Assembly (NCBI GenBank): GCA_013368445.1
Contig: JAACJO010000026.1
Span: 372,001-436,000, forward strand
Source: Leucocoprinus leucothites
Taxonomy: Eukaryota > Basidiomycota > Agaricomycetes > Agaricales > Agaricaceae
Length of the DNA: 64,000 bases
Reading direction: 5' to 3'
Shown here in pieces: positions 1-64,000 of this stretch; positions within the stretch are counted from its first letter, which is position 1, and every line of letters begins with the position of its first letter. Position numbers and translations under genes: made by a program. Below the pieces are notes generated by a model. It made no database searches and was not told where the DNA came from. It was given only the letters and a program-made list of their open reading frames with translations.

Positions 1-1650
1 ACGTGAACCGGAGTCAGTTTGGGGGTGCAATGATGAAGGATAACAAAATTACAAGCTTCCAAGCTTCGACCTTCGTGGTCAGGTGTAGGATTTCCGACGA
101 TAGCGAAGTTTTCTGCTTAGATATTGAGTCATTTATGAAACTTGTGAGGACAAATGCATTTACGAGGTTGCAGTGTCCCGGGTGCGGGAGCGCAAGCCAC
201 GTTTGAAATAAGAGCAAATCCTAAGACGAGCAAAAGTGACGAGCGCATCGGGTGAATGGATGATGGATGGAGGAGTAGTGCAGTTCGAGAGGAAGCAGAA
301 AGCCGTACCTCTGTCTTAATGTTCTTCGGGCTTTATACTTGAGCGTGTTCCAAAGTGGGATGTCTCAAGATATGATTTTCTGGAAGTCGTCCGCTGTCTG
401 TTTCAAATTGAGTGGTATTGTTGGTCACTGTTGGACTGGAAGGGGGCCAGTTCTAATCATTATGATGTATGGGACTGAGATCTGATATCGTATGTGATTT
501 CTGTCCTCTTATTTTGGCGAATAAGGTTTAATTCAAGTCTACTTCGCTTCTGCCCATGGAGCCTCTATGAGCCTTCTCCTTCCATGAAACCCATTCCAAG
601 GTTCGACTTTCTGGGTCATGCTCCTAAGAATATACGGTAAGATATCCTATGGGGAAAAAGAACCCCTTTTCCCGTTACGACCAATAGACGCGAAGGTGAT
701 ACTTTCTATATTTGTCCCGAAGTCGAAACAGCGGCACTTGCCTGAAAGCTTTCCATTATGCACCTGTGAAGCTAGGAAAAGGAGGAGCAAGGTCACAATT
801 GGACATGCGATGATTTCGCCCCCGAGTCCCGTTTTGTCAAGCCTGAAACCATGAAATACTCTCGCGACCGCTCTGAAGCTCCCAGTGTCCACCCTTCCAG
901 CACCCAGTATTTGGACTTTAAAACTCGGAGTGCACTGAATGAGATCTGTACGGTGTGTTCCTTGATATCCAGTATTTCGTGAAGGTTTATCTTTTAGTTT
1001 GTGCTCGCCATTCCGACAGACAAATAATGGAGGACATGCGAATGTGAGAGTAGTGGCTCGATACCACAATTCGAAACTCTCTGACGACTGGGTTGACCAT
1101 CTGACAACGTCTCTCATGGCTCAGGTATCGCGACGGTGAACAATGATACGTCCAATTGTCGGTGATTGTTTTCTGCTTTCTTTTCCCAGGCTCACTGGTA
1201 GACACGACGGCAGTTTTCCCGGGTAACGTAGCACCTGAGCAGCTGACTTGAGATCAGGCCAAGATCACTGCCATCACTCGATGGTTCGAAGACATCTGTC
1301 CGGCCCTATGGTCTACAGCCTTGAGCCCAGGTCTCTGTCCCCTGCCGATACGGGGGCCAAGTTGATCCACGTTGATTCCACAGCCGTCCTGCATGGCGGC
1401 TCTAAGGATCGACCCTTGAGGCCGATTAAATTTTAGGTGTCTCCCTGACATGTCAGCCGATTTGTAAGCGCTGATGGGTCACGTTTGATGGAAAACTGAA
1501 TTGTTCGGTTAAAGAATCCGCTTTGGCACCCTTGCGGCTCTATCTAAACATAGACTCCCACTCCTCCAGCTTGCACATGAAAACGGGGACCGAAGGGAAC
1601 AAGACGTCTCCTTACAACTGATGCGCTCCCAGGCTTGAACCCAATCCACC
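1..1650. other. Intergenic, no supported gene
   Basis: Short open frames occur on both strands but none has a recognisable domain, a credible splice structure or a family-like composition. The last 100 bases before 1651 are the presumed promoter and leader of the 7-TM gene; an AT-rich stretch near 1541-1552 could be its core promoter, but this is weak. Confidence 0.5.
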
Positions 1651-2876
1651 ATGAGCAACCCCTACGCACCGCCAAACGAGACTTCCTTCGAGTTGTACAA
1701 CGAGCGGACCATTATCGATGGCCTGTTTCTTGGTGCCATAGCTTATGGTGAGTTATGATTTATGTTTACACCTTTTAAAAAAAAAGCAGTTTGATCAACA
1801 ATCTGTCTGATGTTCTCAGGTGTTCACCTCACTCTTTTCATCTGGTGTTTCCACTTACTCCTCCAGAAGAAGAAATCTCGACCCGATTACCTTCTCATGC
1901 TCTATGTTTCACTCTTGTTCATCATGGGCAACATTGGCAACGGAACCAACATCAAAGTTGGAGAACTGACGTTCGTGGACAACCGGAATTTCCCAGGAGG
2001 ACCTAATGCATTCTTCGCCACGGGAGGCGGTCCTGTCGGCCTTACATGCAACGTAGTTTATATCATTAACACTTGGTTCCAAGATGGTCTGCTGGTGAGT
2101 AGCCAACTTCTTCAATGTTGTTACCGTTGCTCAAATCGAGTTCCAGCTCTATCGCTTCTGGATGTTCTTTGCTCGTGATGGTCGCTGGTATTTCGCCCTT
2201 CTCCCTGGAATCATGTTCTTGGCATCAGTTGGTCAGTCACTCACTTACTCTATGTCAAAGTAACCGGACTCATCTCTTGTAGCTCTTTCTCTAATTCTGA
2301 TCGTCATGCTCTGCGTTCCCGGAATAACCCTTTGGTCGACAATCAGCATCAACCTGGCTATCCCCTACTGGTCAATATCCATCGCACTAAACGTCATTAT
2401 TACGGCCTGTATCTCGGCCCGGCTCCTCTACATGCGTTATCAGATGCGCAATGCTCTAGTTGGGTCGGGCTCTGAGTATATATCCGTCACTTCTATGATG
2501 GTCGAGTCTGCAGCGATCTACACTGTGAACGGCTTGATATTCCTTGTTAGCTATGCCGTCAACAGCCCAATCCAGAACCTCGCGCTTCCAGTCCTGGGGC
2601 AAACTCAGGTATGCTCATCAGTGTCAATGATACTCGATCCGTTGCTTAATCATTCTCCAGTCAATTGCACCCTTACTCATCATCTTGCGCGTGCTACAAG
2701 GGCGTGCTTGGTCATCATCCTCTCTTGCCAAGTTCCAAACCGGAACTGACGTCAAGTTCAACAATAATAGCACCACTATGCTCCAATCGGGTGGGACTGG
2801 GCCGACTCTTACCATGAGAAGCAAGGGAGCGAATGAGAGTAATCCCAGCTTCAAGGCAGAGGGTGCGGCTGTTTGA
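1651..2876 (+). CDS. Seven-transmembrane integral membrane protein (agaricomycete family)
   Basis: Five exons (1651-1747, 1820-2094, 2147-2231, 2283-2608, 2661-2876) join in frame to 332 residues; all introns are GT-AG and 50-73 nt. The protein has an extracellular-looking N-terminus with an NET glycosylation sequon, about seven hydrophobic helices, an RFWMFFARD loop after helix 3, and a polar cytoplasmic tail from about residue 275. This layout is typical of the large lineage-specific 7-TM families of agaricomycetes (DUF6533/DUF6534-like), whose role is not established; a receptor or scaffold is only a guess. It stands upstream of the iminopeptidase gene on the same strand with no sign of a functional link. 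The splice model is well supported by frame; the function is unknown. Confidence 0.8.
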
Positions 2877-3340
2877 TGCAACAATAATGTACGACTGATT
2901 GTTGTGGTGTATTTCACGATCCTTTTCTTTACCTTTGCCGCGCTTATTGCGCGGTTCATGTGTTACCCTGATATCATGATACCAGCTTTGTTTGATATAG
3001 ATGATACGTGTGATGATCTTGAACGCAACCTTCCCTATCGCCGTGGTTAAATCGGTGTTATCTGTTATTCCAGGTTATTCCTCGTGGGTCTTGTATTTCT
3101 CAAGAACGGGGGAATCTGCAAGTTTAACTCCCACGATCATGCGGTCGAAGGCTCGTGCCAAGAATAACTTCCGAGGTTCCTCAAGCTCCTAGAGCCATAA
3201 GTACGATGGCTCATCATTCAAGGATGTATATTCCAACCTCTACTCAACGATCTATCGATCAAGTCAGTAGAAACCAAAACCTTTCAAAGAGTTCTTGGAA
3301 CAATTGACTTCATCTCTTTCCCTTCTTTTGCTCCAGACTC
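2877..3340. other. Intergenic, no supported gene
   Basis: Short frames only. It probably holds the 3' end of the 7-TM transcript and the leader of the iminopeptidase gene. A pyrimidine-rich stretch ending in AG just before 3341 could be a leader intron acceptor. Confidence 0.4.
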
Positions 3341-4384
3341 ATGACAGTACCACGGGATACTTCCAGCACATTCCCAACCGCAGACGGGAAGATGTCGTGG
3401 AGTGTACCGAATGCGGGAAAAGAGTGCGAGACGTGGTATCAGGTATTCGGCGATTTAAAGTTGGGGGTTCGGCCATTGGTTGTTCTTCACGGCGGTCCTG
3501 GTGTGACTTCCGACTACCTTACTGTCTTCTCCGATCTCACGCAAAAGAAATCAATTCCCGTGGTCATTTACGACCAGCTTGGGAACGGAAGATCTACGCA
3601 CCTACAGGAAAAAATGGGAGATACCACGTTTTGGACGGAGCAACTCTTTCTGAACGAACTTAAAAGCCTGTTGGAACACTTAGGGATTTATGACGATTAC
3701 GACATTCTTGGGCACTCGTGGGGTGGGATGCTGGGAGCACGGCACGCTGTTAGGCAGCCTGGTGGCCTAAAACACCTCGTACTCATGTCTGCCCCAGTTT
3801 CCAACGAGCTTTGGATCCAGGCTCAGGAGATCCTTCGGAGGAAACTCCCACAAGAAACTCAGGACGTTTTAGACCGGTGTGAAAGGGAGGGGAAGACAGA
3901 AAGCCAAGAATATCAGGCAGCTGTTCAAGCATACTATTCGCGCTTTCTTTGCACACTAAACCCGATGCCGGAGCCCTTGATTGCAAGTTTCGGCTGGCTG
4001 GAAAAGGACCCAACGGTTTATTTCACGATGTGAGGTGAATGGACTGAATTGATCTGCAAAGTTTGACCTAGCTTTAGGAATGGACCATCAGAATTCTACG
4101 TGACCGGTCCGAATAAGGACTGGACGATCGTCGATGAAGCTCATAAGATCTCGGTTCCGACGTTGCTCACAAATGGATGGAAGGATGAAGCGGCTGATAG
4201 TTGTGTTTATCCCTTTTTCCGATTGATTCCTCGAGTCCGTTGGATTCAGTTTGCGGTGCGTTGACGGGAGAGCTGTTTCTTCAAACCACCGATTTATAAG
4301 CTACAACAGGAGTCAAGTCATATGGCACACTTTGAGGAGCGAGAAAAATTTATGGACGTAGTTGGACAGTTTCTGAGCGAGTAG
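3341..4384 (+). CDS. Proline iminopeptidase-like alpha/beta hydrolase (peptidase family S33)
   Basis: Exons 3341-4029, 4078-4255 and 4310-4384 give 313 residues, the usual length for fungal S33 enzymes. The oxyanion-hole motif HGGPG lies at residues 50-54 and the nucleophile elbow GHSWGG at 124-129 (Ser126). The catalytic Asp (NGWKDEAAD region) is in exon 2 and the catalytic His (SSHMAHFEE) in exon 3, so the triad is complete only after splicing. The family removes N-terminal proline or other residues from peptides or hydrolyses small esters and amides; it has no signal peptide and is probably cytosolic. It lies about 0.6 kb upstream of the UstYa/peptide block on the same strand. A role in trimming that peptide is possible but not shown. 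Confidence 0.88.
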
Positions 4385-4968
4385 TCTCATCCATCGGTTC
4401 TCGCGCATAGAGATTTCCATTGCGTATCCCTGACTATTTACAATGAAACTGATGACCTGGGGCATGTCGTAAAATCGTGCTCACCAGTTAATTATGACCT
4501 CATTATAGCAGGTTGAACCTGAACATTCCGACACTGTCTGTCAGGGGTCGAATTACTGCTCAGTTTGGGATCATGTTCCGTGGAAGGAAAGCTAGGTCAC
4601 AGTTTTCAATGTTTCAGCGCCTGGTTCCCCATCGATTCGAATCTCGCAAGCTGAGAAACACGTCCTCATGCTGCATGCATTGCCTTCAACTGTTTCAAAT
4701 CAACCGGTGTAAGTAGAGTGGCCGACGCCAAGGATCTCCAAATATCCATGCATCCCACCTAAGGCCTTGGGCCAGTACCGTCGACATCCGGACATCAGTG
4801 CCGTTAGCATACCCCATTGGTTTGGTAATAATAGGCGACAGTCGGTCACGAGTTCAAAACCTTCAGCTTAGCCATCAAATTCATCATTGCTTCTTATTTC
4901 CTACCACTGAATCGTCTAGTACTGCTCACAGTCGACCCTTTGCTTTGATTACCCCCCTCATCCAGAGA
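4385..4968. other. Intergenic, no supported gene
   Basis: No open frame here resembles a known family. The right end is the promoter/leader of the first UstYa-like gene and the left boundary region of the candidate peptide cluster. Confidence 0.4.
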
Positions 4969-5665
4969 ATGTTCTTCCAGATCAAGACTTGGAAGTACAA
5001 GGTACTCTCATTAAGCATGACGTGACTCTCGCATGCGGTATACTCAATGTAGTCTCCAGCTCCCATATAATGTGCTCTTTGCGACATGCACAGTCGTCGC
5101 TATCCTCAACTTGTTCAGATTATCTATGCTTATGGAAGTAAAGAAGCTAACATTAGCACATGTCGATTTTCGTATGACTCTCTCTGTCCTTTGGAAGTTT
5201 TGGAAAGATACTGACTCCCCGAAAGCAAGGGTGCCAGATGGCTTTCCGCGGCAGCTTCCCTTAAACGTTCGAAATGCAGTCATGTCGTTTAATGATACAT
5301 CCCGCTATGGACTTCATGATGTGCGCGATTGGGAGTCGCTTATACCTACGGGGAATGGTTGGGTGGTACTTGAGCCTGGCCCCAGGTCTTACGCGGTGAC
5401 AATGTACCATCAACTGCACTGTCTCAACGCGATGCGCTACGACCTTACGCAGTCAAAGATTGGCAAAATACCCACTGCGTCGGAACTCGGCCATGCCCAT
5501 CATTGCTATAACTACATTCGCCAGGGTCTGCAGTGTGGTCTAGACTTGACTCTTGACTGGAGGCATGATGGATTGGGTAGTACGGCTCATGTTTGTCGGG
5601 ATTGGGTCCAGATACGAGCGTTCATGGAACAGAATTACAAACAATACCCCATGTACTATACATAA
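4969..5665 (+). CDS. UstYa-like membrane protein (DUF3328), copy 1
   Basis: The preferred model is a short first exon 4969-5001, a 58-nt intron, and exon 5060-5665, giving 212 residues; an unspliced start at 5033 is the alternative. A single N-terminal membrane helix (about residues 14-32) is followed by a lumenal domain. Both signature motifs are complete: HQLHC at about residues 128-132 (YHQLHCLN) and HAHHC at about 156-160, followed by YNYIRQ. In ascomycete dikaritin pathways UstYa/UstYb-type proteins carry out oxidative macrocyclisation of Kex2-released peptides. Downstream lie a second family member, a small membrane protein and a repeat precursor, all on the same strand, which fits that role. 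The substrate and exact reaction are inferred. Confidence 0.82.
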
Positions 5666-6051
5666 TAACGTTTTCCATTCATCATCACCGCTCCATGCAC
5701 GCGAGGAACGATAATTCCTTACCAATCTCCTAGGCGCCAGGTAGATTCTAAGGTATTCATATACGGATAGGGTCCTGTGACGAATAACCATTCATTCCTC
5801 AAATCGCGATACAGATACATAGTACCCTGCCTAATCATTTACCTTATTATGATGATCAAGACAAGGGTGAGAATCATCGCTTAAGGAGTAGGGCAAGGGA
5901 CTCGGGGCAACTCAGGGACATCACTCTTTCCCCTTGCTGCTGTGGCAGTCCCTCATAAAGACATTCTGGACACCGTGCAAGCCAGTGCTATTTTGGGTTT
6001 TGCAAGATCATGATCCCCGATCCCCAAGTTTGTGTCTTGACTTAGCATGAG
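5666..6051. other. Intergenic spacer inside the peptide cluster
   Basis: About 385 bases with no supported gene; presumed terminator of copy 1 and promoter of copy 2. A minus-strand frame overlapping 5540-5791 is a shadow of copy 1. Confidence 0.4.
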
Positions 6052-6795
6052 ATGATCAATGACCACATATACCACATCCCTACCCCCGCAGCGCCCTTGA
6101 CGATATCAATGCACCTCCTCGACGAGTCCAGTATATCTTTCCAGAGAGTTCTACCTCTACTGTTTGTATTGGCATTGAGCACTATCTTCAATGCCATCTT
6201 GACCTGGAATGACTTTCGACTATTATCTAGTTTACGGCGGGATAGTGGTGCGTCGATACTTACTCGATTTCGACGACATTTTTCAATGGTTCCTCTAGAG
6301 TTGAAGTATCTGCCAGGAAGGAACGAGGCTCCAATAAGCTTGAAGCCAGTACTTCAACTCGTCGATGCAAACGGACACTATGGCATGAGCGCGGACGTCG
6401 AATGGGCGACGCTCCTCCCATCGAACCATGCTACTGGCATTCATCTCGACCCAACTCATGAGCGGCCTTATTTCATCTCCGCCTACCACCAAATATCGTG
6501 CCTCAACACTTTACGGAAGCTTTACGTGAATCCCGGCTGGGCAGACGACACCAGGAAAAAGGATACAGCCCATCATTGTCTAAACGTCTTGCGTCAAGCT
6601 GTCCTCTGCAATGGTGACACCACCTTGGAACCCTCTCACCCAGAATCGCACTCAAATGGAAAGGCGGTCGCTGCCGCAAGTGGCATGGAAGTTCTTCACG
6701 TGTGTAAGAACTGGGAGGAACTTAGAACTATGTCTGAGGACGACAGCTTTGCAAATAGCGATATTCATCATTTATTCGCAAACTCATCACGCTGA
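6052..6795 (+). CDS. UstYa-like membrane protein (DUF3328), copy 2, altered first motif
   Basis: A single exon of 247 residues. The first ATG is at 6052; an internal ATG at 6109 (Met20) lies just before the hydrophobic helix (about residues 33-52) and could be the real start. The fold-marking regions match copy 1: YHQISCLN at about 145-152 and AHHCLNVLRQ at 173-182. The first HxxHC motif reads HQISC here, so its second His is Ser, and the second motif reads TAHHC, without the leading His. The family needs these residues for activity as far as known, so this copy may be a non-catalytic partner or have another specificity; heteromeric UstYa/UstYb pairs are known in ustiloxin biosynthesis. The C-terminal 60 residues are polar and unlike copy 1. 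Confidence 0.78.
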   Translation: MINDHIYHIPTPAAPLTISMHLLDESSISFQRVLPLLFVLALSTIFNAILTWNDFRLLSSLRRDSGASILTRFRRHFSMVPLELKYLPGRNEAPISLKPVLQLVDANGHYGMSADVEWATLLPSNHATGIHLDPTHERPYFISAYHQISCLNTLRKLYVNPGWADDTRKKDTAHHCLNVLRQAVLCNGDTTLEPSHPESHSNGKAVAAASGMEVLHVCKNWEELRTMSEDDSFANSDIHHLFANSSR

Positions 6796-7157
6796 CCGAC
6801 GCTGCGGCGCCTTTGGAATGATGCTATTGGATCTCAGTTCGTATGCCAAGTCACTGTTCTACAGCTAAACATATTGACTGATAAGACCAATATAACACAG
6901 GCAGGCTTCCCATGGACAGCATTCTGTTCTGGTCGAACATTCGTTATTTACATCTCATGTGGGTCAGCGAAGCCTCAGAGCTAAGCTTCCCAGCAAAGTA
7001 TTGTAGGAGTACATCAATGAGACAAACTTTGATACTTCCCGATCCGGCTTCTCAAACGCCTCTCGGGAGATGCCTGTAAATAGCTCCGAAGACCCGTCAC
7101 AGCAACCTCATAATACAGACACCGATATTATTCCATCATTTCTCTCCCTTCCCTACC
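6796..7157. other. Intergenic spacer inside the peptide cluster
   Basis: No supported gene. The sequence before 7158 contains an AT-rich element near 7077-7084 that could serve as the core promoter of the small membrane protein gene. Confidence 0.35.
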
Positions 7158-7527
7158 ATGAGCAACCACCACGACGAAGAGACGAGAACCCTTCTATCCA
7201 ATGAAGGTGATCCCAGCCTCCCGTCAAAGGTAGACAAACTGGGGGAAACATGGGTTCAGCAGACGGTCACTTCTCGCTCAGTCTACCTCATGTGTTTCTT
7301 TTTCCTTGCATTAAATGCTGGACTCTTAGCAGCCAGTTGGCGAGCTCAGGGGGAAATTAGGAGTGTCTACTCCACTATGGGCCGTGACATTGAGAATCTT
7401 CCACGGCCCGATCCATTCGCAGGGCTGTCTGAGGCGGCGAAAAGCAATGCAGGGGGTGAGGGACCATTTTTCTTTTCGCTTCCGAAATGACAACTGACCA
7501 CTTGAGATAGTCCTTCCCGATTATTGA
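7158..7527 (+). CDS. Small single-pass membrane protein of the UstYa block
   Basis: Exon 7158-7455 and, after a 55-nt GT-AG intron, exon 7511-7527 give 104 residues; the spliced C-terminus is VLPDY. Residues 1-38 are polar and acidic (Asp/Glu-rich, likely cytosolic), a membrane helix lies at about 43-60, and the lumenal part carries LPRPDPFAGL near residues 81-90. The membrane-proximal region, including the RPDPF-GL run, resembles the start of UstYa-family lumenal domains, but the HxxHC region is absent. It may be a truncated UstYa relative or an accessory anchor. If the intron is retained, translation would end at 7490 with a phenylalanine-rich tail. Position between the UstYa genes and the precursor supports membership of the cluster; the function is unknown. 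Confidence 0.65.
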
Positions 7528-8300
7528 AACAGGACACTCACGTAACAGATGTAACATTCTCGGCGTGGAGACAATGCGGTGTTGCTTCGGCTAATCAAAC
7601 ATCACCTGGGAAGCATTTGATAGGCAGAGGCAGAGAATGCTGTTTTAGGGAATGATTCATACGGGATCAAACCTTTCATTAACGACCTGAGATCTATAAG
7701 CGCTCTGATATTTTCCGAGTAACATATGATAGACAACCATTGACGGCGGCGTTCCACCGCTCGTGCTATTTCTGGCTCTCATATCACGTTTGAGGTATGA
7801 AAAGTGACATGGAGCTTCAGTGGCTTATGCTCAAGATGCGACGATGGGAGCGTATTGCGCAAAATGAATTGTGTTGGTATGAAGAGCTCCGCGTATTACA
7901 CACGGGAAGCCTTCCGCGCCCCAATGTCACGCCTCTGGCATGTAAACTAGGCGGCAGAAGGATATATTATACTTGTGCGAGCGTGTTCGCCAAAAATGGA
8001 GTGGCCGACCAAAACCTAGTTCCTCAATTGTCGAGATTGTTCCATTGTCAGAGTCATACTCGTCCTTGAGGGAACACAATAGGTGTTATTCCATTTGAAC
8101 CTATTATGTGTCGTTTTGTTTGGGAAGCCATGGCTTGTCCATCACCCTGAGATTGATTATCTAGGTCCCAGAATAGGTCTATTCGATTCGCCATCTGGAG
8201 CTGTAACCGTCGTTTCTCTGTAAGAGTATTTAAGCCGGAATGTGCGCCCGAGAGGCAACATCCCTTTCATTTTTCAAGAACAAATCCGACAGTTCTAACA
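7528..8300. other. Intergenic, promoter of the repeat precursor
   Basis: No gene was recognised; an open frame at 7797-8069 has no family-like features. A TATA-like TATTTAAG at about 8227-8234 sits about 70 bases before the precursor ATG and is a reasonable core promoter. Confidence 0.45.
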
Positions 8301-8951
8301 ATGAGGCCTTCAGTAATCGCACTTGTGCTCTTCTTGAGCTCTATAGCAGCCGGTATGCCGGTGATCAATAAGCGTGAGCGAAGGTGTTGTCACCCTGTTC
8401 TCCCAGAGCTTACAATAGATCGCTTTAGGTCTCCCGCTTCCGTCAAATTTCGCCCAGGTAGGGAACCCAACTCCCGATTCCGATAGCATCGCAGCGCGAC
8501 GTGAGTTTAGAGAGCGTAATTTTGCTTATTTCTGGCGGAGGGTTAACTTCGCCTTCAGAAGCCAGCAACTTCAAAATGACTGGAAACCCAACACCCGATT
8601 CAAGGCGACGTAAGTGTATTGTCCTGATTTAGAAAACTATGCTTAGTACCACAAAAGGATCTGCAATGCCTGGAAAAAACTTCAGGCAGAGTGGTAATCC
8701 CACACCTGATTCAGAGCGTCGTAAGCGCTGTTTTTGTTATTCCTTGTTCCTCATAACTTACCAGCTACTATCAAGGAGCTCCAGCTGGTGACAACTTCCG
8801 TCAAGCGGGGAATCCGACGCCTGATTCAACACGGCGTGAGTCAGTTTCATTCGATTTTTTTTTTGCCTTACATTGTACTCACCGTTGCGAAGGAGCCGCA
8901 ATGCCTGAGAACTTCAATAACTCCGGTAATCAGACTCCTGGTTCTGAGTAA
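8301..8951 (+). CDS. Secreted multi-repeat peptide precursor with Kex2-type sites, one repeat per exon
   Basis: Six exons (8301-8373, 8429-8500, 8559-8609, 8658-8720, 8776-8835, 8893-8951) total 378 nt, giving 125 residues. Exon 1 encodes a signal peptide (hydrophobic run at residues 5-17) ending in MPVINKR. Each later exon encodes one repeat with consensus NFxxxGNPTPDS; the GNPTPDS core is exact in repeats 1-4 and reads GNQTPGS in repeat 5. Repeats 3 and 4 end in ERR and TRR, repeat 2 in RRR, and exon 1 in KR, all Kex2-type sites. Every intron is phase 1 and splits the boundary codon, normally an Arg. The repeats have no Cys or Tyr; Phe is invariant. The nearby UstYa-like genes suggest a dikaritin-like RiPP precursor. 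At the exon 3 acceptor, AG at 8558 gives Gln after Arg, while AG at 8540 would restore Arg-Arg. The mature product is unknown. Confidence 0.82.
8429..8951 (+). repeat. Five exon-encoded peptide repeats
   Basis: The five repeats differ in length: 24, 17, 21, 20 and 19 codons, counting a split boundary codon with the repeat it begins. They share NF then three variable residues then GNPTPDS. The intervening introns (48-58 nt) do not obviously share sequence beyond splice signals, which suggests old exon duplications under protein-level constraint rather than very recent DNA duplication. Confidence 0.8.
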
Positions 8952-9225
8952 ACCGTGAGGGCCTTAAGTAGGCCACATACTTAGATAACCATAAATACGA
9001 GATATATATTTGTAATGGTATTTCTAGTCCAGCATTATGTCGAATTGAGAGTAATACAATGTGACGCGTCGGAAGGACGATAAGATTAGATTAATCCACG
9101 TGACTGCTCAGTCAGCGTATGGCGTAAGCGAACGCCATAAATAAACCTTTTTGTGTGTGGGACTGGCAAATCGCCCGCTCGCACGGCTTCTTCTCGTCCA
9201 CGCTAATCTCATCAGGTCGGGCCCT

Positions 9226-10041
9226 ATGCTCGGCCGTATAAAGAGCCTTTTGAGCGTCGCCCCTACTGTGGTTGACCCTGCGAAGTACCGAGCTGGGATG
9301 TCCTCAAGTATGACTTTCCTTTCTTTCTCTTCTCAAGCTCAGATGCTTACTTCGGAATTTCTCTAGTGGCAAGCAAGTCGGAAATCGCCACATTCGCCGC
9401 AGGATGCTTCTGGGGCGTCGAACACATCTTCCTTAAACACTTCCCTCCTTCGCAGAACAGGGGGATTCTGAAAACCTCCGTCGGATACACGGGTGGAAAC
9501 CCACTTGTCACACACCCCACATACAAGACCGTGTGCACTGGTGCAACTGATCATGCGGAGGCTTTGAGAATCGAATTCGATCCTGGTGTCGTTTCTTATG
9601 CGGAACTTGTTGGTGAGTTGAATTCCTGTGTGCTACTCGGGTTGGATTGAGTTGATTGATCTTTATCCATGTCTTTTTCTTTTAGAATTCTTTTATCGCA
9701 CTCATGACCCTACCACGTTGAACAAACAAGGTGCAGATACCGGAACCCGTATGTATCTCAATGTCACACATCTACATCGATGGCACCGTTCGCTCATTGT
9801 GCTCTCATTTGACTTGATAGAATATCGCTCAGCCATCTTTTTCCACACTCCAGAGCAAGAAGCCATCGCCAAACGTGTAACAGAAGAAGTACAGGCCAAG
9901 CATTTCGCTCCAAAGGGCGGGAAGATCGTTACAGAGATCATCCCTGCTTCGCAATGGTGGGATGCTGAGGATTATCACCAACTCTATCTCTATAAGAATC
10001 CCAGCGGGTACCAATGCCCTACCCATAGGCTGCATTGGTGA
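9226..10041 (+). CDS. msrA: Peptide methionine sulfoxide reductase A
   Basis: Four exons (9226-9307, 9367-9612, 9686-9748, 9821-10041) join in frame to 203 residues. The catalytic GCFWG motif follows a 24-residue extension rich in basic and hydroxyl residues that could target mitochondria; translation could also begin at the Met codons near the end of exon 1. The family hallmarks [14 protein letters not shown] and the QYRSAIF segment (its Gln codon is split by the last intron) are present, as is the C-terminal WWDAEDYHQ region. The enzyme reduces methionine-S-sulfoxide in proteins with thioredoxin. It adjoins the peptide cluster but is most likely housekeeping; two precursor repeats contain Met, which is a weak reason to consider a link. 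Confidence 0.93.
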
Positions 10042-10995
10042 ACTTCATTCTCATAACAGTTTCGTACTTAATGTCCAATCTTGCTCTGCCTAATCGTAAT
10101 TCGTTAATGCCAGGTTTTGTCATAGTTTAGTATGCAAATGATTAATCGGATCTTGAATAGAACCCCCTTCGTATAATTCGCACGACACAAGGTAGAATGG
10201 CAGTGAGACATCACGATATAACTTATGTATATCGAGATGATAGTCATATTTTCAAAGCATCCTGCAGGAGCACGAGCTGAGAACTATCTGTATGTTCAGG
10301 CTTTGAGCACCTGAAGAAGTTTTTGAAAATCTGATCGTGCTTATAGGCCACGAAAAGAAGCAAGCCCCAAATTTGAGGTATCTGATTTCACTCTCCTTGC
10401 ATGAAGTGCCCGATGGCTCGCCATTGGCTCAGCACTTTGGGAGTCGGCCCGGATGAGCGGACCGCAAGGTTCAAGTTGCAGTACCTGATTTCAAGTTTTC
10501 TTTTAGTATCTACTCTAGTAGCAAGCTCCTCTCCGTTCCCCTCTTCCGGACTCCTATTGAACCAGCAGGACTACAAACCTTGAAGAACTAGCCTAGCACC
10601 AAATACTCCTATGTAACCCTGATTGTACCATTCATCTCTGAACAAGGCATTGCTCTTTTTTCAACAAGCATACTTCGTAGGCGAAATCCTATATATTGTC
10701 CTGTTCGAGTCGTTGTTGACGACGCTCCACACTGAGCGCCAAATTCTTCGACAATATATTGCAAGTGCCGCTTACCTGCTACCAGCTAGAGGTTTAGGAT
10801 GCTCGTAAACTTGCCTCACAGTGCAAGCGAAAAAGTTGAGACAGGTGTAGAGGTCCTGTGGGCATCGTGATGATAATCGACGAAATCACGATGATGCTAG
10901 TTGGAAGGCGTAGAGCCATCGAGATAATAGTTGGCGATGTCATATATTACTAATGATTACATTCGACAATGGAAATGTTCCGTGAACGTTTACGA
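10042..10995. other. Intergenic; left part of the tandem duplication
   Basis: No supported gene. From about 10707 the sequence matches 13478-13600 and forms the left end of a duplicated unit. Confidence 0.5.
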
Positions 10996-13477
10996 CTACC
11001 ACGAGAAAAAAGGCTGGAAAGATAGTTCAAAATCCAAGGGTAGAACACCGTTGTATGGAGAGTCTAGAGTGAGAGTTGTCTCCGGAGGAGAAGCCATGGA
11101 GTACGGATAGTACTCTAAATAAACCTGCAGACCTGTGTCCTCCAATCTCAAGAGTTCAGCTTGCATGTTGCGTTCTTCAATGACCAGCTCCCTGCTGCCC
11201 GACTGTAATTCATGAATCATGATGATGGACAATTTTCGAAGGCGAGCAACGCGATTCTGTTCACACGATAAGGTGCGAGAGTGAATAAACCCAGTGACTG
11301 ATTCATGTGAAAATCGACTTTCATAAAAGCGCAAGACTTCGAGGTTTGGACACAGACAGGGCAGTGGCGGGCTCTTGGTCTTCTTGCCCACTTCTGCGTC
11401 CTCCACCGTATCAGAGTCATGGTGTATGCCGGGAGTGAATTGGTGTAAGAAGGGATCACCGGGATAATGGGTATGGTTTGAGCCAGGTGGCCACTCTGGC
11501 CAGGGTAGAGGGGATAGAGTTCCATAAAACGATAATCTCTTCAGCCCAGGGACAAGCTTTAGAATATCGAAAAGAGTTGAGTCTGTGATAGATTCCAGGT
11601 AGAGCTCCAGCTCCTCGAGTGGATCGGTCAGTCTTCCAAAGAAGTCACCGAGAGATTGCACCATCCTCCATTCTATCCAGCTCACAAATGCCTCCTGAGA
11701 GCTCGGCAAGGCGGTCCGTCCCCATGAAAGGTGAACAAGGACAGGTGCTGATATTCGCTCAAAGATGTCACAAACCGCTGCATCATCTATCGCTTTGGCA
11801 AAAATTGTCAAAGTACGGAGTGCAGGCATCGCACACAGAATAGAGGGTTCAGGTGAATACGTGGGTTGCCATACATCTTCATTCCGAGAGCTGGTCACGT
11901 AAGTGAAGGCGATTATGCACTCGGTCAGGTTTTGGCACTGCAAGGATATTTTGGTAAATTCTTCGAGCATAAACATTCGATAAGTGATGCCCAAAGACGT
12001 CAGACATTGCCACTGCACTTCCCCTGTTACGCTATGGGCAAGATAACGAGGTAATGACAAGGAGCGGAGGCGTGGTGCCCGAAGTATACCGCTGTCGCGG
12101 GCGAGACTCGCTGTTATCGCACCAGGGTTATCTGGGGCTCTCCAACCGGAGCTCTGCGAATGATCGAAAACGCGAAGGTCCTCGAGCATGGGAACATCAG
12201 TAAATTGGGAGAGGACTTTGATCCAATCGACATCGCGGAGGACGAAGTAGGCAGATTTCCATCTGTGTGATTGACGAGCGATGATGTCCAGGTAAGGCTG
12301 GACCTCTTGGTGCATCACTCTGTCTCCAGAGTGAGATGGAACGTCATGATACATTGAGATCGAGAGTGGAAGAACACCAGAGCGGGAAAGCCAGGATGCG
12401 ATGGCATCCAGTAATGCTTTATCCCTCCGACTCGATGTGAGAGATGATAATGGAACGGCGACAATATGTAATGTTGTCCATAGCTGGGGAGTGGAATACA
12501 CAATATGTCTCCACCTTTTGCAGACCCGTCCCAAGGAGAGTGGTGGTTCGTCGATGCTCATGGTCGTGTTGCGGGAAATGGGAAGGCAGTAGTAGAAAAT
12601 CTCCCGAAGAATGTCGGGTGGGAGTCGATTGAAAGGAGACAAAAGTTCCTTGCGGTAATCAATGAAGGTACTCAGTGCCTGCTGTTGAAGCAGAAGACTG
12701 TTGTACAGCTTCTGTAGATGAGATACGTCATTTTCGAGAGCCTGTAAGTGGTCTAATCCTTTCTGCAAGGACCTCCTCGTCGCTGAGATCTCAGATTGGG
12801 TGGGTGGGTGAACAGCGCGCAGAGAGGATTTACTGACGAGAGGTAAAAATGACATGGGAGTAGAAGTGGTGACGGTTTGAACTGGGTTTGACAGGTATTG
12901 TTCCGACTTGTCTGCTCAAGCTGTGTAATGATAGACGCCCGTTGCTAGTGATATACAGTCGTTTACAAATCAAATCCGACTGCATTTCGTGTTCGGGCTA
13001 TCTATCAGTCACGTCTATTTCATCACTTAGAGATTGGATTATAAGCTTGAAGAGAAATTGGCTGACTTCATATGATTATAATCCACTAGGCAGAAGGTTT
13101 GTTTAGGGTAAAAATCGGATTATTACTCCAAACCATGTCGACCTTACTGGAGGAGAAAATGAACAGACAGATTACATGAATGTCAGTGACACCGCCTCAT
13201 CGGAATTACCTCCTAATACAACCGTTCACCTAGCATTAACAGCCTTCAAAACGAAATCATCATTACCGCAGAGTGGCATTAAGCACTGCCGCCAATCCAC
13301 ATCTAGCGTGTTAAATATTGCTCACCTTTCAGGTAAATCCCCAGGAATAACCCAATCCAATTTTTGGTCTTCATAGGGAATAGGTTCGATAATTTCATAC
13401 AAACCCCAGATGTATGATGCGTTCATGAGGAAAAGGATCCATGGCATACGATCATTAGCCTCGTTTGCCCATGTAAG
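10707..13477. repeat. Tandem segmental duplication, unit 1
   Basis: This unit, carrying an F-box gene and the 3' part of a KNH-like gene, matches the adjacent unit at about 13478-16197 along its length. The junction at about 13478 passes abruptly from KNH-like exon sequence into a copy of the 10707 region, which fixes the breakpoint. The event left unit 1's KNH copy without its 5' exon. Confidence 0.8.
10996..12855 (-). CDS. F-box protein, tandem copy A
   Basis: An intronless gene of 619 residues. Residues 1-20 hold the family start (LPLVSKSSLRA). Residues about 24-70 form a predicted coiled coil (LQALENDVSHLQ). The F-box-like domain spans about 74-130, with LPPDILREIFYYCLP followed by GRVCKRWRHIVYSTPQLW. 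The rest is an irregular leucine-rich region ending in a conserved QPFF block. F-box proteins link substrates to SCF ubiquitin ligases through Skp1, and this one would be a substrate receptor of unknown target. It is clearly the sister of the gene at 13739-15595 (shared N-terminus, length and 3' end). Confidence 0.88.
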   Translation of the reverse strand: MSFLPLVSKSSLRAVHPPTQSEISATRRSLQKGLDHLQALENDVSHLQKLYNSLLLQQQALSTFIDYRKELLSPFNRLPPDILREIFYYCLPISRNTTMSIDEPPLSLGRVCKRWRHIVYSTPQLWTTLHIVAVPLSSLTSSRRDKALLDAIASWLSRSGVLPLSISMYHDVPSHSGDRVMHQEVQPYLDIIARQSHRWKSAYFVLRDVDWIKVLSQFTDVPMLEDLRVFDHSQSSGWRAPDNPGAITASLARDSGILRAPRLRSLSLPRYLAHSVTGEVQWQCLTSLGITYRMFMLEEFTKISLQCQNLTECIIAFTYVTSSRNEDVWQPTYSPEPSILCAMPALRTLTIFAKAIDDAAVCDIFERISAPVLVHLSWGRTALPSSQEAFVSWIEWRMVQSLGDFFGRLTDPLEELELYLESITDSTLFDILKLVPGLKRLSFYGTLSPLPWPEWPPGSNHTHYPGDPFLHQFTPGIHHDSDTVEDAEVGKKTKSPPLPCLCPNLEVLRFYESRFSHESVTGFIHSRTLSCEQNRVARLRKLSIIMIHELQSGSRELVIEERNMQAELLRLEDTGLQVYLEYYPYSMASPPETTLTLDSPYNGVLPLDFELSFQPFFSW

Positions 13478-13482
13478 AGAGT
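13086..13482 (-). pseudogene. 5'-truncated copy of the KNH-like secreted protein gene
   Basis: The minus strand carries the three downstream exons of the gene at 15811-16389, including the LTWANEA stretch (LTWTNEA in the intact copy) and the final KPSA-stop. Homology stops near 13482, before the signal peptide exon, exactly at the duplication junction. With no start codon or signal peptide it is probably not functional. Confidence 0.75.
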
Positions 13483-16197
13483 CCTTGTTGACGATGCTCG
13501 AGATTGAGCGCCAAATCCTTCGACAAGTTACCTGCTATTAACTGGAGGTTTAGGGAGGATGTCGTGGAAGATGCTCGTAAACTTGCCTCACAATGCAAGC
13601 GAAAAGGACATCGTATTGATAATAGAAACCACGATGACGTTGGTTGGAAGGCATGGAGCCGTCGAGGTTGTAGTTAGCGATGTCGCATATTGCTAATGAT
13701 TACATTTGACAATGAAAATGTTCCGTGAACGTTTACGACTACCGTGAGAAAAAAGGCTGGAAAGATAGGTCAAAGTCTAAGGGCAGAACACCGTTGTATG
13801 AAGATTCTGTAGTGAGAGCTGTCCTTAGAGGGGAAGCCATGGAGTGCGGATAGTACTCTAAATAAACCTGCAGACCTGTGTCCTCCAATCTCAAGAGTTC
13901 ATCCTGCATGTCGCGTCCTTCAATGTCCAGCTCCCTGCTGCCCGACTGTAATGCATGAATCATGACGATGGACAATTTTCGAAGGCGAGCAACGCGGTTC
14001 CGTTCACAGGACAAGGTGCGAGAGTGAATAAACTCAATGACCGATTCATGTGAAAATTGAGTTTCATAAAAGTGCAAGACTTCGAGGTTTGGGCACAGAC
14101 AGGACAGTAATGGGCCTTTGCTCTCATTATCCACCTCTGCATCCTCCGCCGTATCATAGTCATGGTTTCGTATGCAGGGAGTGAATTGGCCCAAGAGGGG
14201 ATCATCGGGATAACGGGGAGGGTTCGACCCAGTGTGTGGCCACTCTGGCGAGGGCAAAGTAGATAGAGTTCCACCGAGTGATAATCTTTTCAACCCCGGG
14301 ACAAGCTTTAGAATATCGACAAGGGTTGAGTCTGTAATAGATTCCAGGGAGAGCTCTAGTTCCTCGAGTGGACTGACCAGTCTGCCAAGGAAGTCACTGA
14401 GAGACTGAACCATCCTCCGCTCTATCCAGCTCACAAATGCCTCATCGCTGGGCCAGGCGAATCGTCCCCATGTGAGGTGAGCAAGGGCTGGTGCCGATAT
14501 TCGTTCGAAGATGTCACCAACCGCTGCGTCATTCAGCGTTTTGGCGAATATTGTTAAAGTACGGAGGGCAGGCATCGTATATGGGGTGGAGGGTGCGGGC
14601 GAGACTATGGGTTGCCACACATCACTATTCCAAGAACTGGTCACATAGGTGAAGGCGATTATGCATTCGGTTAAGTTATTGCATTGCGAGGATATTCTGG
14701 CAAATTCCTCGAGCACAAATATCCGATAAGTGATGCCCAACGAGGTCAAATTTTGCCATTGAACATCTTCTGCGCTGTGGATAAGATAACAAGGTAAATC
14801 CAAGGAGCGTAGGCGTGGGGCTCGAAGTATACCACTGTCTCGCGCCAGGGTTGTTATCGCCTCAGAGCTATCTGGGGCATTCCAACTAGAGCTCTCTCCA
14901 TGATCACAGACATGGAGGACTTCGAGTAGGGGAATGTCAGTAAATTGGGAGAGGACTTCGATCCAATCGACATCGCGGAACACGAAGTAGACCGATTTCC
15001 ATCTGTGCGCATGACGAGCAATAATGTTCAAGTAAGGCTGGACCTCATTGTTCATTAATCTGCCTCCAGAAGGAGATGGAACATCATGGTACACTGAGAT
15101 CGAGAGGGGAAGTGCGCCAGAGCGGGAAAGCCAGGAAGAGATGGCATCCAGCAGTGCTTTGTCCCTCTGGTTCGATACGAGATACGACAGTGGAACAGCG
15201 ACAATATGCAATGTTGTCCATAAACGAGGAGTGGAATACGCAATATGTCTCCATCGTTTACAGACTCGTCCCAAAGAGAGCGGTGGTTCGTCGATGCTCA
15301 TGGTAGCGTTGCGGGAAATGGGAAGGCAGTGGTAGAAAATCTCCTGAAGAATGTCGGGTGGGAGTCGATTGAATGGAGACATGAGTTCCTTGTGACAATC
15401 AATGAAGGTATTTAACGCTTTCTGTTGAAGCAGAAGGCTGTTGTACAGCTTCTGTAGATGAGATACGTCATCCTCGAGAGCCTGTAAGCGGTCTATTCCT
15501 TTCTGCAAGGACCTCCTCGTCGCTAAGATCTCAGATGGGGTGGGTGGGTGAATGGCACGCAGAGAGGATTTACTGACGAGAGGTAGAAATGACATGGGAG
15601 TAGAGGTGGTGACGGATTGAACTGGGTTTGACAGGTATTGTTCCGACTTATCTGTTCAAGCTGTGTAATGATAGACGCCCGTTGCTAGTGACGTGCGATT
15701 GTTTACAAATCAAATCTGACTCCTTTTCGTATCCGGGCTATCTATCAGTCACGTTTATTCCACCACTCAGGATTATAAACTTGAAGAGAAATTGATATGG
15801 TTATCATCCACTACACAGAAGGTTTGCTCAGAGTAAAAATCGGACTATTACTCCAAACCATGTCGACGTTGCTGGAGAAAACAAAGAGACGGATTAAACG
15901 ACTGTCAGTAATACCGCTTCATCGGAATTTCCCCTGAGACAACCACTCACCTAGCATTAACAGCCTTCAAAACGAAGTCATCACTATCGTAGAGTGGCAT
16001 TAAGCATTGCCGTCAAAACACATCTAGCATGTTAAATACTCACCTCTCAGGTAAATTCCCAGGAATAACCCAATCTAATTTTTGCTCTTCATACGGAATA
16101 GGTTCGATAATTTCGTACAAGCCCCAGATGTACGATGCGTTCATGAGGAAGAGGATCCATGGCATACGATCATTAGCCTCGTTTGTCCATGTGAGAG
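13478..16197. repeat. Tandem segmental duplication, unit 2
   Basis: Copy of 10707-13477 in the same orientation, with the F-box gene and the 3' portion of the KNH-like gene. In this unit the KNH-like gene continues into its intact 5' exon beyond the duplicated block, so unit 2 carries the ancestral right-hand boundary. Confidence 0.8.
13739..15595 (-). CDS. F-box protein, tandem copy B
   Basis: An intronless gene of 618 residues with the same plan as copy A: LPLVSKSSLRA start, coiled coil at about 24-70, F-box-like domain with LPPDILQEIFYHCLP at about 78-92, then leucine-rich repeats and a QPFF end. Differences from A are spread along the protein and include small in-frame indels, so both copies look maintained rather than one decaying. 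The divergence, higher in the middle and C-terminal substrate-facing region than in the N-terminus, is by eye only. Confidence 0.88.
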   Translation of the reverse strand: MSFLPLVSKSSLRAIHPPTPSEILATRRSLQKGIDRLQALEDDVSHLQKLYNSLLLQQKALNTFIDCHKELMSPFNRLPPDILQEIFYHCLPISRNATMSIDEPPLSLGRVCKRWRHIAYSTPRLWTTLHIVAVPLSYLVSNQRDKALLDAISSWLSRSGALPLSISVYHDVPSPSGGRLMNNEVQPYLNIIARHAHRWKSVYFVFRDVDWIEVLSQFTDIPLLEVLHVCDHGESSSWNAPDSSEAITTLARDSGILRAPRLRSLDLPCYLIHSAEDVQWQNLTSLGITYRIFVLEEFARISSQCNNLTECIIAFTYVTSSWNSDVWQPIVSPAPSTPYTMPALRTLTIFAKTLNDAAVGDIFERISAPALAHLTWGRFAWPSDEAFVSWIERRMVQSLSDFLGRLVSPLEELELSLESITDSTLVDILKLVPGLKRLSLGGTLSTLPSPEWPHTGSNPPRYPDDPLLGQFTPCIRNHDYDTAEDAEVDNESKGPLLSCLCPNLEVLHFYETQFSHESVIEFIHSRTLSCERNRVARLRKLSIVMIHALQSGSRELDIEGRDMQDELLRLEDTGLQVYLEYYPHSMASPLRTALTTESSYNGVLPLDFDLSFQPFFSR

Positions 16198-16389
16198 TTG
16201 TTGGCTGGCCGATGATAAGAGAGGAGGGAGGGTCGAGTTTTAGTGCTACGGTGGATGTGGCTTGGAGGACTGCGAGGGAGACAGAGAGGAGGCCACTAAA
16301 ACAGAAATAGCAGGTAATGGTATAATTTGTGAGTATATCTGGTTATATTTGTAGAGGTTCGAGGGTACTCACAGCGCTGATACTTTCAT
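15811..16389 (-). CDS. Small secreted Kre9/KNH-like domain protein
   Basis: Four exons on the minus strand (16389-16373, 16295-16044, 15983-15951, 15871-15811) sum to 363 nt, giving 120 residues. The 17-nt first exon and the start of exon 2 encode a signal peptide (leucine-rich, cut near residues 19-25). The body shows the Ser/Thr-rich GPI-anchored (Kre9/KNH, PF10342-type) pattern: SLIIGQPTTLTW near the start and VDMVWSNSPIFTL at the end. There is no GPI-anchor tail, so it should be free in the wall or medium; related domains occur in beta-1,6-glucan-linked wall proteins. It was missed by simple ORF calling because of its short exons. Confidence 0.7.
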
Positions 16390-17474
16390 GGCTAGTCAGA
16401 GTGAGTACTAAACGGTGAAAATCCGGTTAGGGAAACTGGCAGAGGCTTATATGATATATCGAGCCTTTTTCCGATATTTAAACGAAGGTGATGGTACCAG
16501 GGTTCAAGACGGGGACAAAATGCCTTGTTGTTTGAACTAAGAAATTCAGGTTAGCTGAACTGTGAATAGATTTGTCGACCTCGAGGTGATTTTCCACCTC
16601 GAAACCCGGTAAATCAAAATGATCATCATTACGAGATGATCGATGATCATTTCTGCATTGAGTCCCCTTGGCTCTGTCCGTTGAGTACGGTATGTTTAGA
16701 AAGCCGTGTTGGTCATATGAATACTCGCTTGTAAAGTATCATGTGGCTGCAAAAGATGCGAGAGATCTGTCGGTGTATGAGCGGCTATGAAGCAGAATTC
16801 AGAGGATTTGGGGTATAACCATTGTTAAGCACTGCATCTCAGTTGGGGCACTAGAGTGGGAAAGCACTCGCCGTCGAATTAGAGCTGCGAGAACAAAAAA
16901 CACAGGGAAATGCGCAGCTAAAACGACTCTTCTTGCACTCTTGACGGCGGTCATAGCGGCCGTTTGGGGGGAAAGTCACGATGCTAAACTTGCAGATACC
17001 GACTTCGCTAATCGCCCAACGTAGAGGCGATTCCTAGCTCATTGCCTTGGCACTTCTACTCGTATTCAAGATTTAACGAGAGGGTGATGGGTGAGTGTTT
17101 AGAGACCAACGAAAGCTACCTTTGTGGCGTGGTCACTTTTTCGTTAAGATAATTTATCGATTAGGTGATAAGTGCGGACGAGAATGTTGAAAGAACCTTA
17201 AAAAGGGTCATGGCGATGGCGAGAGGAAACTTGAGCGGTTTGCTTGCCTAGGTATGTCACAAATAATCAAAGCTCCACCCTACCCTTGTGGCGTGGTCAC
17301 TTTTTCGTTTAAGATAATTTATTGAAGTACGGACGAGAAGTCGAATGAGCCGTAAAAAGGTCATGGCAAAGGCAAGAGGAAACTTGAGCTGTTTGCTTGC
17401 CTAGGTGTGTCACAAATACTCAAAGAAGGGCATTCATGTGCAGTGTAAAAACGCATTCATAAATTAAATGTCCT
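16390..17474. other. Intergenic, contains a 150-bp direct repeat
   Basis: No gene recognised. The notable content is the pair of direct repeats listed separately, which lies within the 360 bases downstream of F-box copy C. Confidence 0.5.
17116..17425. repeat. Two-copy tandem repeat of about 150 bp
   Basis: Copy 1 (17116-17272) and copy 2 (17279-17425) share the blocks TTGTGGCGTGGTCACTTTTT, AAGATAATTTAT and GGAAACTTGAGC, and end with CTAGGT-TGTCACAAAT. Copy 2 has small deletions. No coding potential or terminal inverted repeat was seen, so it is probably a simple local duplication, though a fragment of a miniature element cannot be excluded. Confidence 0.8.
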
Positions 17475-19394
17475 TCAATGCACAAAATATGGCTGAAAAT
17501 AGAATGCAGGACTGCCTACATCTATTCCATCATATGCGTGAGGTATTGAATGCATGTATGAGGGAGATAACGACTTTGGTTGTTTATGGTGTTCCAGATA
17601 CACTTGTACACCCGTTTCTTTCTCTAGTGTCGTAAGTTCCATTTGCATATTAGGTTCTTCAGGTTCTTCAGATTCAGGCTCTTCAACCGACGGTGGTGGT
17701 CGAAAGAATCTGGTTTTGAGATGACGAAGGCGAGAGACGTTGTTTTGGAGGTGTGAGAGTGTGCGGGAGCGGATGAATTTGAGGAGGAGGGTGTTGGAGA
17801 ATTGGGCGCGGGGGAAGTAGAGGATTTCGAGGTTGGGACAGAGGCATGGGAGGTTGGGGGCGTTAATGCTACCACCAGACTCTGTGTCATCTTCGTTGTC
17901 GTTATCGCTTAGGACGGGTAATACGCTGTCGAGTTTCGGAATAGGATCTTTGTGAGGAATAAAGTGTTCCAGTATCGAATCGTCGAGAAAAACAGGATCA
18001 GAGGAAGGTTGATAGATGGTGGTGGGACCTTGACCCCATACATGGGGTTCTGTGAACCCTTCCAGCGAGAGTCTTTTGACTTTTGGAACGAGTTGTAGGA
18101 TTTTAATGAGGGTGTCAAGTGAGATCGGATCCAGCCATAAATCAAGTTCTTCGAGTGGGTTAACCAATTTGGCGAGAAAGAGAGATAGGGACCGGATGAA
18201 TTCGGGTTCGAGGGCGCTTATGAAGGCTGCTGTACCTGTGTCTGAGGGTGTGGATCGTCCCCAAGTGAGATGAATGAGGGAGGGAGTAGAGGTGAATTCG
18301 AAGAAATCACAGACGTCACAATCATCTGCTGGTCTTCCGTGAATCATGAAATTGAGGAGAGAGGGAAAGACGATTTGAGGGGGAGAAAGAGGGAATGTGG
18401 CGTGCCCGTCTACTGTGGAGGTGATTTGGACGTGGGTAAGTTTGAGGGAGAGTTCGAGGAGGTTGGGGCATTGGGAGGCGATGTGGGAGAATTCGTCGTA
18501 GGGGAATGTCCAGTAGGAGATGGAGAGGGAGGTGAGGTGATGCCAGGGCATGGATTCGCCTAGTTTGTGAGCGATGTAGCTTGGGAGGTCGAGGGTATGA
18601 AGGCGGGGTGCGCGAAGGATGCTGCCTTCTTGAGCGAAAGCGGATATTGGATTGTGAGTGGGGTCTTCTGGTTCGACCCAGCTCACGCTTTTTAGATGGT
18701 CTTTGATGTAGAGGTGTTCGAGCAAGGGGAGATCGATTCGGTGGAACTGGGAAAGGATTCTCGTCCAGTCGATGCTGTGAAAAATGAAGTAGAGGGATTT
18801 GCATCGGTGGGAGTGGGATAGGATGATGTCGAGGTAAGGTTGGACCTGATAATTCATCGTTCTCGATCGAGTCATAAATGTGGCGCAGTGATACATTGAG
18901 ATTGAAAGGGGAAGAACGCCGGAGCGGGATAGCCAGGCGTTGATAGCGTCCAGCGTTGCCTTTGATTTCTTCTCAGCAATGGGACGAAAGTCAAGTGGAG
19001 CAGCAACGATGTGGAGGGTGGCCCATAATTGGGGAGTGGAATAGACGAGGTGTCGCCATTTTTTGCAAACGAGAGTTAGAGAGAGGGGTGGTTGGTGGAT
19101 GCTCATGATGGCGTTGTGGGCGATGGGAAGGCAGTGGTGGAATATTTCGCAGAGGAGGTCTGGTGGGAGTTGGTTGAGGGGGGAGATGAGTGATTTGTGG
19201 GTGGATATGAAGGTTGTCAGTGCTTGTTGGGAAGTCAAAGAGTCGTTGTACAGCTTCTCTAGACGGGATATATCATTTTCGAGAGCTTGTAAATGGTCGA
19301 GTCCTTCCTGTAAGGCCTTTCTCGTTGTTGCGATCTCAGAGTCTGTCGGTGGATGAAAGGCGCGCAGAGAGGATTTACTAACGAGAGGTGACAT
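17475..19394 (-). CDS. F-box protein, diverged copy C
   Basis: An intronless gene of 639 residues, same strand as copies A and B but clearly older. It keeps LVSKSSLRA, a coiled coil (LQALENDISRLEKLYN) and the F-box-like core LPPDLLCEIFHHCLP with VCKKWRHLVYSTPQLW. An acidic insert (DNDNEDDTESGG) lies at about residues 510-525. Several regions have a GT-rich, codon-biased minus strand, which generates long shadow frames on the plus strand. Role: presumed SCF substrate adaptor of unknown target. Confidence 0.87.
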   Translation of the reverse strand: MSPLVSKSSLRAFHPPTDSEIATTRKALQEGLDHLQALENDISRLEKLYNDSLTSQQALTTFISTHKSLISPLNQLPPDLLCEIFHHCLPIAHNAIMSIHQPPLSLTLVCKKWRHLVYSTPQLWATLHIVAAPLDFRPIAEKKSKATLDAINAWLSRSGVLPLSISMYHCATFMTRSRTMNYQVQPYLDIILSHSHRCKSLYFIFHSIDWTRILSQFHRIDLPLLEHLYIKDHLKSVSWVEPEDPTHNPISAFAQEGSILRAPRLHTLDLPSYIAHKLGESMPWHHLTSLSISYWTFPYDEFSHIASQCPNLLELSLKLTHVQITSTVDGHATFPLSPPQIVFPSLLNFMIHGRPADDCDVCDFFEFTSTPSLIHLTWGRSTPSDTGTAAFISALEPEFIRSLSLFLAKLVNPLEELDLWLDPISLDTLIKILQLVPKVKRLSLEGFTEPHVWGQGPTTIYQPSSDPVFLDDSILEHFIPHKDPIPKLDSVLPVLSDNDNEDDTESGGSINAPNLPCLCPNLEILYFPRAQFSNTLLLKFIRSRTLSHLQNNVSRLRHLKTRFFRPPPSVEEPESEEPEEPNMQMELTTLEKETGVQVYLEHHKQPKSLSPSYMHSIPHAYDGIDVGSPAFYFQPYFVH

Positions 19395-20007
19395 TGGAAA
19401 GAGCGAGGCCGGTAATAGGACTGACCGACCCTCATCTGGGCTGTGTTAGTGATAGATAGACGCCCATCGGTGAATGTGAGAACAAGCAGGTATAAAAATA
19501 TGTCGTGAGATTGAAAGCTTTGCCGAGGTTTTTGCTTGTTTTACCGTACGTAAGATGAAATGCCTTGCGGCGAGGCACGAGTGAGAGGGAACGTGCTCTC
19601 AGTGATCCGGAGCCGTGTTAGATCGCCAAACGGTACAGCCTTTGCAGACACGCAAACTGCAGCAGTGGTGAAGGAATGTTTGGAGCCATCAGCGCCCGGC
19701 ACAGTTGCAACATTTACGATGACAACCATAAATAGAAGCGCGCGTGACGACAGGGCGTCTGTTTGGGGCGGCAGGGACAGCGCTCTGCCATTGTGCTATG
19801 CTTCCTATCAACTCCTTGTTTTGTTCATCTGCCGCGTAACCCATCTTTCTCCCATTCCAATACCTCCAACTGAGCTGCGTACCGACTCCTACGTCGATTT
19901 GTGGATACCAAGTCCAAAGATAACCCCCATCTTGTGGCACCACCCGTGAGTGATTCTCGCATTTGGCGCTCTTGGCCAAAGATATGTTGGTGTCTCCTGC
20001 TGCAGTC
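19395..20007. other. Intergenic, divergent promoter region
   Basis: Separates F-box copy C (minus) from the coiled-coil gene (plus). Open frames on both strands here lack family features and are probably chance. Confidence 0.45.
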
Positions 20008-23000
20008 ATGTCTGCGAAAGAGTACTACGAGTCTACTCCTGGCCAACGGTGCGTCTCGGCATGGAAGGCGCGTGTATGAGCTAACTGACAAGGTGTTATT
20101 ACAACAGGGTCCAGTCGCCAGACTCTTTCTGGAAATCCGGCGACCAACCACCCACAACCCAGGTTCCACCTCTCAATATTACACGCAAGGGCTCGCGCGA
20201 CGACTATATCTCGCCTGCGGACCCTAATTTCACTTTGACCAACTTTCCATCTTCTACCTTTGCTGGTGCCAACAACGCTGAGGGTGCCGCGTTGTCTCCA
20301 CCGCCTAAACCGATACCAACTCCTATGCCCCATGACCATCACGACGCGATGCGCTCTCCACCCGCACCTCATAGTCCTGGTGGTAGTCAAGTGACGGATG
20401 AGAGCGATGATAGTCTCGTTCATATCCATCTTCCTGGCACTCATTCTCATTCTCATCCTCAACCGCAAGCCCCTCCTCCCGCGGCTCCACGTCCACCATC
20501 TAATCCTCGTCGTTCAGACAGTGTGAGCCTCACACAAAGTAATCTTCTTCACCACACCGTCGGTCAAACAGGCACGAGTAGCATGGTAACGCCGTTACGT
20601 GGTTCATACTCCCACTACACCTCTCCGTCTTCCTCGCGTAAACGTCTCCGCGCTAAAGAACTTGCCACGCATGGAAAGGATACTTTAATACAGATGCTCG
20701 TCAAGCAGGAAGCCTCCACTGACGAGTCGAGGAAGCTTCTGAGAGGGGCGCTGGATAAACTTGAGCAATACAAGTTGGATTTGGTGGAAGCGAATAATCA
20801 TTGTAGGAGGTTGGAGCGCGCGTGTCAAAAGTTGACGGATGAGAGGATGTTGATGCATACGCAAGTGACAGAGGCGATGGGCAAGTCTCAGCAGCATGCG
20901 TTGAATGCGCAACAGGAGCTGGCAGTGTGTAAATTGAAGTTGGAGCATACCGAGCAAACTTTGTACGTCAATCTCTCTCTCTTGTCCTGAAATGTTACTC
21001 ATCATATATGGTAGAGCCACGGCTAACGCGGATCTACGCCAAGCAAAACTTCAAGTTTCAACCACTACACTTGAAAATGAACGTCTAAGAACAGAGTTGC
21101 ACCACTTACGTGAGAAGAGTAACCTTCGCGAGGCGCGCGAACAAGGTCGAAAACAGGGCTATGATGAAGGAGTACAACAAGCTCGCGTTCCTGCCCTACC
21201 TCGACAAATCACTCAAGCTGGAGAACCCTCAGGCACAACCAACCAAAGTAATAACAACTCCATCGTCGTCGGCGATGGTGGAGCCTTCATCGAAGATCCC
21301 AACACCACTACCCAATCCACTACCGCCAATACAACAGCCCCTGTTCCATCTACTAGCCAAGGACACGTCCGCTCTTCCTCCCGCTCATCCACATCCTCCT
21401 CTCTCACCACCACCGGTACCGCCCGTGATCCTCGAGCACTCAAAGCCTCCTTCGAATCCGCCCTCCAACAAGCTCGAGCCGAAACCGAACACCGACTCCA
21501 ACGTGAACTCGAACATCAACTCAACGCCGAACGTCAACGTTTACAACTTCTTAACCTCCAACATGAACAAAACCTTGAACGAGCTTCTCGTGATCAATCG
21601 GAGCAATTTCAAAAGATGTTGAGTGCGACGCAGCAGCAGACGCAAGTACAGATGCAGGAGTTGAAAGAGTTGGAAAGGAGGTTGAAGGAGGAGTTGAGGA
21701 AGGAGAGGGAGGTGGTTGAGAGGGTTAGAGAGGAGAGAGATCAGGAGAGAGAGAGGAGGGAGAGGGAGGAGTGGGAGAGGAGGAAGGAGAGAGAGGAGAG
21801 AGAAAGAGAAAGACAGGCGTATCTTGCTGAACAAGCGAGATTGGCGAATGAGAGGGAGAAGGAGAGAAGGGAAGTGGATAAGAGGGAGAGAGCGAGGGAT
21901 CAAGTGGTTGCAGAGGCGAATGCAACAGCTGCTAGAGCTGTTCAAGCTGCTGCTGATGCTTCGAATGCGGTGGCGAATGTGAGCGCGGCGGCGAGTGGGA
22001 GTACGAGGCCATCGAGCGAGACGTCGGGATCGGATCATGAACATGCACGATCGTTCCCTGTTCCTCCACTTCCTTATATACCCATGCCACGACCACCGAT
22101 GAACATGCCTGTCCCTCAAATTCCTCAATCGGGTAGTGCTGTGACGATGCCTGAACCAACTATACCAACATATTCTACTTCCTCGCTTATAAGCAGTCGA
22201 CCATCATCTCGTTCAGTACAACCGACTTTACCACAGACTGTTTCTGTGCGTCATGCTTCTGTGGGTGTAGCGGGAGCAGGAGGGAGGAATCGTAGACACT
22301 CGATTGAGAGTCAGTCGAGTGTTTCGACTGTAGCGGGTGCTTTGGATTCACTTGTGTCATTCCCGCATGCTGTGCCCTCTGATGCACTCGGCCGGACTTC
22401 TTCTAATGATTCCAATGGCCGTGGTCGAGGAGGAGGAGGAGCACCTATATATGGGAGACCGGGAAGTAATGGAGGGAGAGATGGACCGTATGGGAATCCT
22501 GAAAGAGAGTCGAGAGCGAGAGGGGGAAGGGATAGAGATGCGTTGAGTGATATACCGGAAGATGCGAGTGTGAGGAGTGGATCTGTGATGTCGCCTTCTG
22601 CACCTGTGGTTCCCCCACTACCGGTGTTGAATACTCGTCAGTCGCATAATGGTGGACAGCAACCTCCTGTTCCTAGACCTAGTCCGTATGTGTTGGCTGG
22701 AGGGAGAGGAGGGGCGAGTGGGAGGTATAGTAATCCGAGAGAGGGGAGGGAGAGGGAGAGTGATGATGATGATGGTCCGGTTGTGCCTACTATTACTGTT
22801 GAGCCGGATAATTGGAGGAGTGGGGAGAGGGAGGATGAGGATGATGTAAGTGAACACTTTTTTTTTGAGAGAGGTGGGTGAATGGGTAGCTGATTGTGTG
22901 GGTTTGATAGGAACGGCCTGTGAATCCTGATTTTCTTAATCCTAGAGGGCTGGGAGCGGGGTTGAGAAGGTCGGATAGTTCGAATAGTGCGAGGCCTTCG

Positions 23001-24168
23001 ATTAGGAGTAATTCGAGTTATGAGATTGTTGTTGAGCCTCCAGTGCGTCCACTCTCTCGCTCATACATGAATTTCACTCACTCATTATTGTTTACAGTCG
23101 AATCCAACATCACCGAGAGAATCTCGTTCGCAGGATCCTCATTCCATGTCACAACATCAATCGTCTGGACATAATCAACCTCCACATTCTATGAATCCGA
23201 ATGAGTATTTGAGCCCGTTACATGCTACGGTGCCTATCCCTCCTGTTCAAGCACCAACGCAGCCGCGTGGCACCACCAACACAACATCCTCCTCCTCGTC
23301 GAGAACTAGAACGCGAACAGGTTCGTCTTCGGGTACGAGTCGTGGTTGGGGTGATCAAGATAATGGGAATGCACCCACTGAACCGAGTTCACCAGTGATA
23401 CCGGGATTGGATGCACAGAGTTTACCAGTTGGATTTGTACCTCGGGTGTTTACACCGCATTCTGCACCTGCACCTTCGTTGCCTGATGCTGGTGGTCCTA
23501 CGGCAGCGACGGGTGAGAGTTTACCGGCTGGGTTTGTACCGCAGAGTATTACGGATACGGTTACGGGGATTACGACGCCTTTGAGTGGGATGCCTAGTGC
23601 TTTGCCTAGTGTTGGTGGTGGTGGGAATGGGAATGGTGGATCGAGGAGAGCTTCGATATATGGTGGTGGTGATGCGAATGAACAAGCGCCTCCTGCGGAT
23701 TGGTCAGGCGCTGGATGGGGTTCGGGGCAGACATACTCGCCTTACCGGTCTTCTGGCTCTCCTCTTCCTACGGGTCCACCTGTGATTCCGAAAGGAACAG
23801 GATGGGGTGCTCTTGATGATTCTTCCGATTCTGACCCTCCTCATCAGCGCAGTAGTGGTAGCAGAAGAAACACACCGAGTCAGGGTACGAGGAGTATTTA
23901 TGGGACACCAGGTGGTTTATCTGGGAGTACGAGGAATTTGCCTATGGGTTCTGGGACGCCTGTTGGGGGAGGGGTGTATCAGAATCCGTTGAGGCGGGAT
24001 GAGGGAGGGGATGGGGAGGGTGAGGGTGAGGGGGATATGGATGAGGAGTTGATGAGGAATACGAAGATTAATGCGACGGCGCCGTTGCCTGGTGGTTCTG
24101 GTGCTGCGAGTGGGGGTGGAGCTGCGGCTGGGGGGAGGAAGAAGAAAAAGAAGGGTGGGAGGTCGTGA
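20008..24168 (+). CDS. Large low-complexity coiled-coil protein
   Basis: Five exons (20008-20048, 20108-20962, 21015-22845, 22911-23042, 23098-24168) sum to 3930 nt, giving 1309 residues. The N-terminal 185 residues are Pro/Ser/His-rich; a leucine-zipper-like coiled coil runs from about 200 to 360; a second, highly charged Arg/Glu coiled coil lies at about 450-610; the remainder is Pro/Ser/Gly-rich, ending in a basic GGRKKKKKGG tail. No enzymatic domain was seen. Such proteins are often cytoskeletal, polarity or scaffold factors, but this one cannot be assigned. The last exon carries runs of GGTGGT-type codons, so slippage-prone length variation is likely. Confidence 0.75.
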
Positions 24169-24582
24169 GTTGAGAGTGGGGTTGGAAGTTTTCTGGTTGT
24201 GTTTAGTTTTTGAGTTTTGGGATTTGAGGTGGTATGTGATGATGGACTTTTTTTGTTCGTTCTGTGGTATGTTGGGAGGTTTGTGATGTTTGATGATGTG
24301 TGTTTTTTTTGTACGGGTTTTATGTGCTTTATGCTTTTGTACGTTTTATCTTTTCTTGTGATGTTTTTTACGATATTCTACGTGTAGTAATGGTGCTCAG
24401 GACTTGTACGATGATGCATGAATATACGAATAGTTGAATGATTCTCGCTTTGATATTTCTTTGGTTGGCGCTTGGGCGTCACATGAACGGCGCTAAGCTG
24501 GATGTGATTGATCTGTATGCTTCTCTTCGTCTCTCCCTTCCATTAGTGGATCTCTGGTTCAAACTCGTTACCCACCGATAGA

Positions 24583-24842
24583 TGTGGTATCTTCTGCAGC
24601 TAGAAGATCTGTAAAGGAAGGTTTGGATTGATTGAAAGCTCTCTTTTACTCAAGAAACAAGGATTGATCGGCTCCGAGAAGCGGACTTGCCAGTTCCATT
24701 CGGCCTGCCCAGTAGTACTCTGGATATAGTACTTCAGGAGATAATCTACCACTGTCGTCCAGCTGTTTATAACACATAATATATGCTTTGGACGAGTCTG
24801 TAAGAGGTGGAGGGAGGTTGCGTATTCCACTCTGAAGCTGTG
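24583..24842 (+). pseudogene. Decayed F-box gene remnant
   Basis: Translation on the plus strand gives AARRSVKEGLD, then a stop, then LPSSTLDIVLQEIIYHCRP and, after a frameshift and a loss of roughly 12 codons, GRVCKRWREVAYST. These align with the N-terminus and F-box of the copies at 28475 and 30907. The remnant has a nonsense codon, a frameshift and no LRR body, so it is a dead fragment. An overlapping minus-strand frame of 185 codons is not convincing. Confidence 0.75.
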
Positions 24843-25764
24843 TGAATGTTTCAGAGGAGACCATACCCGTTTCAGGATTGAGGAAACTCGTTGGCAGGAC
24901 TTCATGGCTTCGAGAATTTATGAGCCATGACGCATTGGCGCATCGAAGCATCATTTCCCGGTTCCCTCCGAATGACGACTCTGTCGTTTCATTCTTGCCA
25001 TCGTATTGGACGACTATGATTTGACCGGCAACAAGACCGAGCGCCTGACTTCCTTGAACAACAGGCGCGGAGGCTCCGGGCCTGTTGTTGTCTGAGCCTT
25101 GCTTATTTCCCACGAACATAGAGTCTCTCCGCCTCGGACTCATCTTCACTTGCGCTCGGTTTTTGTTGCATCGCCAGAACAGCGTTGCCTGCCTCCCGGA
25201 CAATGTTGCTCAACAGCAGTTATAGAGCGACTATGCTGCATTTAGCGCTATGCCTTAATGGTCCCACGTCATGGTTTTCAATTCTTCATTGGAGTTTTAG
25301 CTGAGCTTAGTTGAACACCACTGCCTGTAATTAATGGCGCGGACAATAATGATTGAGTGTGTTCGACGCGTTCTTTTCATGCATTGAAGGACTAACCTGG
25401 AAGGGTCAAGCATCCTTTCCGGTACTGCAAGCAGCCGAACACGGTGTATGGTACTGGATCGCCCGTATCGGCCTCGATAGACACTTGTCGTGCTCCTTCT
25501 CACCGGGCAAATACTGAATGACTTCGTATCACCTGGATTGGTTTAAGCGTGGTTGCCGGTAAAAACGACGGGGTGCTTCAGCAGTTGTTCGAAAGTTTAA
25601 CTCGTTGAATTTCGGAACCCTGCTCGCTTCCAACATTCTATAACCACTCACCCTTATCATTTAGTTAAACACTAACGCCACCGTCGGCTTTTATTATTCT
25701 TATATAACTGACGTAGGGGAGAACGGCACCCTTGTTTAACTCCCAACCCCTTCGATCCTTTACC
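24843..25764. other. Intergenic, no supported gene
   Basis: Contains the rest of a 185-codon minus-strand open frame (24646-25203) with no recognisable domain that overlaps the F-box remnant; I do not call it. The right end is the promoter of the MFS gene. Confidence 0.4.
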
Positions 25765-28255
25765 ATGGGCGGACCAACACTCGATCAACCGGCTCCCTCC
25801 CTGTTGGCCGCTATCACGCCCGTCACCACAACCTCAAGTACGACCAGACCTACACCATCCGAATGCGCATGCGACGATCACGGACGACAAGAAGTCCAAC
25901 TCACCGACCAAACCAATTTTCTCCCGATTAAAAGGCTTATTATTTGCTGCTGCGCGCTTGGGCTGTGTATTCTTGTCGGCGAGCTTGACGCATTCTTTAC
26001 TGCCACTTCTCTTTCAACAATTTCTGCCGCTTTCGAAGCTGGATCTATCATCTCCTGGGTTCCTACGGCCTACGCGCTCAGTTCGACATGTGCCACGACA
26101 CTTTATGGAAGGTTTAGCGATATTTTCGGAAGAAAGACGATGTTGTCGGTGGCCCTGACATTGCTCATGGTTGGTAATCTGAGTGCTGGATTTTCAAAGA
26201 GTATTTTGCAAGTTATTATCTCTCGGGGGGTTGCTGGGGCTGGCGGAGGTGCGTAATTCTACGAACGTTTCAAGTTCTGACGCAATGAACATTGCTCCTG
26301 TCAGGCGTGCTCCTCACACTATCCCAGATTATCTTGTCTGATGTTGTCAGTCTTCGAGACCGGTATGTATTGAATCTTTGCGGTGTTCTTACTCAGGCTG
26401 ATTTGAGTTTCAAGGGGAAAGTACCAAACAATTATGGCTTCGATCAATTTGCTAGGAGTCGCTGTTGGTCCAGTGATTGGAGGGATGATCGTGCAAAAGG
26501 CTGGCTGGCAAGTACGTATAAACCAAGTCTTGCTTCAACATTTGAGTGACCCTACATTTCATCGATACCAAGTGGACTTTTTGGGTCATTGTGCCACTCG
26601 CACTTTGTGTCCTCATCACAGCGAACCTTGCTCTGCCTCTCAAGCCTGTTCAAGGTAGCACCAAGGAGTAAGTGCCCCCTTCACTTTCTGATCAAAGACA
26701 CTCATCAATGATATAGGAAACTCCTTTCGATCGACCTTCTAGGCTCAGGTTTGACTCTCGTTGGGTGTACACTGATTTTACTCCCCTTGATATGGGTAAG
26801 TCGAACGCGACATTCCAAAGACATATAATTGACTCCATTAGGGTGGCGTCACTTTTGCATGGAGTTCGCCAATAGTCCTTGGAACACTCTCCGGCGGCTT
26901 TGTTGCAAGTGTCTTATTCGTTTTATGGGAATGGAAAGGTGCAAAATTGCCCATCGTGCCAGGTCAGTTCTCGATATGCTCGTGTCTCAAGATGACAATA
27001 ATTCAGACGTAAATCAGTCTATATTTTCAGATATTCAACTGTTTGCGGTGTATACATTGCTTCTCTTTGCACGTAAGTCCTCGAGGCAATTGTTAACCAT
27101 TGCAGAATGATAAGACGTGTAATAAGTGGGGCGGTCACGATGTGCAATGTATACTACCTTCCTCAATTTTTTCAAGTCGCTCTGGGCTATAATCCAATTC
27201 ACTCTGGTATCCTGTTGATTGCTGTCTTGATTCCTCAGCTAGTTGCAAATCAAGCCTCTGTACGTATACATTTTAACAACGTCGTATGACGCTAGCTCTG
27301 ACCTCACCAACCCAGGGCCAAATCATGAGTCGAACAGGTCGTTATCGAGTAAGATGCCTTCTGTAGATATTAGAGTGACAACGGTTAACACAATATAGAT
27401 CATAATTTTAATCGGTTACGCGACGTTGTCCATCGCCTGCGGGCTTATTTCAACTTTTACGCCTCACACTCACAGAGGCTTCTTGGTCTTTTTCATGCTT
27501 TTATCGGGGGCAGGCTCAGGCCAGGTGAGCCCCAGAACGAACGCGTCATCAAAGACCAGAAACTGAAATTACTATCTATCGTAGACATTTCAAACTATTA
27601 CTGTAGCGGCTCAAGCAACCGTGCCTCGTAAGGACATGGCCGTAGTTACCGCTTTTAGAAATGTGAGCATAGCCCTCGTCCGAGATGACCTGTCCTAATG
27701 GTGCCTTTAATTCCAGTTTCTGAGACTGCTTGGTGGCACACTTGGCCTGGCGATAGCCTCAGCGATAATGTAGGTTATAATTTATCACGTAGCTTGTCAT
27801 GACGGGAACTGACTGTCTGAAGTAATAACACCCTTCGTGGCTCAATGCAGGATAACGCTATTTCCGACGAGATAATTTATCGGATAGTTGACAAGCCTAC
27901 TCTCCTCTATCACCCTCCGCCAACTCTCGGCCTCTCACGCGAGCTGGCTAATACAATCCTTTATGACGGTTATATCAAAGGTTTTGCGCGTGTATTTATA
28001 CTCAATGCGGGCCTAGCAGCAATAGCTTTCATGACTAGCGTAGTGCTTATCAAAGAGACGAGTTTGACGCGGGAGGACGATCAAAGGCGAAAGGAGGAGG
28101 CGACAGGAGCTGGAGATGAGGAAAAAATTGGACATACACAATTCAGGGAAGGTTGCAATACCGCAGTCCTACCAAACCACGACAGTTCATTAGGTGGACC
28201 GTCCGATCCCCCTGAGAAATTGGCCAATGATCGACCAAGAAGGACCGTCCGCTAA
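25765..28255 (+). CDS. MFS drug:H+ antiporter-2-type exporter, about 14 TM
   Basis: Thirteen exons: 25765-26248, 26305-26362, 26415-26511, 26573-26667, 26717-26795, 26842-26962, 27018-27072, 27106-27259, 27316-27348, 27399-27524, 27585-27662, 27717-27769, 27823-28255. They sum to 1866 nt, giving 621 residues. The ATG at 25765 has a strong context (taccATGG). The polar N-terminus is followed by LDAFFTATSLSTIS in TM1, the motif A loop GRFSDIFGRK, and VGPVIGG (motif C-like) in TM5; NVYYLPQFFQVALG marks TM8-9 and INNTLRGSM the late loop. This matches DHA2 multidrug/toxin exporters. No biosynthetic partner is adjacent; the flanking genes are F-box copies. Confidence 0.9.
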
Positions 28256-28474
28256 CTTAATTTATTATACATTTCCCCGTTATTACCATAGATAACTCAA
28301 ATAGTTTATCTGCTATCCACTTAGATTCTTTTCGAGGTGATCCATCTTAGTAAACCCGGAATTAATTCTGAACAAGAGGGATATTTTGTCTTGTTTGCTG
28401 TTCTCATTTCGCGTCGCACGCCAATCAAGTTGCCTGTATCGTTCCTTACAACCCGTCGTTGATCAATCCTCTGG

Positions 28475-30340
28475 ATGCCATACCCACCTCCCGTCAGTAA
28501 ATCACTGCTTCGTATCAGCTACCCAACAACAGGCAATGTAGCCGCTACAGCTAGAACATCTCTGAAGGAAGATTTGGACAGGTTACAAGTACTCGAGAGT
28601 AACATAGCTCGCTTACAGGCTCGGAGCAGCAGCCTTTCTCTCGAGAGACAGTCACTACGAGTTGTCATCGAAAACTATCAATCTATCTTATCCCCAATCA
28701 ACAACCTTCCCTCCGACGTTCTCCAGGAGATCTTTTACCACTGTCTTCCCGTCGCTCATAATGTCATCATGAGCATTAATGAACCCCCGCTTTTGTTGGG
28801 ACGAGTATGCAAAAGATGGAGAGACGTAGCATTCAGTACCCCTCGCCTGTGGAACTCCCTGCATATCGTTGCCGTTCCATTAACCTTCCTTACAAATGAG
28901 AGGAAACAAGCGATATTGGGCAATATCTCCTCCTGGCTCGCTCGCTCGGGTGTTCTTCCTCTCTCGATTTCCTTGTATCATGACTCCCAGTCGCCTACTA
29001 GAGGGAGAACAAAGAACCCCGAAGTCCAACCCTACCTTGACGTTATCATTCCCCATTCCCGTCGCTGGAAATCCATCTGTTTTATACTTCGTGACATCAA
29101 CTGGTTAGAGATCTTTTCCCAATTCCACGCCAATGATGTCCCGGAGCTCGAAAGCTTGCACATCAAGGATAATTACTACAGTACGAGCTGGACGTATCCA
29201 GAGGAACCTGTTTCGACAGCAGAGGCTCTCGCTCGAGAAGGGGGTATACTTCGAGGCTCACGATTACGTTCTCTGGATCTTCCGAGCTATATCGCTCATA
29301 CGCTTGGAGATGGCATGCGATGGTGGCATCTGACAGCATTACACATTGCATATTGGACGTTTCCATTTGAAGACTTTGCCCGCATAGCCTCACAGTGCCC
29401 GAATTTGATCGAGTGCACGATCAGGCTATCGTATGTCCGGATTAGTTCTTCAGTGGACGACGGACATGGATTTTCAACCCCCACTTCACCCTCGTCTCTC
29501 CCAATGATCACTCTACCAGCTCTTCGAAACTTAACCATTCACGCCCGACCAAATATTAGTGATGACACGGTTGTTCGTGACCTGTTTGACCATATATCAG
29601 CTCCATCACTCATTCACCTCACATGGGAGCGTTCGACGCTTGCTGAACCTTGGCCGTATCTTTTCAGCTCTCTTGAGAATGATTTTGTTCAATCTCTGGC
29701 TGCCTTCCTTGAGAAGTTGGTAGATCCATTAGAGGAACTGGACCTTTGGTTGAATCCCGTCTCACAGGACACCCTCATTAAAATTCTGAGATGCGTTCCG
29801 AAACTCAAGAGACTCTCGTTGGAAGCATATACGACCTCGCACTCCTGGGGTCAATTTGATCCTTCTCCTGACCGTCAGCTCAAAGATGGTAATTTGATAT
29901 TGCAACAACTCATTCCTGGCACGACGATTAACGGCATTGCCGCATCGCAAACTATAGGCACCAAAACGGAATCCAGTAGCGTGACTTCTCTTTGTCCCAA
30001 CCTCGAGATCGTATATTTTCCACGTGCACGATTTTCTTATCGACTCCTACTCGAGTTTATCCACTCACGTACCTCGTTTCACCGGCGGAACGGTGTGACT
30101 TGCCTTCGCAATGTCACTGGTGTGTTTTCCCACACGCCACAGCATTTTGGACATTCGGATGAAGGAGAGGAGTTCGACATACAGGCCGAGATTATAGCGC
30201 TCGAGAATGATACCGGTGTACAGGTCTACCTCGAGTATCCTCGACAGCTCGAAGGACCTCCGGCTCCTCTACCTTCAGCAATTTCTTATGAGGGTATTAC
30301 CGTAGCAGATAGTGATTTTTTATTTCAACCCTTTTTTTAA
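28475..30340 (+). CDS. F-box protein, copy D
   Basis: An intronless gene of 621 residues. It begins with a PPPVSKSLLR version of the family N-terminus, followed by a coiled coil at about 25-75 and the F-box-like core LPSDVLQEIFYHCLP with GRVCKRWRDVAFSTPRLW. A leucine-rich body of more than 400 residues ends in FLFQPFF. It is on the opposite strand from copies A-C and may be the closest relative of copy C, judged by shared segments such as DPLEELDLWL. Presumed SCF substrate receptor. Confidence 0.88.
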   Translation: MPYPPPVSKSLLRISYPTTGNVAATARTSLKEDLDRLQVLESNIARLQARSSSLSLERQSLRVVIENYQSILSPINNLPSDVLQEIFYHCLPVAHNVIMSINEPPLLLGRVCKRWRDVAFSTPRLWNSLHIVAVPLTFLTNERKQAILGNISSWLARSGVLPLSISLYHDSQSPTRGRTKNPEVQPYLDVIIPHSRRWKSICFILRDINWLEIFSQFHANDVPELESLHIKDNYYSTSWTYPEEPVSTAEALAREGGILRGSRLRSLDLPSYIAHTLGDGMRWWHLTALHIAYWTFPFEDFARIASQCPNLIECTIRLSYVRISSSVDDGHGFSTPTSPSSLPMITLPALRNLTIHARPNISDDTVVRDLFDHISAPSLIHLTWERSTLAEPWPYLFSSLENDFVQSLAAFLEKLVDPLEELDLWLNPVSQDTLIKILRCVPKLKRLSLEAYTTSHSWGQFDPSPDRQLKDGNLILQQLIPGTTINGIAASQTIGTKTESSSVTSLCPNLEIVYFPRARFSYRLLLEFIHSRTSFHRRNGVTCLRNVTGVFSHTPQHFGHSDEGEEFDIQAEIIALENDTGVQVYLEYPRQLEGPPAPLPSAISYEGITVADSDFLFQPFF

Positions 30341-30906
30341 ATAATGGTCGTGATGTCTTCAAGTTGATACGACGGTTGTCGAGTCACTACCACCTGGATT
30401 ATCTGATCGATACCACCTGCTTAATATATATTGTCCTATTAACATTGTCTTTGAACACAAGCTACTTTGGTTACCGTAATGTCAAACATTCAAAAACAAG
30501 CATTGTCGAGCCAACGACATTAAAGTGAGCTGTGATCTAAAATGTGAGCTCATCAGGTGCCTGGGATTCAGCGAAGAACATACCGGACTCGATCATTCCG
30601 CTTCCGCCATGTATTTCCTCTTGATTGATCTTCATTCGGAATCAGATCTGATGCTAAGCCGTTGTATTGATGACAAATGAAATGCAACCGGAATTGATGA
30701 CATCCTAAGCTTCTGTCACTCCATGTCATGATGAATGTACATTAGGCACCAGACCCTCCTATCAATCAATCATTTAACATCAAACCGCTTATACTTGAGC
30801 TCAACCCGACACTTCTGGAAGCGCCTTCCGTCCCTATCTTCTTGTCAGCAAACCTCAGCTCCGCGCAAGCTACTACCCAAGAGCCGCTTACGAAAATTTA
30901 ACAACA
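30341..30906. other. Spacer between F-box copies D and E
   Basis: No separate gene. The last 60 bases read in frame as a degenerate family N-terminus leading into copy E (see that entry), so the old start codon region lies here. Confidence 0.5.
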
Positions 30907-32703
30907 ATGTCTCTAGAGACAGGATTGGACAAGCTGCAGGCGCTCGAGGATGATATCTGTCGTCTGCAGGAGCGATGTAGCAGCCTTTTGTTAGACCAGA
31001 AGGCGATATTAACCTTCATCGAGTGCTATAAGGCACTTTTGTCGCCATTCAACAAGGTTCCATCCGATGTCCTGCGGGAAATCTTCTACCATTGTCTCCC
31101 AGTTGCCCACAACGCCATCACAAGCATCCACGAGCCACCGCTTTGTTTGGGACAGGTCAGCAGAAGATGGAGGGACATTGTGTACTCAACTCCAAAGCTA
31201 TGGACTTCACTACATCTGGTAGCCATTCCGTTGGATTCTCCCCCTTCACCCATTCAAAGAGCGTTACTGGACGCCATCGAGTCCTGGCTGTCCCGATCTG
31301 GCGCACTTACCCTCTCAATTTCCCTATATCATGATGTCCCATCACTCGTTGGAGAGAGGACGACAAACTCACAGGTCCAACCATTCCTCGACATCATTGC
31401 TCGCCATGCTCATCGATGGAAATCCGTTCACTTTACCTGTCGCGATGTCGATTGGATAGAGATGCTCGGCCAATTCCACTTCAGCGATGTTCCCATGCTC
31501 GAATATCTTCATCTTATCGATTATGAGCAGAGCTCAAGTTGGACGACTCCAGAAGAACCTGGTGTGATAACAGCCCTCGCTAGGGGTGATGGTATACTGC
31601 GGGCACCACGGCTGCATTCTTTGGCATTACCTAGCTATCTCGCCCACAATCTACAGGGTGATATGCAATGGCAGCACCTGACTGTATTGGATATCACGTA
31701 TAGGGTATTCTATCTCGACGAATTCGCCAAAATTGCGTCGCAGTGTCGAAATCTTATTGAATGCACAATTGCTTTCACTTATGCAACAAGCTCTTGGGAT
31801 GATGGAGCGTGGTTATCGTCATCATCCAACGCCTTTCTTCCTCCTTCATTCCCTTTCCTACTCGAGATTCCCTCGCTCCGTAGTTTGGCAATACTCGCAA
31901 AGCCTACCAACGACTATGCTGTTTGCGATTTGTTCGAGCGGATATCTACTCCTGCTCTGGTACATCTCACATGGGAACGATCCCTACACTCAAGCGAGGA
32001 ATCGTATGTAAGCTGGTTAGAGGAGAGGATGGTGCAAAGCCTCACGGTCTTCCTCAGCAGATTAATTGATCCACTCGAGGAGCTGGATCTCTCCTTAGAC
32101 CCTGTGACGGATCAGACCCTCGTTGATATACTGGTCCTTGTTCCGCAACTGAAGAGACTTGCGCTAGGAGGATCTCTACCTCCTCCCGAACCCGTTTCCA
32201 TATGGGCTCCCAGCGTGAGCCCGTGGCCTCGTTGCTATCTCGGTGATCTCATCCTGGATAAATTCACTCCTGGTATAAACGAGAATGGAGAGGTAGAATG
32301 GAAGGATAGTAGTGGCCTGACGGAGCACCGCGCCGTGGCATGCCTGTGTCCTAACCTTGAAGTCGTCCTTTTTCAGGGAGTTGTGTTCACGCATGGGCCT
32401 GTGACTAAATTCCTCCGATCTCGAACCTCGTCACACCGTCAGAATGGCATTGCACGGCTCCGAAAAGTTACCATTATTTTCAATTCCTGTATGTCGCAGC
32501 CAACTGAAATGTCAGAAGGGGAAGATGAGCATGTCATAGAGGCTGACCTGATGAGATTGGAAAGGGAAATGGAGATACAGATATATCTGGAGTATCGACC
32601 ACAGTCTACTGTTTTCATAGATCCTCCTCATTCATACTCTTCGTATGAGGGTATTATTTCAGCTATTGGTAATTCGTCATTCCAGCGGTTTTTCATCCAA
32701 TAA
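30907..32703 (+). CDS. F-box protein, copy E, start region lost
   Basis: An intronless frame of 598 residues from the first in-frame ATG. It enters directly into the coiled coil (LDKLQALEDDICRLQ), then the F-box-like core VPSDVLREIFYHCLP with GQVSRRWRDIVYSTPKLW, a leucine-rich body and a SFQRFF end. Upstream of the ATG the same frame stays open through LLVSKPQLRASY, a clear remnant of the family N-terminus, but meets a stop before any ATG. The ancestral start has therefore been lost and the protein is about 23 residues shorter. The F-box itself is intact, so function may remain. Confidence 0.85.
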   Translation: MSLETGLDKLQALEDDICRLQERCSSLLLDQKAILTFIECYKALLSPFNKVPSDVLREIFYHCLPVAHNAITSIHEPPLCLGQVSRRWRDIVYSTPKLWTSLHLVAIPLDSPPSPIQRALLDAIESWLSRSGALTLSISLYHDVPSLVGERTTNSQVQPFLDIIARHAHRWKSVHFTCRDVDWIEMLGQFHFSDVPMLEYLHLIDYEQSSSWTTPEEPGVITALARGDGILRAPRLHSLALPSYLAHNLQGDMQWQHLTVLDITYRVFYLDEFAKIASQCRNLIECTIAFTYATSSWDDGAWLSSSSNAFLPPSFPFLLEIPSLRSLAILAKPTNDYAVCDLFERISTPALVHLTWERSLHSSEESYVSWLEERMVQSLTVFLSRLIDPLEELDLSLDPVTDQTLVDILVLVPQLKRLALGGSLPPPEPVSIWAPSVSPWPRCYLGDLILDKFTPGINENGEVEWKDSSGLTEHRAVACLCPNLEVVLFQGVVFTHGPVTKFLRSRTSSHRQNGIARLRKVTIIFNSCMSQPTEMSEGEDEHVIEADLMRLEREMEIQIYLEYRPQSTVFIDPPHSYSSYEGIISAIGNSSFQRFFIQ

Positions 32704-33209
32704 TCATTAAATACTTACATATAAATAACTGTAGAATCACGGAGGGTTCGATCATTAGGTTATTATTGGAAATCGTGTGGTTTAATGCTTCGGTCACCAA
32801 TATCGAATCTAGGTCAATGAGGAGCCTGGTGCAAATCGTCGATGAGCGCTATCGTGGTGTCCTCGTTTATAAAAGTCCGTGGTTTTTCATTCATGAAACA
32901 AATTCAGAGTTTGAATGATATCTAACTCAGCTCGTCAAACCGATCGAACCCGAATCGGACAAAGCGGTGGCAATGGTAGAGAGGGTGCAATATCGAGGCT
33001 AGTGCCTATTGATGAGGACCTAAGCGAGGTAAGGGCGGAAGGGTGTCTACAGAAACGGAGCGTAATCGCCCGAGTAATGAACCGAACAAGCGCTGACTTT
33101 GCTCAGGCAATTGATATATCGGATGTCTTGAGGTCGCATCTTACGGGTGAATTTACAATTATCACAGGTAACGTCTGATGGAAGGGTAATATATTCTCGT
33201 TCTGAAAGG
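32704..33209. other. Intergenic, convergent 3' ends
   Basis: No supported gene. A chance frame at 32915-33178 lacks family features. Holds the 3' regions of copy E and of the ureohydrolase on the other strand. Confidence 0.45.
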
Positions 33210-34919
33210 CTAAACCGAAGCTAATGGGCCGTTCCTAAGAGCCGGAGGCTCGTCCATCTGCATCATGTTGAGGATATCATAAACAATATCCGCCGCCGCA
33301 ATTCCAGTAATGTCAGCTGCAAAGAGAATACATATATCAGCTTCCTACCGTCGGGAACGTTAGTTACACAATATACCATGATCATATGATGGCGAAACTT
33401 CGACGACGTCGGCACCACTAGTGAATCATGAGCCATGAAGCATCCAAGGTGAGGTGGTGAAAACTGACACTATGTTGAGTCCTGCGAGGCCACGAATTAA
33501 CCGTTTGACCTCTCGAGTTGTCCACCCTCCGACTTCTGGTGTACCGGCTATGAGAGTGTGGTATCAGCGACATATGCCATTAAAAAGATAAATCTACACA
33601 CTCCCAGGAGCCATACTGGGATCTTTGAGGTCTATTAGTACTCATTCTTAGTAGTAGACGCCGGAATGAGACTCACCTATCACGTCGATATCGACACTAG
33701 TTGCGTGTCATTATCTTGTTATAACAGTGCATATTGAAGAAGGAACGATCTCCATACCTCAAATATACAGGAGATTCGCCCACCCGTTTCCTGATATAGT
33801 CCAAGATTCTCGGCATGCCATAATCGTCTAGATCCTCAGCTGAGATGACTTGGAAACCGACCGTCTCATTGTCATAAGTAAAATCTTGGGGGCCCTGATG
33901 GCATCGTCAATAATGGGCGAATTTGAAGGTGATGCAACACTCACAAAAAGTCGAGTACGAATTCCAGCATGAACGGAGGTATTGGTCATCAGTCCTTCGC
34001 GTGCGGCTATCGCAAAAAATGTTCCATGAGTTATTTCTTCTTCGGGGGTGTCGCCAAAGAGGCTGGGGTCCCAAGTATCTGAGTAAACGAGGAAAATGGA
34101 ATTGGCGTTGGAGGTGAGCTTTGAGCGATATCCGAGGAAGTTACCTAGGTGGGCGTCAAAGTGAATTACCTATGTTGACGCTCGTGTCGGCCAAGCCAGA
34201 AGGGCGGTTCAGAATATTACCCACAGAGACTGGTCCGTAGACTTTATTTAACGATCTCAAGATGGGTAACACGATTGTATGGTCACCTCCAAGGGTCACG
34301 ATCCTTGGATGAGAATGTCCATCCTTGGCTAGTCCTCCTGTACGGTCCTTGTAGTCCGAGTTAACCCCTGTACCATTTCGAACTGAACGTTGAAGCAGGG
34401 TGGTATACGCAGTTTCCATCTGGTCGAGAGCTTTTGCAGGGTCGAAAGGCGAGACTGGCACCTAGGTAACTCCAGAAGTCAAGTTAGATTTTCAATAATA
34501 GCGAAGGGAACACTTACATCGCCACAGTCAAGAATCTTCGCGCCCAAGCCGCGAGGACTCGCCCCATAATTAAAGTCGTATGCATAATCGGACAGTCGCC
34601 TAGAACCAACCCGAATAGCGAATGGGCCAAATCTTGCTCCCGGTCTGAATGATGTCTTGGTATCGAATGGCATTCCAAAGACTGCTATGTCGAATCTGGT
34701 GTCGATGTTAAGGGGATTGGAGTCCAGGCATCGCTCATATTCCATGTGCATGAAGCTGAGTGGGCCTGTGTATTCAAGATCATCTTGAGATCCGTATTTT
34801 GAGCTCCAAGGCTCCTGAGCGACATTTGAATCGGATTTGCGAGTCGCAATGTCAGAAGTTGGGGATGTGGATGAGAAGGCGGTCTGAACAAGGAGCACCA
34901 GGATGGGTTGGATCAACAT
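33210..34919 (-). CDS. Secreted agmatinase-type ureohydrolase with micro-exons
   Basis: Ten exons on the minus strand: 34919-34518, 34461-34225, 34169-34145, 34078-33945, 33894-33758, 33696-33677, 33622-33602, 33547-33469, 33417-33377, 33316-33210. They sum to 1203 nt, giving 400 residues. A signal peptide (VLLVQTAFS region) is followed by the ureohydrolase fold. The binuclear Mn ligands are all present: GGDHT, DAHLD, VDIDVIDP. HGTFF, the agmatinase segment after the DAHLD motif, is also present. The family hydrolyses agmatine or related guanidino compounds to urea and an amine; the exact substrate is not readable from sequence. Exons of 25, 20 and 21 nt carry or flank the metal motifs. The signal peptide is unusual for agmatinases in general but seen in fungal forms. 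Confidence 0.87.
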
Positions 34920-35252
34920 GCTGCGGTTCAGTCAGAGAAGATGTTCAAAGACAGAATATATGGTTAAGGAAGTGATATTCATCGATTGCGCGCTAGCTGA
35001 GGCGATGGCCGCAGTCCAATGAAGCAGAGTTAATTCAGTCTGAAATGCGAGTGACGTAATTATAATATTTCCCACGCTTAGCCTGTTCATGAAGCAACTC
35101 AAGCACGAGGCGTCATTAGTTCATTGATGAGAGTCCGAATTCAGAATTTTCCACGACTCATTGGCAATTGCTGTGGTGTTGCTGTGGTCCACTTCTTCCA
35201 GCTGCCTTTTCTTCTCGTCCTCTTACCCTCAGTTAGATCCGCTTGTGCTCCA
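34920..35252. other. Divergent promoter between ureohydrolase and NACHT genes
   Basis: No independent gene. An in-frame ATG at 35127 would extend the NACHT protein by 42 residues, including a hydrophobic run; see that entry. Confidence 0.4.
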
Positions 35253-37822
35253 ATGAACTCTACATCCTCATCTTCGTCATCGTTTTCTGAAGGCCCTTTG
35301 GGACCCGAAGAATCTCGCATTCTCAGCAACAACGAATCACTTCTTATACCAGAAAATCCTGCGGGTCGTTCTCTCGATCAGCCAGTATCGGTGAGTTGTT
35401 TCCACGATTTCCTACCTACCATCCCTTACTCATATCTCTTAAGACTAGGACCAAACGTCGGTTAAGCAACACGGATGAGGATTTACTGCCAAGGAAGCGT
35501 GCACAGGCAATTGAACCGGCATATGTGCCTTTCTTGACTCCAAGGACTCTTCCCACATATAATGAGGGCACGTCCTTTCAGGGCGCTCGCGATTTCATTC
35601 TCAAGAATCCAAGCTTTGTGAGCACGACACAAAACGTGTATTCTCAAGGTCACGACTCACTTGAAGGTGAAGTGCTTAACTCTACCCTGGACGTCTACTC
35701 ATCATTTTGCGACAAGTCTTCCGATGGCTGCGGGAGTATATCATGCAAGGAGCCGAGTTCGATTCATCTGAGCGTGACCCTCCTCCTCGATGTCATCCAG
35801 AGACTCGAACCACCATACTCCAGCGTGCTAATGACTGGATTGACAACCTTCTGCCACATGAACAGATCCTCTGGATTCGTGGCCCCGCCGGTGTTGGAAA
35901 GTCAGCCATCGTTCAAACACTAGTCGAGGGACTATCGAAGTCCCATCGCCTAGGCGCCAGCCTGTTTTTTTCAAGGACAGAAAGACGCTCGAACCCCCTC
36001 CAAGTCTTCCCAACCCTTGCCTACCAGCTCGCAACTCAGGATATAAACTATCGCACTTATCTCACGGAGCTCATGTGTGTCAATCCACGATCTCTCGAAA
36101 AAGCCATGAGCGCGCAGTTTCATCTCCTCATTCTCGAACCATTTGCTCGGCGCAAATTACGAGAGGGTCAACCTCATCTCCTTGTCGCTATCGACGGTCT
36201 CGATGAGTGCGAGGGCGAACAAAATCAGGACAAACGTGGGCAGACCCAGTTACGTGGTCGAAACAGCGATCGAGTTCAGTGCGCGATTGTACAGCTCATC
36301 AGCGATTTTGTCCGTAATAACCCTTCCATTCCCTTGCTTTGGATCATTGCGAGCCGCCCAGAGACCCATCTCTCAGCTGTGTTTGCAGAGGACGAAGTAG
36401 TGGGAACTTTCTGGGAGGAAGACGTTCCTGTCGACTCTGATGAAGCATGTCGCGATGTCGAGATCTTCTTGCATAACGAGTTCAAGAAGATCCGCAAACA
36501 CTATCCTAATCTCATCACCCAAACACCATGGCCAAATAGTGGCGATTTCCTCCAAATCACCAAAGCCGCTTCGGGACTTTTTGTATTCGCTGAAGTCGTT
36601 GCCCGGTTCATTGACGATCCCCAGGTGAGAAATCCTATTGCTCATTTGGACTATGTACTCGCTGCGCTCTCGCGATTTCCGGGAAACGTCTCTCGCCAAA
36701 ATCCACTTGCCGCACTGGATGCTATATACACTGCTATTCTCGCTCGGGTACCAGCGGAGGTTGTTGAGACGACAAAACAACTCCTCACAACAATCGTATT
36801 CCACCAACGCCTCAATATATCCCCTTCTCCCCTGAACGAAATTAGGAGGATCTTGAATCTCTCCTTGAATGACGCTATCGTTGCGTTAGATAAACTCCCC
36901 TCGGTCATATATTTCTCTCCCAGCAGATATCTCGATAATGCTTGTCCTCGTTTTTACCACGCCTCTTTCCCGGATTTCCTCAGGGACAGGTCAAGGTCCC
37001 ACGGTTATGCCGTCGGAAGACATGTCGTGAAGGAGAAACTGCTTGAGGTATGCCTCCCTGGTATGCGGAGTGAGTGATCGCTTCTTTTCAAGAAACAGAT
37101 TGTTCGGTTCTGATACGCACAGATCGACTGCCACTAGACATGACTGGTGCCCTTACACATCTGTTTGGAGTAGATCAGTGGTCTGAGCGCGAATCGTACA
37201 TTCTGCTGCGGGAAATCTTGAAGGCCGTTTCACCAACCGGTGTCTCATCTATCTTATTTCTACAGCTAAGATGCCCCATCTCGAACAGTGGACTTCAGTC
37301 ATACCTCAAGAGTCTCGATTTCCACTACTTGTTGCGAAGTAGTAGTCTGTCTGATAAATTCGACTTATTGGATCTCTCGGAAAAGAAGGTATTCCTGCTT
37401 TCCATTCCTGTACTTCCGTGGTTGTTGAACTCCTATTTAAGAGCTTTCCTGTCGATGAACTGCAACGTCGAGGGGTTTTATCCTTGACCACCATCTCTGC
37501 CCTTGGGATCAGTCACGATGACCTTCTAGAAGCACAATGTTACTGGACGCGATACTCTTTGTATCTTAATCTTGGCCACGACAAGGGATCTAATTTTTTT
37601 TGGGCGAGGCATAAACCTGTATGGTCAGGATCCTCCGCTGACCACACCCAGCGACGTACTTTAAAGCAAGCGCTTGCCGACCTAATTTCTGAATTTCCTT
37701 CAAAGGAGGTGTTACTGTGGGGTTACGATTGCAGGGGAAGGTGTGCAACGTTCCACAGAGATGTTCTGTTGGCGGGCCGATGGATGGAGGTATATATATT
37801 TAATTTTGAGACTTCTCTGTAG
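35253..37822 (+). CDS. NACHT-domain NTPase (NLR-like STAND protein)
   Basis: Exons 35253-35390, 35444-35666, 35717-37069, 37123-37338 and 37386-37822 sum to 2367 nt, giving 788 residues. After a Ser-rich N-terminus comes the pre-NACHT stretch GAEFDSSERDPPPRCHPETR common in agaricomycete NACHT proteins, Walker A GPAGVGKSAI, Walker B LLVAIDGLDEC, and the FYHASFPDFLRDRSRS signature that usually closes this module. The C-terminus is not a recognisable WD40 or ankyrin array; exons 4-5 are the least certain part and could instead be decayed. STAND NTPases of this type act in fungal non-self recognition and programmed cell death. A longer start at 35127 would add a possible membrane segment. Confidence 0.78.
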
Positions 37823-38768
37823 ATGAGGTACCGCTTATCCGAATTCCGAAGTTCTACCTAGATTTCGTAAAGTTAACGACTGGTGCATTATGTAGTTTGT
37901 CTTTACTTAAATCTGTTTAGTTTCTAGCTTTTATGCCCGAGCTTGAATACAATAAGAGCAGAACACTCAATTCAGTGCACTTAACTTTGAAATCTGAAAC
38001 AGAAGGCGACAGGCATAAATCCAGCTCATACTCATTGCTCGAGAAATTCCAACAGTCGCGTCGCAAATCGGCATATCGTTAGAGGCTCCATCTCAGACAA
38101 GTAACTTCAGTTGGTCCTTAGAAATCTTGATTTCCAAGAGACGGCTAATATGCTAACCTCAGAACGTTTATCCACGACTTAGCCTTTGAGACAGATATAG
38201 AATAAGAAGAGTCTTAGGGTTGGGGGTGTAGGATGGAGGTCATAGATCAATAACTTGAAGGAACAGGGAATATTAGATTACAACACCAAAGTCCATGTAG
38301 TATATTCACTAAAAGAAAGTCGATAAAGCGACATTAAATAATGGTTCGTCAACGAGGGCACTACCAACGAAGATGACGACAGTCCTACAGATAGGGAAAG
38401 CAGGTGCGACAGATATGTATCTATGTATATGATCGGGAAAAGAGCTAATTATTCAGACATGGATTGACAGAGTGCAACACCAGACGATGGTACCTGGGTA
38501 TGTTACACGAGGTGGTAAAAATAAAAGTCCGGTATTTTATGCCGTGAAGGTGATGGGATCAATGCATGGCGGTGAAAGAAGTCCATGTCAAGAAATTGTG
38601 CGAGAACTATATACCGAGGATCGACGAGGGTATGAATGGATGGAGTGTTTGGATAGGAATTCTCAACGAGAGCGATATTGACGATGAGTGACGACGAGCA
38701 GGGAAAGAATATGGGAGTTTTTCGGGAGCAGCGAGCGAGCGGTGCACTGCCGGCGTGCGGCTCCCGTA
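37823..38768. other. Intergenic, no supported gene
   Basis: AT-rich in places. Frames at 38472-38865 on both strands lack family features. Holds the 3' ends of the NACHT gene and the KNH-like gene. Confidence 0.45.
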
Positions 38769-39425
38769 TCATGATATTGTCCACGCACCACCGGCGGCCA
38801 TGGAGATTAGAGTCACCAAAATCATGGCTAGCAGTTCTCTCGAGCCGGGAATGAGTGCACTCCACCCTCCAACAGCACCGTTATGTTGTAGTGCAGGGAA
38901 CGTCGTTGCGAAGAGCCTGGTGGGATCCGGTGTTCCACTCACGGTGACCGTCGGTACGGCATTGTTTGGTGATGGTCCTCGGTCGGTTGGACTGCTTCCA
39001 GCGGAGATGACGGAGAATCGGGATGAGGTGGCGTGTATAATGCCTTGCGTGGAGTTCATGAGTATGAGGAAGTAGTCGTCTCCCGTCGGAACGTCTTGTA
39101 GGAAGACGTTGATGGAGTTTTGTTGCGCGGGTACGTTCAATGCAATGAGAAGTAGGCCATCGGTACTCAACCGAGCCATTTCGACATCAAAGCCGCCTAT
39201 TCCATCTAGAAGGCCTTTTTGCCACTGTATGAGATTCGCTTGATTGTTCACCCATTGAGAGTCGCGGTGTGGCTCTGATACGACAAAGTACGCTACAATA
39301 CGAGTGAGTAATAGCTCCAGGAGACGCAATGTTAAGAGAGAACATGTACCTGATACCGCAGTCATAAGGAAATTGAAGAGAATACATGCTGAGAAGAATG
39401 AACGGAGTAATCGTGGCAAGGACAT
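38769..39425 (-). CDS. Kre9/KNH-domain cell-surface protein, probably GPI-anchored
   Basis: Exons 39425-39350 and 39292-38769 (57-nt intron) give 199 residues. A signal peptide (residues 1-25) is followed by a Kre9/KNH-type (PF10342) domain with SEPHRDSQWVNN, LIQWQKG and a final GDDYFLILMNSTQGIIHATSSRFSV-like segment broken here only for length. A Ser/Thr/Pro-rich linker (about residues 130-165) leads to a hydrophobic C-terminal tail (LLAMILVTLISMAA), which is the pattern of a GPI-attachment signal. Expected location is the plasma membrane or wall. It is only distantly related to the small protein at 15811-16389, which lacks the tail. Confidence 0.78.
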   Translation of the reverse strand: MSLPRLLRSFFSACILFNFLMTAVSGTCSLLTLRLLELLLTRIVAYFVVSEPHRDSQWVNNQANLIQWQKGLLDGIGGFDVEMARLSTDGLLLIALNVPAQQNSINVFLQDVPTGDDYFLILMNSTQGIIHATSSRFSVISAGSSPTDRGPSPNNAVPTVTVSGTPDPTRLFATTFPALQHNGAVGGWSALIPGSRELLAMILVTLISMAAGGAWTIS

Positions 39426-40164
39426 GTATTTCAGAAGCGGGCAAGGTCCTGCCTTAAGCTGAAGGTGAGAGGAAGAGGATAACGGAGGGAGCGAATGACC
39501 GGTGGCGATTTTGAGAGCGCCCTGTTGCAGTCGTCGAGGCAGATGGCAGCTGAATTTGACAGCGACTCGTCTTTGGAGGTGTGCGCCCGTCCACCATCCG
39601 GCACGTGATCACGGCGCGAACATGCCGCATCACATTAACTGATCAGGGCCCGCCTGATTCCCACCAAACCTATCCATAGGATAAGATCACGTAACAGGTT
39701 CGTTCTACTGTCTGAAGTGGTTGACTCATATCGCCATGGCTTCCAGCTCGTAATCTGTATGTAGCCTCTGGAAACGTTGCCTGCCCCTGCGTGTTTTCAA
39801 TAACGGGAGATGCGGCCATAGATTTCGGGGGAAAAACCCAAATAAATATGTAGGAAATCAGAGAGGGTACGAGCTCTAACAGTCGTTTCAAGGGGCAGTG
39901 CTGAACATTTTTAGCACAAAATACACGCCACTACCAACCAGTCTGTATCGTGGGCATCAGATACGACGGAATGAGCGTATAGAGACGGTGAACCCAAATC
40001 TAGCCTGACGATACGTAGGGTGGATTGAGGATTTAATGCCTTATGAGATATAAAAGAGGGGAATAATCTTATTACGGCTATTTAGGACGATGAGGCCAGT
40101 ATTATCCGTAATAACTTAACTCGAACCCGGAAAGACGATCGTGCTACCGCGAGCGAACAAGTAC
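39426..40164. other. Intergenic, no supported gene
   Basis: No convincing frame. Contains the promoter of the KNH-like gene and the 3' region of the HsbA-like gene. Confidence 0.45.
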
Positions 40165-40878
40165 CTAAGCATACGCAGCGATTGCGGTAACAAATGCAGC
40201 GGCAATCTCGGCTCTAAGAGATGTTGCTTCATCCAACAAGTCGGCCTGCAAGTAAGAAATCATCAGCAAACGCAATGGCAAGGCACTAAACCGGGGGTTT
40301 TACACACAGGAGCGCGTGCGATCAAATCGTCCCCGAGGGCCAGTGTGCTCGTATTCAAAGCTTTGAGATCTTGTTCAACGAGAGCTGAGAGTCCAGAGAT
40401 AGGAAGAGCATCGATGGCAGATTTCTTGGTTACGATGTCAGTGAGACCATTCTCGATAACAGGCTTGGCGTCGATGACGGCATCGAGGATGCTAGCCGCG
40501 TCAGCCTCGGATACCGGAAGGGGAACGGTCTGAAAGATACAAGCGTGAACGAATGGAAAATTGTATGAGCTATTAAAGAATTAAACCTCTACGTCGCTCG
40601 TGGTCTTGTTGAGCGCAGAAACTGTGTTCAAGGCTTGTTGATGTATAGCCTATATAGATTTAAGATTAGAAACATATTCTCCGTGAGGGCCTTTGAATCA
40701 TGTTACTGACTAAAGCCTGGGCGAGCGATCCTCCTGTAGTAGGAAACGAGTCGATGGCGTTCTCAAGAGTGACTGCTTGAGCTTTAGCGGCTGCGATATC
40801 ATCGAGGACGTTCTGGACGGTAGCGCCGAGGGCGACAGTAATAACGGAAAGAAAGGCAGTAATGGACTTGAGTTGCAT
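40165..40878 (-). CDS. Hydrophobic surface-binding protein A (HsbA) family
   Basis: Four exons (40878-40711, 40649-40587, 40529-40308, 40245-40165) total 534 nt, giving 177 residues. The N-terminal 18 residues are a signal peptide (ITAFLSVITVALGA), followed by a helical domain with regularly spaced Ala/Leu/Val and DI.AAK and ...IDSFPTTGGSLAQAL segments typical of HsbA (PF12296-type). There are no cysteines, so it is not a hydrophobin. Known HsbA proteins bind hydrophobic surfaces and can recruit polymer-degrading enzymes. A TATAAAT at about 40921-40915 on the minus strand lies about 40 bases before the ATG and suggests a strong inducible promoter. Confidence 0.85.
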
Positions 40879-41856
40879 AATGAATGAATGTGATACTGGC
40901 TTGGAATATGGTGCATTTATAACCCATGAGAAGGCGAAGACGGCCAGATGATGCGATTAGAGGCGTTCATTAATTATGCTTGCGTGACCTTGGTCCTTGT
41001 GCAGCGACGCAAGGTGCCATAGAAAAAGGCATAGTTGTGGGAGCGTTGAATTCAAAAATAACGGCGAGGAAGGTGGTCAATTGACTTAAAAACTCCTGGG
41101 ATGATCAATTGATGTGCTCAAGTTGACGCACCCATGTGTTCCATCCAGACCCGCGAAGATAGATGGTGCAGATGATCATCAATCATCTGTTGGCTACCGA
41201 GAATCTCATGCTCCGTGACGAACAAAGATGGTAGTGGTTCGACAGAGCCTAAACCATCGTGAGTTAATAAGAATCAAGGAAATCAAAGGAACTCTCGAAG
41301 GTGCATTGTTTCATGTGGTTGTGTGCGAAAGAGAGCGGTAAGATGTGATCAATGCTAGAAGCAGGAGTCGACCGCCCGGAGACTGCCCCGTCGGCAACGA
41401 GTGATTAGCTCTGTACTTCAGACTCCGCATGATCCGACTTTTCGGCGAGCCCCAGTTCTGGAGGCTCTCGACATGGCTAGTTCAGCCATCTAAGTACTAA
41501 TCCTGCCAACTACCAATCCTGCCAACTCCTCCTCAACATGTAATAATCGGTATTGTATATTTCTCTATGGAGAGTACCGGAATTGACATCCTCTTTGACT
41601 TAGCTATCCCACGGAAGTGCAAGCATACTCGCGATGTCATCCTGAATATGCGCCAGCAGTGTTGTCTGCGACGAACTTCCTGGCAGCATTGATTCGTACA
41701 ATGTAAAATCCAAGGTTTAAACGAAATCATCATTCTATTCTACTGATCGCAGATAGCCTGGGACGATTCATCCACACCCTATAATACATACCGGAAATCG
41801 CGGTTCTGTACATCAGTGAGGTCTAGAAATTCCTGGAAAGTTGAGATTTGTAAGCC
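40879..41856. other. Intergenic, no supported gene
   Basis: No convincing frame. A short direct repeat (ATCCTGCCAACT twice, near 41500-41527) is the only structure noticed. Confidence 0.45.
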
Positions 41857-44255
41857 TTAACCTAGCCACTGAGCGATTTCGGTCACTCGTACTTTCTCTA
41901 TCCGAATCTTCTCAGTACACCCATCTTCCTTGGTATGTAGCATATAGACATCGTCGTAAGTCGTGTCCCGTGTCTCTCTGTCGCGCCGCTTGTTCTCCTT
42001 GTCAAGGATGAAACGGAGGATCAACACAAGAAGCATGCAGGTGAAGTAACATGCGCCCATAATTGCCCATGGGATATGATTCCTGTTGATGCACAAGATG
42101 GTTAGCCGATCTATGTGCTCACCCACGATGCAAGAGTGTAACGAAACCTAGGTTTGTATTTGGCTTGCCACATTAATGGTCCAACCGAGTTTCCAATGCA
42201 ATAGGAAGACAGCAGGATCGCATTGACTGTTACTTTTTTGGTATGACCAGCCGTAACGCTTGACACCCATGCCAGCACAAGGACAAAAGCAGTCGTCCCA
42301 AGCTCTGGAAATTATATCATTACGAGCTTCATGATACGATGATGGTACTTGTTTGCTTACCCGTCGTCCATACCGCAAAAAGTAACCCCACTTTATTCGT
42401 CCAAGGAAGAAAGTTCACCAGAAAGACACCAATAAGGTCAGGAACGAAAAATAATGCAGCTATGTATGCGCGGCTGTTTGCTATTTTGGCGGCGATTGTG
42501 ACTCCAACAAAGATAGTAACAATTTCAATTACGCCATCGACACAGCCAAGGAGTGTAGTCTGCAAAGGTGTGAAGCCAAACGAGCTGACAATGATCTGCC
42601 TTTGGTTCAAGAATGAGCTTGGCACGTTGTCAAGAGCGGCAAAGAGGGCAAAAAGCCACGTCTTCGGATCCAGGAACGCTTCAATCATTCTATAGGGTGG
42701 GTGTGATACGAGGCTTAAATCTGAGGCAGATAAATTATTCATACTCACTGGTCTTTTTTGAATTTTTTGTTTTCTACCCCTGCTTGGTTCCCCTGAAATA
42801 CATCAGATAGAGCGATGATGATGGTTCTGTCAGGCTCACTAACCTTGATTCTTTTCACTGCATTCACCCGTTCCTCTTCGGTAAGGAACCATGCTGTTGT
42901 TGGTGAGTCTGGGAAGAAAAAGCTGGCGGGCCAAGTGTCAGCAACGCGCATTGTTTCAACAGGTCACCGAAACGCTTAACTAAAATGCAAGGGCCGTAAG
43001 CAAGGTCAGAATAGCGGTAATAATCATCAACCTTTCAATAGGAATGTTAGATAGTGCCTACTTCGATTCCAGGTGCTCACCATTGCCATGGTTCAAAGGA
43101 TGGAGTGTGAATATGAAGTGCCCCGAACCCAATGAATCCGGAGATTATTTGAGCTACACGGGATAATGAGGATAGTTATAAAGCTTCCAAATGGGCGTAC
43201 AAGCATATTCACCTGTTCCGTTCATCAAGACTACAATGGGACTCAGTAATGAATCCTCAAGAGTTTAACATTGCTGTACTCACACCACCATCCAACTCGA
43301 ACTGTTTGCTCGTTTCTTGTATAGAACATTGATGTGATTATCATGAACCCAGCTGTTATAGAGCCTTCGCATGCACCTAGGAGGAATCGGACTACAAAAA
43401 GCCCAGCGAAATTCCGACAAGCGGCATGTGCGCCAAGTGCCACTCCCCAAACAAAGATATTACAGCTGATATGGCGAGGTGATTGAGTTGTAGTTAATAC
43501 TACGTTCATTCTGAAGACTCACCTCATCCATTTTGCTACGGGAAAGCGTTGTAAACACAAGTTTTGGGGAAATTGAAACGCTAGGTAACTAAGGTAAAAG
43601 ATGGTCCCAAGCCTGAAGCTCGACAGTTGAGATAAACAGGGGACAAGTATCTGGGAATGACTTGCCAGTTATACCTGGTGATGCCACGATCTTATGATTA
43701 GTGTTTTATATAAATCCTCTTAAAACGAAACAGACTGGTTATTGGTGAGATGCGTTGCTTCTCTGTATGACGCTAATTAGTCCGCGATAACTGAGAGCTA
43801 AGGACAAGTGTCTGACATTATGCCCAGAATTGAAGCCCCCCCTAAAGTAGTCTTGTCCATAAACTGTATCCTGTCGAGTAAATGAGTACAGCGATATTGC
43901 AAATGCAATTGGTTTACAAACCAGTAAAGGACTTGTAAATAACCCGGGATAAGCGAAACTAAGCATGTGTGATCTCCTGTGAAACTTCGCTGACTCACTA
44001 CACATGAGCGGTATGATATGCCTATCAATTTTCCTTCTATGGATTATATTTTAACATGTTAGAAACATCGGGGAACATTGAATATAGAGGAGCGTCGTAC
44101 CGGAGTCTGGTGCATTCCGCCATACCCAGGTCACTAGTCGCCAGCGCTGCAAACTTGGCGCCAGTGTCTACTTCAGAAGCTAACACACGGAGAGCGTTTT
44201 GGTTCTCAATAACATCTGTGGTGTCGGAGCCTTTCTCTGAGAGGGAAGAGTTCAT
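41857..44255 (-). CDS. MFS anion:cation symporter, Dal5/allantoate permease-like
   Basis: A many-exon minus-strand gene. The likely start is the ATG at 44255 (MNSSLSEKGSD), and the stop is at 41857-41859. Recognisable pieces in order: QFMDKTTLGGASILGIMSDT (TM1 region), a segment with FAGLFVVRFLLGACEGSITAGFMII split by an intron, the SEPDRTI central loop, TM7 onward with KTWLFALFAALDNVPSSFLNQ, and a C-terminal DRETRDTTYDDVY tail. The family imports allantoate, nicotinate, biotin-precursor or small organic anions. Exons are 60-270 nt and I did not fix every junction. A cluster with the P450s and ALDH to its right is possible. Confidence 0.82.
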
Positions 44256-44815
44256 CGTGTCCTGAGTTGAGGTGGTATCGGCGCAAGTTGGTTGGGGCTT
44301 TACGCACAACAGGCGTCATGCATTTCTGTGTTAAAATAAGATGGCAAAAGGAATAGTAGTGACAGGTGTACGTAGAAAGAAGTATCTCTTGAGGTGATCA
44401 GAAGAACGGGTGAGGAAGTTCGATTTCCGTTATCAGGCACGACGATCGTATTCAAAAATTTGTAACTTCAAACGAGTATGGCATGTCAGACTCATATTGA
44501 ACATCAGACAAGGGGGCGGCGTTTCCAGGATCGCGAACATCATTGGAGTGAGATCCTCATCAAGTACCATTCAAGGAAAACTTTGCCCATGTTACCCTAG
44601 CCCCTGTCGAAAAACATCAACATAAATTAAGGGTCGAGGTATTTTCAATCAGCCCTTCAGTATTCCGGAACTAGTGCGCATGGTTGATCTTAAAGTAAGG
44701 AATTTACAGCGGCCAGGTCGTAGAGTTCAGACAGGAGTATCATAAACGTATTTCTGAGTACTTAGCTCGAGCTCGAGCTTGAGCTTTCGAATTGCCTCGT
44801 CGTGCTCGCCACACC
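44256..44815. other. Intergenic, no supported gene
   Basis: Promoter of the Dal5-like gene and 3' region of P450 A. A CTCGAGCTCGAG palindromic run near 44768 is the only structure seen. Confidence 0.4.
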
Positions 44816-47011
44816 TCAGGGTGTAGCAAGATCCTCCTCTATCGTGGCTAAGAGTGCTTTAGCATGACTGTCTCGTATCTGAATCTGACAGTCATATGGG
44901 AGTGGATGACTGAGGAATTTAGCGCATAAGCAAAGTCGTTTTAACACGAGGAGACTTCAAGCTTTCGGCATACCTGGTTAACCCAGTCCTCATACCCACT
45001 TGCGGAAGCTCTTTGCCACTTGGGTCGTGCGCTTTCTCTACCCGGAAGAGGGAGAGAATAGTAGAAACAGCAATCCAAATACTTGTATCTGCGAGGGCAC
45101 GACCCGGACAAATGCTAGATCATTTCATGGGTGTTGAGCATTCAACTAAATGGCACTTGACTATAGCCAGTAAGTTTCGTACCGTCTGCCAAAACCGAAG
45201 GGGAATGCAGGAAAAGGCTCATCTCTTCCACCCTCAGATTTTGGTTTATAGCGCATGGGATTGAAGCTTGCGGCATCCTGGTACAATCGTTCGTCTCGCG
45301 ACATGCCCCTGCAGTAGCCAGGAGCCCACGTTCAGTGACTTTACCGGCCTTGAATTTACGACTTACCAGGAATTGGCGAACACAGTTGCACCCTTTGGTA
45401 TGAACATACCTTTGTAAACGTCATCTTCCCTATTATGATGGGGTACACCTGTCATAATTGAAATGTATGAGCCCATTTGTATGAAAGAGCAAAATTGCAG
45501 TACCCAGCGGAGTCACAGGTAACCAACTGTCAAGAAATAAGCTCGCTACTGAATATTCAACAGAATTATGACTCACCGATATGTCTCCTGAATGATACAA
45601 TCGATATAGGGTAAAGCAGGTCGATCCTCGAGCACTGGTAAACGTGATCGAGGGATATGTGCATCAAGCTCCTTGTGTGCTTGCTCCTGACATTCCGGGT
45701 GAAGTACCATTGCTAGCATGAAGACCGACAAGGTAGACCACATCTAGAACGTTCAACTTGGTTTCTGTTGAAAGAACGAGAAAGGTGTTAGAGCCCACCG
45801 TTCCAGCACCAGCTGCGAACATAGTTGCGGTGGACCCTTTGATATCATCAATTGCTTCTTGGTCTTCGCCGTTGGATGTTTCCTGTAGACGGTTCAAGTG
45901 ATATGCTAGGAATGAATGCCTGGCGACTCCATTTAGCTGCGGGTTACGTAGCGAAAGGCAAAATCAGTATGATTGGAACTCATTCATCACTGGATCAAAA
46001 AGAAAACTTTTACCAATTGCCGTTGGACTCTCTCGAATGGATAATCATAGAATCTTCGCACTACGTCTCTGAAACCGCGCGCTCGGTTCGCGTAGAAGGT
46101 TCCAGGAAACCAAGATGGGAAATTCTGAACTGTTAAAAACAAGTTAGTCCTTTCATCTTCCATTCAGCGAGCTCGAGTACATACGTATCGGGAAAAGATC
46201 GACCAGGGTGCCACCCGGTGGACCACAATGGGTCATAGCGTACCCATTTCCTCTGACTAACTCATCGAAGCTGGGGTCATTTTCAAGAAACATGTCATGA
46301 CCGACCGCAATGCGGAGAATGATTGCGGTTCCAAACCTAGATGGGACTATGACATTATGAGAAATATGGAGGGAATCGCCTAATACCCACTTCTGCAGTA
46401 CGTCCTCTCTATCACCCTCACCCTTCGCCAAGCTAAGAGCCAGCCGCTTGGCGTGTGCGACCTGTAGTTCGGAATACCCATCCACTTTCGTTCGGCTAAG
46501 ATAGTCTTGGTACAGTTGGCGGTGCCTTTGGAATTGCCTCCCATACGGTAGAAACGTCATACTATCTGTCCATCCCATGCTATAAAGCCGAGATAAGTAT
46601 CAGTATCAGAAGGATAATCACGTACAAGGCGACATACGCACAGATTGAATATCGGAAATCCTGGCCTGTCGCTATACTTCGCACTCCTCCTATCCAACAA
46701 GTCAACTGCAGCCTCTGCAGAGCTAAGGACAACGACAGGACGATTGAGAACTTTCAAATACAACACATCGCCTGGTGATCTATCGGTCAGAATTCGATCG
46801 TAGTCTAAGAAAGCATAGATGGCTGACCGTACTCTCTTGCCCATTTCGTATACTGAATCTCTGGGTTCTCGGGGGGAATATGCCGCAGGTGACCTAGGAT
46901 AGGATATCCGGGCGGACTCGGTGGGAGAGGCGGTAATCCTCGCGTCTTTCGTCTCCAGATTAAGGCAAGCACGCTAACAGTCACAAAAAGATAGATTGCG
47001 AAGTTTTCCAT
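44816..47011 (-). CDS. Cytochrome P450 A (class E, membrane-anchored)
   Basis: A multi-exon minus-strand gene with start at 47011 and stop at 44816-44818. It has an N-terminal membrane anchor (residues about 3-18), the proline hinge LPPLPPSPPGYPILGH, then DVLYLKVLNRPVVVLSSAEA and YSDRPGFPIF. Helix C reads MGWTDSMTFLPYGRQFQRHR. The K-helix motif is ETYR (followed by WLPVTPLG) and the heme loop FGFGRRICPGRALAD, assembled across an intron, contains the axial Cys. The I-helix reads AGAGT: the usual acidic residue before Thr is Gly. The frame is intact from end to end in the parts examined. It is the tandem paralogue of P450 B. The substrate is unknown. Confidence 0.85.
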
Positions 47012-47181
47012 TATTCACAGATGAGAGTTAGAGCTAGGAGATGGTAGTCACATTGTGATGCTTATTCGGCTTGTGCAAACTCCAGAACCCCGCACTACCT
47101 ACAAATTGACATAATGACTCATCACGAGTTCTATTCAGCGCTAGTCTAGGTGGCCTCAGCGCTCACGCCAACCTGAGCAGC

Positions 47182-49426
47182 TTAGTCCATGGCCAAGAGC
47201 TCTGCCTTAATTTCAGCGACTAGGGCTCGCGCTGAGTCGTTTCGAAGCTTAATTTCGCACTCGTACGGATTGGGATGACTATAAAAATTATCAGGTCGGT
47301 TGGATTGATGTCGGTAGAAAACTTCAAAAGAACATACCTCGATAGGCCCGTTTTCAGGCCAACCTCAGGTATTATATCCTTCCCACTACTGTCTTTAGCC
47401 CTATGTATGCTAAATAGCGTGAGCATTGTTGCAGCAGCAATCCAAAAGTTTGAATCTGCAAGAAAGCGGCCGGGACATTTTCTGCAAAAAAAAATCGGTC
47501 ATTGGTAGACTCTTTACTAAAATCATGTAGCTCAGGCATACCGTCTTCCATAACCAAATGTTCCAGCTGCCCAGGGTTCTCCGTATCCGCCCTCGGACGT
47601 TGGTAAGTACCGAGAAGGATTGAAAGTAGATAGCATCCCGGTATACTCTCTCGTCCCTGGATATGGCCCTATTTATATTTCAGTTAGGTGGCCTGCTATG
47701 GTTATATGTAGCTACAGACCAAACGTTCGCGGATACAATTGAACCCTTGGGAATAAACATGCCATTGTAGACATCGTTCTCTGACGCTCGATGAGGTACG
47801 GCTGTGACGTTTCTGAATTAGAAGTCCACTGATGTAAAAGCTGGAGGGAATTCATACCAAGGGGAGTTACAGCCACCCATCTATTGGTTGTATCATTCAA
47901 GTCTCGGTATGCCAGATATCTATAAAGACCACCTACCTGTAAGTCTCCTGGACGATACAGTTCACAAAAGGTAGCGACTGGCGATCACCAAAATCCGGTA
48001 AGCGTTGAAGAGGATTCCCCAGGACTCTATCCAGCTCTTCCTGAGCCTTGACTTGGCACTCCGGATGAAGTACCATGGCAAGCAGAAATACCGAAAGAGT
48101 TGACCATAACTGATGGCATAGAGAAATAGCCTTTCATCAAAAATCTGCAAGGTTTGATTATAAGTAGGAGAACTATACTCACGGAGTCAGAACCAGCAGC
48201 AAAAATCGTGCCAGCAGCAGCCTTTATAATTTCGAAGTCTTCATGTATTTCATCTTTCCCTTCTTGCTGAAGTAGATTCATGTGGTGTTGGAGGAAGGAT
48301 GATTTGGCGGTGCCTGCTTCCTGGACAAGGACCAGTCAATGATGAATGTTACCCGTAGAATATATTATCCAGGCTACTTGCCAATTGTTGTCGAATTTTC
48401 TCCACTGGGTAATCGTGTACTTTTCGAACAAACGAAACAAAGCTACGCGCACGGTTGGCATACAACGTCCCCGGAAACCACGAGGGAAAGAAACGGACTT
48501 GAAAAATCAGAAAGAATATTCAATTTCAAGAATGTGAACACGAGTGGTGAGTTTACTTACGAAATGGGAACAGATCGACCGGAGTGGCTCCAACAGGGCC
48601 ACAGTGCGATATCGTATACTTGTGTTTAGTAGCTAAAGTATCATACACGGGATCCGCCTCACGGAACATATCATGCCCGAAACCGATCCTAACAACTATT
48701 GCTGTTCCGAGCCTTTGTGGCTCGAATCAGCCAACCCGTGATCAGCAAATTTAGAGCTTTAAAACTTACTTTTGTAAAATATCTTCCTTATCCTTCTTTC
48801 CCTCCACAAATTCAATGACTAGCTGTTTCGCTTGCAATATCTGCATATCGGAGTACCCAGCAACCTTGGTGTTACCAAGGTATTCCTGAAACATTTGCCT
48901 ATTTTCTTGGAACTTTTTCCCGTAGCGTAAGAATGGCATCGCGTTTCCCCATCCCATTCTATGTAGCCGTTGATCAGTCTTATCGATAGGGTGCTGCGTG
49001 ATGCGCTGAGAGTACTCACAGATCAAAAATGGGAAACTCGGGTCGATCACTGTAATTCCCACTTCGTTTTTCAAGCAAATCAGCCGCTGCTTCAGCAGAA
49101 TTCAGGACAATAATCTGCCGGTTGGGTACTTTAAGATACAACACATCTCCTAAACACGTGTGAATATGAGTATCAAAAATGTCGAGAGGGGCTAATGAGT
49201 ATGCCAAGAGGTTGGGCCCACCGTACGTCTTTGACCACTCAGTAAACTTAAGCTCTGGGTTCTCGGTAGGTATGTACCGCAAATGTCCGATTATGGGATC
49301 AGCAGGGGGACTAGGGGGAAGCGGCGGAAGTTTCCCATGGCTCCGTCGTTGAATAATGAACTTGAGGAGAGCGAGAGTACAAATGAAGGTGATGAACAAA
49401 GGCAGCGTGACGGCTTCAAGCGCCAT
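47182..49426 (-). CDS. Cytochrome P450 B (class E, membrane-anchored)
   Basis: A multi-exon minus-strand gene with start at 49426 and stop at 47182-47184. It has an N-terminal helix (residues about 7-25), hinge LPPLPPSPPADPIIGH, DVLYLKVPNRQIIVLNSAEA, helix C MGWGNAMPFLRYGKKFQENR, the I-helix with canonical AGSDS, the K-helix ETYR followed by WVAVTPLG, and a CPGRFLADSNFW heme region. A TATAAAT-like element at about 49476-49470 lies about 45 bases before the ATG. Exon order matches P450 A, so the pair arose by tandem duplication; the two have since diverged strongly. Fungal monooxygenases of this type act on terpenoids, fatty acids or aromatic compounds. Confidence 0.86.
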
Positions 49427-50094
49427 GAGGAGAGTTCAAGTGACCTTGATGAGAGAAGAAAGCCAAACGATTTATAGTCCAGTGCTTAAGCTCCTAGAGG
49501 TATTTATCCACTCTCCTGGAGACCACGAGACCGAGAGCATGCTCTATATAATCAATTTATTTTGAGCTCGTCTTGAGTCGGGAAAATCGGAGGTGACGGC
49601 TCTAGCTTGACCGAGCATCTGATATCTAAGCCCACGACGGGTAGCGAAAGATCACCATTGAAGATAAACATCACCATGATCACACACAAAAGGTGAGAGA
49701 CCTATGCGGTCTATCCGGGAGAGATACAAGTACCGAGTACAGGGTGTGGGCGGTAGATCGTAAGAGTAATAATACAGGTGTAAGAAGACGACCGCCCATT
49801 GTTTACTTTTGTTTACTCTGTATTGAGGCTTAAATGAAAACGGTGTATTGCGGAATTTGGCTCCGGTCTCAGTCAGAGTGTTTGAAACTAAAATGTGGTG
49901 ATGCTTCTGGAGTCGTGCTCCTAGGTAAACCCATCCACATGAGGTGGATCGCCGTTTGGGGTACAACAGGATCACACGAAGTCCTTTGAGTCGTTTTGGG
50001 TTATAAGGATATGCTAATCTTATCCTTGAAACGAAAGGGTCTTAAAAACCAACAAGCCATTCGATTCATAGCATATTCGATCAGCTCCAAGCTC
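49427..50094. other. Intergenic, no supported gene
   Basis: Frames on both strands (for example 49652-49975 minus) lack family features. Promoter of P450 B and 3' region of the ALDH gene. Confidence 0.45.
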
Positions 50095-52262
50095 CTACAA
50101 GTCGTCGACCTTGGGGATATCGAAAGGTTTACACAGGATATCAAACTTGTCCTGCGTGTAGGGCGCATATCGGATCGGACCTAGTAGGTCCTCCGCTCTA
50201 GAACGGAATTGTTAGTCCGTTTCAGTCGAAGATCGGGTCGGTCCCGAGGAAGAGAGGTGAACGTACGAGTTGGGTATATCGACTACTGCGCGTTCGTAGC
50301 TAAATTCGTTGAAGCTATATCGCAGGATTTGTCGGCCGTCTGAGAGGTTCCGAGTTAGTCTTTTCAAGGGTTTACAATGAAATCGCGTACATCCGGATTC
50401 GCCGACTCCACCGAACGGAACTTGGTTCACTGGAACCAACAAGTTAGTAAGTGGAAATCTAGATGAGGATATGTGACGTACGAGGCATCTGCTGGAATGT
50501 GTCGCCGAAAACAATGTTGCCGCTTATAGTGTTATCCAAGACTGTTTTTCACCCGTCAGACCAACAGAACGACAATGTATCATAGTCAAAGAAACGTACT
50601 TTGCTTCTTCGTCTCTTCGCTCTTGCAGAATGCATATAGCACTAAGGGGTGGTCTCTGAATGTACGAGCCGAAGTTTAGAGGAGTCATCGATTCGTTAGC
50701 TCGCGGAGGAGATATATACAGGAACATGTGCCCACCTGGACTTGACAAATTGAATAGCTTCATTTACATCTTCAACCGGCAAGATCGGTAAGAGCGGACC
50801 AAACAGTTCTTCGCCCAACAACGCATCATCATCCCAATACTCTTTCTCAAGTACCAAAATCGTCATCTCCAAGCCTCTTGGCCTTCCCGCCAGATCGATG
50901 CTCCCATCCAAATCCTTCCCACCACCATACACGACCTTTCCGCGTGTACGTTCAAGTATGGATGATAGGCGATTGAAATGGGCATTGGAGACGATTCGGC
51001 CGAACGAGGAAGATTTGAGTGAGGAACCTTCCGGCCAGAATGAGGCGGCATGCTTTTTTAGGGAAGCAATGAGCGTAGGAACGACGGATTTGGGGCAGAG
51101 GATATAGTCTGGTGAGACGCAGAGCTAGGGAGAGGCAAGCCATAATGTGAGAAAACTTGGGCATGAGAGATGATAATGAGATAAGTGTTGGGACGTACCT
51201 GTCCAGCATTCTGAGTCTTGCCGTACAGGATTCGCTTCGCCGCGAGATCAATGTCAGCTTCTGGATCAATTATCGCAGGTGATTTTCCGCCGAGTTCGAG
51301 AGTGAGAGGCGTCAAGTGTCGGGCTGCTGCTGTTGCGATGACGCGTGCGACGCGACCGTTGCCTGTGTAGAATATGTGGTCCCCTATTGGAAGTAAACAA
51401 CATTAGTCCGACGTGTGTCCATATTGAAACATGAGTAGACGCATTAGAGGCAAGATAAGTCGGAAAAAGTGTAGGCGTGAGAGCCTTGGTGAAAGATGGG
51501 GTGAATGAATGGAGGCGTGAGGGTGGACAGGAAAAGATGGATAAATAAGGGTTATGAAGGAGTGATTGGCGTACATTGCAGCTCCAGCAAGCGAGTTATC
51601 TCTGGAACGGCACCCTCAATGACTCTGAATGCGTCGTTGTCGAGATATTTAGGCACAAGTTCAGCAAGGAGACGGGAATATGCCGGTGCGATTTCAGATG
51701 TCTTGATGACCGCACAGCAGCCGGCAGAGATGGCGCCGTATAGTGGTTGGAGGGATAAGATGAGCGGGTAGTTCCATGGGCTATCAGAAAAGATGTCGAT
51801 GAGAAGTGTGTTTGGTGATTCAACTGGGATTCAGCATACGCGATGATCAGAGCAACGCCTTTCGGCTCTTTCCTGACTATCTGTTTCCAGCCCTTCTGCC
51901 AATCTTCACCCTGATCAGACCTATCTTCATCCGCAGCCCATTCGGCGACTTTCTTCGCACAGATGATGCAGCGTTCAGTAGTCAAACTGACTTCTGCAAG
52001 ATGAACCTCGAAGCGAGGTTTACCGAGGTCGGAGTTGAGAGCGTCAGCAAATGCGTCGGCGTTCTCTTGGATAAGGCGAGCGAGTTGTAGAAGCTGTTGT
52101 TGCCGCCAGGCAACTGATTTGGTACGGCCTGAGGCAAAAGTCCTCCTCAGTTCAGCTCGGATCTAGAACAGAGAGATAGATCATCAATAGGCGCCACGGT
52201 AAAGATTGAAGAAAGTATGCCTCAGGGAACTTTTCGAGAGGAATGTAAGCGGTTGAAGCCAT
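50095..52262 (-). CDS. Aldehyde dehydrogenase, class 3 (fatty aldehyde) type
   Basis: A minus-strand gene with about ten exons, start 52262 and stop 50095-50097. The N-terminus [14 protein letters not shown] joins [20 protein letters not shown] across an intron that seems to use a GC donor. Further motifs: [17 protein letters not shown], the catalytic Glu in [10 protein letters not shown], the catalytic Cys in [20 protein letters not shown], and [13 protein letters not shown] near the end. The final exon, with [11 protein letters not shown], has no obvious hydrophobic anchor tail, so it is probably soluble. Class 3 enzymes oxidise fatty or aromatic aldehydes with NAD(P). It follows two P450s on the same strand and could act downstream of a hydroxylation. 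Confidence 0.88.
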
Positions 52263-52828
52263 TGGAGGTAACGTGGATATGAACTACATACATAGCTAGG
52301 CTTATATAGACATACACGAAAGTGGATAGGACATTCATTCGGGGTTGGTGAGTGGAAGTACGTGCGTGTGATCACGTGTGACCCTCCCATGGTTATTTAT
52401 TCCGGGCCGAGCCGCCATCAACATTTCAGCATTCTTGAATCTTTACGGTGAAGCGCCGACATCTTCTATCTCTTGCCGGTTGGTTGGCCATGTTCCAAGC
52501 CCTCCCATCCATCTTTCTACCTGATTGATGGTCCCTCTCGAAGTACCGTCCCACGACCTACTCGCGAAAATCGAATGCTATTCTGCATTCACTAGCTAAT
52601 ACAGTTGGGCAAGCCGTCGAGTTTTCAGAGGGGGGCGGGCACACATTCCCATCTGTGGTATAAGAAAGGTCTTCAACCCTCCGATGGGGGCATCACGACA
52701 TCAACAAAAACCTGCCAACACGATCTATCAATACTATTTATTTCCACGATTCACACCCCTCACCCTCACGACTTCTGTTAAGCTCTGACTGTCTTTGCTA
52801 TACTCTTCATTCCTTTGTTTCTCTTATT
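52263..52828. promoter_or_regulatory. Divergent promoter region, ALDH and OPY2-like genes
   Basis: About 570 bases between start codons on opposite strands, with pyrimidine-rich stretches before both. No extra coding frame. The region near 52430-52500 may contain control elements for either gene; none is identified. Confidence 0.45.
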
Positions 52829-53566
52829 ATGCAAATCAACACTCTGTTATTTGCGCGACAGGACGATGGCGACTGCATAGACTGCCCTGAGCCTCAGCCC
52901 TGCAACTGCTCACCCAACCAAGATTGTATCATCATAGTTCGGCAAGTCTCCCCCAATACTCTTCTGGTGCTCAACTGATTCTCCTCTAGAGATTGCCATA
53001 TCTGCAGTGCGACCACCTGTGTTGCATCGCCGGGCAGCGAGGATAATGGTGCGTCGGCTGGGGGGATCGATCATCAGAACACTTCCCCCACCAGCCCAAC
53101 TTGCATAAAAACTCACTAATAAGCAGGGGGCTCTGGCAAGGTACCAATTGGTATCATTCTTGGTCCTGTTATCGGAGGGATCGCGCTCATCTTCTGCATG
53201 GCAGGCGCCTTTCTTTATAAGCGCCGCGGAGCACGACGACGGGAACGCATCGCGAGTAAACACACTTCAGCTTCTGGGACAATAACCCGGTTCTCGGTGT
53301 TTAGGTATTTTCGAAATGGGCCTATCAACGGGCCAAACGGGAAGAGTGGGGTGGAGAACAGTTCCCAGGGTCGTACAGGCAAACTATGTGAAACGGAGAT
53401 GGAAACTCAACTAAATCAGCACGGCGCAAGCTTCCCCCTTCCACAACTTCCTGAATACGACAATGCAACGGTGCTCTCCTCGCGTGATGCGAATGGGAGC
53501 CTGTGGCAAGGGACCAACGCGTCGATGATATCAAGAGGCTTGCCCCCCTCATACAAAGAATTCTAA
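52829..53566 (+). CDS. OPY2: OPY2-like membrane anchor protein
   Basis: Exons 52829-52941, 52990-53048 and 53127-53566 total 612 nt, giving 203 residues. The N-terminal extracellular segment has nine cysteines in the Opy2 pattern (CIDCPEPQPCNC, then DCHICSATTC). A single membrane helix (PIGIILGPVIGGIALIFCMA) lies at about residues 63-83, then a basic stop (KRRGARRRER) and a long polar cytoplasmic tail ending PPSYKEF. In yeast Opy2 anchors the Ste50 adaptor for the HOG osmostress pathway; by family the role here is similar. The first intron begins with GC (CG|GCAAGT), and only this GC-AG splice keeps the Cys-rich frame. Confidence 0.82.
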
Positions 53567-54410
53567 TTTCATGTAGTCCTTTCAATATCGCCAACTTTGT
53601 ACTTCCGCTTTGTCTAAAATGTGTACATCTATGCCATATTTGATCTAAACACGTATCTATTGCACCTAGAGGTCTCATTGACAGCTGAGGTATTTAAATA
53701 GTAGGAAAACCGATATTGATATTCGGTGACGGCACGTGAAACCCCAAATGCTGTCTCTACAGCTGCAAGTCTTATAATTCTTGATTCGCAACTCCAGAGC
53801 CTCCTCATCCTCAAGGGAACGCTCTCATCGCTCGATGGCCTAATGAGCAAGAACAAACAAACGGCCCTCAAATGGTCTATTCTGAGACACCCTAATGGCT
53901 TACAGTAGCTTGGTATACTCGACGGAATCAATCTTCTGCTGTCGATAAAGCTTCAATATAATGGCAGGAGGAATGGGGAGGAATTGATGAAGGTGAGTGC
54001 ATTGAGTGGAGACAAGAGTAAGCAGCCATAGACGCCGAACTTTTTCTTTGTTTTTATCGTCGTGGGTGAATATAAGGGATGGACATCGATGGAACCTCGC
54101 AACCGAGATCATCTCAATGCTTACAATGCTCTCAACTACCCATCTCTGGTTCGGGTTCGCGGAGCCGACAGCTACTACTGAAGCTTAGAGACCGTGAAAA
54201 TCAACGTCTAGTACGTGCATGTAGTCGATACCCTATCCTAAGACAATCTTGACAATGGCCCAAAATTCCATCGCTTCCATGGGAAATTTACCCAAACATT
54301 CACGAGAACAAGTTCCTTATGCTATGGAATGCCATTTTATACTGTTGTAATAGCAATCCGAGGATTATCCTCGTGACTTATTCTGAGTTTAAATATATTC
54401 TATTGTTTTT
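53567..54410. other. Intergenic, carries copy 1 of a diverged repeat
   Basis: No supported gene. The stretch at about 53722-53875 resembles 55064-55180 (shared GAGCAAGAACAAACAA- and GTGAAACYCCA-type blocks). Minor frames on both strands are probably chance. Confidence 0.4.
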
Positions 54411-55180
54411 ATGGTATATAATTTTGTAGTCTATGTTCCTGTACCTCGCTCGTTTGCCCTCCAATACCACCGTGTTAACCCAGCATCGAGTCCCTTCAAC
54501 ATATACTACCACTTCCCCCTTGATAAAGACTACGGGGTGACTCCTCAGACTTTGATTACTGGCACCAGCACGAAACCAGTATACCTTGTCGTCAAGATCA
54601 TCCGCGCAGAAGAACATGTAGTCCTCGTCGCCAAGCTCAAGAAGCCCTTGGAGGAAACCAAAGCTGGTAAAGAGAAAGTGATGACGGAGTTAGTCGAGTA
54701 TATGGAGGAACCTTTTGATGAAACCAAGTTCTCCAGCCTCTACGGACTCTGAGGTATTGGCCTCTCCTGGACGGCCTTCCGAATAGATAAGGGGGCTCTC
54801 ATTTGCCCCAGATACTTGTACCATGGTGATCAAATGTTACTTCGTCTTGGGTGTTCGACGCGCTCAAAGACATTGTCTCAGAAATACACAAAATGGTGAC
54901 TCCACATGAGGCATGGCCAGTGGGTAGCTTGCGCAATTCTGATACTGACTAATTGTGAGTAGAATGGCTCGGATTTATCACGATCCTCTCAAGGATGGTT
55001 GCCTCTCCCTGACCAAAGCTGATATATATATATTTAATGATCGGTGATGGAAAAGCGCATTGTTAATTGGTGGCGGTATGTGAAACTCCAACCGTCCTTG
55101 TTTTGCAACTTTAGAGCCTGGAAATTTTATTTCTGCTTGACGGCCTAACAAGCAAGAACAAACAAGCGGTCGCCGTCCAA
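53722..55180. repeat. Diverged dispersed repeat pair (about 53722-53875 and 55064-55180)
   Basis: Both copies read AGCAAGAACAAACAA, preceded by a CTCGATGGCC or CTTGACGGCC run, a GCAACT-AGAGCCT block and GTGAAACYCCA. Roughly 115-155 bp each in direct orientation, 1.3 kb apart, with indels. No coding function seen. Confidence 0.6.
54411..54752 (+). CDS. Hypothetical 113-residue protein
   Basis: The single open frame starts at 54411 and ends DETKFSSLYGL. It has a hydrophobic N-terminus (FVVYVPVP), then KDYGVTPQTLITGT and a KPVYLVVKIIRAEEHVVLVAKLKKP stretch with alternating beta-like hydrophobics and charges, broken here only for length, and an acidic C-terminus. Composition is coding-like but no family was recognised, and there may be missed 5' exons. 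A minus-strand frame overlaps it. Lone small gene or gene fragment. Confidence 0.3.
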   Translation: MVYNFVVYVPVPRSFALQYHRVNPASSPFNIYYHFPLDKDYGVTPQTLITGTSTKPVYLVVKIIRAEEHVVLVAKLKKPLEETKAGKEKVMTELVEYMEEPFDETKFSSLYGL

Positions 55181-55711
55181 GCCCAGGTCTGGAACTGAGC
55201 AATAGTACCAGTTGTTAGGAACAATGTAATTGCGGTACTAGCTCTACGTTTGAGGAGTCAAAGCAAGCGATTGCAGAACCGTTTATCCAAACACTGACAC
55301 ATGTCCCGAGTGGCTGTAGTTCCATTACCCATCAGAGAGGCGTGCAGGTAAATAGCTACCGTACCGCACAATGGGGTCGTGCTGCTCCTTGGCATCTACA
55401 TGTGAGACTCGTTTTTTTTGAAGGCGATAACCATAGGTAAAAAGATGGTTTTTTTATTGTGGTTTAGCATTGTTTATGTCCATACAGAAGTTACAATGAG
55501 GAACGTAAATGGAGGAAGTTTATGCAGTCAGAAAAAATAGGACTACCAATGTTAGATTCGGGAGAGCATCATGGAACTAGTTAGCGACTACGAGGATGTC
55601 TGTGCATGTCTATAAAACCAAGATCTCAGAATACATTCCAGTTCGGTCTGAAGAGCAACGTACATGAACAGGTCCACAAACCACTCGGACCTTCCTCGGA
55701 CACGCCCAACA
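54753..55711. other. Intergenic, carries copy 2 of the diverged repeat
   Basis: No supported gene. The repeat partner of about 53722-53875 lies at 55064-55180. Downstream is the 3' region of the small secreted protein on the minus strand. Confidence 0.4.
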
Positions 55712-55970
55712 TCACTTGAAAGGGGTGCACACCGCGATCTGTATGGATGGGAGAACAATGGAGATTTGGTTATATTCCTGTCAAGGAGGATTGAAGCAAT
55801 GAGGATCTTACGAATGAAGGGCAGTATGTCCCGGGGCAGCAATCGGTAGCCAAGGTACACCTTCCCAATGCCGGAGTGCACGCAGCATCGTCTCGAGCAT
55901 CAATCACTGCAGCAGAAGCAGAGAGAGCCATAGTAGCGAGGATAATGTTGAAGAAAAGCTTGGTTTGCAT
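55712..55970 (-). CDS. Small secreted six-cysteine protein (knottin-like pattern)
   Basis: Exon 1 (55970-55812) and exon 2 (55738-55712), separated by a 73-nt GT-AG intron, give 61 residues. A signal peptide (residues 1-20) is followed by a short pro-like stretch (VIDARDD) and a compact core with cysteine spacing C-x6-C-x5-CC-x4-C-x6-C. That spacing resembles inhibitor-cystine-knot folds, but homology is not shown. An alternative acceptor inside the intron would make it only 34 nt and insert 13 residues before the last Cys; this is less likely. Such proteins in mushrooms are often effector-like or antimicrobial; no activity is claimed here. Confidence 0.6.
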
Positions 55971-57548
55971 TTACACGTTGACTAGTAGTAGCTGGTGAGA
56001 GGAGGGTCCTAGGGGATGAGGTATATGTCTTCAGAATGGCACTTTTTATCTACAGTCAGTTACTATTCATAGAATCCCGAAAACACACGGTCAGCTAGAA
56101 GGTGAAAGCTATTGATTTTGGCGTTAAAGTTAGTTCACGACGTATACCAAGTCGAGGATAGGACAGGGTGCATGATGGCGATACAACGAATTGGACTTAG
56201 GTGTGTGGTAAGGATCCGTCCAGTGCATATCGGAAACGATTTATTGTGTCAATGTTGGTGTTTCAAAGTAGTAGGAAAAACGTGCGTTAGGGCATCATAG
56301 AATTGGCTCAATGCGCCACTGAACATGGCTGTGCTCTGTGTAGGTGGGTGTTCATACAACAAATGACAAACGTTCCCACTTGACACCAACATAATAAATG
56401 ACCATTACGCTCGTGTATGGTCACAGAAACGAGATATAAGAACGAGGCATCGTGAAAACAGAGAGGAGCTTTTGTTTATTTCATATTAATTTATGGCGAG
56501 GACTGATTCTTGTCGAGAGCCGCCCACAACACGCGCTACTAATACTAGAAGTTTGATCATCTGCACTTTTGAAACAATTGGCCATTTTTGGATTTGTTTC
56601 TGTTCCCAAACTCGCCGTCGTTTACCTTAAGCACTAATTCCTCGGTAATAGTCGAGATTCATCCAGTGCACCAGGTTAACGAGAGTCGTTGTAATTTGGA
56701 TAATGGTTCGGTGTATGACATCCCGGTTTTTGCACGAGGCTGCGAGGTCTTACGTTTGAATTTGTGTGTTTAATAACGCCTGCAATGAGGCATCAGCAAT
56801 GCACCTGTCAATTTACGGATACTGAGCTCTACGCTGGATATTGATCTCTGCCGAACCATCAGACCGTTGCCTCATAGTAACCACTACCAGTGATCCACTA
56901 TCAGTAGAGGTCCCTCCTTCAGCCTCTCATCCGCTATCAGTGATTCATGCCATGCGGCAGGAAAAGAAGAAACTAAAGAGATCGCGGACCCAGGTTATAT
57001 CGATATTTGTTTGTACTTATGATCAGTTTCAACACAGAAACGAGCTATCGTTTTCACGTCGGTCAAATGAAGGCTGATCGCACCTTGGACTAGCTATACT
57101 TGTATTGAGGCCTACTTCCACCGGGTTTTATATGCTTCGTGTGTTTGTCATGTGCATTCTGCAGAGCAGTGCAGCAAGCAACGGAGAGCCAGAGTTTTGC
57201 TAGGCTACACTCAGGCAAGTGAGGCCCCGACCTTCAACTGTCGATGACATGTCTTGTCTATTGTTGGATGTAGAGGCGGTCTCTCAACGCAGTCCTTGAT
57301 GGGACTTTTGTCACTTAGATCAGAGTGAACGAAAATGACGCTTTTCACTTTGTGGTCTACTCTGAGTGGAGGATTGACAAGAATATGGGAGGTTTAATCA
57401 GTATTAGCCGGAGGAGCAAGCCCCAGAACCTTTGAGTTGTCGAGCGCCGGATTTGACTCCGGTTGTAGTGCAGGTGGAGGATCGTCGAGGATAGCATACA
57501 TGATTTGACGGAATAGGATCGAACCGCCGTTGTCACTAGTCATACTGT
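55971..57548. other. Intergenic, no supported gene
   Basis: A long gap. Several short frames occur (56112-56300, 56841-57077 and others) but none shows domain-like features or credible splicing. It contains the promoter of the small secreted protein. Confidence 0.45.
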
Positions 57549-59228
57549 TCAGATACAGTGGGCCCGCATTTTCTTCAACATGAAGAGATCATGCTCCTTC
57601 ATCATAGTGGAATCCGGCGCCACACCATCGGGCCAACCAAGCTCCTCGTCGGTGTTCAGACTAGCAGGATAACGCGCTTCCCCCGCCTTTCCACACCAAT
57701 CAAAATCAATGATCATAACAGTCTCATCCGAAACCAAAATGTTCGGGGGTCGAAGGTCACCGAACACGAGATCGTGGGAATGAAGCAAATCAATCGCTTG
57801 CTTGATTGGTTGAAATTGGCGCCCTGAAAGAGAACCTACTGCCGGCTTTCCGTAGGCGAAGTCCATCACGATCATATATATATTCCGCCATATTTTGATG
57901 CACCGACGTCCTCTGTACTGGCATAGTGTAGAACTTGTGCCCGTTGATGCTTGGCCAGAATGGGGTGGGCTTGTGCATTGTATCTTGGGACAAACTTCAC
58001 AGGGACGGTACGGCGGTCGTGCTCAAGCTCGGCCTTGAATAATAGCGTGTTTGAATAATCCGGGGCAAGGCGCGATAGCTACGTAAACTTTGTCAACCCA
58101 AATTGGGTGATAAAAGGGAATTCAGAAATCAGGTTATGCGAGGCTTGGTTTGAGAGGAGATCCCTGTAATATGACCGAAGGGTGGAAATGGCGGACCTTA
58201 GGGCAAAAATAGTCGTGATACAAAGAGCAATCGCTCGTCATTCAAATTTTCAGCACCAAGCCAGATATAATCCGTTAAAGGTTGTATGACCGCCTTTTGA
58301 CGGTAAACACTGCGTTACCCGTTCCAATCTCATTTTTGACCTCTCGTATGACCAGATATGTGGGTGAAGCGATAGAGTTCGAGTATCACCCCATCACCTT
58401 TGACGCCATTTGTTCCCACTGGAATAAAGGCCTCTCCGAGGAGGGCGACTAAATGTTCGTCGATCGCAGTAATCCGTTGAGCCTTCGTGTCGTAAATATT
58501 CGCAAAGGCTGCGAAAAGGGCCCTCACTGGGGAATACGTTGCTTCGCCTGCACGCACGTGCTCCTGATTCCTCATGGCAGAAGAAAAAGAGTTGAATACG
58601 GGATGGAATAGGCCAACTGGGAAGACTAAAATTATCTTGCGGTCGACCGTTAAGGACTGGTCTTTTCTCCTGTTCATGTCGAAATGTCGGTAACATTGCA
58701 GCATAAGCAGGAGGAAGGACCATACGAGCAGCCTCAACGTCACACGCTTGAGCTAAGCTCCGTTGTTATCAACAAGTATGAGGTTGGGCATATTTAATTC
58801 TTACCCTTACTGAATTTCCGAAGTTTGGCGAAGACGATGACTTCCGTATCTATAAATCTTCGCTTGCGAGTACCTGGTTCTGGTTCCTGCACATCTAGTC
58901 CTATATCAATTGAGAATAGTACGATTGCACGAGGAAGGTAGAAACGTACTGGGAAAAATCTGCACGCGTAGTGTCTCTGTCGCCAAGAGCGCTATTAGAT
59001 CAGCGATTGTTTCTGTCTCATCGAGCTCTTCGGCCCCTTCATCTGAGAGGATCCTTCTAACGTGTTCCTCCAGGTCCTTGCCTTTTAAAACAATCAATCT
59101 GTCCTCGCATCGCCATACAGCTAGCTCGACCTCCCGGAGGATGTTCGGTATCTCATCCTTGATCTTCTTCGTTAGCTCTATGACATCATCGTTAACAGCT
59201 ACAACAAACTTCCTTCCAAGGCATCCCC
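57549..59228 (-). pseudogene. Decayed Crinkler-header and kinase-type protein gene
   Basis: Reading the minus strand, a ubiquitin-like Crinkler-type header (GGCLGRKFVVAVNDDV, then WRCEDRLIVLKGKDLEEH) is followed by a middle domain (TAIDEHLVALLGEAF) and a kinase-like C-terminus (VFGDLRPPNILV with the catalytic Asp, and IDFDWCGKAGEARYP with the metal-binding DFD). At least three lesions interrupt it: a frameshift near 58620, an in-frame stop near 58080 and a 2-nt frameshift in an AT-dinucleotide run near 57880. The first exon and start codon were not found. The domain order matches agaricomycete proteins in which a CRN header is fused to a kinase-like domain. Probably inactive. Confidence 0.65.
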
Positions 59229-59402
59229 CGTACTAATCAATGAGGAGACACTAAACTGTTGTGGTGGACTTGGTGGACAGCTAGCATCAATTCGGGCCGT
59301 GAAGCGAAGACTGATCACGTGTCCATTTTTGGGTTACGGGCCATACCGCGCCGGCATCAATGTTCTGGGCGGGGAAGTGGACAATGAGTTATTCCTGCGT
59401 CC

Positions 59403-60446
59403 ATGGCCAGTCTCCTTCGATCTTACAAGTTTGTTCCCTCGTCTCATAGTCTCTCCTGCTTTCTCTAACTGTCATCATCCACATTGCATAGTGCTGCTCT
59501 GATTAGACGGCCTCTACTCACTCAATGCGTAACTGCTGCGGTGCTTTTCGGGACGGGGGATGTAATTGCTCAACAGCTGGTTGAAGGCAAAGGCAATCAG
59601 CACGACGTGCGTTCTCCAATCTCAACATAGTGTCTTGTGGTCTGAATGTTGTCTTGCAGCTGGCTCGAACTGCGCGGCTGACGGTCTACGGAGGTTTGTT
59701 CAACCTTGAGAGCGGGTTCATCCATCCTGATACGCGTGTTTGTAGGACTCTTTTTTGGTCCACCCATGACTTATTGGTATGGCCTCCTCAATCGGCTGAA
59801 GTTTTCCAGTCCTACACGGGGCCTTGTTTATCGCGTTCGCCTGTGTTACTTTACTCCTTGATCCTACCTTGACTGACGATGCCACTCAAGGTCTGGCTTG
59901 ACCAAGCCCTCCTCACTCCAGGTGTGTAACATCTCTTCCCAGGAGGTTCTGCTCGTATTCATTTTCTTCTAGTCGCGGTCGCGTACTTTTATGGCTCTAT
60001 GAGTCTACTTGAAGGGAGAGTGCAAGAAGCCATTCCAAGGATTAAAGCCGTACGGTTCATCCTCTCTCAATACTCAAATGTCGTCATGTTCAACACTTCT
60101 TTCAGGCATATGTTCCGACAATTATCCGCAATTGGTGAGTCTAATGTGCTCGACTTTAATTCGCCTAACTTTAACGTCTTCCAGGGCGGTCTACCTTCCA
60201 ACTCAAATTCTCAACTTTTCCATCGTCCCACCGCATCTTCGACTCGTCACCATATGCGGTGTCAGCCTCTTTTGGAGTATGTCTACTTTTTATGCCTACT
60301 CATACGGAGACCCTCATCAACCCACTCCTTGATTTCTCCTTTCAGATACGTATTTAAGCGCGGCAAATGCGCAACACCAGAAGCAGCAACAGGCGCAGGT
60401 TCAGTTCGTAGAAGGCGAGGCTGCGGATAAAGGCAAAGTTGAGTGA
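59403..60446 (+). CDS. Mpv17/PMP22 family membrane protein
   Basis: Nine exons: 59403-59428, 59492-59606, 59660-59693, 59746-59834, 59891-59921, 59973-60049, 60106-60134, 60185-60276, 60346-60446. They sum to 594 nt, giving 197 residues. MASLLRSYNAALIRRPLLTQ opens the protein, then TGDVIAQQ, FFGPPMTYWYGLL, VWLDQALLTPV, the IRNWAVYLPTQILNFS signature and SLFWNTYLS follow in family order, with four membrane helices. Two exons are only 29-31 nt. The intron after exon 4 needs a weak donor (GTTCGC). The C-terminus adds a Gln-rich tail (AQQQKQQQAQVQ). Members sit in the mitochondrial inner membrane or peroxisome and affect membrane permeability or stress tolerance. Confidence 0.9.
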
Positions 60447-61463
60447 AAGAACGGTGAGATTGTGCGTTCTCCTTGACATGACGTCAGTCGCTCGTCACTC
60501 ATTCTCTCATTAGCGCAGGACCCATCTTTTACAAAATCCCATACACGTACATCTTTTATAACTGAACAATGTCCAATCAAATACCTCAGTCGATTCGTGG
60601 AATGGAGCATCAATTTCGAAATTCCTAGAAAATGCTATTCTTGTCTTTCTCCCTCGCCTTGCTCCCCATGTTCCGGCATCTTTTTACTGAACAATCAGCT
60701 ATAGAGGTCTCTACAACGGAAATGTGTATACATAGACACATTCTTTCCCGAGGAGCATAATTGAATAGATGGAGCTATTGCTTTCAGAGTTTTCGTTGAC
60801 ACATGTACCTCTATTCAGCCCAGCCATGATCGAGAGTTCAATTGGTCAAAGGTCGTTTCGGAGACTCGCGTTTGTTTGTCACCACGGACTGCGAATTTTT
60901 CGAGTGAGTATATGCAGCTCAATTAACTTCTACAGTCTCCACTCCTTATAAACTTGGGTTGCGCACAGGAAAAGGCCTCGCTGGGCTACGTCGGGCTTGG
61001 AGGGAAGCCGAATCAGTGGAGATAAACTACTGAAGCCAGGCGGATGCAGCCTAACTTGCGTCACCAGCCTGCTTTATGGACACCACAGTCAGAACAAGGT
61101 AGCCACGAAGGGACGAAGGACATTCAGTCCAAGACCAAGGGTCTCAGTACTGGGTCGCTACTTTCATTACCGGTTGCGTAGGACAGATAACAATAGACAA
61201 GGTATCTACAAATATGTTATCCAAAGTTCCCGTTTGATATTGCGAGTTCTAACAATTGCAAGTTGGGGGGACGAAGGTAACCATGGATACATGAGTGAAA
61301 GAAGGGAATCATTGTCCGTAATAAGCGCCCGGATTGACCTTTTTGTTTCAATAATGGTTACAATGGCTTTGTAAATCAAGCTCCCTCTCTATTAAAGCAT
61401 TTCGCAGCCACACGTTCACAGCATTTCACCTCTTTTGATTTACTCCCTTCCCCTAGACACTAG
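60447..61463. other. Intergenic, no supported gene
   Basis: No convincing frame or RNA gene. Contains the 3' region of the Mpv17-like gene and the promoter of the next gene. Confidence 0.45.
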
Positions 61464-62935
61464 ATGCCGGTCAAAGCGAGCGCCAAGACTAGAACTGCCC
61501 AAACATCAAATGCTAGTAACACCGCGGAATGCGAACCACAGCTACCTTATACGCAGGGCAATAAGGAGTTCATCGCTTCGCTCGTGGCTAATTGGTTCTG
61601 GGATATACTTAAAGAGCTAGGGAGGTATCTTGTCAAGAAGGAAGAAGAGAAAGAAACGCAATATAGCGATGCGATGAAAGACTTGGTCAACTCCTCCACG
61701 TTCTTCGAGTTAATAATTGGTTACATGCAGAAAGAGGGTATGAAATCATTCGCGTCTGCTGTCAAGCTTTCCTTGTCTGATCCTCACAAACAGCGAACAG
61801 GCGGTGGGATCACCTCTCCACAGAACTAGCAAACCCGAGCAACCCATCATTGGGCTTAGACGCCATAGACAATGATCAGGTTGATCCGCTTGCTACTTGG
61901 GGAGGCGATATGTCCCGGCTCCCATCTCCTTTTGAGGCGCCTGAGTTCTGGCAGTTCATCAAGCAATTTAAACGACCTGAACAAAACCAAAGGCAGTTAT
62001 CGGTCTCGACCTCTGGCTTCGCGACACCCCCATCAGGATCCAATATGATGCCATGTTTGAGCAATGCTGGAGTCAACGAGTCACTCAAGTTTCTGGGAAA
62101 TCCCATGCCAGGTGGCAGGAACACTTCGAGGCACGTATCTGGAGTTCAAGGATCCATGGAGCAAATGTCACACTCTTCTTCCGGATTTCCCAACTCAGTA
62201 AACGAAGAGGATGTCCTTTACAGTCTGGATAGCCAGGGGCCTGAGCCTGAGGCGTGGGCTTCGCCTGCCCAACTTCCTTGTTATCGAACAACATCTGATA
62301 GGCACTTGGTCTGTCCACCGATAAAGAAAGTTCAATCGGAGGGGGAACATGTCAATCAACTGGAGTTCGGACTAGAAGTATCGTCTTTGAATTTTGGGTA
62401 AGTAGACGTGCTCACGATTTCCGATATGACGGCAATTAAACCCTTCCAAAATAGGCACGCAAGTTCCGTTCCAGCGATTAGTATCCAAGGATGTGAAGGG
62501 GAAATGATCGATGGATCTATATTCGGATTGTTTTCCACTCCAAATTCTCGGAAACCCTCGTTGACAGGTGCATCAATCTCTCGATCATCCGTGGAACTCC
62601 AAAGGCATAACTTCACTTTGGACTATGGACCGCAACATGCAAATTCCAGCATACTCCTAGACAACTACAATGTTCCTGCAGGCCTTGCATGCCACCGTTG
62701 GACTAGCTCTGGGAAGACAGCAACTAGCACGGATATCATAGACACTCCAGAACCGACCAGGCAGATTCGTCAGAAGTCTATAAGCCATCACGCACACGGA
62801 CGCGTCTCAAATCAAGTACAGCAGGATCCACGCGTACCTGCAATGGCACACAACCGTGGTGTTTCCCTCAGCCCCCTTGTTGAATCTTTCGCTGGCGAAT
62901 CGGGACCACGGAAACGTCGACGGTCTGGAACCTAA
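61464..62935 (+). CDS. Unknown 452-residue protein with C-terminal basic motif
   Basis: Exons 61464-61737, 61794-62397 and 62455-62935 total 1359 nt, a whole number of codons. The N-terminal 90 residues are polar then helical (KEFIASLVANWFWDILKELG), and the rest is Ser/Pro/Asn-rich and probably disordered, ending in PRKRRRSGT, a likely nuclear localisation signal. No DNA-binding domain was recognised. The first exon continues in frame to a stop at 61829 if the intron is retained, which would make a 121-residue protein, so an alternative product is possible. Could be a transcription-related factor; no function is claimed. Confidence 0.6.
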
Positions 62936-63235
62936 CATGACCAGCAAATTCGTCTGCAGAATCGGCATTAATGGCTAAAGGCGGTCGATAAGCGAGGCCG
63001 GTCAGACGAGGAGGGACTTATAACCGGAATTGAGGCTATTTGGCAACGATGGCTTACCGAGTTTTATATTAGTTCGGACAATTGCGCGTTTGTGTTTGGT
63101 TTATGTCGTGAAGCTTAATTTCATTACATTGCTAATTCTAACGCACTGATGTGCTTATGACACGTTCTAACTCTCTGACGGGCACCGACCGTGAATTTGG
63201 GAAGGTGGAATCCGGTAAGAGATGGCATAACAGCA

Positions 63236-64000
63236 TCACTTCCAGCTAAGGGAAAAGGGGGCTAACATGACGGCCACGCGTCCCCAAAATCCAAAAACGG
63301 GAAAGGCCGCTGCGATTTTACCTTCCAATATCGCATTGCTCTCTGTTTCTGCGGCGGCAACTACGGGCGGAGTGGCTGTAGAAAGCGCCTGGAGAGACAC
63401 AGATCGGGTTGAGGACTGCACCCTGGCCTCGAGGCGACCCAAAATTTCCGCATAACCGGACGCCAAGTTAGCGGATTCTTGCTCTAATCTCCGTATCATC
63501 ATCTCAAGCCTTTCCCTTTCCTGGGCAAGCTCTCTACGCGATTCTTCGTCTCTCAGTCTTATCGCGTCCTGCATCTCCTCCATTACAACTCGCAAATCAT
63601 CCTTGTAACGAGAAGACCTTTCCTTAATATCCTGATTCAATTCCTGACCAGCTTTGGTCGCGCTGATATCCACTCCGTTCTCCAGTTCCTCTTGAATCTG
63701 AAGCGGCTTTTGCTCGTGGCAGCGAGTGAGGACGGAGCGAATAATGGAGGCCGCAGAGGCGTGCGTGTTATCGTGCCGGGCCATGTGCGCACCACGGGTT
63801 ACAGCGGGTTCGAAAAAGATGGTTTTTGTCATCAATTCGGCTTCTCGTGCCTCTCCTAGAGTCATATCGATCTGATCCCACATGGTAGTGACGATGACTA
63901 CTTTGGATAATGACGAGTCTCCGCAGAGCTGCCGGAACATGCGGAAATTGCGACTGGATATACCACCCATTCGATTGTCAACGATACGATGCATGTAAAT
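63236..64000 (-). CDS. G-domain (AIG1-like P-loop) protein with coiled coil, 5' end outside window
   Basis: At least 254 residues of the C-terminal part; the gene continues past the right edge (the frame is open to 64000). The first residues, HRIVDNRMGGISSRNFRMFRQ, and VVIVTTMWDQ resemble the latter half of a fungal G-domain family common in agaricomycetes; the P-loop itself would lie off the window. A charged coiled coil follows at about residues 115-190 (EEMQDAIRLRDEESRRELAQ), then an Ala-rich hydrophobic tail (GFWGRVAVMLAPFSL) that could contact a membrane. Role unknown; such proteins may regulate membranes or immunity-like responses. Confidence 0.75.
   Translation of the reverse strand: MYMHRIVDNRMGGISSRNFRMFRQLCGDSSLSKVVIVTTMWDQIDMTLGEAREAELMTKTIFFEPAVTRGAHMARHDNTHASAASIIRSVLTRCHEQKPLQIQEELENGVDISATKAGQELNQDIKERSSRYKDDLRVVMEEMQDAIRLRDEESRRELAQERERLEMMIRRLEQESANLASGYAEILGRLEARVQSSTRSVSLQALSTATPPVVAAAETESNAILEGKIAAAFPVFGFWGRVAVMLAPFSLSWK

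Follow-up and report, generated by a model that had tools for sequence, protein, structure and literature searches.

Ste13 signatures occur in the KEPs of Basidiomycota and are reported to be absent from the precursors of ascomycete cyclic toxins (ustiloxin and phomopsin type) and of epichloecyclins, according to the accessible portion of Le Marquer 2019 (PMC6339444). There, the Ste13-type KEPs of basidiomycetes are proposed to act much as hormones do and to have GPCRs as their receptors, and basidiomycete mating is said to use a-type pheromones. Linear, minimally modified KEP peptides, some of them Ste13 trimmed, were detected in four agaricomycetes (accessible text of Vogt 2022, PMC9769878). 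In the available text of Umemura 2020 (PMC7329392), a DUF3328 gene lies near 103 of 1680 basidiomycete KEPs, 17 of the 76 sequences related to Ste13-type KEPs of basidiomycetes have DUF3328 neighbors, and mating-factor-type KEPs almost never adjoin DUF3328 genes. Victorin forms its ring through the side chain of a Phe, without Tyr, and peptidases are encoded in its cluster (Ford 2022, PMC9233826, available sections). UstYa-like genes of Pleurotus have already been called probably dikaritin related (PMC8893723, available sections). The pairing of KEP and DUF3328 genes in Basidiomycota is therefore already in print, and the original prediction that such a precursor would be new in an agaricomycete was too strong as a claim about the class. 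Full-text open-access searches for the core strings returned unrelated matter only, and among the papers listed by the other open-access searches none described the NF...GNPTPDS core, the exon-per-repeat layout, or the seven-helix neighbor; the supplementary tables of Umemura and Le Marquer, which lay outside this search, could list the gene.

The window, that is, the whole stretch of DNA that was analyzed, comprises 64,000 nucleotides of Leucocoprinus leucothites (C26:372001-436000 of a 47-Mb genome). From the left, the locus consisted of KEP-B (minus strand), a seven-helix gene, an S33-type hydrolase gene, UstYa1, UstYa2, an orphan ORF, KEP-A, and a peptide methionine sulfoxide reductase (PMSR) gene. 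The coordinates are collected in Table 1.

Table 1. Features of the KEP-A locus and of the unlinked family gene KEP-C (window positions unless a contig is named)
Feature	Position	Strand	Remarks
KEP-B	1..248, on to about C26:371,850	-	ATG at 248, signal-peptide-like start; crosses the left window edge
Seven-helix gene	1651..2876	+	Spliced by eye, 332 aa; seven hydrophobic stretches; paralog beside KEP-C
Alpha/beta-hydrolase (S33 type)	3308..4033	+	Abhydrolase_1; also Hydrolase_4 ("Serine aminopeptidase, S33"); main ORF
UstYa1	5033..5665	+	PF11807, 61.4 bits; motif HQLHC...HHC
UstYa2	6052..6795	+	PF11807, 66.2 bits; motif HQISC...HHC, with Ser in place of the second His
Orphan ORF	7158..7490	+	One hydrophobic stretch; part to about 7457 joined by NCBI to KEP-A exons 2 to 6
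KEP-A exon 1	8301..8373	+	ATG, hydrophobic signal-peptide-like stretch; last base is the first of the Arg codon in KR
KEP-A exon 2	8429..8500	+	Repeat 1, LPLP-SNFAQVGNPTPDS
KEP-A exon 3	8559..8609	+	Repeat 2, QA-SNFKMTGNPTPDS-RR; preceded by a single R
KEP-A exon 4	8658..8720	+	Repeat 3, SAMP-GKNFRQSGNPTPDS
KEP-A exon 5	8776..8835	+	Repeat 4, AP-AGDNFRQAGNPTPDS
KEP-A exon 6	8893..8951	+	Repeat 5, AAMP-ENFNNSGNQTPGSE, stop
PMSR	from 9276		Downstream of KEP-A
KEP-C	C3:32351-32097	-	One intron, same phase as KEP-A (by eye); one degenerate copy, PFRQGGNPTPDS

The six exons predicted for KEP-A (8301 to 8951, plus strand) spliced in one frame to 378 nt, encoding 125 amino acids and a stop. All five predicted introns had GT..AG ends and lengths of 48 to 58 bp, and all five internal boundaries were in phase 1. 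One repeat was carried by each of exons 2 to 6, and the codon split by the junction encoded the cut-site Arg in four of the five cases and Gln in the fifth. The proposed signal peptide was supported by a hydropathy stretch at the start of the protein and by a matching start, MRPS...INKR, in the Macrolepiota protein P0002. The five expected repeats of the NF...GNPTPDS type were likewise found (NFAQVGNPTPDS, NFKMTGNPTPDS, NFRQSGNPTPDS, NFRQAGNPTPDS, and NFNNSGNQTPGS, the last degenerate). Dibasic sites at residues 24 (KR), 64 (RR, within RRR), 86 (RR), and 106 (RR) preceded four of them, with repeat 2 having a single R only (AAR-Q). Tyr was absent from the whole precursor, and Phe was present in 5/5 cores.

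A chance origin of the repeats was rejected on the basis of 300 dinucleotide shuffles of 8301 to 8951, of which 299 had no repeated 12-mer (at least 8 of 12 residues identical) and one had two copies, compared with the five observed. The four GNPTPDS copies differed by 26 synonymous and 0 nonsynonymous changes, summed over six pairs, and the five 12-residue cores gave a pS of 0.77 and a pN of 0.20. This purifying pattern suggests that the repeats are under selection at the protein level. In gapped global alignments the introns were 48 to 64% identical to one another and exons 2 to 6 were 43 to 67% identical, so that a recent duplication was not evident. When the assembly was searched for further copies of the locus, the locus itself was the sole match, and no Pfam family scored over the cutoff for KEP-A, KEP-B, P0002, or P0025. 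The phase 1 exon model, the shuffles, the synonymous-only changes in the heptad, the conserved signal exon, and the exon 1 search described below all argued that the gene is real. Overall, these analyses support KEP-A as a predicted precursor of Kex2-type repeats that is encoded by short exons and has the look of a secreted protein.

The deposited annotation presents a different protein. In the NCBI model D9756_009978 (P0001), the ORF at 7158 to 7457 is joined to KEP-A exons 2 to 6 through a 971-bp intron, and the signal exon is omitted. If this model were correct, the repeats would form the outer portion of a membrane-anchored protein; the deposited protein is the evidence for it. The model requires a 971-bp intron, however, where the others are 48 to 58 bp; the signal exon that it omits matches the start of P0002; and KEP-B, KEP-C, and P0025 likewise begin with signal-peptide-like stretches. 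We consider the deposited structure hardly credible, and it was rejected on the exon/intron and P0002 comparisons; it has the appearance of a chimera from which the signal exon is missing. The description of KEP-A as previously unnoticed needs correcting, in that exons 2 to 6 were already inside that model. KEP-A provides an example of a mini-exon precursor fused to a wrong first exon by standard annotation.

Three family genes, KEP-A, KEP-B, and KEP-C, were detected in the genome, with one to five NF...GNPTPDS-type copies each. Repeat 1 of KEP-B (NFAIVGNPTPDH) starts from position 110, and repeat 2 (NFRMSGNPTKDS) lies beyond the left edge of the window; it is followed by an in-frame stop, beyond which a possible donor precedes copy three (NFQFTENPTQDS), read in a different frame. 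Two first acceptors are possible for KEP-B, one of which is favored by its close relative P0025 from Leucocoprinus birnbaumii. A protein search with KEP-A gave three matches at E values of up to 10 (107 candidates). A search with a five-row profile gave four (7993 candidates scored): P0001, which is the window's own gene; P0002 from Macrolepiota fuliginosa; P0003 from a 1,456-bp metagenome contig; and P0025. Both named relatives, M. fuliginosa and L. birnbaumii, belong to the Agaricaceae. No precursor relatives were found in scans of viral contigs.

Within the genome, an exon 1 pattern matched KEP-A, KEP-B, and KEP-C alone. As the pattern was derived from these three genes, their recovery was by construction, and the result lies in the zeros elsewhere: 0 matches in 114 kb of other UstYa-side or flanking DNA (C26 left, C36, C3, C11, and C20) and 0 in a 44-kb window control. 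Two core patterns were also used, GNPTPD and NF...GN. The first search gave six exact matches, four in KEP-A, one in KEP-C, and one at C11:252950, where no signal-peptide exon was seen by eye; with up to one mismatch there were 25 matches (one being KEP-B), compared with 19 for the reversed control pattern. The second gave 169 matches with up to one mismatch, the control giving 151. Of its 11 exact matches, 7 were in KEP-A or KEP-B, 3 fell in a different frame of genes judged NACHT-like by eye, and 1 was in DNA lacking a long frame. As far as the literature and sequence searches show, KEP-A, KEP-B, KEP-C, and their relatives form a previously undescribed family of Ste13-type KEPs in the Agaricaceae.

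Dibasic sites before the cores were few or absent in KEP-B, P0025, and KEP-C. This, together with the in-frame stop of KEP-B, indicated that not every member of the family need be a Kex2 repeat substrate. The same stop, the weak cut sites of KEP-B and KEP-C, and the degenerate fifth repeat of KEP-A could also be signs of a decayed, unexpressed gene family. The open frame and purifying pattern of KEP-A and the precursor relatives in two named species argue against decay, which we regard as very improbable.

All five KEP-A spacers carried X-A or X-P dipeptides after the cut site. Ten of 11 spacers had A or P at position 2 after a Kex2-type site (KEP-A, 5/5; P0002, 2/3; P0003, 3/3), the spacers having been picked by hand and the cut sites of P0002 and P0003 being a single R in three of six. 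A or P occupied 15 of 18 even positions, compared with 6 of 27 odd positions (Fisher P = 7e-5, for sequences that are not independent). KEP-B, KEP-C, and P0025 were left out of the count because they had no dibasic sites before their cores. Removal of dipeptides left one residue ahead of NF in 8 of the 11; the remaining ends were GK, AGD, and the untrimmable QG. Candidates for the Golgi enzymes were present in the genome: one P_proprotein match (PF01483, Kex2 type) on C5 and one gene on C2 with four DPPIV_N stretches (PF00930). A Ste13 step is thus supported by position 2 (5/5 in KEP-A and 5/6 in P0002 and P0003), by the contrast between even and odd positions, and by the Kex2-type and DPPIV_N genes.

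The original prediction had cast KEP-A as a dikaritin-type RiPP substrate. A classical dikaritin would be a macrocycle made from the core by UstYa enzymes with no Ste13 step; Kex2-type repeats beside UstYa genes fit such a product, and victorin, which is closed through Phe without Tyr (PMC9233826, available sections), offers a precedent. However, KEP-A has no Tyr and carries dipeptides of the Ste13 type, which are reported to be absent from dikaritin-type precursors in the accessible portion of PMC6339444. We consider a classical dikaritin unlikely. The Kex2-type repeat precursor and the two PF11807 genes nearby were upheld, but with these two features and a family gene, KEP-C, lacking a UstYa neighbor in its 10-kb locus, the evidence goes only part of the way toward a dikaritin label.

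Both UstYa genes scored well above the PF11807 cutoff of 25 bits. We take the UstYa motif to be HxxHC; UstYa1 carries it in full, and UstYa2, with HQISC in place of the HQLHC found in UstYa1 and other aligned relatives, lacks one His. The pair ends 1.5 and 2.6 kb ahead of the KEP-A ATG and is flanked by two precursor genes, KEP-A and KEP-B. The orphan ORF was rejected as a third UstYa gene, as it had no PF11807 match, nor any other Pfam match, and a genome search returned only itself. UstYa1 had 21 relatives (52 candidates), the nearest seven of which were 69 to 80% identical and came from metagenome or read-archive sources; the named relatives were from Ephemerocybe, Crepidotus, and Coprinellus. 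The names L. birnbaumii and M. fuliginosa occurred for none of the 21 (0/21), a weak argument against UstYa being an obligate partner in these two species. A PDB sequence search with UstYa1 gave no match. The seven helices of the 1651-to-2876 product are hydropathy peaks above a threshold set by us, and the protein matched no Pfam family over the cutoff. Elsewhere in the window, three F-box-like proteins (PF12937) of about 640 aa are encoded in a row on the minus strand (10996 to 12915, 13739 to 15655, and 17475 to 19445), the first two being close copies by eye.

Sixteen UstYa-matching stretches were found in six contig regions of the genome. Near-identical matches at C20:258-270k and C45:126-137k probably represent an allelic or duplicated stretch of the assembly, leaving five distinct UstYa loci. 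The seven-helix family had at least 30 matched stretches, taken as 28 genes, and a member lay within 6 kb of a UstYa gene at four of the five distinct loci (C26, C3, C11, and C20, but not C36), the window's own being counted. Random placement of 28 genes over 47 Mb gave a P of about 1.4e-7, which is optimistic because uniform placement was assumed and C26 is rich in family copies. Several seven-helix and S33-type relatives were noted at C26:210-305k and 346k, on the window's contig. Eight S33-type matches were found in the genome, and five of these were at C26:245-293k, far from UstYa genes.

A paralogous cluster at C3:529-538k (529471 to 538423) contained two S33-type hydrolases, two divergent UstYa genes, and one seven-helix gene. 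No repeat precursor was seen in this cluster, nor did any of the four distinct UstYa loci outside the window, C3 included, show one comparable to KEP-A. A self-repeat scan gave one hit at C36, none at C3, four at C11, seven at C20, and three at the near-copy C45, compared with two and none in two window controls. By eye, no signal peptide with KR/RR-bounded repeats was present in the C36, C11, and C20 regions, and the C11 self-repeat was rich in Ser, Thr, and Ala. The link to the UstYa genes had originally been drawn from position. The flanking by KEP-A and KEP-B and the recurrence of the neighbors at C3 make it better than bare position, although the C3 cluster has no visible precursor.

At the KEP-C locus, a seven-helix paralog, 60 to 86% identical by tblastn piece, lay about 1.4 kb away (P of about 0.004 for some member of the family lying at most 3 kb away), and no UstYa or S33-type match was found in the 10-kb locus. 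Four further seven-helix stretches of 65 to 76% identity were located at C26:346k and C22:524-529k, regions with no exact match to GNPTPD or NF...GN. The arrangement at KEP-C suggests another possibility, that KEP-A gives rise to linear, unmodified Ste13-trimmed signal peptides and that the UstYa enzymes serve another product, their genes being nearby because UstYa and seven-helix genes tend to cluster in this genome as a whole; the seven-helix protein may then be a receptor. The Ste13 signature of KEP-A, the linear peptides detected in four agaricomycetes (PMC9769878, accessible text), and the hormone-like roles and GPCR receptors proposed for Ste13-type KEPs (PMC6339444, accessible portion) are in keeping with this possibility. 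The flanking of the UstYa pair by both KEP-A and KEP-B, the DUF3328 neighbors of 17/76 Ste13-type relatives (PMC7329392, available text), and the seven-helix genes at UstYa loci that showed no sign of the NF...GNPTPDS peptide weigh against it. We consider linear signals a real but doubtful alternative.

The reading that we favor, tentatively and at somewhat less than an even chance, is that KEP-A is a Kex2/Kex1-cut, Ste13-trimmed precursor of peptides of about 13 residues, XNFxxxGNPTPDS, likely oxidized by UstYa enzymes, and that it forms one unit with the seven-helix and S33-type genes. The precursor would be a secreted protein cleaved by Kex2 and Kex1, and a Ste13-type dipeptidyl aminopeptidase would likely trim the pieces to that length. 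UstYa1 and UstYa2 next door would then likely oxidize the peptides. By analogy with victorin, Phe would be the most plausible site, since KEP-A has no Tyr and the victorin ring is closed through Phe. Within the unit, the seven-helix protein may serve as a membrane partner (receptor or transporter) and the S33-type hydrolase as a trimming peptidase. Judged from gene content, UstYa modification of KEP-A peptides is likely; the PF11807 pair between KEP-A and KEP-B, the recurrence of UstYa, S33-type, and seven-helix genes at C3:529-538k, and the seven-helix genes near UstYa at 4/5 distinct loci support this step. Against the favored reading stand KEP-C without UstYa in 10 kb and the four other UstYa loci without a comparable visible precursor, the lack of Tyr in KEP-A and of one motif His in UstYa2, the weak dibasic sites of KEP-B, P0025, and KEP-C with the in-frame stop of KEP-B, the location of 5/8 S33-type matches far from UstYa, and the near absence of DUF3328 genes beside mating-factor-type KEPs (PMC7329392, available text).

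A bolder proposal, which we think improbable, is that the locus is a mushroom peptide-signal cassette in which exon-per-repeat precursors, UstYa oxidases of an alpha-factor-like peptide, and the peptide's own seven-helix receptor are encoded together. If so, a UstYa-modified RiPP would act as an intercellular signal, and the receptor-peptide pair would also have been copied to a second locus, that of KEP-C.

The KEP-A locus was compared with three described systems. Ste13-type basidiomycete KEPs, as portrayed in the available literature text, share with KEP-A the signal peptide, repeats of the 9- to 24-aa class after KR or RR, and X-A or X-P dipeptides, with DUF3328 neighbors for some KEP relatives; the cores named there (-AADW, C-terminal Trp) are unlike that of KEP-A, which further differs in its repeat-per-exon layout and in the splitting of the cut-site Arg by 4/5 introns. 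KEP-A has the predicted signal peptide and near-identical KR/RR-bounded repeats of a KEP, the latter not being true of KEP-B or KEP-C, and it has the post-cut dipeptides of a Ste13-type KEP in a genome with candidate Kex2-type and dipeptidyl aminopeptidase genes. With the dikaritins (ustiloxin, phomopsin, asperipin, and victorin) the locus shares Kex2 repeats, adjoining UstYa (DUF3328) genes, and a peptidase-like gene. It differs in having a seven-helix gene, dipeptides suggestive of Ste13 processing, and no Tyr in the precursor; Phe, the ring-closing residue of victorin, is present in all five cores. Ascomycete alpha-pheromone precursors have the same Kex2 and Ste13 layout but differ in the UstYa neighbors and in the core, and mating in basidiomycetes relies on a-type pheromones (PMC6339444, accessible portion). 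The KEP-A locus joins the marks of linear signals and of UstYa-made RiPPs in one compact set, and, with KEP-C as a natural contrast that has no UstYa neighbor, it makes the choice between linear signal and RiPP directly testable for basidiomycete KEPs.
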